Positions 1 through 35,641 of a stretch of DNA of 35,641 nucleotides are shown piece after piece (the stretch's first letter is position 1; every line of letters starts with the position of its first letter). This DNA comes from a virus: positions 1 to 35,641 of the IMG/VR virus record IMGVR_UViG_3300038825_000701. One strand, written 5' to 3'. The notes under the pieces were generated by a model. It made no database searches. It saw nothing but the letters and a program-made list of their open reading frames with translations, and had not been told where the DNA came from. The position numbers and the translations under genes are program-made.

Positions 1-308
1 CCGCCATAAGTCGGTGCTTTACCATCTGCCTGGACACTCTCTAATTCTTCATCCTCATCCATAAGACCATCTAGCATGTCCATTAATGTATCTAATTCGG
101 TTACAGGTTCAGGGTCATTAGCAAATTTAAGGGCATTAGCTTCCATAAATTCATCCATAGAAGGACTATCTTCATCATCCTCGTCATAGTAATGCGAATA
201 ACACTCAGTAAGCATCCTTGTCCATATCTCTTGTATTTTTGCTTTAAAACGATCTATTTCAAGCAAATCTGTAGAGTCTGAGCCTGTAGTATCTTCAAAT
301 ATGTCCAT
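1..308 (-). CDS. Acidic protein of unknown function, copy 1 (3' part cut by window start)
   Basis: About 102 codons are readable from ATG at 308 to the window edge, with no stop. The protein begins MDIFEDT, continues with a helical stretch (KIQEIWTRMLTECY), and is very rich in Asp and Glu; the visible part ends at KAPTYGG. It is clearly homologous to the gene at 35016-35576, with roughly half the residues identical by eye and the same MDIFEDT start and KAPTYG motif. Its start lies inside the end of the FmdB-like gene (14 bp overlap), exactly as in the second copy, so the pair was duplicated as a unit or the ends are two alleles. It lies between the coat protein and tail genes, so a head or connector role is possible but unproven. 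I recognise no named family. Confidence 0.8.
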   Translation of the reverse strand, partial: MDIFEDTTGSDSTDLLEIDRFKAKIQEIWTRMLTECYSHYYDEDDEDSPSMDEFMEANALKFANDPEPVTELDTLMDMLDGLMDEDEELESVQADGKAPTYG

Positions 309-516
309 TAAATTTATCCTTGCTTAGTCTTTTCTTTTCTCGCATAGCAAATCTAGTCATTTCATATCCATAACTAGGTCTGACATCGTTTATTGAGTAT
401 ATTCTTTGGGCAGGTTTGCCACATTTAGGGCATTCAATACCCATTTTCATTTCATCATAAGAGCGTAATTCTTCACTTACATGATTTTGTTCGCATTTAA
501 AATCGTAAAATGGCAT
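295..516 (-). CDS. FmdB-type zinc-ribbon protein, copy 1
   Basis: This 73-residue protein starts MPFYDFKC and carries Cys8, His12 and the pair Cys29-x2-Cys32 (ECPKCG). That is the layout of the FmdB family of small zinc ribbons (MPxYxYxC...CPxCG), with the usual second Cys of the first pair replaced by C-x3-H. I chose the ATG at 516 rather than an upstream in-frame ATG at 603. It matches the family start and overlaps the upstream stop as TAATG, which suggests translational coupling. Phage FmdB-like proteins are common but their role is not established; nucleic-acid or protein binding is an inference. The last 25 residues are identical to the partial copy at 35563-35641. Confidence 0.8.
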   Translation of the reverse strand: MPFYDFKCEQNHVSEELRSYDEMKMGIECPKCGKPAQRIYSINDVRPSYGYEMTRFAMREKKRLSKDKFNGHI

Positions 517-698
517 TATGTAAAGGTTTCCATTAGTGGTGGGGCAAATTGCACCATAATCCAAGAAAGAATACTGATACCAAACAAACCGACTAACATC
601 CACTTCATTTTAAAATCATCAACAGTCATTTTAAAACCAATTATTTCGTTACCTAATATCCTTACAGATATTTCAAGTTTGCCTTCTTCGTCTTGCAT
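516..698 (-). CDS. Small single-pass membrane protein
   Basis: The product has 60 residues. The first 30 are polar and β-like (KLEISVRILGNEIIGFKM). They are followed by one strong hydrophobic segment at about residues 33-53 (MLVGLFGISILSWIMVQFA). The stop codon overlaps the start of the FmdB-like gene by one base. No Shine-Dalgarno sequence precedes the ATG at 698, and the gene follows the hairpin downstream of the coat gene, so expression may depend on read-through. Its function is unknown. The position right after the major capsid gene would allow a minor virion or membrane-interaction role, but that is only positional. Confidence 0.65.
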   Translation of the reverse strand: MQDEEGKLEISVRILGNEIIGFKMTVDDFKMKWMLVGLFGISILSWIMVQFAPPLMETFT

Positions 699-719
699 AT
701 GACTTAAATTAACTTAGAA

Positions 720-743
720 TAACCCCCTCGTGAGAAGGGGTTA
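720..743 (-). terminator. Hairpin after the major capsid gene
   Basis: The arms taacccc (720-726) and ggggtta (737-743) form a 7-bp stem with a 10-nt loop, 16 nt past the coat gene stop. There is no long U-run on the minus strand, only a T-rich tract, so it is more likely a partial terminator or 3' stabiliser for the coat mRNA than a full stop. Confidence 0.6.
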
Positions 744-758
744 CATCTTAATTAACTA

Positions 759-1679
759 TTAAGATCCAGGTACTACAAAAGCTACACCAGCATCATCTCT
801 TAACTCAGCTACACCATAAATAGTGTCTGAAGTGAAAAGATCACCTAAGTATTCTTGTTTGTACTGTGTCTGGCTACGCACTCCAACTTGCTCTGCTAGA
901 ACTAGAGCATCTTTGTGCATTAGTACACCTGCTCTGTCAGTACCAGCAGGAGTTGGGCAGTTAGATGAGATAAAGATATCTACACCATAAATCTGTCCAA
1001 TCTTACCAGTCTTAATAGCATCACCAGAACCAATGAACTGCTGCTCTGTAAATCTATTGATTCCAAGCATGTCATTAGCACAGATTGGTGGAACTACCAT
1101 TACACGATTGTCCATTGGTACATCTGCATCATCCAGAGTTAAAAGCATTCTACGAATACCTGCATCTGTAATGTCAGAAGCATTTGTTGCGTTACCAGTA
1201 TAAGCAGTAGAACCATCACCACCGATAACAGCATTTTCATATGCTGCTGCACCAGTACCGCCTACTGTACCACCCTGTAAACCTTCTGTAAGAGCAAAAA
1301 GGTCAGTATCAACTTGCTTGGCAAGAGCATAACCAGCATCGTCAGTATAAAACTTACGCATACTTGCTAGTGCTTGTACTTCTGCGATATCCTCAATTAA
1401 TTTTGAGTATTCGTAGTGCTTGTCGATAGACACAGTTACCTTTGTGTTGGTAGCTGCTGATAATGTTACTTGCGTGTTTGCTGCTTTAGCACTTGCACTT
1501 CCTCTCGCAGGTACAGGGATATAGATAGTATCGCCTTTTTTACCTTTGTGAGATAGCTTAGTTACTAGGTTAGCAACCACTAGATTTGACTTATATGCAC
1601 CTATTACTTCATCACTCCACAATTCGGGGATGAAGTTATTAGCTACTGAAGTCGTTACTTGGTTTGAACCCAAAGCCAT
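759..1679 (-). CDS. Major capsid protein
   Basis: This 306-residue protein begins MALGSNQVTTSVANNFIPEL, a start typical of podovirus coat proteins of the HK97 fold. It continues with an N-arm or E-loop-like region containing GKKGDTIYIPVPARG. A conserved late segment (GKIGQIYGVDIFISSNCP) and the C-terminal DDAGVAFVVPGS also fit. The Shine-Dalgarno sequence AGGAGA lies 6 nt before the ATG, among the best in the window. Codons here are less A+T-extreme than in neighbours, as expected for the most abundant virion protein. It directly follows the scaffold gene and is followed by a hairpin at 720-743. A weak TATAAT lies about 20 nt upstream of the ATG and could give extra transcription. Confidence 0.92.
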   Translation of the reverse strand: MALGSNQVTTSVANNFIPELWSDEVIGAYKSNLVVANLVTKLSHKGKKGDTIYIPVPARGSASAKAANTQVTLSAATNTKVTVSIDKHYEYSKLIEDIAEVQALASMRKFYTDDAGYALAKQVDTDLFALTEGLQGGTVGGTGAAAYENAVIGGDGSTAYTGNATNASDITDAGIRRMLLTLDDADVPMDNRVMVVPPICANDMLGINRFTEQQFIGSGDAIKTGKIGQIYGVDIFISSNCPTPAGTDRAGVLMHKDALVLAEQVGVRSQTQYKQEYLGDLFTSDTIYGVAELRDDAGVAFVVPGS

Positions 1680-1705
1680 TTTACTTCTCCTGTTATAGTA
1701 TTATA

Positions 1706-2545
1706 TTATTTAACCCTTCCTTCTGCATATGCTTCCTGAATTTCATCAGCAAGTGTTGCATATCGGTTAGGATCTGTTACCTGCAAGTTAATTAAATCAG
1801 CTCGCCTGTAAACTTTCTTTCCACCTACAGATTCTCCAGATGATCTACTTTCGCCAGTTGTTTTTTTCATTGCTTTTTCAATTTTAGATTTTTCTTCAGC
1901 TTCTGCTTCTTTTGTTGCACCAGTAATTCTAGTTTTAGAATACCAATCAAAAAGTTCTATTGCTAAATCTGATCTATATTCGGAATCAGCTTTTCTAAAC
2001 ATTTCTGTACGAGTTTCGCTATCACCTATAAATTTTTGAAAAGAAGAATCTTGAACAGTTTTTTGCCAATCTGGATATGCTTTTTCTAAAGCTTCCAAAT
2101 TATGCTTTTGCATATTACCCATTCTTTCTTCTCTAGCCTTTATAACATCAGGGTGGTTTTCTATAGCTTTATTTACAGCCGAAACTGGATCGTCATAGAA
2201 GTTGTCCTCCTGTATTACAGATTCTTCTGGTGGAGTAGTTTCAGTCACTTTATTTTGTGCTTCAATTAGGCTCTGCATAAGCTTTCGTTGTTCACCGAGT
2301 TCTGCCCCTTGCTTACCTAATGCCTGTTCGACATTTTGATGCATTTCAATAACCTCTGCCATTGTTTTGCCCGCATACTTTTCAGGAATATCTTGATTGC
2401 CATCAATATCTTGTATTTGTTCTGGCTCTGAATTTTCTTGTATATTTCTTTGACTTGAAAACTCGTCTAAAGAAGATTCAACCTGTGTTTCTGTTATGGG
2501 TTCACTTTGTAAAGGTGTTTCATCTACTACTATACTTTCACTCAT
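1706..2545 (-). CDS. Capsid scaffolding protein
   Basis: The 279-residue product has an acidic, disordered N-terminal third rich in Glu, Gln and Ser. The signature IPEKYAGKTMAEVIEMHQNV follows at about residues 53-72, then a QALGKQGAELGEQRKL helix, a Glu/Lys-rich helical middle, and a basic C-terminal region (GKKVYRRADLINLQ) that would bind coat protein. This motif order is typical of scaffolding proteins in podoviruses and fits its place between portal and coat genes. Upstream is a GGAG ribosome site and a small hairpin (CCCT-GAAA-AGGG). The protein assembles procapsids and leaves or is degraded before DNA packaging. Confidence 0.88.
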   Translation of the reverse strand: MSESIVVDETPLQSEPITETQVESSLDEFSSQRNIQENSEPEQIQDIDGNQDIPEKYAGKTMAEVIEMHQNVEQALGKQGAELGEQRKLMQSLIEAQNKVTETTPPEESVIQEDNFYDDPVSAVNKAIENHPDVIKAREERMGNMQKHNLEALEKAYPDWQKTVQDSSFQKFIGDSETRTEMFRKADSEYRSDLAIELFDWYSKTRITGATKEAEAEEKSKIEKAMKKTTGESRSSGESVGGKKVYRRADLINLQVTDPNRYATLADEIQEAYAEGRVK

Positions 2546-2584
2546 TGTGTTTTCTCCGCCCTTTTCAGGGTTATGAAGTTTGAA

Positions 2585-2827
2585 TTATGTTGGATTTCCG
2601 TCTTGGAGTTCTTCCAACGCTAGGTGTGTTGCATTTTCTAAATTTACAATAAAATTTATGATACGCAACTGACCTTTGATTATCCAAAGGTCTTGTTCAG
2701 AATTAATATTGTTTAAATTACCAATATTTTCTTCTAAATTTTGTAAATCTTGTATTAAATCTAACCATCCATCTGTTTCAGTCATTCCTAGCCTATCTTC
2801 TAAGAATTTTTCGTCTGTTTTTGCCAT
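2585..2827 (-). CDS. Small helical protein between portal and scaffold genes
   Basis: The protein has 80 residues, is acidic, and is predicted almost entirely helical. Heptad-like spacing (WLDLIQDLQNLEENIGNLNNI) suggests a coiled coil, and a second helix (LRIINFIVNLENATHLALEEL) follows. I recognise no named family. Its place between the portal and scaffold genes, with short gaps on both sides, suggests a role in head assembly, but nothing in the sequence proves this. Confidence 0.7.
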   Translation of the reverse strand: MAKTDEKFLEDRLGMTETDGWLDLIQDLQNLEENIGNLNNINSEQDLWIIKGQLRIINFIVNLENATHLALEELQDGNPT

Positions 2828-2856
2828 TTTATTTTATTGCCACATATTAAATTTAA

Positions 2857-4812
2857 TTATTGTAATTGTTGTTTAATTTGTCTTGGCATTCCAGCCTCTC
2901 TTGCTTTAGCTAAATTTAAAATAGTTTCAGATTTTAAATGTTCTATTTCTGGTATGTTTCTTGCTGTTTCAGATCGTTTATTTTCAATATCTGCCATTAA
3001 TTTTTGTAAACTAATTTGATCTTTTTGCAATTTAAGTATTTTTTCTTGTAAATCAATATCATTTGGTTGCTTATTCATTGCATCAGCTTGATGTAATATA
3101 GCTTTTGCTTCTTCTTCTTTAGCTTCTGCTATAGTTTTTTGTACATTAGCTTGTAATTGTTGCATTTGCATTTGCTCTAATTGCATTTGCATTTGTTCTC
3201 TATTTTCATCTGGTTGGTTGCCTTGCATAAGAGCATTAACAATTTGATCTCTATTGTGAATAGATGAATTTTGGAACATTGCTAATAAAATAACATTAAA
3301 TGCGGGTGAATCTTTAGGTATAGCTTGTAACATTTGTACCATTTGTTGCATTTCTAGTTCTTTAGCCATAATACCCATAGTAGAATAAGGTACAAATTTG
3401 TAATCAGTTACAGGATATCTGTCAATATCAAATTGTATTTTTCTCCACATGCATTTATTTATAAGAGGTATAAGAAAAGTGTTTTGAAAATTCATTAATG
3501 TGCGTTTTTGCCTCTTTATAGCAGCACTTTGCATCATAGACATGCCACTAGCAGTATCATTTTGTGCTGCACCTGTATCAGCACTACCTGTGCCCATTTG
3601 TATCATGTTTTGAAGTGAGGCAACCTGATTAAATGTATTAGGATCTGTTGTACCCATGTCGAGTGGCATGATAGCATCTCGTGGATTTCCATTGGTCAGA
3701 ACAGTTTTTCCTGCTCTCACTTCAAACTTTACGCCTCTAGGTAATCTTGTGGCATCAGCAGCCATCATTGGTGTAGTAGTTAACGCTAGAGAATCTATTC
3801 TTGCTCTCATTTCAGCATCTAATGCTTTTTGTGGGTTATATCCTTTTTCACAAACACCTCTGCCCCAAAATTTATTAGGAACAATGTCATGTTGGTATGA
3901 AATGAATGGCCTATCATTCATCATAAAAGCATTTTCATCAACTCTTAATATATGTTCGTCATTACACATAGTAACAACTGCTTCTACTAACTCATCTTTT
4001 TTAGTATATTCAAAATCATCTTTATCTTTGTTAGCTTTTAAAAATCTTTTTGGTACCAATCCCCAATATTCAGTTATTTTAACTGAATCAGATTCGTCTG
4101 CTTGTTTAGTTTCTGGGTCGTATCCAAATTTTACTGTTTGAAAATCTCCATCTATGGGTACATCTCTATATAATCCTGATCTTATACCTTCAACAATGTG
4201 ATATCTAGGTTTTATAACTTCATGTGCTACACCTAAAGCATCGTCAATTGAAATAGCTGAAGGGTCAATAAGAAATTCTTTAGGTGATATAGGCTCTACA
4301 TGAACATCTACTATAGGATATTCTATAACTGTTCTTGTTTTTGCAGCAGTTCCATCTATAGTTTCTTCAGATGGTGCTCTTTCAATATTAGATTTAACAA
4401 CTATTTTTCCAATACCAGTACCATATATAGCACTATTTAAAAATACTTCACAAATAGCATCTTTACAACCTGTTTTTTCTAAATCTTCTTGCAATAAATT
4501 ACGAATATATTCTGCTTCTCTAGGATCTTCATCAAGCATATCATCTTTTATGTCAAACCATTTACCACGCCCAAAAGTTGCTTCTTCTAATTCTGCAACT
4601 GATGATTCAACAGCTTGTTGTAATGCAGGAGAAATTAACCTTGATCTTTCATTTGCTCTAGTTTTATCTTCAGCAGACCAAATACCTCTCCACAAACGAT
4701 AATATTCATCCCACATAGGAATGTAGTTAATATTTCTGTGTGTCCTCCAGCCTTCTAGCCTGTGTGACAACCAGCCTGCTAACGCCTGGTATTTTGTTTC
4801 TGATTTATTCAT
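2857..4812 (-). CDS. Portal (head-tail connector) protein
   Basis: The product has 651 residues from ATG at 4812; an in-frame GTG at 4827 would add five. The N-terminal region contains WDEYYRLWRGIW and RSRLISPALQQAVESSVAEL, then ERAPSEETIDG and a P-I-S-PKEFLIDPSA motif. The central SYQHDIVPNKFWGRGVCEKG and the later GSADTGAAQNDTASGMSMM stretch fit portal proteins of P22-like short-tailed phages. The C-terminal 180 residues are a Gln/Met/Lys-rich coiled coil, as expected for the barrel inside the head. It would form the dodecameric ring through which DNA is packaged and ejected. It has its own extended -10 promoter and a dyad at its start (4823-4850). I prefer the ATG because the GTG sits inside the dyad, only about 8 nt from the predicted transcript start. 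Confidence 0.92.
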   Translation of the reverse strand: MNKSETKYQALAGWLSHRLEGWRTHRNINYIPMWDEYYRLWRGIWSAEDKTRANERSRLISPALQQAVESSVAELEEATFGRGKWFDIKDDMLDEDPREAEYIRNLLQEDLEKTGCKDAICEVFLNSAIYGTGIGKIVVKSNIERAPSEETIDGTAAKTRTVIEYPIVDVHVEPISPKEFLIDPSAISIDDALGVAHEVIKPRYHIVEGIRSGLYRDVPIDGDFQTVKFGYDPETKQADESDSVKITEYWGLVPKRFLKANKDKDDFEYTKKDELVEAVVTMCNDEHILRVDENAFMMNDRPFISYQHDIVPNKFWGRGVCEKGYNPQKALDAEMRARIDSLALTTTPMMAADATRLPRGVKFEVRAGKTVLTNGNPRDAIMPLDMGTTDPNTFNQVASLQNMIQMGTGSADTGAAQNDTASGMSMMQSAAIKRQKRTLMNFQNTFLIPLINKCMWRKIQFDIDRYPVTDYKFVPYSTMGIMAKELEMQQMVQMLQAIPKDSPAFNVILLAMFQNSSIHNRDQIVNALMQGNQPDENREQMQMQLEQMQMQQLQANVQKTIAEAKEEEAKAILHQADAMNKQPNDIDLQEKILKLQKDQISLQKLMADIENKRSETARNIPEIEHLKSETILNLAKAREAGMPRQIKQQLQ

Positions 4813-4822
4813 ATCTAATATA

Positions 4823-4840
4823 GGCACTTAAATAAGTGCC
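4823..4840. promoter_or_regulatory. Operator-like dyad over the portal gene start
   Basis: GGCACTTATTTAAGTGCC on the minus strand has two perfect 8-bp arms around a 2-bp centre. It lies immediately downstream of the -10 element and covers the likely transcription start and the GTG candidate start. It could be a repressor site or a hairpin at the 5' end of the mRNA; it has no terminator-like U-run. Confidence 0.6.
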
Positions 4841-4841
4841 G

Positions 4842-4850
4842 ATTATATCA
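4842..4850 (-). promoter_or_regulatory. Extended -10 promoter for the portal gene
   Basis: TGATATAAT on the minus strand matches the extended -10 consensus TGnTATAAT perfectly. No good -35 is visible at 17 bp, which extended -10 promoters can do without. The predicted start is near 4835, inside the dyad at 4823-4840. It would raise head-gene expression within the long minus-strand unit. Confidence 0.6.
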
Positions 4851-4862
4851 CATTTTTTATTC

Positions 4863-5108
4863 TTAATGTAACTTTCTTTCTTCTGGCTCAATAACAATAT
4901 CGCCATCTAATAACAATTTGCATATAGTTAAATCAACATTGTCATCCCAATTTTCTTGATTATATAAATATCCTTCTCCATCATCTATAAGATTTGTTAT
5001 TATTTGACAAGCAACTATATATCTTTCTACTATGTTAGTTTTATCATTGCTAAACTCTAACAACTCATCCATTTCTGCTTTTGTTAAATTACTAATATCC
5101 AGCGACAT
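4863..5108 (-). CDS. Small acidic protein between terL and portal genes
   Basis: The protein has 81 residues, is acidic, and appears mostly helical (LTKAEMDELLEFSNDKTNIV, then YIVACQIITNLIDDG). It overlaps the 3' end of terL by 17 bp, so it is translated from the same message. No cysteine pairs, signal peptide or membrane segment is seen, and I recognise no family. Its location between packaging motor and portal genes makes a packaging accessory role possible. Confidence 0.65.
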   Translation of the reverse strand: MSLDISNLTKAEMDELLEFSNDKTNIVERYIVACQIITNLIDDGEGYLYNQENWDDNVDLTICKLLLDGDIVIEPEERKLH

Positions 5109-6342
5109 TATCTATTGGCCTCCATTCATCATCTAATTCTATTGAGTGGGCGAAATCTGCAACTGATACTTGATCTATATAAGCAAGAGCATCTAACATA
5201 TCATCATGAGCAAGTCTATTAGGAAAATCTAATAATTGATTTGTAAATTCTCGCCATTCTTTTTTTTCGTTAAAAGTAATTTGTCCATGCTCCATTCTGC
5301 CTTGTAACGCCCAAGTTATTCTATCGTTTTTCTTTTTACCGCCATGTCTAAGTTCTATTATAGAAACCCATCTACCTTCTGTTCGCATTTCATCTTCCAA
5401 GTAAGGTAATATAGCGTTCCTTAGTGACCCTGTTTCAATACCTACAGTAGCAGATTCTACCTTCATCGCAGATGAAAGAATTTTTTTGGCGGTTTCTTTA
5501 ATGTTCCAACGACCATGTAATATATCTTTTACCCACCATTTATCACGATCTATTTTAACAATTGCAATAGCTGTTTCGTCTAATCTTGATCTTTTTAAAT
5601 TTCGTTCTTGTTCTACAGACTCGTAGCCAGCAGGATCAACAGCAATAACATAGTTACCATCTTCTGGTTCTTCATCAACTTGAAACCATTCTTCTTTAAA
5701 TATACCACCTGAAGTTGTTTCAAATGATGCTTCAAATTCTTGCCTAAACGACATAGAGGACATGCTTTTTTTAGAAGCTTCTATTTCTTCTGCTGGCAAA
5801 AAAGGATTATCTGTTGAGGTAAACTGAAAAGCATCCCAATCTTCATCTTCCAGGGCATCTTTATACAAATCAAAGAAATGGTTTTTACCTGCGGGCGTAC
5901 CAATAAATAAAGCACCACCACGAACATCTGCAAGAGTAGGGCGAATAATCTGTTCCCAAACTTGAGGTTTCATAGAGGCGTACTCATCAAGAACGACATA
6001 AGCAAGTCCTACACCACGAAGTGTTTCTGGTCGGTCAGATCCCTTAAGGTATATCTTACGACCATTGACTAAAGTTAAAACTGCTGTATTTTCGTAGGCC
6101 TGGACAATTAGGTCTTTACCTAACTCTTTAAGCATAGCCCACATAATATCTTTAGCTTGCTGAAAAGTAGGTGCTATATAAAACACATCTTTACTATCAG
6201 ACTGTATTGCCTTTATAAGAAGTATCCAGGCAGATAAATAAGATTTACCAAAACGCCTACCAGCAGCAACTATCTTAAATCGTTTATCGGAATGAAATAT
6301 TTGCAGTTGAGCAGGGTGGAGGTCTATGTTTAGTTCAGCCAT
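5092..6342 (-). CDS. terL: Terminase large subunit (packaging ATPase-nuclease)
   Basis: The 416-residue protein has both terminase domains. In the ATPase domain, the Walker A motif AGRRFGKS is at 27-34, Walker B YVVLDE at 115-120, and the coupling motif IGTP at 147-150. In the RNase H-like nuclease domain, the acidic residues are Asp236 in IAVDPAG, Glu303 in GIETGS, and Asp380/Asp381/Asp384 in AHDDMLDALAY. It translocates DNA into the procapsid through the portal and cuts the concatemer. The length is slightly below the usual 450-550 but all motifs are present. Its start overlaps the stop of the zinc-finger gene at 6335, and it follows terS in normal order. Confidence 0.95.
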   Translation of the reverse strand: MAELNIDLHPAQLQIFHSDKRFKIVAAGRRFGKSYLSAWILLIKAIQSDSKDVFYIAPTFQQAKDIMWAMLKELGKDLIVQAYENTAVLTLVNGRKIYLKGSDRPETLRGVGLAYVVLDEYASMKPQVWEQIIRPTLADVRGGALFIGTPAGKNHFFDLYKDALEDEDWDAFQFTSTDNPFLPAEEIEASKKSMSSMSFRQEFEASFETTSGGIFKEEWFQVDEEPEDGNYVIAVDPAGYESVEQERNLKRSRLDETAIAIVKIDRDKWWVKDILHGRWNIKETAKKILSSAMKVESATVGIETGSLRNAILPYLEDEMRTEGRWVSIIELRHGGKKKNDRITWALQGRMEHGQITFNEKKEWREFTNQLLDFPNRLAHDDMLDALAYIDQVSVADFAHSIELDDEWRPIDNVAGY

Positions 6343-6502
6343 CTTCTTCTGTCAAACTTAAATGTTGGGAGGCCATATCTATAATTGAGGAATAACACCA
6401 CTCACAAAAAGTTACAGGGATGATTCCAAAGTAACCTTGCGTTCCACCACATTCTTCATCGTAGTCACTACCACACAAAGAACACTCGTCTTTAGGAGTC
6501 AA
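6335..6502 (-). CDS. 55-residue zinc-finger protein between terS and terL
   Basis: This small gene starts with TTG at 6502, which has a GGAG ribosome site 4-5 nt upstream. The product holds two pairs, Cys7-x2-Cys10 (ECSLCG) and Cys33-x2-Cys36 (TFCEWC), separated by 22 residues, plus Cys18. This is consistent with one treble-clef or ribbon-type zinc site. It overlaps the end of terS by 11 bp and the start of terL by 8 bp, so all three are probably co-translated. It could contact DNA or the terminase during packaging, but that is inference from position. The non-ATG start is the main doubt; the overlaps and paired cysteines argue it is real. Confidence 0.65.
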   Translation of the reverse strand: MTPKDECSLCGSDYDEECGGTQGYFGIIPVTFCEWCYSSIIDMASQHLSLTEEDG

Positions 6503-6896
6503 ATTTCTCCGCCATAGGGGAAGTATCTATCTTGGCAATTACTTCATCATCACTCTGTTCTACAGGTTCTATTAATTCAGCTTTATCATATTCACTAGCT
6601 TTTTGTTCTATAGAGTCAATAGAAGCTACATTAATAATAACTTGAGCATCACTTTTAGTTCTGTTAGAATCGACAGCTTTTTGTACAGGCAATATACGAT
6701 CCATACACATCTTTAAACAATGTACATCTCCATCCATAGCTTTATCAATTACTTTTTGTACAATCTCGCCACTTTTCTCAGACATTAACTCTCGTGCTAA
6801 CGCAGTATATTTGTTTACAGAGCCTTTAGGTCTACCTGCTGGGTTTAAAGAGGTCATGCCTTTGACAAGTGCTGGGTTGCCTTTTGGTTTTTGCAT
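6492..6896 (-). CDS. terS: Terminase small subunit
   Basis: The product has 134 residues from ATG at 6896. The N-terminal region contains the motif LNPAGRPKGSVNKYT, common in phage small terminases and related DNA-binding proteins, followed by helices (ARELMSEKSGEIVQKVIDKA) and an acidic C-terminal tail that would touch the large subunit. It recognises the packaging site and loads TerL. Helix-turn-helix character is likely but not certain from sequence alone. The likely promoter (6903-6911) is so close that the mRNA would start at or next to the ATG, a leaderless transcript. The repeat-rich block just upstream is a natural packaging-site candidate. Confidence 0.85.
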   Translation of the reverse strand: MQKPKGNPALVKGMTSLNPAGRPKGSVNKYTALARELMSEKSGEIVQKVIDKAMDGDVHCLKMCMDRILPVQKAVDSNRTKSDAQVIINVASIDSIEQKASEYDKAELIEPVEQSDDEVIAKIDTSPMAEKFDS

Positions 6897-6902
6897 ATGG
6901 AT

Positions 6903-6911
6903 AGTATAGCA
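6903..6911 (-). promoter_or_regulatory. Extended -10 promoter for the late/head unit
   Basis: TGCTATACT on the minus strand matches TGnTATAAT with one change. The A of the terS ATG at 6896 is the seventh base after the -10, so transcription would begin at the start codon. No -35 at normal spacing is obvious. Confidence 0.55.
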
Positions 6912-6998
6912 CATATAGAGTCCAAATTGGTTTTTTTTTGAAATTCTGTTTTTTGTGGGTGGGGTATAGCGTTTACTGTTGCTATATGCAATGAGCCT

Positions 6999-7010
6999 CC
7001 CCCAGGGGGG
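6999..7010. repeat. C5-A-G6 palindromic tract
   Basis: CCCCCAGGGGGG stands alone in an A+T-rich genome, about 100 bp upstream of terS. It can fold on either strand and may mark a terminase cutting or binding site. This is inference. Confidence 0.45.
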
Positions 7011-7021
7011 TTTGTGCTACT

Positions 7022-7035
7022 TTCTAGAGATCTTG
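7022..7035. repeat. 14-bp repeat TTCTAGAGATCTTG, copy 1
   Basis: First of three exact copies confined to this block. It lies about 115 bp upstream of the terS promoter. A partial match (ATTCTAGAG) follows near 7057. Confidence 0.75.
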
Positions 7036-7384
7036 CAGAACATCCAGAATTGCCCATTCTAGAGCCTTTTTAACTTTAGCCAGGCCAACATATGCCCCAG
7101 GTAATTAACTGGCCTCTATGCATGCCCCCAGTAAACAGAACGACCGACACTTGGAAGTTAAAATAAAAGTGTGGGGTAATGAATATTTAATTACTATTCT
7201 TCTAGTTAATATCTAAACACAACACGCCACAACACCATACACTCGCTTACTATGTTCCTGTGTTCTTGAGCTTTGTATATTCCCCTTGTGTATTTCTTAC
7301 TGTTAGTTGATGGATTTAGGCCATGCTTGGAAACTTGTTGCAAAAACGCCACCTCTACAACCCGCACTAATAAAGGAAATCAAT

Positions 7385-7398
7385 TTCTAGAGATCTTG
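7385..7398. repeat. 14-bp repeat TTCTAGAGATCTTG, copy 2
   Basis: Exact second copy, same orientation, 363 bp from copy 1. Flanks differ, so the conserved unit is the 14-mer itself. Confidence 0.75.
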
Positions 7399-7447
7399 GG
7401 AGAGCTGGGGGTTCTGTTGAATTAATACCACAAGCAAAAATTAATTC

Positions 7448-7520
7448 AGGAAGTTAAAAAAAAATATTAGGAAGTTAAAATTAACTTCTCAATTCTTTAA
7501 TTTAATATTAGGAAGTTAAA
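7448..7520. repeat. Cluster of AGGAAGTTAAA repeats with palindrome
   Basis: AGGAAGTTAAA occurs at 7448-7458, 7469-7479 and 7510-7520; a shorter match is at 7153-7162. The second and third copies share 17 bp (AATATTAGGAAGTTAAA). The second copy is the left half of a palindrome, GAAGTTAA-AA-TTAACTTC, at 7471-7488. Spacings of 21 and 41 bp are close to two and four helical turns, as in iterons or regulator binding arrays. Confidence 0.65.
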
Positions 7521-7523
7521 TTG

Positions 7524-7537
7524 TTCTAGAGATCTTG
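7524..7537. repeat. 14-bp repeat TTCTAGAGATCTTG, copy 3
   Basis: Exact third copy, 139 bp from copy 2, lying just after the AGGAAGTTAAA cluster and about 20 bp before the terminator of the accessory block. Confidence 0.75.
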
Positions 7538-7556
7538 GAGTTTTGCTTCGGTCGGA

Positions 7557-7584
7557 CTAAAAAAATGCCCCAATTAAGGGGCAT
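7557..7584 (-). terminator. Rho-independent terminator ending the accessory block
   Basis: Stem ATGCCCC (7565-7571) with GGGGCAT (7578-7584), a 6-nt loop, and a run of seven A on the plus strand (seven U in a minus-strand transcript). It stops transcription coming from 7601 upward before the repeat block and terS. Confidence 0.85.
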
Positions 7585-7600
7585 CATTTATTTGCTTTAA

Positions 7601-7864
7601 TTAACTGCACCTGGGCAGCCAGTCGCTTGTTGAATTGCTCCACCATCCATACTTATAGATACCAAAGACATCATGACCGAACGAGCCATCATCGAACGAT
7701 GAAAGCTTGTTAAGTTGTTCCAGGTTTAACTGGGCATGTTCTAGACTGTATGACAATCTTTCCCTGTCTGGCGTGTGCTTGGGCAACCAAGAACGCATCT
7801 CATCAACACGGTCAAGTATTTTATTAATTAAAACTTCTTGCTCATTAAAATAATTAGTAACCAT
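7601..7864 (-). CDS. Small accessory protein of unknown function
   Basis: The protein has 87 residues: an acidic helical N-terminal two thirds (EVLINKILDRVDEMRSWL, then LEHAQLNLEQLNKL) and an aromatic C-terminal end with Trp-Trp. It is the last gene of the accessory unit, 3 bp after the preceding gene and 17 bp before a strong terminator. I recognise no family. Like its neighbours it may be an early protein acting on the host, judged only by location. Confidence 0.65.
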   Translation of the reverse strand: MVTNYFNEQEVLINKILDRVDEMRSWLPKHTPDRERLSYSLEHAQLNLEQLNKLSSFDDGSFGHDVFGIYKYGWWSNSTSDWLPRCS

Positions 7865-7866
7865 TG

Positions 7867-8235
7867 TTAAACGCTCCCCTGATATAAAGTAATAATTTCA
7901 TTATCAGTTATAGGTTTACTTTTAGATTGTTTCTCATAACCGTTAAATGTAATTTTAGTCAGGTATTGGTTATAGTTTTTCTGGTTGAAGTAAAAACCGT
8001 AACTCTCGCCCGCTTTAACATTAAACCCCTCAACATACAGTATTGCGTTGAGTCGTTCTCTAGTTGTGACCGTAGGCCAGCCAGCCAGAGTTAATTCCAG
8101 GCCATTGCCACTTGAACGCCAAGCTATCTTGTTACCATGCAGATAAACTTCACGGCCATTCGTCATTGTATTACCAATTGACTTTGTTTTGCCCTGGTTG
8201 AAAGCGTGGGCTATTTCTTTACTAATCTTTCTCAT
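7867..8235 (-). CDS. Conserved small phage protein (KIS...YLHGNKIAW type)
   Basis: The product has 122 residues from ATG at 8235, chosen because GGAG lies 6 nt upstream; an earlier ATG at 8247 overlaps that site. The sequence KISKEIAHAFNQGKTKSIGN, then VYLHGNKIAWRSSGN, LAGWPTVTTRERLNAIL and a basic tail belongs to a family I have seen in many unrelated phages (gapped pattern: aliphatic-x-HGN-x-IA and T-x-RERLN). Its function is unknown. No catalytic motif, signal peptide or membrane segment is visible. Confidence 0.75.
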   Translation of the reverse strand: MRKISKEIAHAFNQGKTKSIGNTMTNGREVYLHGNKIAWRSSGNGLELTLAGWPTVTTRERLNAILYVEGFNVKAGESYGFYFNQKNYNQYLTKITFNGYEKQSKSKPITDNEIITLYQGSV

Positions 8236-8252
8236 ATAGTTCTCCATGTATT

Positions 8253-8278
8253 GGCTTGCTTTTTTAAGGGTGCAAGCC
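8253..8278. promoter_or_regulatory. Hairpin in accessory block
   Basis: GGCTTGC (8253-8259) pairs with GCAAGCC (8272-8278) around a 12-nt loop. It lies in the short gap between two minus-strand genes and lacks a U-run, so it may be an RNA processing or stability element. Confidence 0.4.
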
Positions 8279-8284
8279 TTTGCC

Positions 8285-8377
8285 CTATGTGATTAATAAT
8301 ACCAGGATTCCAAACAAAAATAAAATAATTGAAAGGATCAGAATTACAGCCACAATTAAATCAGTTCTTTTTATCAT
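8285..8377 (-). CDS. 30-residue membrane peptide
   Basis: The peptide is MIKRTDLIVA followed by a continuous hydrophobic segment to the C-terminus (about residues 7-30, rich in Ile, Leu, Val and Phe). The ATG overlaps the stop of the preceding gene as ATGA, so translation is probably coupled. A TAG at 8285-8287 ends it. Such peptides in phages can be holin-like, affect membrane enzymes or block superinfection; none can be chosen from sequence alone. Its short length is the main doubt. Confidence 0.55.
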   Translation of the reverse strand: MIKRTDLIVAVILILSIILFLFGILVLLIT

Positions 8378-8619
8378 CTCCAAACTGCCTGGTTTTGCCA
8401 ATCTCTCACGATTTCGATATCGACCGAAAACTCAGTATTACAATTCGAGCAATGCCATATCTCAGTTTCCCAGTCGAAATTGCGGTCATACTCTATTGAG
8501 TGATTACAATTTGAACATATTTCTTCTGGAATGACTGCCTTCTTACCAACTGGTTCAAGTTGTTTAACTGGACTCCAATTACTAAGTTTGTTTAAAGATG
8601 CTAGTTTAGTAATAGTCAT
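8374..8619 (-). CDS. Small zinc-ribbon protein
   Basis: The protein has 81 residues from ATG at 8619, preceded by a strong AAAGGAGG about 8 nt upstream. Two pairs, ICSNCN and HCSNCN, are separated by 19 residues and would hold one zinc in a ribbon. The N-terminal 35 residues are basic and polar, and the end is a DIEIVRDWQNQAVW strand/helix. Similar phage ribbons bind nucleic acid or host RNA polymerase, but I cannot assign a partner. It overlaps both neighbours and lies in the middle of the accessory operon. Confidence 0.75.
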   Translation of the reverse strand: MTITKLASLNKLSNWSPVKQLEPVGKKAVIPEEICSNCNHSIEYDRNFDWETEIWHCSNCNTEFSVDIEIVRDWQNQAVWR

Positions 8620-9010
8620 AATGATGGCCTCCTTTAAATGAAGGCTCATCTGAATAAACTTCGCCATCTTCAAATCGCTCAGTCAAATAATAAGCATTTC
8701 CTTCTGCATCATAAACTGGCTCGCCTTCTTTAAGATTTTGTTGTGAATGGTCTTGCCAGGTTGTCCAATAATAAGAGTCCTGACTGTAAAGTATGCTTAA
8801 CATACAATGCTGAGAACAAGCGTACCCATTATCATCAAAATAATATCCCTCACCCATACCAACACCACAATGTTGGCATTGGTGTGGCAGAACAGTTTGT
8901 CCTTTTGGAAATTTTTTAAAATCAAGATTTTTAAGTGTTTTAAAAGGATATTCTTCCTCCTCTCTAAGTATCTTGGCTATTTTATCTCTAGTCTTTTTTG
9001 AATATTCCAT
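8606..9010 (-). CDS. Zinc-finger-like accessory protein
   Basis: The 134-residue product has a basic helical start (YSKKTRDKIAKILREEEEYP). A cysteine/histidine cluster follows: HQCQHCGVGMGEGYYF, then ACSQHCM. That gives C-x2-C and C-x3-C pairs about 19 residues apart, as in small treble-clef fingers. The C-terminal third is acidic and Tyr-rich. It overlaps the next zinc-ribbon gene by 14 bp, so the two are likely co-translated and may act together. Function is unknown. Confidence 0.7.
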   Translation of the reverse strand: MEYSKKTRDKIAKILREEEEYPFKTLKNLDFKKFPKGQTVLPHQCQHCGVGMGEGYYFDDNGYACSQHCMLSILYSQDSYYWTTWQDHSQQNLKEGEPVYDAEGNAYYLTERFEDGEVYSDEPSFKGGHHYDYY

Positions 9011-9234
9011 TACTTTACCTCCAGTAAATATTTATCTTCATATTGCTCAATGAGTCTAAGTTCTTCATTCGTAATATCGCACATGACATATTCAATATTG
9101 CCATTGATATCTTCATCTTTTTGTAAGTCAGTTCCAATGTTATCCTGAAACCATTCTTCAAACTCAGAGGCTTTGTCATATGTTACTAATGTACTTAATA
9201 CAACATTGTATCTTTGGCCTTCATAGGTAATCAT
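9010..9234 (-). CDS. Small accessory protein of unknown function
   Basis: The product has 74 residues, is acidic, with β-type start (ITYEGQRYNVVLSTLVTY), a helix (ASEFEEWFQDNIG) and another β-helix unit (NIEYVMCDITNEELRLIEQY). A GGAGG site 5 nt before the ATG supports the start. It overlaps the upstream gene as ATGA. No family is recognised. Confidence 0.65.
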   Translation of the reverse strand: MITYEGQRYNVVLSTLVTYDKASEFEEWFQDNIGTDLQKDEDINGNIEYVMCDITNEELRLIEQYEDKYLLEVK

Positions 9235-9530
9235 AACTCCTCCAGTTTTTTGCCTGTAACAATCTCTATTACATTTAAATACAAAGAGTCAAGGCCTACA
9301 TCATGTTCCATTTCTTTAACACTTCTCCAAGCATCTAAACATTCATAGTAGTAATAATTTTCAATGCATTCAAATTTATTTAAAAAATAATATTCCTTTC
9401 TTTCTTTAGCATTACCTTTACATTTAACATCCCAAATATCTAAGTATTGCCCTTCTATAGAAACTGCTTTATCAACTATCTGCTTAAAAATTTCATTAAC
9501 TTTTTTTAAATCTACTCTTAATGGTTTCAT
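9231..9530 (-). CDS. Small accessory protein of unknown function
   Basis: The product has 99 residues: a lysine-rich amphipathic N-terminal helix (RVDLKKVNEIFKQIVDKAV), then a Tyr-rich middle (NYYYYECLDAW) and a final helix. The start has GGAGG 5 nt upstream and overlaps the upstream stop as ATGA. It shows no motif I can name. Codon use and dense coupling match its neighbours, so it is a real member of the accessory operon. Confidence 0.65.
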   Translation of the reverse strand: MKPLRVDLKKVNEIFKQIVDKAVSIEGQYLDIWDVKCKGNAKERKEYYFLNKFECIENYYYYECLDAWRSVKEMEHDVGLDSLYLNVIEIVTGKKLEEL

Positions 9531-9826
9531 AACTCCTCCTTTTTAGTTTTATTGTGAGCCTTTATTCTGGCCTTCATTTCCTCACGCCAGTTAGGACTAA
9601 GCAAACCCGCCTTTACCTCAACATCTGCCCACCAATCTCTTGTGCTTTGGTAATCAGTCATTGCCTGGGTATATTCAGGGAAGAAATAATCAAATACTTT
9701 TCTGTTTCCTGTATCTGCTTTTGCAATAGCATCAGCTAACTCTAAAGCTTCATTTTTTAATATGCGATATTGCCAGTTAACAATAAATGCTTCGCCCTTA
9801 CTTAAATCATTATATTTAATCTCCAT
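9527..9826 (-). CDS. Small accessory protein of unknown function
   Basis: The protein has 99 residues, largely helical and rich in aromatic residues (FDYFFPEYTQAMTDYQSTRDWW), with a basic C-terminal tail (REEMKARIKAHNKTKKEEL). GGAG lies 7 nt before the ATG. It overlaps both neighbours slightly. I know no named family. Confidence 0.65.
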   Translation of the reverse strand: MEIKYNDLSKGEAFIVNWQYRILKNEALELADAIAKADTGNRKVFDYFFPEYTQAMTDYQSTRDWWADVEVKAGLLSPNWREEMKARIKAHNKTKKEEL

Positions 9827-10016
9827 TTTTATCTCCTTTTTTAATTAATGTCCAGGGTATTTCGTTTTGTACAGTTTGCCCAAGACAACCATAAATAACT
9901 AATAGTTTAGTTCTATCATCAATATTGTCTATTTTTTTTATTACCTCAAACAATTCATCAAACCCTTCTTTAATACTTGCAAAGGGTTGGAAAAAAGGTA
10001 CTTTATTATCAGTCAT
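9816..10016 (-). CDS. Small accessory protein, first gene after promoter at 10058
   Basis: The product has 66 residues, with helix-rich character (SIKEGFDELFEVIKKIDNI) and no membrane segment or cysteine pair. It is preceded by AAGGA about 8 nt before the ATG and by a 40-nt leader with a small hairpin (GTAGC...GCTAC). It is the first gene of the second accessory transcription unit. Its function is unknown. Confidence 0.65.
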   Translation of the reverse strand: MTDNKVPFFQPFASIKEGFDELFEVIKKIDNIDDRTKLLVIYGCLGQTVQNEIPWTLIKKGDKNGD

Positions 10017-10057
10017 ATTTTTTATCCTTGTTAGTAGCCAAAATTAGCTACCAGGAA

Positions 10058-10066
10058 ATTATAACA
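10058..10066 (-). promoter_or_regulatory. Extended -10 promoter inside accessory block
   Basis: TGTTATAAT on the minus strand is a perfect extended -10. It follows directly on the U-run of the terminator at 10066-10094, so one transcription unit ends where the next begins. The leader then contains a GTAGC/GCTAC hairpin before the gene at 10016. Confidence 0.65.
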
Positions 10067-10094
10067 AAAAAAAAGGCTCAAGATAGAGCCTTTT
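10066..10094 (-). terminator. Rho-independent terminator inside accessory block
   Basis: AAAAGGCTC (10071-10079) pairs with GAGCCTTTT (10086-10094) around 6 nt. Nine A on the plus strand (10066-10074) give a nine-U tract in the minus transcript. It is one of the strongest terminators in the window and separates the genes at 10142-11550 from those at 7601-10016. Confidence 0.88.
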
Positions 10095-10110
10095 GTAGAA
10101 ACTTAAATTG

Positions 10111-10122
10111 TCAGTATTTCAT
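10111..10122 (-). other. Three-codon minigene (M-K-Y-stop) with strong ribosome site
   Basis: GAGGAGG at 10130-10136 is followed after about 7 A by ATG-AAA-TAC-TGA, about 17 nt before the terminator stem. It may be a true minigene comparable to the λ bar minigenes, a translation-linked terminator control, or the remnant of a lost gene. It is too short to judge by composition. Confidence 0.4.
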
Positions 10123-10141
10123 TTTTTTTCCTCCTCTATAA

Positions 10142-10255
10142 TTAAATTAACCACCCTTTTCTTAAAGCATTTAACCAGATTACGATATAAACGAGCGACC
10201 CAGTACCGACCGACAAAAGACCGACTATTAATAGACCTATTATTTTATTAAACAT
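10142..10255 (-). CDS. 37-residue membrane peptide
   Basis: The peptide starts MFNKIIGLLIVGLLSVG and has one hydrophobic segment (about residues 4-28) with a basic end (LRKGWLI), giving N-out or N-in topology that cannot be fixed by eye. AAAGGA lies 7 nt before the ATG. It is the last sizeable gene before the strong terminator at 10066. A short membrane toxin, holin-like or superinfection-related role is possible; none is proven. Confidence 0.55.
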   Translation of the reverse strand: MFNKIIGLLIVGLLSVGTGSLVYIVIWLNALRKGWLI

Positions 10256-10264
10256 ATTTTTCCT

Positions 10265-10519
10265 TTATAAAGGTATGCCGTCATTATCGACATCCTGTTC
10301 AAATTCACATTCTTGTATTTTTTTTAACATTTTGTCGTTTAAATAAACATGATTAACTATGTTTTTCTTAATGTTAAGTTTAAGTTGACCAGCCATATAT
10401 TCTATGGCTTCTAACAATTGCGAATGAGATCTAACCAAATTAACTAAATCAGGGTCATTCATATTTTCCTCCTCTAATCTTTGTTTATGCATTTGATATT
10501 TAGTTCCAAAATAAATCAT
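10265..10519 (-). CDS. Small helical accessory protein
   Basis: The product has 84 residues from ATG at 10519, which overlaps the upstream stop as TAATG. A second start, ATG at 10462, has an excellent GAGGAGG 7 nt upstream and would give 65 residues, so two forms are possible. The shared part is helical (LVNLVRSHSQLLEAIEYM) with an acidic end (EFEQDVDNDGIPL). No family is recognised. Confidence 0.6.
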   Translation of the reverse strand: MIYFGTKYQMHKQRLEEENMNDPDLVNLVRSHSQLLEAIEYMAGQLKLNIKKNIVNHVYLNDKMLKKIQECEFEQDVDNDGIPL

Positions 10520-10674
10520 TATTCAGAAAGCCTCTCTCTATTCCAATGTTCTGTCTGGACTTCTTCATCGGTTTGTTCAGCTATCGATTTAGCGTAGGCA
10601 CTTAAAGGCCTATATTTTTCTTCTCCTAAATCTGACTCATCACTTTCTAAATCTTCTTCAAATTCTTCAGTCAT
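10519..10674 (-). CDS. 51-residue acidic peptide
   Basis: This very acidic protein (MTEEFEEDLESDESDLGEE) has a short basic and aromatic end (EHWNRERLSE). AGGAG lies 7 nt before the ATG, and its TAA overlaps the next start. Highly acidic small phage proteins can act as DNA mimics or bind host polymerase, but this is only a compositional hint. Confidence 0.6.
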   Translation of the reverse strand: MTEEFEEDLESDESDLGEEKYRPLSAYAKSIAEQTDEEVQTEHWNRERLSE

Positions 10675-10683
10675 AAAAATCTC

Positions 10684-11082
10684 CTAATATAAATGATTCA
10701 TAAATGCCTCGTAACAAAAATCTCTATCTTCGTTAAGGTGTTCTAATTCTTCATCTTCTAATAATGTACCATCAAACCAATATGCAGAAGATACAAAAGA
10801 ATCGCATAAATCAGGCCAATCGCTAGTGTCTATATCACAGTCATCGACATCAACTAACCGAGTATTAATTACTTTAACCCTATGTTTGGTCTTATCTCGC
10901 CCTCTAAACTCCCATTTTCTGGTGTATTTTTGGAATACAGTTAAAGGTTTAACAGTAATGGTTTGTCTTGAATTGCAATATTTACATCTAACATCTTTTA
11001 ACCATTCATCATATGTAAGTTTATAGTTAAAAACATCACCTGTAAATTTATGGTCGCATTTAGTACATTGTAGTTCAGTCAT
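10684..11082 (-). CDS. Zinc-ribbon accessory protein
   Basis: The product has 132 residues from ATG at 11082, the Met nearest the conserved-looking MTELQCTKC start. Upstream in-frame ATGs are part of a GATGATG tract. The pairs LQCTKCDHKF and VRCKYCNSRQ sit about 25 residues apart and form a ribbon. The middle is basic and β-rich, and the C-terminal 45 residues are acidic. It may bind nucleic acid. It overlaps the preceding gene by 8 bp. Confidence 0.7.
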   Translation of the reverse strand: MTELQCTKCDHKFTGDVFNYKLTYDEWLKDVRCKYCNSRQTITVKPLTVFQKYTRKWEFRGRDKTKHRVKVINTRLVDVDDCDIDTSDWPDLCDSFVSSAYWFDGTLLEDEELEHLNEDRDFCYEAFMNHLY

Positions 11083-11269
11083 CATCTTCATCATCGTCAT
11101 AATCTACGCTTCTAATACGCTCTTGTAAGTCACCAATTTTTCTATCTTCTTCTGATGACTGGGGATTACATTCTCTTAAAAAATCATCTATGTCATTCAG
11201 TAATGATTTTAAAGATTCGATTTGACTCTCCAACATTTTGTTTTCTTCATACATTTCTTGAGCCATCAT
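11075..11269 (-). CDS. Small coiled-coil protein with acidic tail
   Basis: The product has 64 residues. Residues 5-35 form a clear heptad-like helix (MYEENKMLESQIESLKSLL), and the protein ends in an Asp/Glu run (DYDDDEDDD). It starts as TAATG on the previous stop. The acidic end partly reflects a GAT repeat tract that also encodes the next start. Its function is unknown. Confidence 0.6.
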   Translation of the reverse strand: MMAQEMYEENKMLESQIESLKSLLNDIDDFLRECNPQSSEEDRKIGDLQERIRSVDYDDDEDDD

Positions 11270-11550
11270 TATGCTTTCTCCTGTCTTGCTTTAGGATCGT
11301 TGCTAAGTACATAATCGCAGAAATGGTTATGGCCTTCCATGTTCCTAAAATCTAAGATACGAGCCATCTTTAACTCATATTCTTCAAATTTGCCCAAATC
11401 GGACAGGTAGATAGTAGATGTTTCATGCATCATTCTAATTTGATCTTGTAAAAAATTGTTAAGTTCTAATAATGATTTGTAATCTTTAAGATCCATTTCA
11501 ATTTTTACTCTTTCTTCTGTTTTATAAAACTTTACTTTAGTGTTATACAT
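11269..11550 (-). CDS. First gene of the accessory block; unknown function
   Basis: The protein has 93 residues, with a short β start (YNTKVKFYKTEERVKIEMDL) followed by helices (YKSLLELNNFLQDQIRMM). AAAGGA lies about 9 nt before the ATG. It is the promoter-proximal gene of the leftward unit and faces the ERF gene across a 150-bp control region. A regulatory role would be natural but no helix-turn-helix is visible. Confidence 0.65.
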   Translation of the reverse strand: MYNTKVKFYKTEERVKIEMDLKDYKSLLELNNFLQDQIRMMHETSTIYLSDLGKFEEYELKMARILDFRNMEGHNHFCDYVLSNDPKARQEKA

Positions 11551-11579
11551 ATTTTTTTCCTTTGCTAGTTATAAAGAGT

Positions 11580-11614
11580 ATGCTATCGCCCTCTAGAGTT
11601 AATAGCAATAGCAT
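11580..11614. promoter_or_regulatory. Nested dyad in the divergent control region
   Basis: ATGCTATCG (11580-11588) and CAATAGCAT (11606-11614) are inverted arms with one mismatch. Centred between them is CTCTAGAG (11591-11598), itself a perfect 8-bp palindrome. The element lies 30-65 bp upstream of the leftward gene start, where a repressor or activator would act. Confidence 0.55.
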
Positions 11615-11647
11615 ATTTTTTACAACTTACAAATATATTATATACAT

Positions 11648-11688
11648 ATTTTTAACAAAATGGTGGTATAATGTAATTTTTAACAAAA
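11648..11688 (+). promoter_or_regulatory. ERF-operon promoter flanked by 13-bp direct repeats
   Basis: TGGTATAAT at 11664-11672 is a perfect extended -10. ATTTTTAACAAAA occurs at 11648-11660 and again at 11676-11688, on either side of it and 28 bp apart. The predicted start is near 11679, inside the second repeat, so a protein binding both copies would block transcription. Translation of ERF follows from AAGGA at 11689-11694. Confidence 0.65.
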
Positions 11689-11701
11689 AAGGAAACAAGA
11701 T

Positions 11702-12310
11702 ATGGCAAAACAAACAGATAAAAAACCTACTATTTGGAAAGCTATGATGCAATTTCGTGGCAAGGTAGACCAGGTAGAAAGAACATCTAAGAACGAATTC
11801 CTAAGTTATAAATACGCTAACATTAACAATATAATCGATACGATTAAGCCAGTTCTATATGAATTGGGTATGGGTTATGTGCAAACTGTTCAGTATGTAA
11901 ATGGAATTGATTTATTAAACACTAGAATTTATTTGGTGGATCATCCTGAAGAATTTATTGAGTCTAATATTAGGCTAATAATGGCTAAAGAGGACAGCCA
12001 ATCGCTAGGCAGTTCAATAACTTACAATCGTAGATACGCACTTTGGAGTATGTTTTCTCTTGAAGTTCAAGATGATGATGGTGAAAGAGCAACTAGAACC
12101 AAAGACAAAACTAAAACTCAGCAATGGGGGGATCACATTAATGAGATCAAGACTAAAATAGATAAAGCTAAAAAAACTGGTGATCTTGAAAAAGCTACTA
12201 CTATATGGGAATGGTTACAGGATCATATTCATGATGAGGGTGGCAAGTTAATAGAAACATCTAGGTATATACCTATGGTTGACTATTACGAACAGGTTTT
12301 TGGTAAATAA
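11702..12310 (+). CDS. erf: ERF-family single-strand annealing protein
   Basis: The 202-residue product matches the essential recombination function family. Key pieces are FLSYKYANINNIIDTIKPVL near residues 29-50, then DSQSLGSSITYNRRYALWSM at about 98-117, and EVQDDDGERA just after. These are the diagnostic Y-x-YA, GS-x-x-TY-x-RRYAL and DDDG motifs. ERF proteins anneal complementary single strands, circularise phage DNA and support recombination-dependent replication. The gene opens the rightward early operon from its own promoter, and a terminator at 12439 limits read-through into the genes behind it. Confidence 0.9.
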   Translation: MAKQTDKKPTIWKAMMQFRGKVDQVERTSKNEFLSYKYANINNIIDTIKPVLYELGMGYVQTVQYVNGIDLLNTRIYLVDHPEEFIESNIRLIMAKEDSQSLGSSITYNRRYALWSMFSLEVQDDDGERATRTKDKTKTQQWGDHINEIKTKIDKAKKTGDLEKATTIWEWLQDHIHDEGGKLIETSRYIPMVDYYEQVFGK

Positions 12311-12337
12311 TATGATTTGACGGTTGGTACTCTTACC

Positions 12338-12424
12338 ATGATCGATGTAGAACAGCTAGTTTTTACCTCCAATTTTTACTGGTTGTTCGGTGGCTTCATA
12401 TACCACTTCCTTGCATTTGATTAA
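12338..12424 (+). CDS. Possible 28-residue hydrophobic peptide
   Basis: ATG at 12338 opens a short frame with an acidic start (MIDVEQLVF) and an aromatic hydrophobic stretch (FYWLFGGFIYHFLAF) ending at TAA 12422. No convincing ribosome site precedes it. It lies between ERF and its terminator. It may be a real membrane peptide or a chance frame; the strongly membrane-like composition is the only support. Confidence 0.3.
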   Translation: MIDVEQLVFTSNFYWLFGGFIYHFLAFD

Positions 12425-12438
12425 TTAAGAGCGTTCTG

Positions 12439-12465
12439 GGGATCAACGATATGATCCCTTTTTTT
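12439..12465 (+). terminator. Rho-independent terminator after ERF
   Basis: GGGATCA (12439-12445) pairs with TGATCCC (12452-12458) around 6 nt, followed by seven T. It separates ERF from the following gene, whose AAGGAG site starts a few bases later, so it is likely an attenuator that lets a fraction of polymerase pass. Confidence 0.85.
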
Positions 12466-12481
12466 ATTACAAGGAGTAATT

Positions 12482-12787
12482 ATGGAAGATAAAAATAAAC
12501 CTAATAGTGGCAGTTTATTTAAAAGCAAATTTAAAACCAATGATGGTACTGAAGAAGATAAAACAAGAGAAGATTATTATGGTACTTTTAAAGATATAAA
12601 TGGTAAAGTTTGGAAGTTAAAAGGCTATATTAATACAAGTGAATATGGAAAATGGTTAAAAATTACTTTACGAGATCCAGACCAGCAACATGCTGCAACT
12701 TCTCAACAGCCACCATCTTTCATACCTAAAGAACATCTAAGACAGGAGGATGTTTCACAAGATCCTGAAGATGATATCCCATTCTAA
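12482..12787 (+). CDS. Small protein with SSB-like acidic tip
   Basis: The product has 101 residues. A lysine-rich start leads to a compact β region (YYGTFKDINGKVWKLKGYIN, then GKWLKITLRD) and a disordered Gln/Pro/Asp linker that ends in DPEDDIPF. The last residues match the acidic DDDIPF tip by which bacterial SSB recruits DNA-processing enzymes. The length and the lack of a full OB fold mean it is not an ordinary SSB. It follows ERF and precedes replication genes, so a role in organising single-stranded DNA is likely. AAGGAG lies 6 nt before the ATG. Confidence 0.65.
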   Translation: MEDKNKPNSGSLFKSKFKTNDGTEEDKTREDYYGTFKDINGKVWKLKGYINTSEYGKWLKITLRDPDQQHAATSQQPPSFIPKEHLRQEDVSQDPEDDIPF

Positions 12788-12789
12788 TT

Positions 12790-13101
12790 ATGACTAAAAT
12801 AGAAGATGGTATTGAATACCAAAGAACGGATGGTGGTTATTGGAGTAAATTGTATACATTAGATGATGGTCGTAAAATTACAACTCATGAATTAGCATTA
12901 AGAATTGGTTGTAGTGTTCCTACTGCAAGAGTTAGGTTAAATAAATATTCTGATCCAAAGATAGTTTTTAAACCTGTCAGAGATTTAAGTAGAGCAGATA
13001 ATCCATTAAAGATCGACATGACTAATTGGATAGATGCCAATAATTGGTATATTGACCCTATGGTGAAACTCATGTTAAAATCTAATAATGCCAATACATA
13101 A
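12790..13101 (+). CDS. Helix-turn-helix-type DNA-binding protein (tentative)
   Basis: The 103-residue product contains ITTHELALRIGCSVPTARVR at about residues 31-50, which reads like a helix-turn-helix (ELALRIGC turn VPTARVRLNKY). The flanks are β-like and basic. It lies 2 bp after the SSB-tip gene and overlaps the loader-like gene by 14 bp. It may be an operon regulator, an origin-binding protein, or a remnant of a larger endonuclease DNA-binding domain. Confidence in the motif is moderate. Confidence 0.55.
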   Translation: MTKIEDGIEYQRTDGGYWSKLYTLDDGRKITTHELALRIGCSVPTARVRLNKYSDPKIVFKPVRDLSRADNPLKIDMTNWIDANNWYIDPMVKLMLKSNNANT

Positions 13102-13747
13102 ATTAGATACTCACCAGAATGACTTGCCCTACTTTATGCTAAGTAGGGAGGTTGTTCAATCAATTAGTAACCCTGATGCTTTAGCTATATGGTGTTATTT
13201 ACAATCAAAGCCACAAAACTGGGTTGTTCTAGAAGATCAGATTCGTTATCATTTTGACATAGGAAGATCTAAATACCTCCAGGCTATGAAATGTTTAAGA
13301 GAGTTAGGTTTGTACAAGGTTATAAGAATAAAAGATGAGCAGAATAGGTTTGTAAGTAACGAGTTCCATATATACCCTTTTCCGTACTTACGGGATTCCG
13401 AACATACGGAAATGCATACCGACATTAAAGAGAAAGAGATTCCTAAAGAGAAAGAGAAGGTTTCTCCTGAAGAAAAAGAATTGTTTGAAAAGTTTAGGGT
13501 TAGATACTTAGGTAAAAAAAGAGGCTTAGATACAGAATTTACTAATTTTAGAAAAAAGCATAAAGATTGGAAGAAAGTGTTACCAATTCTTGCAGATTTG
13601 AAATTAGACTTTAACGAAACAGAGAGAAGATTTATTCCACATTTGCAAACATTTATTAATGGTCGTAATTGGGAAATGATGTTAGAAGGTAAAGAAACAC
13701 AACAATCCAAACCATATGGTGAGGAATTTAACTGGAGAAATGTATGA
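13088..13747 (+). CDS. Replication initiator / helicase loader-like protein
   Basis: The product has 219 residues. The N-terminal 100 residues look like a winged helix of the phage O/DnaD type (PYFMLSREVVQSI, ALAIWCYLQSKPQNWVV, YLQAMKCLRELGLYKV). A charged KEKEIPKEKEK linker follows, then a C-terminal part (FRKKHKDWKKVLPIL, FIPHLQTFINGRNWE) typical of helicase loaders. It lies two genes upstream of DnaB, the usual position. It likely binds the origin and loads the phage helicase. The family match is by pattern only. Confidence 0.7.
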   Translation: MPIHKLDTHQNDLPYFMLSREVVQSISNPDALAIWCYLQSKPQNWVVLEDQIRYHFDIGRSKYLQAMKCLRELGLYKVIRIKDEQNRFVSNEFHIYPFPYLRDSEHTEMHTDIKEKEIPKEKEKVSPEEKELFEKFRVRYLGKKRGLDTEFTNFRKKHKDWKKVLPILADLKLDFNETERRFIPHLQTFINGRNWEMMLEGKETQQSKPYGEEFNWRNV

Positions 13748-13932
13748 GTAAAATGGGAAATTTAAGAATAGAAGCTGAAGAACAGGTTGAATATTTTAGC
13801 AAAGCAGATTTTGTAAAAGTATTTGGTAATGGCTCAGATGAAATATGGGATGAACATCATGGTAGTGATGATCCTGAAGATTATAAAAAAATGGAGAATA
13901 AAAATGGAACAAACAAAACAAACACTTTATAG
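13744..13932 (+). CDS. Small acidic protein before DnaB
   Basis: The product has 62 residues, is acidic in the middle (GSDEIWDEHHGSDDPEDYKK) and polar at the end. It starts as ATGA on the previous stop and overlaps the DnaB start by 29 bp. The DnaB ribosome site (GGAG) lies inside it, so translation of the two is probably coupled. I recognise no family. Confidence 0.6.
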   Translation: MSKMGNLRIEAEEQVEYFSKADFVKVFGNGSDEIWDEHHGSDDPEDYKKMENKNGTNKTNTL

Positions 13933-15238
13933 AGAGTTAAATAATTTAACTGATTCTTCTGATTCAGAAAAAGCTGTAATAGGCGGTTTATTATTAGATT
14001 CATCATGCATAGATGAAGTGGCGGGTTCTGGTTTATCTGCTTCTGATTTTTCAAACAAACATTTAGGTATTTTATATCAGCATATTTTAGATATGATTGA
14101 TAAAAACGAACCTGTAGACCCTTTAACACTAAGACATTGGATTAAAGAGTGGGGTTTAAAGAACAAAGAACAAAGATTTACAACAGAATATAATAATTTT
14201 CCATTTTTGGCTGGCTTAATGGAGGAGTGTATAGGCACAGAAAACATTAGTGTTTATGCTAAACATATACGAAATTGTAGAATTAAGAACGAAATTGAAC
14301 AGCTAAAATTTAAAATAGAATACGATAATTATCAGGAAACTGTAGATACAATACACAGTTTAGAGTCAGATTTATTAAACCAGGCTGACGATTCAATGAA
14401 AAGTATTGTAAGCAAAACAATAGATTACATTGAAGATGTAAATCAACATGGCACAGGTTTATCAAGTGGTTTTATTTCATTAGATGCTTTAACCAATGGT
14501 TTTAGGCCTGGATCACTTAATGTTTTGGCGGGTAGGCCAGCTATGGGAAAATCTACACTAGCATTAAACATAGCAAGTTTTATAGCAAACACAAAAAATG
14601 TAGTGTTTTATTCTCTTGAGATGAGCCAGGTACAGCTTACTATGAAAATGGTATCTTCTGAAACTGAAATACCATTAAGTGTTGTTGAAAAAGGCCAATT
14701 AAAGGCACATGAAAACGAAAAGTTTTATAAAAGCTTGGCTAAGTGTGGTGACAAAAACATGACTATTATAGATAAGTCAGGGTTGACTATTGAAAATATA
14801 TTTTCTATGTCAAAAAAGCTAAATTCAGAGCGAAAAATTGATATAATACTTATAGATTATTTGCAGATTATGAAATACAACAAGGGCAACGAGGTTTCTG
14901 AGTTAGGAAACATTACTAGAGAGTTAAAACACCTTGCTAGAGTCCTTGAGATACCCATAATACTACTTTCTCAATTGAGTAGGGGGGTAGAGAGCCGAGA
15001 GAACAAAAGGCCTTTTATGAGCGATTTACGATCTTCTGGCGAAATTGAACAAGATGCAGATACAATTATGTTTGTATACAGAGATGAATATTATCATGAC
15101 GATTCTCCAGATCGAGGCCTGGCTGAATTAATTGTTGCCAAAAATAGAATGGGGCAATCTGGCTTTGTAAAATGTAACTTTGAGGGAAAATATTCTAAAT
15201 TTTCAGATCAAGAGTTAGATATTTATGGCAAAAAGTAA
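13904..15238 (+). CDS. dnaB: Replicative DNA helicase, DnaB type
   Basis: The 444-residue product from ATG at 13904 (GGAG 8 nt upstream) has both DnaB domains. The N-terminal domain is SEKAVIGGLLLDSS at 21-34. The RecA-like ATPase domain carries Walker A GRPAMGKST at 210-218, the SLEMS motif with Glu239, Walker B IILIDYLQIM around Asp318, SQLSRGVESR, and the end motif RPFMSDLRSSGEIEQDAD with its Arg finger. A longer frame to 13823 exists but its extra residues are not DnaB-like. It unwinds DNA 5' to 3' on the lagging strand. No phage DNA polymerase or primase is visible, so the host replisome is presumably recruited. Confidence 0.95.
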   Translation: MEQTKQTLYRELNNLTDSSDSEKAVIGGLLLDSSCIDEVAGSGLSASDFSNKHLGILYQHILDMIDKNEPVDPLTLRHWIKEWGLKNKEQRFTTEYNNFPFLAGLMEECIGTENISVYAKHIRNCRIKNEIEQLKFKIEYDNYQETVDTIHSLESDLLNQADDSMKSIVSKTIDYIEDVNQHGTGLSSGFISLDALTNGFRPGSLNVLAGRPAMGKSTLALNIASFIANTKNVVFYSLEMSQVQLTMKMVSSETEIPLSVVEKGQLKAHENEKFYKSLAKCGDKNMTIIDKSGLTIENIFSMSKKLNSERKIDIILIDYLQIMKYNKGNEVSELGNITRELKHLARVLEIPIILLSQLSRGVESRENKRPFMSDLRSSGEIEQDADTIMFVYRDEYYHDDSPDRGLAELIVAKNRMGQSGFVKCNFEGKYSKFSDQELDIYGKK

Positions 15239-15515
15239 AAGTAAAAAGATCAGAGAGTCAGCCAGAGGTGAGGCTTGCACAATGAGAATTCAGGGTTGTA
15301 TGCCTGAAAGAGAAACTGTTGTTCTTGCCCACCTAAATGGTGCGGGTATAGGCCTAAAAGCATTAGACATACATGGGGCATACTTATGCCTAAACTGTCA
15401 TGATATATATGATGGTAGGAAAGAAGCACCACCTAACACAGATGTATCATTAGAAATGTACAGAGCAATTATTGAAACACAAAAAATCTTGATTGAAAAA
15501 GGTTTAATAAAATGA
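15225..15515 (+). CDS. YbcO-type (DUF1364) HNH-like nuclease
   Basis: The product has 96 residues and matches the DUF1364/YbcO family: KKIRESARGEACTMRIQGC at 7-25, then VVLAHLNGAGIGLKALD, YLCLNCHDIYDGR with C-x2-CH, and a final helix. The Cys residues at 18 and 25, together with the AHL and CxxCH motifs, fit a zinc-bound ββα-metal nuclease similar to λ-type Ref and YbcO proteins. It overlaps the DnaB end by 14 bp. It probably acts on recombination or replication intermediates. Confidence 0.85.
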   Translation: MAKSKSKKIRESARGEACTMRIQGCMPERETVVLAHLNGAGIGLKALDIHGAYLCLNCHDIYDGRKEAPPNTDVSLEMYRAIIETQKILIEKGLIK

Positions 15516-15655
15516 AACAATCTTGGTTAATTTTTATGTTAATACCATTAGTTGTTGTTATAATGATGCTTAGTAGCTGTAGTAAAAAAGAAGATCAAAT
15601 AATGTGTTATCCTACAAATGCTACAGGATGCGTAGGATGGGCGGGTAACAAGTAG
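15512..15655 (+). CDS. 47-residue putative lipoprotein
   Basis: The signal is MKQSWLIFMLIPLVVVIMML followed by SSC at residues 21-23, a good lipobox (L-S-S-C). The mature part is only about 25 residues (CSKKEDQIMCYPTNATGCVG) with two further cysteines. It starts as ATGA on the nuclease stop. Small phage lipoproteins serve as outer-membrane spanins (Rz1) or superinfection-exclusion factors (for example Cor/Llp-like). Its place in the replication operon favours early expression and exclusion over lysis, but this is inference. Confidence 0.65.
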   Translation: MKQSWLIFMLIPLVVVIMMLSSCSKKEDQIMCYPTNATGCVGWAGNK

Positions 15656-15665
15656 TTGTAAGAAG

Positions 15666-15731
15666 TTAGGGTACTTAAATATTATTAATTATAATCATTA
15701 GTTTAGTGCTATAAACTGAAAAGTACCCTAA
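15666..15731. repeat. 11-bp perfect inverted repeat with inner hairpin
   Basis: TTAGGGTACTT (15666-15676) and AAGTACCCTAA (15721-15731) are perfect inverted arms 44 bp apart, and the space holds a second stem (AGTTTA/TAAACT). It lies between the lipoprotein gene and the next membrane peptide. There is no U-run, so it is more likely a regulatory or processing structure than a terminator. Confidence 0.65.
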
Positions 15732-15733
15732 TT

Positions 15734-15742
15734 TGTTATAAC
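15734..15742 (+). promoter_or_regulatory. Possible extended -10 promoter
   Basis: TGTTATAAC matches the extended -10 with one change and follows the inverted repeat. The predicted start at about 15749 leaves only about 9 nt to the ATG and cuts into the ribosome site, so it may be non-functional or drive the next genes. Confidence 0.35.
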
Positions 15743-15757
15743 TAGAGGAGAGAAGTA

Positions 15758-15865
15758 ATGGAAAAAGTGATGGATGTAATTAACACAATTCTAAAGAACA
15801 GATCTTTAACAGTTTTTCTAGGAATTTGTGTCTTAGCATTATTCTTTGGATGGGTTGGTGGCTAA
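15758..15865 (+). CDS. 35-residue membrane peptide
   Basis: The peptide has a polar start (MEKVMDVINTILKNRS) and one hydrophobic segment (LTVFLGICVLALFFGWVGG). AGGAG lies about 8 nt upstream. Its stop overlaps the GTG start of the DUF3310 gene by 8 bp. Single-pass peptides like this may be pinholin-like or alter host membranes. Function is unknown. Confidence 0.6.
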   Translation: MEKVMDVINTILKNRSLTVFLGICVLALFFGWVGG

Positions 15866-16097
15866 TACAGTACACGACAATATTAAAAACCCCTCACACT
15901 ATACTAAAGGTAAGATAGAGGCTAAAACATTTATTGTTGACCAGGATATGACATGGGCAATAGGTAATGCAGTTAAATATCTTGTTAGGTATAGGTGGAA
16001 ACATAAAGGTGAGGGGCGAATTCATGATCTCCGAAAAGCTATAGAAAATATTGATATTGAAATAGATAAATTGTTAGCACAAGATATGATAGAATGA
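15858..16097 (+). CDS. DUF3310 family protein
   Basis: The product has 79 residues from GTG at 15858, the codon that matches the family start (MANTVHDNIKNPSHYT). An upstream TTG at 15846 is less likely. The motif NPSHYTKGKIEAKTFIVDQ, then GNAVKYLVRYRWKHKGEGRI and HDLRKAIENIDIEI is characteristic of DUF3310, found in many phages and sometimes fused to nucleotide-metabolism domains. The function is not established. It overlaps both neighbours. Confidence 0.8.
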   Translation: MANTVHDNIKNPSHYTKGKIEAKTFIVDQDMTWAIGNAVKYLVRYRWKHKGEGRIHDLRKAIENIDIEIDKLLAQDMIE

Positions 16098-16489
16098 ACA
16101 CATACAGGGTAATTCATAGAAACGAACCTAAAGAAGCAATTTTTAAAGCTTTAGTATATGATTTCTTTAAAACGAATCCTGGCTGTGATGTAGCTACAGT
16201 ATCAATTACTCAAGACGAGCCTAAAAGAACAGAATTTCAAAGTAGGCTTTATCATTTATGGGTTGATATCCTAAGAAAAGAGCAAGGTGAAGAAAGTAAA
16301 GAAGAATTTAAAAAAGACCTGGCTGAAAGATTTTTAGGAGATAGAGAAAAATCAAGTAAAGATCTTACTATTCCTGAATTTGTTCAATACTTAAAAGATA
16401 TTGATAGTTACTTCGCTAGAGAGTGGGGCATTATGTTGCCACGTAACGAAGATTATCATAGAACAATGAGTAATGAGCATAAGGCATAA
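16094..16489 (+). CDS. NinB/YbcN-like recombination protein (tentative)
   Basis: The product has 131 residues. The middle KRTEFQSRLYHLWVDILRKE (about 46-65) and the later SSKDLTIPEFVQYLKDIDSYFAREWGI resemble NinB-type orf proteins, where an R-x-x-x-Q-N-like start leads to helical pairs. NinB of λ binds single-stranded DNA and promotes strand exchange together with RecA-independent systems. The position in front of RusA, the λ nin arrangement, supports the call. Identity is moderate at best. Confidence 0.55.
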   Translation: MNTYRVIHRNEPKEAIFKALVYDFFKTNPGCDVATVSITQDEPKRTEFQSRLYHLWVDILRKEQGEESKEEFKKDLAERFLGDREKSSKDLTIPEFVQYLKDIDSYFAREWGIMLPRNEDYHRTMSNEHKA

Positions 16490-16658
16490 ACAACAAAGAT
16501 TTGATAAACTAGATGCGATATCAGAAAATTTAAGAGATGCTAGAGAGTTAGCAAGAGAAGAAGATACACAAAGAGATATAGAAATTAGACTTCTTTTAGC
16601 TTTAGCAATATCTGATATTGATATCCTAAGAGGTGAACATTATGAGGATTACATTTGA
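16473..16658 (+). CDS. Small helical protein before RusA
   Basis: The product has 61 residues, almost all charged helix (FDKLDAISENLRDARELARE, then DIEIRLLLALAISDIDIL). It starts within the end of the previous gene and overlaps RusA by 17 bp; the RusA ribosome site lies inside its end. I recognise no named family. Confidence 0.6.
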   Translation: MSIRHKQQRFDKLDAISENLRDARELAREEDTQRDIEIRLLLALAISDIDILRGEHYEDYI

Positions 16659-17055
16659 AGTTGATCCTTGTCCAGCCTCCAGGCCAAGAGTAACTCGTTG
16701 GTCTACATACTACCCTAAAAGGTACACCAAGTTTAAAAAAGACATGCAAGCACTAACAAGTGAGATGGAAACAACTCTCTCTAAAAACTTGTTAAGTGTT
16801 CATGTAGATTTTTATATCAAGATGCCTAAATCTTGGTCAAAGAAAAAAACGGAGAAATTAGCTAACACCTATTGCAGTAACAATTCAGATATTGACAATT
16901 ATATTAAAGCAATCTTAGATGCTTTGAATGGTGTTTTATTTATTGATGATAGACAAGTAGTAGAAATATTTGCTAGAAAAATATATAGTAAACAGGCCTA
17001 CATATTTTATAAACAAGAGGAGATCTATGGAAATGACGAGGTTAGAGTTATGTGA
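16642..17055 (+). CDS. rusA: RusA-type Holliday junction resolvase
   Basis: The 137-residue product starts MRITFEVDPCPASRPRVTRW, the family beginning. The catalytic signature is SDIDNYIKAILDALNGVLFI at about 82-101 followed by DDRQV, giving the acidic trio Asp83, Asp85 and Asp102 or 103. Basic residues lie along the N-terminal half. ATG at 16642 is chosen over a GTG at 16633. RusA dimers cut four-way junctions symmetrically, here most likely to debranch recombined concatemers before packaging. Confidence 0.93.
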   Translation: MRITFEVDPCPASRPRVTRWSTYYPKRYTKFKKDMQALTSEMETTLSKNLLSVHVDFYIKMPKSWSKKKTEKLANTYCSNNSDIDNYIKAILDALNGVLFIDDRQVVEIFARKIYSKQAYIFYKQEEIYGNDEVRVM

Positions 17056-17293
17056 AGCATTAGCAACAGATTATGCTTATAGGGCATCAGTATTAAGCTT
17101 AAAGTTTGATGAGGCTTATAATAAATATTTAAAAAGGTGTGAGATAAGAAGTTATGATAATTTGTTACAACAATTTCAACATGGGAACCTAATGAATAGC
17201 AAATCTAAACCTCAAGTTAAACTCAAACCTAACGAATACATTATATCTGCACCTTCAGACGATGATTGTGAAGATGGGGTTTGTAAACTTTAA
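17027..17293 (+). CDS. Small protein ending the rightward operon
   Basis: The product has 88 residues from ATG at 17027 (GAGGAGA 4-5 nt upstream). The first half is helical (MTRLELCEALATDYAYRASV, with KYLKRCEIRS). The end is Lys-rich and then acidic with a Cys pair (SDDDCEDGVCKL). It overlaps RusA by 29 bp and ends one base from the stop of the converging tail module. Function is unknown. Confidence 0.6.
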   Translation: MEMTRLELCEALATDYAYRASVLSLKFDEAYNKYLKRCEIRSYDNLLQQFQHGNLMNSKSKPQVKLKPNEYIISAPSDDDCEDGVCKL

Positions 17294-17294
17294 T

Positions 17295-17714
17295 TTACAA
17301 AGGTTTTGTATCCATGTATATTTGTATGGCAGTATTATATTCTGCATCAGGATTATTGTAATCACTAAAATCTTCTAACTTTGGAACACCATCATGACCT
17401 AATACACCTTTCCAATAATTTTTATAATCTTTTTCATAGTCATCTGTATCTGAAGTCATGTATGGTGGTAGATTGTATCTAATTTCTTTATCAAATCCAG
17501 GATTATCAGTAAAGCCTAAATCGACTCCCATTACACCAAGCAAGCCAGCACCTAAAGAAACATAAGGATGTCGTTTTAAAAAAGTACCAGCAAATTTTAA
17601 TGGTGTATTTAATTTTTTTCTTGTTGTTTGACCAGCTTTTGTGTAAGGAGTTGATCTATGATTACCGCCTAAAAAACCAGTAGCAAATTCTGAAATTGTA
17701 TTTTTAACTCCCAT
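17295..17714 (-). CDS. Last gene of tail/internal-virion module
   Basis: The product has 139 residues: a basic Gly-rich start, a short hydrophobic stretch (YVSLGAGLLGVMGVDLGF) at about residues 51-68, and a polar Asp/Tyr-rich end. It starts as TAATG on the preceding stop, so it is coupled to the 1039-residue gene. It could be a small ejected or internal virion protein. No family recognised. Confidence 0.6.
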   Translation of the reverse strand: MGVKNTISEFATGFLGGNHRSTPYTKAGQTTRKKLNTPLKFAGTFLKRHPYVSLGAGLLGVMGVDLGFTDNPGFDKEIRYNLPPYMTSDTDDYEKDYKNYWKGVLGHDGVPKLEDFSDYNNPDAEYNTAIQIYMDTKPL

Positions 17715-20700
17715 TAAAATCTCTCCTCAATAATTCTTTGGTTTGACTCTCCTATTAATTCTTGTAAAGCAAAACCTTCTGCACTACCATGAATATAGTT
17801 TGGAATCATTTCAGCAATAATGTTTCTTAAAGTATTAAAACCTTCAGGTGTAATTTGTTTCCAATTGTAAGTTTGACCCCATTGATTTAGTTTTTCTATA
17901 TCTTTGTGTAGTAATAAATCTTGCACACCTTTATCTAATCTTTTTTGTAATGTGGCCTGATTAATATGAGTTAATATTCTAATAACTTTCATACCAATAC
18001 TAGAAACACGATCTCTAATTTGTGCAGCACCATATTGTGTTGTAACTCCTGGCAATATTTTAGCTACAGGATCAACTTGCTGTGCAACAGATTTATTGTT
18101 TAAATCTACAATATCAATTTTTTTCAAAGCATCAGATAATGTTGATAAATTTTTAAAAGTTTCTACTTGTTTTTCATTAAACAAAGTATTAACCATTTTT
18201 TCATTTGCAGGATCTAATAAATATTTCATACCTCCATTAGAAAAAACTTGGTTTACATATTCTCTTTGTATGTTTTCATTAACAATCCTGGCTGTGCTTG
18301 TATCAACTTTATCCAAATCTTTTTGTATTTTGTTGTAAAAAGCCATATCACCTTTAAATAACCTTCTTGCTACATCTGGATAATTTGGACTTAAAGCTGA
18401 AGATATTAAAAAATGATTTGCAACTTCTGTTTCAAAATCTTTAGATGCTGTGTTTATAGCATCTCTTTTTAAATGTAATTCGCTTTGGTCTACTATAGAT
18501 TTTTCCAACATTTTTTTAACTTGAGGCAATGCATCTAATATATTTCGATCTTTACGCATCAATATTTGTACCTTTTTAGCGTTAAAAACACCATCCTTCA
18601 TAACTTTGTCATACATGTTAAGAATGTAAGCATTTTGGGCAATTTCTTGACCCTCTTTGCCAGCCACACTCAAAAACTGATTTAAAGATTCGCTGTTTTT
18701 AAAAATAACAGGATACACTTCAGTTGCATATTTTCTACTGTTAATTTGCATAATGCCTTCTGCACTATACGGTATTCCTATTTTTTCATAATACAAAACA
18801 TCAGCAGCATCTCTTTTAGCTAATAATTCTAAAGCTGGTGCATTATCAAAAGCCAAACCTCCTTTTTCAACAGCAACCATTTCTCCACTAATTTCTTTAA
18901 AATATTCTTTAAACTCGTTTAGTTTTCTTCTTTCACTATTATCTAAAGTATCTTTTCTTGAATATCTGTTAATGGCTCTTTTTAAAGAATCCATTTGTGC
19001 CCAACTAACTTGCGGTGATACTGGTGGCTCATATTCTTTGTGACTAGGTGGTAAATCACCACGCTTAACTGTTGTGTCTACAAGCTTGTCACCTCTTACT
19101 ACCTGGATAGTTACATTTTCTGTATTTTTTCTAGGTTTAAGATATTTTAATATGTCTTTATATATTTGTGTTTTTGTACCAAATAAATCTAATAATTCAT
19201 TATCAAGTACATATTTATATAATTGCGTAGATTGACCACCACCTAAAAAAATGTTTTGTGCAGCAGCTTGTTTATCAATTGCTTCATATGTAGGCTTCAT
19301 TTCTTTTCTTGCTATAGCTTCTCTTTTAGCAACAATGTTTTGTATTTGATTACCAATATCTACAGCATTTTCTGGAACAAAATCTAAATCTAATTGTTCT
19401 ATTTTTTTATCTAACTCTTGCCTAAGTTTTATAAGTTTATTACCCTGATTTCTTAATTGTTCAGGTATTGTTTCTAAATTAACAGGTGCATAACGAGTAC
19501 CAAATATTTGATCTGCTCTTTCATCTATTAATAAACCAAGCCTATACACTTCATCTTCTACTTGTTTTCTAAAAGTAGCGTCTGTTTGCATTAATTTTTT
19601 AAGTTCAGCTTGCATATATGGAGAATCAGCAGCCATAACCATTAAAGGTATATTTCCAGAATTAACAGAAGTACCAATTTTTTTATATTCTTTAACTAAT
19701 TCACCAAATCTTTCAGGTGTAATATCTTGTTCCATTAATTTATATATCTCTTTAACACCGCCAGTAACATATTGTTGTGCTACCATGTCAGGATATTTTT
19801 TATTTATAGATCTTTTTGTGTATATATCTTTTATTTTACTTGCTAAAAATTTAGTAGGTATTTGAGATGCAACAGCAACACCACCACCTCCAAAAGAACC
19901 AACTAAACGACCAACACCAGTATCTTCACCAGTTAATTGTTTTTCAACAGTAGCACCTAATTCACCACCAAATTCAGTCATAACACCTATAGAAGCTGCA
20001 CTTGTGCCATTTTTAAACATATGACCAGAAGTGTTAACTACCATTTCTCCTAAAATTGGTGCTACAGCATCATCGCCAATTACAGGTATTAAACCAGGCA
20101 AATCTTTTGTTTTGCTTGCTCCACCTGTTAAATAAAAACTTGGGTCTGCTGCAAATCTAACACCTGTTCCTATTGCTCTTTCAAGTAAAGTATCGTTAGG
20201 TGATTTTAAATGAGGATTAGCACCTGTAAATTTACTTACATTTTCTTGTGAATCCATTAAACGAGAAGTAAATGTTTCCCAATATGTAGCATCTTTAGTA
20301 AATGGCATATCAGGAAGATTAATTGCATCTAACATATCGCCCCAATTTAAACCAACAGATCCTCCTTTTAATTGAATAGCACGAATTCTTTTTTCAATTT
20401 CATCAGCATTACCTTCTTGTAATAAATTAGAATATTCATCTGAGTTTTTAAAATTAGCTAATTCAGACATCATTTTTTGTTGTTTTTCAAGATACAAATC
20501 TGTGCCACCTGCACCAAAAACTAAATGACCAAGTACATGATCTACAGGATCTATTAAACCTTGATATATTGCATCAGAAAAAGTTAAAGTATCTGTTAAC
20601 CCTAGTTTAGCTTGATTTTTTAAAAAAGTAGGCATATCTGCTGCTCGTTGTTCCATAAGTGTTTGTTGACCAGACATTTGTGTAAGATAATCCATAAAAT

Positions 20701-20833
20701 TTTCATCTGACATACTTTCTAATGTTTCATTGCCAAAATCATTAGAATCAGTTAATACAGAATTTGGATCATTTTCCATTAACATTAACATCATTTCTTC
20801 ATCTGTTAATTCACTTAAATTCATTGTTGTCAT
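17714..20833 (-). CDS. Large internal virion (ejection) protein, predicted
   Basis: The 1039-residue protein is the largest in the window. It has an acidic start (SELTDEEMMLMLMENDPNS), a Gly/Ala-rich weakly hydrophobic stretch near 310-330 (GGGGVAVASQIPTKFLASKI), long charged helices near 460-520, and more coiled-coil-like helices to the end. No enzyme motif is visible; in particular I see no lysozyme or transglycosylase signature. A large helical protein at the end of the tail operon after two smaller Gln/Ala-rich virion-type genes is the layout of ejection proteins in T7- and P22-like phages. The start has AAGGA 7 nt upstream. Confidence 0.65.
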   Translation of the reverse strand: MTTMNLSELTDEEMMLMLMENDPNSVLTDSNDFGNETLESMSDENFMDYLTQMSGQQTLMEQRAADMPTFLKNQAKLGLTDTLTFSDAIYQGLIDPVDHVLGHLVFGAGGTDLYLEKQQKMMSELANFKNSDEYSNLLQEGNADEIEKRIRAIQLKGGSVGLNWGDMLDAINLPDMPFTKDATYWETFTSRLMDSQENVSKFTGANPHLKSPNDTLLERAIGTGVRFAADPSFYLTGGASKTKDLPGLIPVIGDDAVAPILGEMVVNTSGHMFKNGTSAASIGVMTEFGGELGATVEKQLTGEDTGVGRLVGSFGGGGVAVASQIPTKFLASKIKDIYTKRSINKKYPDMVAQQYVTGGVKEIYKLMEQDITPERFGELVKEYKKIGTSVNSGNIPLMVMAADSPYMQAELKKLMQTDATFRKQVEDEVYRLGLLIDERADQIFGTRYAPVNLETIPEQLRNQGNKLIKLRQELDKKIEQLDLDFVPENAVDIGNQIQNIVAKREAIARKEMKPTYEAIDKQAAAQNIFLGGGQSTQLYKYVLDNELLDLFGTKTQIYKDILKYLKPRKNTENVTIQVVRGDKLVDTTVKRGDLPPSHKEYEPPVSPQVSWAQMDSLKRAINRYSRKDTLDNSERRKLNEFKEYFKEISGEMVAVEKGGLAFDNAPALELLAKRDAADVLYYEKIGIPYSAEGIMQINSRKYATEVYPVIFKNSESLNQFLSVAGKEGQEIAQNAYILNMYDKVMKDGVFNAKKVQILMRKDRNILDALPQVKKMLEKSIVDQSELHLKRDAINTASKDFETEVANHFLISSALSPNYPDVARRLFKGDMAFYNKIQKDLDKVDTSTARIVNENIQREYVNQVFSNGGMKYLLDPANEKMVNTLFNEKQVETFKNLSTLSDALKKIDIVDLNNKSVAQQVDPVAKILPGVTTQYGAAQIRDRVSSIGMKVIRILTHINQATLQKRLDKGVQDLLLHKDIEKLNQWGQTYNWKQITPEGFNTLRNIIAEMIPNYIHGSAEGFALQELIGESNQRIIEERF

Positions 20834-20842
20834 AAATATTCC

Positions 20843-22621
20843 TTATTTTGGAAAATCACCTATATTTAATTCTTGACCTGTTGCAACACTAAAAATTTTT
20901 CCATCAATAATTTTTATTAAATTTCTGCGTTCTGCTTCTTTAACTATATCAGGATAACTTGCTTGTATTACTGATATATCTTGTTTCAAAGGATTACCAG
21001 TTATAGCTTGTAATAAATCTTCAGAAGTTCCTGATACAGCAAATGCAGCATTAAAATCTGTATGATTTTTGTTATATCTTTCTATTAAGACTCTTTCTAA
21101 ACCAACAGCAATTTCTTCAAAATCATCAATACTAGCCTCTGAAGCAACACCAGTAATAATTTTATTTACAAAGTCTTTAATTTTTCTTGGTACACTACCA
21201 GCATTTGCTATTGTGTTAACTTCCGCTAAACTTAAATTAGAATCTTTAGTTAATGCAACAATACTTCTAGTTGCTTGTGCCCAAGCTTTAGAGTTTGGAT
21301 CTCTTACGCCTGTGCCTCTAGCCATATCAATTTGATCTTTTAGATTTTCCATTTGATCTAAACTATCAAGAGTTCCACTAGACAAATCTTTCCATAATTT
21401 GTATTGACCTAAAACATCTCCTACTTCTGTATTACCACCAGCTTTTTCAACTTCAATTTGCAGATCGTTTTTCCAATCCATAAATGCTTTATTACCTAAT
21501 ACACGACCATCTTCTATGTAATTTTCATTATTATTAATTTGTTCTAAATTTTGTGCTTGCTCAATAAAATCATTTGCAATATCTCTATATGCTGCATTAA
21601 TTGCACTTTCTGTTGTAGGAATAGTAATTGATTCTTTAGCTGTTTTAAGTAATTGTGCTTTAGCAGATGTATCTAATTCATTATATCCTGGTGAATTTAC
21701 AACTGATTGCACTACAGCAGCTTCAAAACTATTTGGTAAATCTGTTTTATTAGTTTGAGCTGTTTGCACCCATTTACCTTTTTGTCCATTCCATGTTTCA
21801 GTTATTTCAAATGTACCTTCTGGAGTATCATTAACATATGTACGAGTAGCTGCTGCAACTAATTCTTGTTGAGATTCTTGTATTTCAACCCATTCATTAT
21901 CTTTTTTATTGTATTGTTTATATACATCATATCTTTGCATGTCACCTTTTTTGTTTAACCTATATTCAGGAAAATTTTGTATTTGTGCATTTGATGTATC
22001 ACCAGCTAAATTTAAAGTTCGCTTAGCTTCAGCAATCATTTTCTGTTGTGTTTCTACATTGCCTGTTGCTACTGCTGTTTGGTATGCAGGATCATTTTCA
22101 AGTGTATTAGTAAATAATTGATCTAATGTTAATTCAGCAGGAGTAGTAGTTTTTACAGCAGATTCTCCAGGAACAAGTTGACCTGTTGCTTTAAAACGAG
22201 TAGCACCATTTATATCTTGGAAGGTTTCTTTAGACCTAGTCAAAGCTGCTTGTTCAATTTTATTAGCTTCTTGCATTGCTAATTGTGCTTCATTAAATAA
22301 ATTTGCTTTACTTAACATATTTGCTAATTTTTTATAATCAGCAGCAGTTTGTGGCATTGGCATTTCTTTTTGTATAGATTCTAAAAGTTGCATTTTTTGC
22401 AATCTTGGATCTACTGGTGCTTCTGTGCCAGTTAAAAACCGACCAAATCCTTCTAAAGCTGCTCCTTGTGTTTTACCAATATCTATTGCATTAAGCATCA
22501 TTCCTGAACGCTTAGTACCTGCTAAATTTACAGCATTGTTAATATCAGCTTGTTGATTTGCTTGTGCTTCATCTAACAATAATTGTTTAAGGCCAAACAT
22601 ATCATTACTGTATTCTGCCAT
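20843..22621 (-). CDS. Internal virion protein, predicted
   Basis: The product has 592 residues, is Gln/Asn/Ala-rich and mostly helical. The N-terminal GLKQLLLDEAQANQQADINN and a proline-poor body resemble ejected inner-core proteins. A VDPRLQKMQLLESIQKEMP region and a low-complexity Glu/Thr middle follow. No catalytic motif was found. It lies 9 bp upstream of the 1039-residue gene in the same operon. The call rests on size, composition and order. Confidence 0.6.
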   Translation of the reverse strand: MAEYSNDMFGLKQLLLDEAQANQQADINNAVNLAGTKRSGMMLNAIDIGKTQGAALEGFGRFLTGTEAPVDPRLQKMQLLESIQKEMPMPQTAADYKKLANMLSKANLFNEAQLAMQEANKIEQAALTRSKETFQDINGATRFKATGQLVPGESAVKTTTPAELTLDQLFTNTLENDPAYQTAVATGNVETQQKMIAEAKRTLNLAGDTSNAQIQNFPEYRLNKKGDMQRYDVYKQYNKKDNEWVEIQESQQELVAAATRTYVNDTPEGTFEITETWNGQKGKWVQTAQTNKTDLPNSFEAAVVQSVVNSPGYNELDTSAKAQLLKTAKESITIPTTESAINAAYRDIANDFIEQAQNLEQINNNENYIEDGRVLGNKAFMDWKNDLQIEVEKAGGNTEVGDVLGQYKLWKDLSSGTLDSLDQMENLKDQIDMARGTGVRDPNSKAWAQATRSIVALTKDSNLSLAEVNTIANAGSVPRKIKDFVNKIITGVASEASIDDFEEIAVGLERVLIERYNKNHTDFNAAFAVSGTSEDLLQAITGNPLKQDISVIQASYPDIVKEAERRNLIKIIDGKIFSVATGQELNIGDFPK

Positions 22622-22630
22622 TATTTTCTC

Positions 22631-23512
22631 CTATCCAAAAAGTCCTTTAGCTGCTGTACCCGCACCTGGCATAACAGTATTTAATCCAAATTCAAAAATA
22701 TTACCCCAAAAATTACTTTTACTTTTTCTTTTTGCAGCATCAGCAGCAGCCATTTGATCGTATTGTGCTGTTACTGCATCCGATTCATTTTGAAAATTAG
22801 TAGTAGCATCTAATTTAGAAAGCTGATTAGCTAAAAGTGTATTTCCTGCTGATCCTTGTCCTATCATTGCATCAATGTTTAGATTTCTATTACCAGTCAA
22901 AAAATTACCAAAATTCATTACATCTTGGTCAATTCCTGCTAAAGCTTGTAAATTTTGTTGCCCAATATTTTCTGCTGCATTTGCATCTTCTAATTGTATT
23001 TTTGTAGATGATGCACCAGTAGCAATTTGTCTTGCCCTTCTTTCTGCTTCTTCTCTAGCACGCTGAGTTGAAAACAACGACATAGCTTCATCATAACGAT
23101 TTTGTCGCATACCTTCATAACCACCGCTAAAAAAATCTTGTGCTTGTTTACCTAAAATGTCTGTAAGCATACCTGTTTGATCGTATATGCCTTTTTCCAT
23201 TTCATTTAATTCAGATGTAAATTTACCATCTTTATATGTATTTGTAAAACCAATTCCTGCCATATCAGGAGTTGTTAAATTTAATATATTTTCTGATATT
23301 TTTTGTTGACCACTTACATCCATTGCACCATATTTGCCTGGATTTTCACCTTGACTTGCTATATATTTTCCAGCACTATTAGCTATGTCTGTAAAACTTG
23401 AAGTTGGCGTTATTCTGGGTTTAGTTTTTGCAAAAGTTGTTGCATTTCTTCGTATAGCATTTTCTCTATTATTTTGAGGCAAACTTCTTTTGTATACACC
23501 TGCTCCTATCAT
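22631..23512 (-). CDS. Internal virion / DNA-transfer-type protein
   Basis: The product has 293 residues from ATG at 23512 (TAGGAGA upstream); a longer frame to 23551 lacks a ribosome site. It has a basic start (VYKRSLPQNNRENAIRRN) and a long helical middle rich in Arg, Gln and Ala (REEAERRARQIATGASS). The C-terminal end is short and hydrophobic with Gly (FEFGLNTVMPGAGTAAKGLF), a pattern seen in ejected membrane-inserting virion proteins. It is the first of three internal-virion-type genes. Confidence 0.6.
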   Translation of the reverse strand: MIGAGVYKRSLPQNNRENAIRRNATTFAKTKPRITPTSSFTDIANSAGKYIASQGENPGKYGAMDVSGQQKISENILNLTTPDMAGIGFTNTYKDGKFTSELNEMEKGIYDQTGMLTDILGKQAQDFFSGGYEGMRQNRYDEAMSLFSTQRAREEAERRARQIATGASSTKIQLEDANAAENIGQQNLQALAGIDQDVMNFGNFLTGNRNLNIDAMIGQGSAGNTLLANQLSKLDATTNFQNESDAVTAQYDQMAAADAAKRKSKSNFWGNIFEFGLNTVMPGAGTAAKGLFG

Positions 23513-23522
23513 GATTAATCTC

Positions 23523-24176
23523 CTATGCTGTGCGTTTCCACATATAGACAACTATATATGGTTGTAAAATATCGTGAGTGTGTGCTGCTCCACCACCTGC
23601 TGCTTGTATTGCTCCACTTGAGCCAAGATTAGGTTCACCAGAAGAACCATCAACAGAAGCTACTGTTGTATTTCCGTCTTGTTTTAAAAGCCTGTCATAA
23701 CTTCCATTACTATGATTATGTGAAGGTATTTCATTAAGTGTTAATGTGTGTGCATCTGTTTCAGCACCACCTGTCGCATTAAGCGTATCAAATGTACCAC
23801 TTGATGCTTTACCTACTGGAACTCTGCCTTCTGCGTATGCTTCCCAAGTACCAAATCCAAGAAGTGTTGCAGGATTTGTTGCTACTTCTGCGTTTGTATA
23901 TATAGAACCAACTGGATATAAAGCAGCTTTGACTGCTGTTATTGCTGCGGTAACAAAAGCTGTTGTTGCTACTTGTGTTGTGTTTGTATTTGCTGAAGCA
24001 GTAGTTGCACTAAAAGATTCTGAAGCACTACCATTTAAATCAGCTTTTGTATTAACTGCTGTTTGTACTGCTGTAAACTCAGTATTAAAATCTGCACCAG
24101 AAATTACTTTTGCTGCATCAGAGTCCGATAATGCATCTTTTCCCGACCAAGATACTGCTATTGTATAATTTGCCAT
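23523..24176 (-). CDS. Tail fibre with collar domain (short)
   Basis: The product has 217 residues. The first 85 are Ala/Thr/Asn-rich stalk-like sequence. The C-terminal part is a phage tail-collar domain: YPVGSIYTNAEVATNPATLL, FGTWEAYAEGRVPVGK, then LTLNEIPSHNHSNGSY and a closing HTHDILQPYIVVYMWKR. The HNH/HTH histidines are typical metal-binding residues of collar-type receptor tips. It lies next to the nozzle-like gene and is one of two collar proteins in the window; the other is at 32793. Confidence 0.85.
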   Translation of the reverse strand: MANYTIAVSWSGKDALSDSDAAKVISGADFNTEFTAVQTAVNTKADLNGSASESFSATTASANTNTTQVATTAFVTAAITAVKAALYPVGSIYTNAEVATNPATLLGFGTWEAYAEGRVPVGKASSGTFDTLNATGGAETDAHTLTLNEIPSHNHSNGSYDRLLKQDGNTTVASVDGSSGEPNLGSSGAIQAAGGGAAHTHDILQPYIVVYMWKRTA

Positions 24177-25801
24177 TATCTTATTTTCCCTTGTTTATGT
24201 AATAAAGTTAAGTCTTGTAAACTTGTGTCAAAGCCATTTGATTCTATAGATATTTCTAGTTTCAAATTTTTAGCCGAACCTGTTAATGGTGTTTTGTATT
24301 CTTGTAGACCAAATACAGGTTTATATGTAACTCCTGACTTGCCATATAAAGATGTAGCAGAACCCCATAACGCTTGTGTTCCTGTTGTTACTGGGTTTAA
24401 AGTTATAGAAGTTGTTGGTGATGGACTTGGACTATAGTCTTTATACCACTTTAAACCTAAAGTTGCTCCAGAACCGCCTTCTAACACCATAAACAATCTT
24501 TTTAATAAAGATGCAGCTACAGATTGTCCTAAATTAATCCAAGTAGTTGCTATTCCGCTAGTGTAAGAACTATTAATATATGTTTGTAAACCACTAGGAT
24601 ATGATAAATCTGTATCATAATATCCTTCATATCCAGCAATACTTCCATCTTGCTGTCCTACTAACAATCCATATAATGTTGTATATGTTAAACTTGCTGG
24701 CTCTCTATCATTATCAAAAAACCATGTTGTAATTCTAGGTGCTCCATTTGGTGTAGCATGTTTAAAATCAAACACATAATTTATATTTTTATCAACAAAA
24801 GATAATATATATATTCCTTCATTTTCTACATAAATACTTTTAATATTTGTGCTTTGTCCTATATTTCTAATTAATGTATCTTTAATATTTAAAGATAAAT
24901 CTAGTAAAGGTAGTTTGTCTTTTTCTGTTGTACGAGCTAAAGACCTTAAACCTGTTGAAGAAATAAAAACTAAATCATCACCTATAGCTTGTATACTATC
25001 TCTACTTACGCATCCAACACCTTGTATTACTTCATCTAATGCCATACTTCCTATAACATTTGGGCTGTTATATATTGCAATATTATTTTTACCAAACACA
25101 ACTAACTTACCAAAAAACGGATGAATTGCTATAATATCATCTGAACCCCAAACAGTTTTTAAATCAATTAAACCACCATTTGAAGCACCATTTTCTGTTG
25201 TTGTTCTAAAATCATCAGCATCTAATAAACTAGAATAATACAAAACATCTTTAGATTCAGCAACACCACCTACCCACATGCGACCATAAAAACCCATACC
25301 ACAACTAGGTTTAAATTCACCAGAAGTAACACTTGAAGGTCTGTGTGCATTATCAAACGCAGCCCATTTACTGCCAGAGCCTTGTGAACCATCATATCTT
25401 TGTGGTACAACACCTGCATGTATACAAGTTAATCTATTATTAAAATTTATAAACTGCCAATCACTTGTGCTACCAGATACAGTATGTTTAACATCAGCAC
25501 CACTACTAGGAAAAGCTGCATTAGGTGCAGTAAAATCTATTGTATATATACTTGTACCATGACTAGCAAATATTTTATTTGTACCATTGTCATTATGCTC
25601 AACAATTGAACCTATTTTTGTACCAGATGGTGTTACTTTTTGTTTTAAACCTTTTCTAAAAGCAATACGACCAGACTCTCTTATTACCACATTTTCTGCT
25701 TTTGTAAGATAAGAAGGATTAAGTGTTGCTGGATTATCTTGTGTGTTTAATCCATTAATACCTATATCTTGTAAAGGTTGATATGTAAGTTCTTTAGCCA
25801 T
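24176..25801 (-). CDS. Tail nozzle / tubular protein B-like
   Basis: The product has 541 residues, β-rich throughout. The start (QPLQDIGINGLNTQDNPATL, then KAENVVIRESGRIAFRKGLK) matches the opening of T7 gp12-like tail tubular B and P22-type stabilisation proteins. Repeated Trp/Gly strand units suggest a β-propeller (WQFINFNNRLTCIH, FFGKLVVFGKNNIAIY). It would form the distal tail tube. It follows the predicted adaptor, and both neighbours abut it with 1-bp overlaps. No single diagnostic motif exists, so the call relies on pattern and order. Confidence 0.75.
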   Translation of the reverse strand: MAKELTYQPLQDIGINGLNTQDNPATLNPSYLTKAENVVIRESGRIAFRKGLKQKVTPSGTKIGSIVEHNDNGTNKIFASHGTSIYTIDFTAPNAAFPSSGADVKHTVSGSTSDWQFINFNNRLTCIHAGVVPQRYDGSQGSGSKWAAFDNAHRPSSVTSGEFKPSCGMGFYGRMWVGGVAESKDVLYYSSLLDADDFRTTTENGASNGGLIDLKTVWGSDDIIAIHPFFGKLVVFGKNNIAIYNSPNVIGSMALDEVIQGVGCVSRDSIQAIGDDLVFISSTGLRSLARTTEKDKLPLLDLSLNIKDTLIRNIGQSTNIKSIYVENEGIYILSFVDKNINYVFDFKHATPNGAPRITTWFFDNDREPASLTYTTLYGLLVGQQDGSIAGYEGYYDTDLSYPSGLQTYINSSYTSGIATTWINLGQSVAASLLKRLFMVLEGGSGATLGLKWYKDYSPSPSPTTSITLNPVTTGTQALWGSATSLYGKSGVTYKPVFGLQEYKTPLTGSAKNLKLEISIESNGFDTSLQDLTLLHKQGKIR

Positions 25802-26502
25802 TATCTAAAATTAACTGTTCCATGAGAATAATTTTCTTTAATATACCAATCTGATTCGTATTGTGTATTTCCACTATCTAACATAATAGCTTGTTTAATT
25901 GCATCGTTTGCTTCTTGTGCCATAAGACTAGATTGTGTACCACCATCTTCACCACGCTCAGATATAGCCCTTGCCCATGCACCAAGTATTACTGGTTTAG
26001 AAGGTATTTTTAAAACTGTAGAAGCTGTAGATAAATCATCTTGTGGTTTAACAATATCAAAAGACAATGTATGTGCTTCTGTAGGTACTGGTGATAAATC
26101 TACTTTTAAATTATTAGAACTATCACTACCATTAAAAGCGTAATACAATGGCTCACCTGTTTCATCTGTAGGATATTTAACTGTGTTTATATAATTTCTA
26201 CTAGCTTGATTTAAATGTATTCCAGTATCATTATTAACTACATCAATAATTTTAATTTCCTGACCAGAACTTAGGTTGTAATTTTTTGTACCTGCTACTG
26301 TAGTTATATTAACTGTTTCTCTTAAATTTAACCAATCATGATAATTTTCTATATTTCTTTTACTATCATTTATTAAAGCACCTATTACTTTTTGATAAGC
26401 TGATACTGTACTAGAGTCATTAATATTGCCAGACCAATCTGTTGCAATTGTATCTTCTCTAAGTCGTATTAGCACTTGATTTATTAATTCTCTATATGTC
26501 AT
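25801..26502 (-). CDS. Head-tail adaptor / tail tubular protein A-like
   Basis: The product has 233 residues. It starts TYRELINQVLIRLREDTIAT and runs through a helical stretch (VIGALINDSKRNIENYHDWL) into a β-rich body (INITTVAGTKNYNL-like strand, TLSFDIVKPQDDL). This is the signature of T7 gp11-type adaptors that sit between portal and nozzle. It directly precedes the nozzle gene in transcription order, as in other podoviruses. The C-terminal helix (LMAQEANDAIKQAIMLDSGN) is also typical. Confidence 0.8.
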   Translation of the reverse strand: MTYRELINQVLIRLREDTIATDWSGNINDSSTVSAYQKVIGALINDSKRNIENYHDWLNLRETVNITTVAGTKNYNLSSGQEIKIIDVVNNDTGIHLNQASRNYINTVKYPTDETGEPLYYAFNGSDSSNNLKVDLSPVPTEAHTLSFDIVKPQDDLSTASTVLKIPSKPVILGAWARAISERGEDGGTQSSLMAQEANDAIKQAIMLDSGNTQYESDWYIKENYSHGTVNFR

Positions 26503-26505
26503 ATA

Positions 26506-27261
26506 CTATCCTTTAATTATTTTTCCCCAAACTGAACATCTACCATCTACTATATCTACAACCTCAACTTGAAAATTTCCATTGTCAAAAAAAGTTACAA
26601 TACCAAAAGCGTGATTCCAGTTATGTAGTCTGCCTTTTAACCATGTGTTGTTTTCTGCTGACATATCTTTTAAACAACCCATTGACCAAGCACTTATATT
26701 TCCATCTAATAATCTTGTTGATGAAAACCTTGAAACATCATGTGTGTGTCCGTACATAATGTTTGTACCATATCTTTCTAAATGTGTCTTAGCATGAGTA
26801 GTTGTTGTATACGCACCATGTACAAAAGACAATTTACCAATAGTTAAAACTTCATTGTATTTGCGATACTCATAGCCTCTGTCATCCCATTTACAAGCAT
26901 TTCTAAATAAATACTGTTCAAGGTATGGGTTTTCTAATACAAAAGCATCTAGCCATTCGTCATGATTACCTGCAAGAATATGTCGAGTATTGCATTTAAT
27001 CTTGTCTAACACCCTGTCAAACCTGTCTATTTGTTTATTAACAGCTTTAACTTCTTTATCTATTTCTGGTAACTGGTACTCTAGTGGTGGTCTTTTCTGT
27101 CGTTTATACCTATGCCCCGATACAGAATTCCATTCTCCAACATCACCCAGATTAATAAATATGTCTGGTTTAATTTCTTCTATTGCCTTTAGTACAACTT
27201 TGACCGCTTTCTCATCATGTATTGGAAAGTGTTGGTCGGGTATAACTACCGCCCTTTTCAT
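26506..27261 (-). CDS. Calcineurin-like metallophosphoesterase
   Basis: The 251-residue product has all five metal-site blocks. They are D9-x-H11 (PDQHFP), G39-D40 (LGDVGEW), G98-NHD (AGNHDEW, 98-101), H148 (FVHGAY), and GHTHD at 171-175. These give a dinuclear metal centre for phosphate-ester cleavage. Phage relatives act on nucleic acids, nucleotides or proteins; the substrate here is unknown. It lies inside the tail module between the adaptor gene and a holin-like gene, an unusual place for an enzyme. It is presumably expressed late. Confidence 0.92.
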   Translation of the reverse strand: MKRAVVIPDQHFPIHDEKAVKVVLKAIEEIKPDIFINLGDVGEWNSVSGHRYKRQKRPPLEYQLPEIDKEVKAVNKQIDRFDRVLDKIKCNTRHILAGNHDEWLDAFVLENPYLEQYLFRNACKWDDRGYEYRKYNEVLTIGKLSFVHGAYTTTTHAKTHLERYGTNIMYGHTHDVSRFSSTRLLDGNISAWSMGCLKDMSAENNTWLKGRLHNWNHAFGIVTFFDNGNFQVEVVDIVDGRCSVWGKIIKG

Positions 27262-27263
27262 TA

Positions 27264-27695
27264 TTACCTACCTTTTGCTAATTGTGCTCCAAAGTAGAAT
27301 TCAATAATCATTGTTGCCCATCTAAATATTTCATCAAATTTCAACATTCCTTCTACAGTAACATACTCTATTTCATCTGCTGTCAATTGAAATCCTAATA
27401 TACTAAAACCTTCTGTTACTGTCGGTATAACAGTTGGCACATTCCAAAACACAGGGGCTACCTGTGTAAATATAACTAAAGCTAATATAGTTAAAATTAT
27501 AATTCGTCTGTTCATAGCAGCCATTGGACTTTCTTTTTGTGCCATTGACCTAGCTTGATTAATAGAATCATTCCTAACTTGTAGGTTTTCTATCATCATT
27601 TTTTGTTGTTCTTGTGCTGCTTGACTTTTAAGTGCAAATAACTTTGCAATAAATCCAAGTGCAATTGGTGCTATATTTGTTAAAAATCCTATCAT
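27264..27695 (-). CDS. Holin-like protein with about three membrane segments
   Basis: The product has 143 residues. Hydrophobic segments are at about 3-20 (GFLTNIAPIALGFIAKLF), 67-87 (RIIILTILALVIFTQVAPVF) and, weaker, 125-140 (WATMIIEFYFGAQL), separated by a polar helix. Size and layout fit three-segment holins, including those of gene-transfer-agent type. It would make the inner membrane permeable late in infection. I see no endolysin next to it, so the assignment stays tentative. Confidence 0.55.
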   Translation of the reverse strand: MIGFLTNIAPIALGFIAKLFALKSQAAQEQQKMMIENLQVRNDSINQARSMAQKESPMAAMNRRIIILTILALVIFTQVAPVFWNVPTVIPTVTEGFSILGFQLTADEIEYVTVEGMLKFDEIFRWATMIIEFYFGAQLAKGR

Positions 27696-27895
27696 GCCAT
27701 TACTTTAATTAAATTTAACATGCCTACTTCACTTGCTAAAAAATATGCAAAACCACCATAAATAAAATATCTTATTTGATTTAACATATTAAATATTTTT
27801 TGTATTTTATCGTTGGTATCGTCAATCTTACTAAAAAGTTTAGCTATTTGATTAGAATGTTTATCTAGTTGTAATTGCACTCTATTGTTTTCCAT
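27692..27895 (-). CDS. Small coiled-coil membrane protein
   Basis: The product has 67 residues: a heptad helix at about 5-40 (HSNQIAKLFSKIDDTNDKIQ) and one C-terminal hydrophobic segment (FIYGGFAYFLASEVGML). It starts as TAATG on the basic microprotein before it and overlaps the holin-like gene as ATGA. A helper for the holin or a minor envelope component is possible. Function unknown. Confidence 0.6.
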   Translation of the reverse strand: MENNRVQLQLDKHSNQIAKLFSKIDDTNDKIQKIFNMLNQIRYFIYGGFAYFLASEVGMLNLIKVMA

Positions 27896-28020
27896 TACTT
27901 TTTAAACCCTTTCTTCATTTTTGCATAGGCTTTTTTAGTAATAGTAGATTTAGACTTTGGTCTACTAATACCTTTTTTCTTCCTAGCATTAATGTTTGCG
28001 TATAGTCCTCGTTTAGCCAT
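27895..28020 (-). CDS. 41-residue basic protein
   Basis: The protein MAKRGLYANINARKKKGISR continues with a Lys/Ser tail. Short proteins of this MAKRGLYANI type recur in many phages, next to virion genes. Its net charge is strongly positive, fitting a DNA- or scaffold-binding role. It starts as TAATG on the preceding stop and ends as TAATG on the next start. Function unknown. Confidence 0.65.
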   Translation of the reverse strand: MAKRGLYANINARKKKGISRPKSKSTITKKAYAKMKKGFKK

Positions 28021-28280
28021 TACCACTTCACCTTGTTTGCCCAATAAGCTGCACTCATCTTACCTTTCTTAATATTTTTACCATGTCTAGCTTTAAATGA
28101 TTTAGACCTAGCTGTTGTTTTTCTATCGCCAGTAACTCCTTGTTGACCAAATCTAATTGTTTTAATTTGATTTCCATCTTTTGCTACTACAACATGGCTC
28201 TTTGTTTTATGACTAGGTGTACGCTTGGGTTTGTTAAATCCAGATACACCTGCCCTAGCTAATCTTGAATCTTTAGCCAT
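28020..28280 (-). CDS. 86-residue basic phage protein
   Basis: The sequence begins AKDSRLARAGVSGFNKPKRT and includes SHVVVAKDGNQIKTIRFGQQ, then a basic segment (RSKSFKARHGKNIKKGKMSA) and AYWANKVKW. I have seen this pattern (KIKTIRFGQQGV...SFKARH...AYWAN) in many tailed phages. It has a β core and a basic arm, so nucleic-acid binding is plausible. Its role is not established. It is part of a TAATG-coupled run of small basic proteins. Confidence 0.75.
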   Translation of the reverse strand: MAKDSRLARAGVSGFNKPKRTPSHKTKSHVVVAKDGNQIKTIRFGQQGVTGDRKTTARSKSFKARHGKNIKKGKMSAAYWANKVKW

Positions 28281-28378
28281 TATTTCTTACCTTTCCTCAT
28301 TGGTGCTTTTTTCTTGGCATTTTTTTTCATAGGTGGTCTACCTCTTTTGCTTCCGTATGTTCCTTTTCCGTATGGCAT
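28280..28378 (-). CDS. 32-residue basic protein
   Basis: The peptide MPYGKGTYGSKRGRPPMKKN continues as a lysine tail. Such MPYGKGTYG proteins occur in many phages beside the two preceding families. The GRPP element resembles an AT-hook core. GGAG is 7 nt upstream. It ends as TAATG on the next gene. Confidence 0.6.
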   Translation of the reverse strand: MPYGKGTYGSKRGRPPMKKNAKKKAPMRKGKK

Positions 28379-28387
28379 ATTATTCTC

Positions 28388-28855
28388 CTAGTTTGCTAGT
28401 GGGTTATCTAAAGACTCTTGTATTCTTTTTTCCATATCTAACTTAGTTTTTTCTACTTTTATCTCAAATCTGTCTAGTTTATCATCATAATTAGTAAGTT
28501 TGGTGTCTACTGACTGTAACTTACCATCAACTTTCGACTCAAGATTCCATTGTGCATTACGCAAATCTGTCATATCTTTCTTTAATTCTATCTTAATTGC
28601 GTTTGCATGTTCTTCAATTCTTATAACATCAGCAGAAGTCTTAGACATTTGTCCTGCTATAGCGTCTAAGTCCAAATTTGCTATAGATTCAACTTTTTGG
28701 TACATAAGAAAGCCACCATACAGCGTACCAACAATCGTTGAAATAAAGGCAAATGCTCCAACGATACTCGCACCACTTAATCTAAGTCCAAAAATCTTTA
28801 ATCTTTTGTCTTTTAGACCTTCGCCTTGTCTAACTATGTCCTCTAAATCTGCCAT
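28388..28855 (-). CDS. Membrane-anchored coiled-coil protein
   Basis: The product has 155 residues. After a basic start (RQGEGLKDKRLKIFGLRLSG) there is a membrane segment at about 28-52 (ASIVGAFAFISTIVGTLYGG), then about 90 residues of coiled coil (EEHANAIKIELKKDMTDLRN and KLDRFEIKVEKTKLDMEKR). This resembles inner-membrane spanins or chemoreceptor-like rods. It overlaps the exported-protein gene at 28855 as TGATG, so it may be the inner-membrane partner of that cassette. Function is not known. Confidence 0.65.
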   Translation of the reverse strand: MADLEDIVRQGEGLKDKRLKIFGLRLSGASIVGAFAFISTIVGTLYGGFLMYQKVESIANLDLDAIAGQMSKTSADVIRIEEHANAIKIELKKDMTDLRNAQWNLESKVDGKLQSVDTKLTNYDDKLDRFEIKVEKTKLDMEKRIQESLDNPLAN

Positions 28856-29271
28856 CAGTTGTTAAATGCACCATCATTTTGTAATTGTTTAAGATATTCT
28901 ATCTCTTGTCTTAACCTTTCTACCTCTAATCTGCGTCTTTGTAACTCAAGTTGGTATAAAGTATTACAATTTATTCGCTCTTTTGGTGCATCTAAAGGTA
29001 TTATTATTCTAGCATACAATCCAACATCTTTGGTCTGTGGATTTAAATCATTTTTTTTACCTATAATTGGCACTACTGCGTTGTTTATTACTCCAGTAAA
29101 CCCAAATTCAAAGTTTGTTGCACCACCTATACTATTAGAACAATCTAAATCACCTGCTTTAATTTTGTCTGAGCCACTACTTGTACCCGAACTTGGTAAA
29201 GAAAATGACATTGAGTTGCTTTCAGCTATTGTTTGCGTACTTAACAACAACAAAATAACTAACCACCTCAC
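28855..29271 (-). CDS. Exported protein with C-terminal coiled coil
   Basis: The product has 138 residues from GTG at 29271 (GAGG 6 nt upstream). A signal peptide MRWLVILLLLSTQTIA-ES is followed by a Ser/Gly-rich part and a β region (TNFEFGFTGVINNAVVPIIG, then VGLYARIIIPLD). Two cysteines, 44 and 102, could pair in the periplasm. The last 35 residues are a coiled coil (LYQLELQRRRLEVERLRQEI). It closes the run of exported genes and could link to the membrane-anchored coiled-coil protein encoded next. I recognise no named family. Confidence 0.65.
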   Translation of the reverse strand: MRWLVILLLLSTQTIAESNSMSFSLPSSGTSSGSDKIKAGDLDCSNSIGGATNFEFGFTGVINNAVVPIIGKKNDLNPQTKDVGLYARIIIPLDAPKERINCNTLYQLELQRRRLEVERLRQEIEYLKQLQNDGAFNN

Positions 29272-29639
29272 TTAAACCTCGAACATATCTTTGATTCTAC
29301 TATAGGTTTAAAGTCATCATTGCCTCTAAGTTTAGATGTTGAGCATATATACTCTGCTCTTTTAGAATCATTGTCATTTACATAAACATCAAACTTAACA
29401 CGACTCAAATACTTTACTCTTAATATTTTGTACCTAGTTACAAATGGTATAGGTTGCCAATCTTTATCAAACACACCTATTTGATACCATTGCACATCTG
29501 ACCTTTTATTAAAAACTTCCATAGAAGTCATTTTAGCACTTGGTATAAACGACATTTTCCACTTTGGGTAAGTGGGTGTCATATCATGGGCAGCTACAAT
29601 ACTAGATAGCAATGCCCACAGTATTACTGGGCGATACAT
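29268..29639 (-). CDS. Exported single-domain PapD-like (Ig-fold) protein, tentative
   Basis: The product has 123 residues with a signal peptide (MYRPVILWALLSSIVAA). The mature sequence has the strand pattern of the N-terminal domain of PapD-type pilus chaperones. It contains VFNKRSDVQWYQIGVFDKDW, then PFVTRYKILRVKYLSRVKFD and RAEYICSTSKL, with Cys99 and Cys119. Full chaperones have a second domain that is missing here, and I cannot confirm the diagnostic Arg/Lys pair. It lies directly after a pilin-like gene, the usual order of chaperone-usher operons. The assignment is inference. Confidence 0.45.
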   Translation of the reverse strand: MYRPVILWALLSSIVAAHDMTPTYPKWKMSFIPSAKMTSMEVFNKRSDVQWYQIGVFDKDWQPIPFVTRYKILRVKYLSRVKFDVYVNDNDSKRAEYICSTSKLRGNDDFKPIVESKICSRFK

Positions 29640-30145
29640 TGTGCTGTTACAACTGCTGTATATGAACCACCAGGAAATGCTGTATTGTTACCACCACCAT
29701 AAGTAGCAGATGATGTTACTTCAAACCATGTTGTTCCTGCTATAGTCAAAGCATATTGCCTCATAGCACCTGTTGTTGTACTAGCTGCTTGATAACCCGA
29801 CATATCTGTACTAGATGTTTGTGCAACTGTTACACCACCTGTCCAAGTAACATTATCACTAAGACTTGGGCTTGAACTAAAAGACTCTGGATAACTTATT
29901 TGTGCGTAATAAGCATTAGCTAGTGATGTATCAAATCTAACAATAGGTTTTTGTCCACCATCAGCAGGTGTAGTATTTAATGTGTAGGCATTAGGGTTTC
30001 CATAATATCCTACAGTATCAGTTGCTACTGTACATCTTGATTGTACTGTACCTGTAATATCTGTATTAGCTTCTACTTTTTTAGGAAACAAAAAAGAACA
30101 TCCAGTAATTCCTAAGACTAAAAATAGTGTAATTAATTTTTTCAT
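29624..30145 (-). CDS. Exported pilin-like / SCPU-like protein, tentative
   Basis: The product has 173 residues. The start, MKKLITLFLVLGITGC, fits a lipoprotein signal (ITGC, Cys16), though cleavage further on at VEA-NTD is also possible. The mature part is β-rich: ITGTVQSRCTVATDTVGYYG, many Thr/Ser/Tyr strands, and the end PGGSYTAVVTAQCIA. Cys38 near the front and Cys170 near the end could bridge first and last strands. This resembles the C-x-V...G-x-Y-x-D/V end pattern of fimbrial and spore-coat U proteins. It overlaps the PapD-like gene by 16 bp. Confidence 0.45.
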   Translation of the reverse strand: MKKLITLFLVLGITGCSFLFPKKVEANTDITGTVQSRCTVATDTVGYYGNPNAYTLNTTPADGGQKPIVRFDTSLANAYYAQISYPESFSSSPSLSDNVTWTGGVTVAQTSSTDMSGYQAASTTTGAMRQYALTIAGTTWFEVTSSATYGGGNNTAFPGGSYTAVVTAQCIAQ

Positions 30146-31020
30146 TTATATTGCTCCTGTATCATTTCTTCATGTAATTGTTCTTGTGTTAAACTTCTAA
30201 ATACTAACTTATTATCCACTATATCTTTGTCTTGTAGTACAATTGTATCTTTATAAACTGTACTTGGTATATCAGCAACATAATAAGAATTAATATTTGT
30301 TGCTATGTTCATGCTTTTTAAAATAGCTGATTGTGTTACTGCGTTAGCTATTGTTAAAGCATTTCCAGAAGATGCTAAAGCTATTTCTAATCTTTCTTTT
30401 TCTTCTTCTTCTTCTGTGTTTTCTTTACTTTCTACTTCTTTGTCGTATAACTCACTATCTGTTTCGTCTGTAGCTTCTGCTACATATTCATCTTCAAGTG
30501 CGTCATATATTTCTATCTTTGGTATAACTGGTAATGGCTCAACATAATTAGGGCAGTCTGGGTCATTCTGTGGATTTCGACATAAATCCCATCTGTACAT
30601 ATATATAACACTTGCCTCTTCTACACTACCTACACCTGTTGTTTGTATTGCACCTTCACCAAATTTTTCTATTGGCGTGTAAGCTAACGGAATAACTTTT
30701 TGTATTTTCATTCCATGCTTACCAGACCAATCATCAGTTTCTTGAAATATGTACCCACCATCTACATTTTCATTTGATATAGTAACTGTAAAATCGTCTA
30801 CTTGATTTTTAACTGCTGTGTAATTATAAATTACACCACTAATATCTAATCCCTCTTCTGCACTCACACCTAATGTTGGTGTATTCATTTGCCAAGTATT
30901 GCCATATATTGCAGCATTACTTGTATATCCAAATGTATAACTAAAAGAATATAAAGGCAGCAGCAACAGTACCCATAATACTAAGGGCTTTATCACGCTT
31001 TTCTTGTGCAGTAATCTCAT
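30142..31020 (-). CDS. Exported protein with Cys motif and acidic linker
   Basis: The product has 292 residues. The signal peptide is MRLLHKKSVIKPLVLWVLLL, ending near SFS-YTF. A β-rich N-terminal domain (GYTSNAAIYGNTWQMNTPTL) leads to the motif WDLCRNPQNDPDCPNY, with Cys147 and Cys156. A 45-residue Glu/Asp-rich linker follows, then a helical C-terminal domain. AAAGGAGG stands 3-4 nt before the ATG, confirming the start although it overlaps the upstream gene by 80 bp. The signal peptide is thus written in another frame of the upstream gene. I recognise no family. Confidence 0.65.
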   Translation of the reverse strand: MRLLHKKSVIKPLVLWVLLLLPLYSFSYTFGYTSNAAIYGNTWQMNTPTLGVSAEEGLDISGVIYNYTAVKNQVDDFTVTISNENVDGGYIFQETDDWSGKHGMKIQKVIPLAYTPIEKFGEGAIQTTGVGSVEEASVIYMYRWDLCRNPQNDPDCPNYVEPLPVIPKIEIYDALEDEYVAEATDETDSELYDKEVESKENTEEEEEKERLEIALASSGNALTIANAVTQSAILKSMNIATNINSYYVADIPSTVYKDTIVLQDKDIVDNKLVFRSLTQEQLHEEMIQEQYK

Positions 31021-31474
31021 CTTCCTCCTTTGGCATAGGTACTTTATCAGTCCTTACAGCCCATGCGTTTTTAGCTTGGTCGCCTATTAAACCATCAATA
31101 GGGCATGGCGTACCTGCATCCATCATTGCAGACCATACATCTGGGTCTTGGCACATCACACTAACTGCTGCTACTTTCATTCCAAACATATACAGTTTTT
31201 GTGCCTTTTTTAGTCTTAGGCAGTTTTCTTCTGTGTATGTAGTGCCTACTGATAAACCTAAAATCTGTGTCTGTACTGAGCCACTAGAAGAAATCGTACA
31301 TAAATCACTATTGTTTCCACTACCAAATTGTGGCGATATAGCACTAGGTGGCGGACTAATTACTTCTGTTTTTTGATTGCCATTTGTTGTTACTGTGCTA
31401 GTAGATTCTGTAACTATAGGGTCTGCTGCAAATACAGAACTTACTACTAATAAAAATAAAATTAATTTACGCAT
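30941..31474 (-). CDS. Exported protein with four cysteines and C-terminal hydrophobic end
   Basis: The product has 177 residues: signal peptide MRKLILFLLVVSSVFA-AD, a Thr/Ser/Pro-rich stretch, then NSDLCTISSSGSVQTQILGL and ENCLRLKKAQKLYMFGMKVA, with Cys59, 85, 108 and 124. A final hydrophobic tail (ALSIMGTVAAAFIFF) may anchor it. The four cysteines suggest two disulphides. The DLCTI-SGSVQTQ pattern looks familiar from marine phage genes but has no function I know of. It starts the exported run, directly after the 2OG oxygenase gene. Confidence 0.65.
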   Translation of the reverse strand: MRKLILFLLVVSSVFAADPIVTESTSTVTTNGNQKTEVISPPPSAISPQFGSGNNSDLCTISSSGSVQTQILGLSVGTTYTEENCLRLKKAQKLYMFGMKVAAVSVMCQDPDVWSAMMDAGTPCPIDGLIGDQAKNAWAVRTDKVPMPKEEDEITAQEKRDKALSIMGTVAAAFIFF

Positions 31475-32039
31475 ATAAAGTATACCAACCAGTTACAATA
31501 TATTTTTCATTACTAATAGGTGGATTGCCTCTATGTGTTGCCATATAATTTGCAGGAAATAAACATATTTTTCCTTTTTCTGCTTTTTCTCTATGGGCGT
31601 GATATAAAAATTCTGTTTCTCCACCTTCCTTTACATCATTTAAATATATTGTCCATACTGCAATTCTATTAGAAGATGCTAAATTTGTATCTTCGCAATG
31701 CCAAGTGTGAAACCCACCACCTATTTCTGTTTTTTGTACTTTTTGTTTTGTGCTTTTTATTACACCATCATCTAAATATAAAGTGTTATAAATATCACAA
31801 TACTCTTTAGCTGCTGCTGTTAAATATTCATTAACACGAGAAGTTAAAGTTCCATTTATTTCATCTAAAAATAATGATTTATCTTTTCTATTGTTTGTAC
31901 CATCGTGTATTTTTTCATTTGCAGAAATTGTACTTGGATTTTGTTTTTGTACAGTTTCAAAATAATTAATTAATTCATCACAAAGTTCATCTGAAACTTT
32001 GATACTTGAAACTACAATGCCACTACTATTTATTTTCAA
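31467..32039 (-). CDS. 2-oxoglutarate/Fe(II) oxygenase, prolyl-4-hydroxylase-like
   Basis: The 190-residue product starts from TTG at 32039, which has AAAGGA 7 nt upstream; a GTG at 32060 would add 7 residues. The core reads FHTWHCEDTN (metal His114 and Glu116), then NRIAVWTIYLNDVKEGGETE, a hallmark of P4H-type oxygenases, KICLFPANYMATHRGNPP with distal His169, and KYIVTGW with Lys179 for 2-oxoglutarate. It probably hydroxylates proline or another residue of a protein, possibly tail fibres or exported proteins made nearby. It overlaps the exported-gene start by 8 bp. Confidence 0.82.
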   Translation of the reverse strand: MKINSSGIVVSSIKVSDELCDELINYFETVQKQNPSTISANEKIHDGTNNRKDKSLFLDEINGTLTSRVNEYLTAAAKEYCDIYNTLYLDDGVIKSTKQKVQKTEIGGGFHTWHCEDTNLASSNRIAVWTIYLNDVKEGGETEFLYHAHREKAEKGKICLFPANYMATHRGNPPISNEKYIVTGWYTLYA

Positions 32040-32343
32040 GAGATATTCCTTTTTTAGCACTAACCAATTTATTAAATTCTGCTTGTCCTTTTACTGTTTC
32101 ATTTCTAAAACTTTCTAAAGCAGCAGTTTGCCCTCTGTTAGTAGCTGACATTTCTATTTGTAATGTAGGCATCCAAGTTATAGCACAAGACCAATCATCA
32201 ACTGTTTCTCCAGTATTAGCATCCATACCAACAACTTTTGTGTACCACATACACCTGTAGATTTTATTATCCTTTATTTCCTCACATTCACTTCCAAGAG
32301 GACAGGTAAACTCTACCTCTAAATCTTTTTTTCCTTTCGGCAT
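32026..32343 (-). CDS. Cysteine-containing conserved phage protein
   Basis: The product has 105 residues. FTCPLGSECEEI and YRCMWYTKVVGMDANTGETV are followed by SCAITWMPTLQIEMSATNRG and a Lys/Asn helix (FRNETVKGQAEFNKL). Four cysteines (CPLGSEC, RC, SC) could bind zinc or form disulphides. I have seen this pattern in several marine phage genomes, next to tail genes, with no known function. It overlaps the oxygenase start by 14 bp and may be its partner or substrate. Confidence 0.65.
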   Translation of the reverse strand: MPKGKKDLEVEFTCPLGSECEEIKDNKIYRCMWYTKVVGMDANTGETVDDWSCAITWMPTLQIEMSATNRGQTAALESFRNETVKGQAEFNKLVSAKKGISLENK

Positions 32344-32352
32344 AACCTATTG

Positions 32353-32781
32353 TTATTTAGGATATTTGTCTTTAACTGCTTTAATTGTTGTTTTCCATCC
32401 ATCTATACCATTATGATAAATATCATCAAGTTGGTCTGCAATTGAAGGATATTCGTTTTCTCTTTTCCATCCATAAGTAGCTTCTAAAGTTGCTTGGTCA
32501 TTAGCAGCTTTAGTAGCAGCATCATTAGCAGCTTTAGTTTCAGCTTCTTTAGAAGCATTTATTTCAGCTATTTTAGTATCATAATCATCTGTTATTGTTG
32601 AATAAGCATCAATACTAGATAATGTTGTATTATGCGTTCCATCATTATATTCAACCCATCCAGAAGAACCATTCCATTGTATTGCGTGTACATTTGCAGG
32701 TAAAACTACAGCATCTAATGTAACACCAGTACCATCTCTATCTACAAATTTATCATTTTTAATTATTGTAAGCGTTGCCAT
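32353..32781 (-). CDS. Tail-fibre-associated protein (XkdW-like end)
   Basis: The product has 142 residues: a β start (TLTIIKNDKFVDRDGTGVTL, then VHAIQWNGSSGWVEYNDG), a helical Ala-rich middle (EAETKAANDAATKAANDQAT) and the end YPSIADQLDDIYHNGIDGW-K-TTIKAVKDKYPK. The end resembles XkdW-type proteins found with tail fibres and likely works as a fibre base or chaperone. TAGGAG lies upstream of the ATG. It directly follows the large fibre gene. Confidence 0.7.
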   Translation of the reverse strand: MATLTIIKNDKFVDRDGTGVTLDAVVLPANVHAIQWNGSSGWVEYNDGTHNTTLSSIDAYSTITDDYDTKIAEINASKEAETKAANDAATKAANDQATLEATYGWKRENEYPSIADQLDDIYHNGIDGWKTTIKAVKDKYPK

Positions 32782-32792
32782 TATATCTCCTA

Positions 32793-33974
32793 TTAATCGT
32801 AACTACAAAGTATTACATCAATGTATTGTGGTGTAGTAATTGAACCAGATAAATTGTGTTGGTGGCTACCACCACCGCCTGTATTTGCCATATTTGCTGT
32901 ATTTATCGCATTTATTGAATTACCACCATTTGTGTTATTTACAGTAAATAGACTACCTGTACTGCCACCACTTGCAAATTGATTACCACCTGCTGTTGTA
33001 TGGTTGTGCGAAGGCATTTCACTTACAGATAAAGTATGTGAACCTGCTGCTAAGTTATGTGCAGGAGATGAAACAGCAGCACTACCACCTGTGCCACCAC
33101 CAGTTCCAGAAACAACCCTTAACATTTTATCATTTTGTGATGTTACTTTAGTCCATCCTGTAGGTGCACCACTTTGAAAAAATGCCATTACAGTACCAGA
33201 TGGAATTGCTCCACCTGCATCTGCCCAAGTTAAACCTCCAGTATTACCAGATTGTTTACTAAGAAACTGTCCATTACTGCCTGCATTTGAAATTTTTAAG
33301 TTAGCTTCGTCTACTACATCATCTGCAATAGTAAGTGCTGTAGCACCTGTTACTTCACCTGTATGTGTAGCATTAGTTACTTTAGCTGTATTAGCAGCTA
33401 TTTCTGTATTAATTGAATTAGCTAACTTGTCTGCTGTTACTGCATCATCTGCTATATGTGCTGTATCAATACTTCCATCTGTGTAGTGTTCAGAATCAAT
33501 TGCATCATCTGCAATCTTAGCACCAGTAATTGCATCTGCTCCTATCTTAGCACTAGTAACTTGCAAATCACCAATATGTGCTGTGTCAATAGAACCGTCA
33601 GCATAGTGTTGGCTATCAATAGCGTCATTGCTAATTGCTGCACCTGCGATTGCACCACCAGTAATATTAACATCTGTTTTACTAGCTGCTTCTAAAGTAG
33701 CTGATGTAACACGCAATTGAAAGTTATCACCAGAGTCAAAGGCTTGGGCTGTTGTGCCATCTTGTGCCCTTGTTACTGTAAGTGATGTAGTTCCTGCTGT
33801 TACTTTTACTACTTCAATCTTAGTGTTATTAGTATTTGCAATTGTAGCAAAGTAGTATTCGTCAGTTCCTATAGTAGGAAAACCACTAGCACTAGCTATG
33901 GCAATTGTAGTTGTTGAGTCATTAATGCCCGCACTTAGCGTTGTCGAGGCATTATTCGAATAAATTACAGGCAT
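32793..33974 (-). CDS. Tail fibre with duplicated stalk repeat and collar domain
   Basis: The product has 393 residues. A β N-terminal part (residues 1-95) should attach to the tail. The stalk holds an imperfect duplication, DAIDSQHYADGSIDTAHI at 117-134 and DAIDSEHYTDGSIDTAHI at 157-174, exactly 40 residues apart. The C-terminal 130 residues are a collar-type tip: GTVMAFFQSGAPTGWTKVTS, then LSVSEMPSHNHTTAGG and HQHNLSG. It is a good receptor-binding candidate. The N-terminal strand/turn GFPTIGTDEYYFATIANTNN also occurs in other marine phage fibres. Confidence 0.85.
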   Translation of the reverse strand: MPVIYSNNASTTLSAGINDSTTTIAIASASGFPTIGTDEYYFATIANTNNTKIEVVKVTAGTTSLTVTRAQDGTTAQAFDSGDNFQLRVTSATLEAASKTDVNITGGAIAGAAISNDAIDSQHYADGSIDTAHIGDLQVTSAKIGADAITGAKIADDAIDSEHYTDGSIDTAHIADDAVTADKLANSINTEIAANTAKVTNATHTGEVTGATALTIADDVVDEANLKISNAGSNGQFLSKQSGNTGGLTWADAGGAIPSGTVMAFFQSGAPTGWTKVTSQNDKMLRVVSGTGGGTGGSAAVSSPAHNLAAGSHTLSVSEMPSHNHTTAGGNQFASGGSTGSLFTVNNTNGGNSINAINTANMANTGGGGSHQHNLSGSITTPQYIDVILCSYD

Positions 33975-33986
33975 TTTTTAACCCCC

Positions 33987-34415
33987 TTAAGAAACTGTAA
34001 TAGTCCAAGTGATTGTTAGTACATCACTCGCACCTTTATTAACCGCACTAAATACTGTTCTAGCCAACATAGTACCGCCAGATGAAGCTGAAAATAAACC
34101 CGCTTCTGTTAATGAACCAGTACCATCTCCTGCGTTCCATACTGCTACAAATTCAACTGTATTTGTACTTGCTGTTCCACCAGATGTAGATAGAGCATTT
34201 CTATCTGACTCTGTTTCTAATGTAGTATCACCTGCTGCTACTGCTGTTGTTCCAGTACCTACAGCCATATAAGTCATAACTGAACCTGCTCCAGTAATTA
34301 GACTTGCTATATCGTTTTTTCCAGCAGTAACGATAGTGTTAGGTATATCTCTAACAACTTCTCCGTTCTTCTGGATAGTTACTTGTCCAGTAACTTTAAA
34401 GTTTTCGTTTAACAT
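33987..34415 (-). CDS. β-rich tail/fibre-associated protein
   Basis: The product has 142 residues, nearly all β strands and Gly/Thr/Ala (MTYMAVGTGTTAVAAGDTTL, TNTVEFVAVWNAGDGTGSLT, SDVLTITWTITVS). The GTGTT...T-L-E-x-E and EAGLF motifs match a virion protein family found beside fibre genes in marine phages. It may be a tail or head decoration protein. It lies 12 bp upstream of the large fibre gene. Confidence 0.65.
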   Translation of the reverse strand: MLNENFKVTGQVTIQKNGEVVRDIPNTIVTAGKNDIASLITGAGSVMTYMAVGTGTTAVAAGDTTLETESDRNALSTSGGTASTNTVEFVAVWNAGDGTGSLTEAGLFSASSGGTMLARTVFSAVNKGASDVLTITWTITVS

Positions 34416-34425
34416 CTTAACTCCT

Positions 34426-35016
34426 TTAATTATTAAATTGAGATAAATTCATAGTAACATCATCTGCATTAAATATACTTGATACATCAAATACAAACCC
34501 TATACTATCACTAACACTTACAGTTTCACTTACTGGCTTAGAAGCGTGTAATGAAACTGAATCGGACATTGTTACTGAGTCTGTGTAAAACTCTTGGTCA
34601 TATCCAATACCATTAAACAAACAGAAATTAAAACTAAAGTTATTAAACTGTGTGTTTAAACTTTGCATATCTAATCCAACACTATCAGTAATAGTCATTG
34701 AATCTGTACTGCTAGGCTTAGCGTGTTTTTCTACGGTATCTGTCTGTACTGTTGTGCTTGATAACAATAACTTTTCGTTATTTAAAGCAACCGCATCAGA
34801 CATTGTAATGGTTTCATCAACCTCTCTAGCAAATGAAACAAGTACATTATCTGTTACATTAATGACATCTACTAGCCAAACATCATCTATAATTCTTCTT
34901 CTTTCCCAAACTTGGGCTCGTTTAACTATTGACCAATGTTGTCTTTTTTCTTTAGGAAATTTCCTAACGATACTTCTTATCTTACCTCTGCGGTCAATAC
35001 GAGTTTTTTTAGCCAT
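34426..35016 (-). CDS. Protein with (T/S)D-S repeat domain, predicted virion fibre
   Basis: The product has 196 residues. A basic N-terminal 60 residues (IDRRGKIRSIVRKFPKEKRQ) precede at least four copies of an imperfect motif: ETITMSDAVAL, DSMTITDSVGL, DSVTMSDSVSL and ETVSVSDSIGF. The interval between the last two is about 16-20 residues. Such repeats form β-helical or bead-like fibres. It is coupled to the upstream gene as TAATG. The role is inferred. Confidence 0.6.
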   Translation of the reverse strand: MAKKTRIDRRGKIRSIVRKFPKEKRQHWSIVKRAQVWERRRIIDDVWLVDVINVTDNVLVSFAREVDETITMSDAVALNNEKLLLSSTTVQTDTVEKHAKPSSTDSMTITDSVGLDMQSLNTQFNNFSFNFCLFNGIGYDQEFYTDSVTMSDSVSLHASKPVSETVSVSDSIGFVFDVSSIFNADDVTMNLSQFNN

Positions 35017-35576
35017 TATCTAAACAATTGCCTGCGTTTACCTATAGCTTGTCGTTCAGCTAATGCTCTTAATTCATCTTTAATGCTTTGAGCCATTGGC
35101 GTAAAACTTCTAATAACCCTTGCATCTTTGTTTTTACGGATGCTACCAGATGGCGTACCCACATACGAGCCACCTTTACCTCCAGAACGAGAGTCGCTTG
35201 GAGTTTTTGTAGTTGTGTGTTTAAATTCATATGTTCCTGCTTCTTTTTTGCCTTGTTCTTTATTGGCTTTTAATGTTGTACTTCCATATGTAGGTGCTTT
35301 GCCCCCAGATGTAACTGAATCTAACTCCTCCATAGGGTTCATTAACTCATCTAACATACTCATTAGATTGTCTATTTCATCTTCTGGTTGTGGCTCATCT
35401 GCAAAATGCAAAGCATTGTGTTCTTTAAAATGTTCTAAGTCCATACCTTCTGTAGGATATTTTGCATAACATTCTTCAAGTAATCTATTCCAGATTTCTC
35501 TAATTTTTACTTTAAACCTTTCTAACTCTAGGTTTTCAACTGAGTCATGGTCGCAAGTATCTTCAAATATGTCCAT
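35016..35576 (-). CDS. Acidic protein of unknown function, copy 2 (complete)
   Basis: The 186-residue protein starts MDIFEDT, is acidic to about residue 85 (PEDEIDNLMSMLDELMN), has the KAPTYG motif near 95, and then becomes basic and Gly/Ser-rich (GGSYVGTPSGSIRKNKDARV). It ends in a helix (DELRALAERQAIGKRRQLF). It shares about half its residues with the copy at the window start, and the first 40 nt are nearly identical. It overlaps the FmdB-like gene by 14 bp, as copy 1 does. The acidic-then-basic layout fits a protein bridging other virion parts; no family is recognised. Confidence 0.8.
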   Translation of the reverse strand: MDIFEDTCDHDSVENLELERFKVKIREIWNRLLEECYAKYPTEGMDLEHFKEHNALHFADEPQPEDEIDNLMSMLDELMNPMEELDSVTSGGKAPTYGSTTLKANKEQGKKEAGTYEFKHTTTKTPSDSRSGGKGGSYVGTPSGSIRKNKDARVIRSFTPMAQSIKDELRALAERQAIGKRRQLFR

Positions 35577-35641
35577 TAAACTTATCCTTGCTTAGTCGTT
35601 TTTTTTCTCTCATAGCAAATCTAGTCATTTCGTAACCATAA
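35563..35641 (-). CDS. FmdB-type zinc-ribbon protein, copy 2 (only C-terminal 25 residues)
   Basis: The visible end reads YGYEMTRFAMREKKRLSKDK and then FNGHI-stop, identical at protein level to the end of the copy at 295-516. Over 73 aligned bases there are six differences, all silent. The N-terminal zinc-binding part is cut off by the window end. If the sequence is circular, the frame continues into the acidic copy 1 gene at position 1. Confidence 0.8.
   Translation of the reverse strand, partial: YGYEMTRFAMREKKRLSKDKFNGHI

Follow-up and report, generated by a model that had tools for sequence, protein, structure and literature searches.

The six consecutive genes P1 to P6 (Table 1), which encode five exported proteins and one membrane-anchored coiled-coil protein, form a previously undescribed block that is common to many ocean phages of unrelated families. 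The block was found in a viral sequence of 35,641 nucleotides (IMG/VR record IMGVR_UViG_3300038825_000701; here, the window). It is mostly found just ahead of lysis-type genes and therefore probably encodes a machine that acts on the host outer envelope at phage exit.

Table 1. Cassette genes and their downstream neighbors in the window
Gene	Position	Strand	Features
P1	30941..31474	-	Exported, 177 aa, signal peptide, phrog_20531 family
P2	30142..31020	-	Exported, 292 aa
P3	29624..30145	-	Exported, 173 aa; lipobox in its own subclade
P4	29268..29639	-	Exported, 123 aa, single domain
P5	28855..29271	-	Exported, 138 aa, GTG start
P6	28388..28855	-	155 aa, N-terminal transmembrane segment and long probable coiled coil
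XhlA-like neighbor	27692..27895	-	Small, one C-terminal transmembrane segment; weak family match
Holin-like neighbor	27264..27695	-	Probable three-transmembrane protein, resembling GTA_holin_3TM in a profile comparison with phage Mosig

Organization and conservation of the cassette

An earlier note on this DNA described five overlapping minus-strand open reading frames (31474 to 28855) with signal peptides, followed directly by a membrane-anchored coiled-coil gene. This layout is borne out, the last gene being P6 (28855 to 28388) with its N-terminal transmembrane segment. P1 and P2 overlap by 80 nt in the window and by about 60 to 146 nt in relatives. The export signals were assessed by a hydropathy scan of 50 window genes and by a crude and permissive h-region plus -3/-1 motif in relatives. 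In the scan, P1 to P5 rank among the genes with the most hydrophobic N-terminal segments (best 11-residue mean, 2.1 to 3.1); values above 2 are otherwise seen only for P6, the holin-like gene at 27264 to 27695, and the DnaB open reading frame. The start of the latter is probably over-extended. The motif is found in 131/132 P1, 136/138 P2, 141/141 P3, 145/145 P4, and 154/159 P5 sequences, so that the absence of signal peptides, which the earlier note had allowed for, is not what was found.

The order of P1 to P6 is invariant in 191 loci on viral contigs that contain all six genes. These represent 141 distinct cassettes, in which the genes are kept as a block instead of being scattered, the other outcome the note had allowed for. 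Shorter gene strings are contiguous pieces, as expected from contig ends. Every cassette gene is under purifying selection, with median dN/dS values of 0.08 to 0.24. The cassette is found on SU10/P22-like backbones, including the window, on T4-like ones (recognized by gp32 in contig L219 and UvsX in L210), and on others. Its presence in both SU10/P22-like and T4-like genomes indicates that it moves as one piece. These genes might be an obligate, horizontally transferred cassette that builds a lysis-stage envelope complex in the infected cell, a reading to which we give slightly less than an even chance.

There is no Pfam family for any of the six proteins, PDB sequence-profile searches with P1 to P5 return chance matches only, and none of 50,697 phage records significantly matches P3 to P5. 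A megablast search of phage records with a 15.6-kb part of the window gives no matches. For the set as a whole, the earlier note was right that no known family accounts for it; P1 and P6 have relatives in cultured phages.

The individual proteins

P4 is predicted to fold like the N-terminal domain of PapD/FGL pilus chaperones. Foldseek matches it to DraB (E = 3.8e-4, probability 1.00), and VIA gives a Z score of 10.4 for about 100 residues aligned to SafB, the scores to SafB, Caf1M, and FimC being about 10. In the predicted structure, residues 17 to 123 superpose on FimC residues 1 to 114. Matches to MSP/VAP domains and to an Ig domain of CsxA show that this fold is more widely shared. At least 95% of the 145 sequences retain C99 and C119, which lie in the last two predicted strands (residues 97 to 105 and 112 to 121). 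A disulfide between strands F1 and G1 is characteristic of the FGL chaperone type (PMC4133393), and in the P4 model the two cysteines occupy this position. The second Ig domain that gives the chaperones their boomerang shape is absent: P4 stops after the first, where FimC has residue 114. Such chaperones anchor their subunits through an Arg in strand A1 and a Lys in strand G1; the A1 region of P4 has no conserved basic residue, and its basic residues 121 and 123 are near the position of FimC K112. Sequence profiles show no relation of P4 to PapD-like chaperones. Alignment to the K-12 chaperones by hhalign has the expected register and a nonsignificant score, and a viral structure library contains no informative neighbor. 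A lipobox is found in 4/145 P4 sequences. No pertinent account of PapD or chaperone-usher genes carried by marine phages was found in the literature.

P3 is predicted to be an Ig-like sandwich, weakly pilin-like according to Foldseek, with the PapG pilin domain, FimG, and CfaB as its best matches (E about 0.01). Its VIA Z scores are at most 7.5, and integrins and SdrD are as close as the pilins. P3 contains a conserved N-terminal pattern, I30-x-G32-x-V34-x-x-x-C38, and two invariant cysteines, C38 and C170. The N terminus of mature P3 aligns in register with FimA-type pilins, with a score not above the best column shuffles (17.8 for mature P3 against mature pilins, versus 18.1 and 18.6 for the shuffles). 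An initial hhalign probability of 91% for homology to E. coli K-12 pilins was carried by the signal peptide, and the mature sequence scores at the level of shuffled controls; hence, no sequence homology to pilins is claimed. The lipobox noticed earlier (ITGC) is real and limited to 61/141 distinct P3 sequences, the remainder having an ordinary A-x-A site.

P1 has four invariant cysteines (C59, C85, C108, and C124) and a short, hydrophobic C-terminal tail; 14/132 relatives have a lipobox. P2 consists of a β-rich N-terminal half, an acidic linker, and a conserved C-terminal end, and its cysteines are not conserved among relatives. P5 contains invariant cysteines C44 and C102 and a highly conserved motif, ERINCNTLYQLEL, followed by a probable C-terminal coiled coil; a lipobox is found in 10/159 relatives. 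P6 has a conserved C-terminal NPL motif, and a crude charge rule for its orientation gives a mixed result (87/153). The even cysteine counts proposed earlier for all five exported proteins apply to the conserved mature cysteines of P1, P3, P4, and P5 (4, 2, 2, and 2, respectively) and not to P2, where the number varies; P3 has three if the lipobox cysteine is counted.

Relatives in cultured phages

A trio of genes encoding a P1 homolog, a long exported protein, and a P6 homolog is found in phages HTVC023P, HTVC202P, HTVC115P, Baldr, Mosig, CRP-207, and CRP-810, nearly always annotated as hypothetical, without a function. The order is the same as in the cassette, and several trios are near holin, lysozyme, or M15 genes, but P3, P4, and P5 are missing. 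The P1 homologs of pelagiphages and roseophages (tblastn E values down to 5e-29) share the four cysteines, and P6 and its counterpart in cultured pelagiphages are homologs (hhalign, 96.7%). P2 is placed where pelagiphages have their long acidic exported protein; a relation between the two is not supported, as no significant sequence similarity was found. In Mosig, GTA_holin_3TM is followed in turn by P1, the long acidic exported protein, P6, and a small membrane coiled-coil protein. Genes labeled as M15, lysozyme, or amidase are found near the P1 homolog in HTVC023P, CRP-810, and HTVC033P. However, “lysozyme” in CRP-207 and CRP-810 is the depositors' name for the P6-like gene itself, which leaves independent neighbors only in HTVC023P (M15) and HTVC033P (amidase and a lysozyme label). 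In phage JWAlpha, the P1 homolog is away from the lysis genes. A possible carbohydrate-binding domain in HTVC202P (E = 0.02) falls below the Pfam cut-off and was not accepted.

Genomic neighborhood

A gene for a holin-like, XhlA-like, lysozyme, or lipase protein is found within 2.5 kb of P6 in 108 of the 122 distinct loci. XhlA-like and holin-like genes recur downstream of the cassette in relatives; the holin markers were seeded from genes downstream of the cassette, which makes the contrast between its upstream and downstream sides partly circular. The enzymes adjoining the cassette belong to unrelated families: GH24 lysozyme, class-3 lipase, cell-wall hydrolase, a CHAP-domain predicted lipoprotein, M15 peptidase, and GH19 with a peptidoglycan-binding domain. 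Several of these families were encountered only once, and the genes for SleB and GH19 are on the opposite strand. In the window, the location inside a tail module, as first described, applies to the upstream side, with its tail-fiber genes; downstream are the XhlA-like and holin-like genes and then neck genes. No endolysin is recognizable among the window genes scanned. The PHROG label “amidase” for the gene at 24176 to 25801 was not accepted as evidence for one. In the T4-like contigs L210 and L193, most neighboring genes are on the other strand, and the cassette is away from structural genes.

Comparison with known envelope systems

Searches of 25 cassette records, including contigs of 220, 153, and 119 kb and several that are possibly incomplete, found no usher (PF00577, E ≤ 0.01; the control was positive in E. 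coli), no CsgG (PF03783; positive in four genomes), and no Rz (PF03245, E ≤ 0.1), the last being a weak test because spanins are very diverse. The cassette is therefore neither a chaperone-usher pilus nor a curli system, nor a recognized spanin pair. It resembles chaperone-usher pili (PapD/FimC and the FGL members Caf1M and SafB) in the predicted PapD-like P4 with its paired F1/G1 cysteines and perhaps in the adjoining, weakly pilin-like P3, but no usher is found in the cassette or in the 25 records, its P4 has one domain, and the likeness of P3 is not significant by sequence. Like two-component spanins (Rz/Rz1), it is found beside holin and endolysin genes, the anchor and probable coiled coil of P6 may be i-spanin-like, and a role at the outer membrane is proposed; it differs in having six genes instead of two, no Rz match, and no constant small outer-membrane lipoprotein, the lipobox of P3 being present in 61/141 sequences only. 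With the type VIII secretion (curli) genes of pelagiphages and phage Melnitz, the cassette shares the character of a multigene exported module that moves between phage families, but it lacks CsgG in the 25 records, and its proteins are unrelated as far as tested. Phage-encoded curli have also been proposed to function in lysis (PMC9004378, PMC9599517).

Possible function

Breaching the outer membrane is the job of spanins in other phages. We tentatively favor, at a little under even probability, a lysis-stage envelope complex that does a spanin-like job with unrelated parts. P6 would anchor this complex in the inner membrane, and P1 to P5 would be exported by Sec and acquire disulfides as they fold in the periplasm, where the PapD-like P4 might cap or assemble the pilin-like P3. 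The complex would extend to the outer membrane (the P3 proteins of one subclade are predicted lipoproteins) and would help breach or weaken it when holin and endolysin have come into action. Of the roles suggested earlier, the gene neighborhood favors lysis, or an envelope structure assembled at lysis, over host-surface modification. However, lysis and tail-fiber genes are often co-located as late genes, and neighborhood is not function; five exported proteins would be a large number for a spanin-like task, and the lipobox is found in only a subset of P3.

The predicted PapD-like fold of P4, with cysteines at the FGL F1-G1 disulfide position, and the Foldseek matches and FimA-type register of P3 would also fit a surface fiber or adhesin system. 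P3 would be its pilin-type subunit and P4 its chaperone, with P1, P2, P5, and P6 replacing the usher, and the fibers, displayed by infected cells, would aggregate cells or block superinfection, as proposed for pelagiphage curli, whose multigene transfers in pelagiphages are a precedent (PMC9599517). The lack of usher and CsgG matches in the 25 records, the shuffle-level scores of mature P3 and its Z scores, the missing second domain of P4, and the lysis-type neighbors make such a system unlikely. It is very unlikely that the exported proteins are parts of the virion, added to the particle in the periplasm or on release, or that P1 to P6 act during entry through the envelope. Tailed phages build their particles in the cytoplasm, where five proteins with signal peptides would not be expected to assemble, and the separation from structural genes in contigs such as L210 and L193 is a further argument against it, even though the window cassette lies between tail-fiber and neck genes and late operons often combine structural with lysis genes.

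Exported and lipid-anchored proteins of other phages block adsorption or DNA entry, and a role in excluding superinfecting phages or altering the host surface during infection, unconnected with lysis, would be consistent with the transfer of the cassette between phages as a unit and with its isolated operon in T4-like contigs. However, a conserved six-gene unit exceeds known exclusion factors in size, and exclusion does not predict the association with holin and lysozyme genes; we consider this quite unlikely. The lysis-stage complex, in its broadest form, would be a new class of lysis machinery for Gram-negative hosts: a multicomponent, envelope-spanning assembly in which an Ig subunit of the donor-strand type has a single-domain PapD-like partner, and which takes the place of spanins in the unrelated marine phages among which it is passed on as a unit. 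This extension is rather doubtful. The cassette would also be a case of phage use of a PapD-like periplasmic domain, not described in the literature searched, beside the known phage curli. Opening of the outer membrane by the phages of abundant marine bacteria is largely unexplained; a conserved, mobile six-gene cassette next to lysis-type genes, two members of which have relatives in cultured pelagiphages, makes the question testable.

Organization of the cassette

The 35.6-kb virus record (33.6% G+C) encodes an SU10/P22-like portal, adaptor, and capsid. The five genes that an earlier note had assigned to a cassette of exported proteins inside its tail module (P1 to P5) are all present, followed by P6, which encodes a membrane-anchored coiled-coil protein. 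The export label of P1 to P5 rests on hydropathy, conservation, and a cleavage-motif rule that is permissive: their N-terminal hydrophobic segments top the genome, membrane proteins excepted, and the pattern is kept across relatives, which supports the export signals predicted in that note. P1 and P2 share 80 nt (30941 to 31020), where the sequence for the hydrophobic C-terminal tail of P1 also specifies the signal peptide of P2.

Genes of the cassette and its surroundings in the window
Gene	Position	Strand	Remark
2OG-Fe(II) oxygenase	31467-32060		directly upstream of the cassette
P1	30941-31474	minus	
P2	30142-31020	minus	
P3	29624-30145	minus	
P4	29268-29639	minus	
P5	28855-29271	minus	
P6	28388-28855	minus	next after P5
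Small basic protein	28020-28280		phrog_7595
XhlA-like	27692-27895		
Holin-like	27264-27695		
541-aa protein	24176-25801		PHROGs label “amidase”

Similar oxygenase genes adjoin P1 in other loci, and the small basic protein, which ends in AYWANKVKW, is also encoded beside roseophage P1 homologues. The “amidase” label (E = 1.9e-52) is possibly a mislabel; this gene adjoins the adaptor gene, a position that suggests a tail or neck protein.

Conservation and mobility

Using P1, P4, and P5 to scan viral contigs yielded hundreds of related stretches. Among the best 80 fetched per scan, 191 loci (141 distinct in DNA) contain all six genes, always in the order P1 to P6, the conserved order that the earlier note had named as support. 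Incomplete loci are contiguous pieces (e.g., 23456 or 1234), as expected from contig ends, and two contigs alone in this set depart from the pattern: one has a second P6, and the other (L119) has split P2 and P6. The tandem P6 pair ends the cassette of a single contig, fetched as L074, L164, and L246; in L196, a class-3 lipase gene (9822-10553) interrupts the cassette upstream of P6. Genes of the cassette are tightly joined. The commonest overlap is 4 nt at the P2-P3 and P4-P5 junctions and 1 nt at P5-P6, with long P1-P2 overlaps (about 60 to 146 nt) in relatives. Median dN/dS values for P1 to P6 are 0.14, 0.23, 0.24, 0.15, 0.12, and 0.08, respectively. Pairwise distances correlate at 0.74 to 0.89 among the six genes and more weakly (0.61 to 0.77) with those of the neighboring holin-like and XhlA-like genes. 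P1 to P6 are one unit.

This unit moves between phages, occurring in SU10/P22-like genomes, T4-like contigs (with gp32 in L219 and UvsX in L210), and other backbones; in some T4-like contigs, the neighboring genes lie mostly on the opposite strand. P3, P4, and P5 had no significant match among 50,697 phage records, and the P4 profile found one relative in 84,980 bacterial and archaeal species genomes, on a metagenome-assembled contig holding the whole cassette and a class-3 lipase. Contig L154 from the Bacteroidetes MAG UBA4009 has a complete cassette together with a gene for iron-sulphur assembly and one for a class-3 lipase; it probably represents phage DNA placed in that bin.

P1 homologues, with the four cysteines conserved, are found in cultured phages, including six pelagiphages and two roseophages. 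Pelagiphages have, after P1, a gene for a long acidic exported protein and then one for a P6 homologue sharing the terminal NPL motif (hhalign, 96.7%). Relative to this arrangement, P3 to P5 are thus extra genes, added between P2 and P6 in the uncultured lineages. In CRP-207 and CRP-810, both roseophages, the gene for a short predicted lipoprotein containing a P1-like domain (L150:1725-1940 and L151:5609-5869) overlaps the P1 homologue at its 5′ end, an arrangement resembling overlapping spanin genes.

Predicted folds of P3 and P4

AlphaFold2, run on alignments of relatives, modeled both proteins well. The P4 model (pLDDT 86.1) matches the pilus chaperones DraB (E = 3.8e-4), SafB, Caf1M, and FimC (VIA Z of about 10, roughly 100 residues aligned); residues 17 to 123 superpose on FimC 1 to 114. 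C99 and C119, in the last two predicted strands, occupy the position of the F1-G1 disulfide of FGL chaperones (PMC4133393). P4 lacks the second chaperone domain. Because MSP/VAP domains and a CsxA Ig domain match equally well, confidence in the fold does not extend to a role as chaperone; the fold itself is secure. P3 (pLDDT 83.8) is predicted to be an Ig-like sandwich. Its top Foldseek matches are pilins (PapG pilin domain, FimG, and CfaB; E of about 0.01), and VIA places integrins, MSCRAMM adhesins, and others as near (Z at most 7.5). The conserved mature N terminus (I30, G32, V34, and C38) resembles a pilin donor strand in a register matching FimA, with a score no better than shuffles.

Lysis-type neighbors and possible roles

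In 108 of the 122 distinct loci that extend 2.5 kb or more beyond P6, the 2.5 kb downstream of its end include a gene of the holin-like, XhlA-like, lysozyme, or lipase type. Such a gene lies upstream of P1 in at most 9 of the 60 loci with enough sequence there, a contrast that is partly circular because the marker set was seeded with genes observed around the cassette. The holin-like families mostly lack names in PHROGs. This correlative association is supported independently by the curated enzyme families encoded close to P6 in various phages, namely GH24 lysozyme, class-3 lipase, SleB-type cell-wall hydrolase, a CHAP-domain predicted lipoprotein, M15 peptidase, and GH19 with a peptidoglycan-binding domain. 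Mosig has a GTA_holin_3TM gene, which the holin-like gene of the window resembles (90.5%), just before its P1 homologue, and HTVC023P has an M15 peptidase gene directly after its P6 homologue. Depositor “lysozyme” labels in CRP-207 and CRP-810 sit on the P6-like gene itself and were not counted as independent. No endolysin was recognized among the scanned window genes, nor were lysis genes found near the JWAlpha P1 homologue.

We tentatively favor, at somewhat under even odds, an envelope complex that is produced late in infection and functions at lysis. In this reading, P6 would sit in the inner membrane with P1 to P5 as exported, disulfide-bonded partners, the P4-P3 pair working either in a chaperone-subunit manner or as a capped Ig unit; once holin and endolysin have acted, the target of the complex would be the outer membrane. 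The cassette lacks a constant outer-membrane lipoprotein, a defining part of two-component spanins (PMC9636201). Usher, CsgG, and Rz-family proteins were found in none of 25 cassette records (several perhaps incomplete), including contigs of 220, 153, and 119 kb; for Rz, this is a weak test owing to its diversity. The absence of usher and CsgG from these 25 records places the cassette outside the chaperone-usher pathway and curli, and its making surface fibres appears unlikely. A role in superinfection exclusion is less probable still, and that these proteins, with their predicted export signals, are virion parts is quite improbable. For the curli genes of phage Melnitz, too, a role in lysis has been suggested (PMC9004378).
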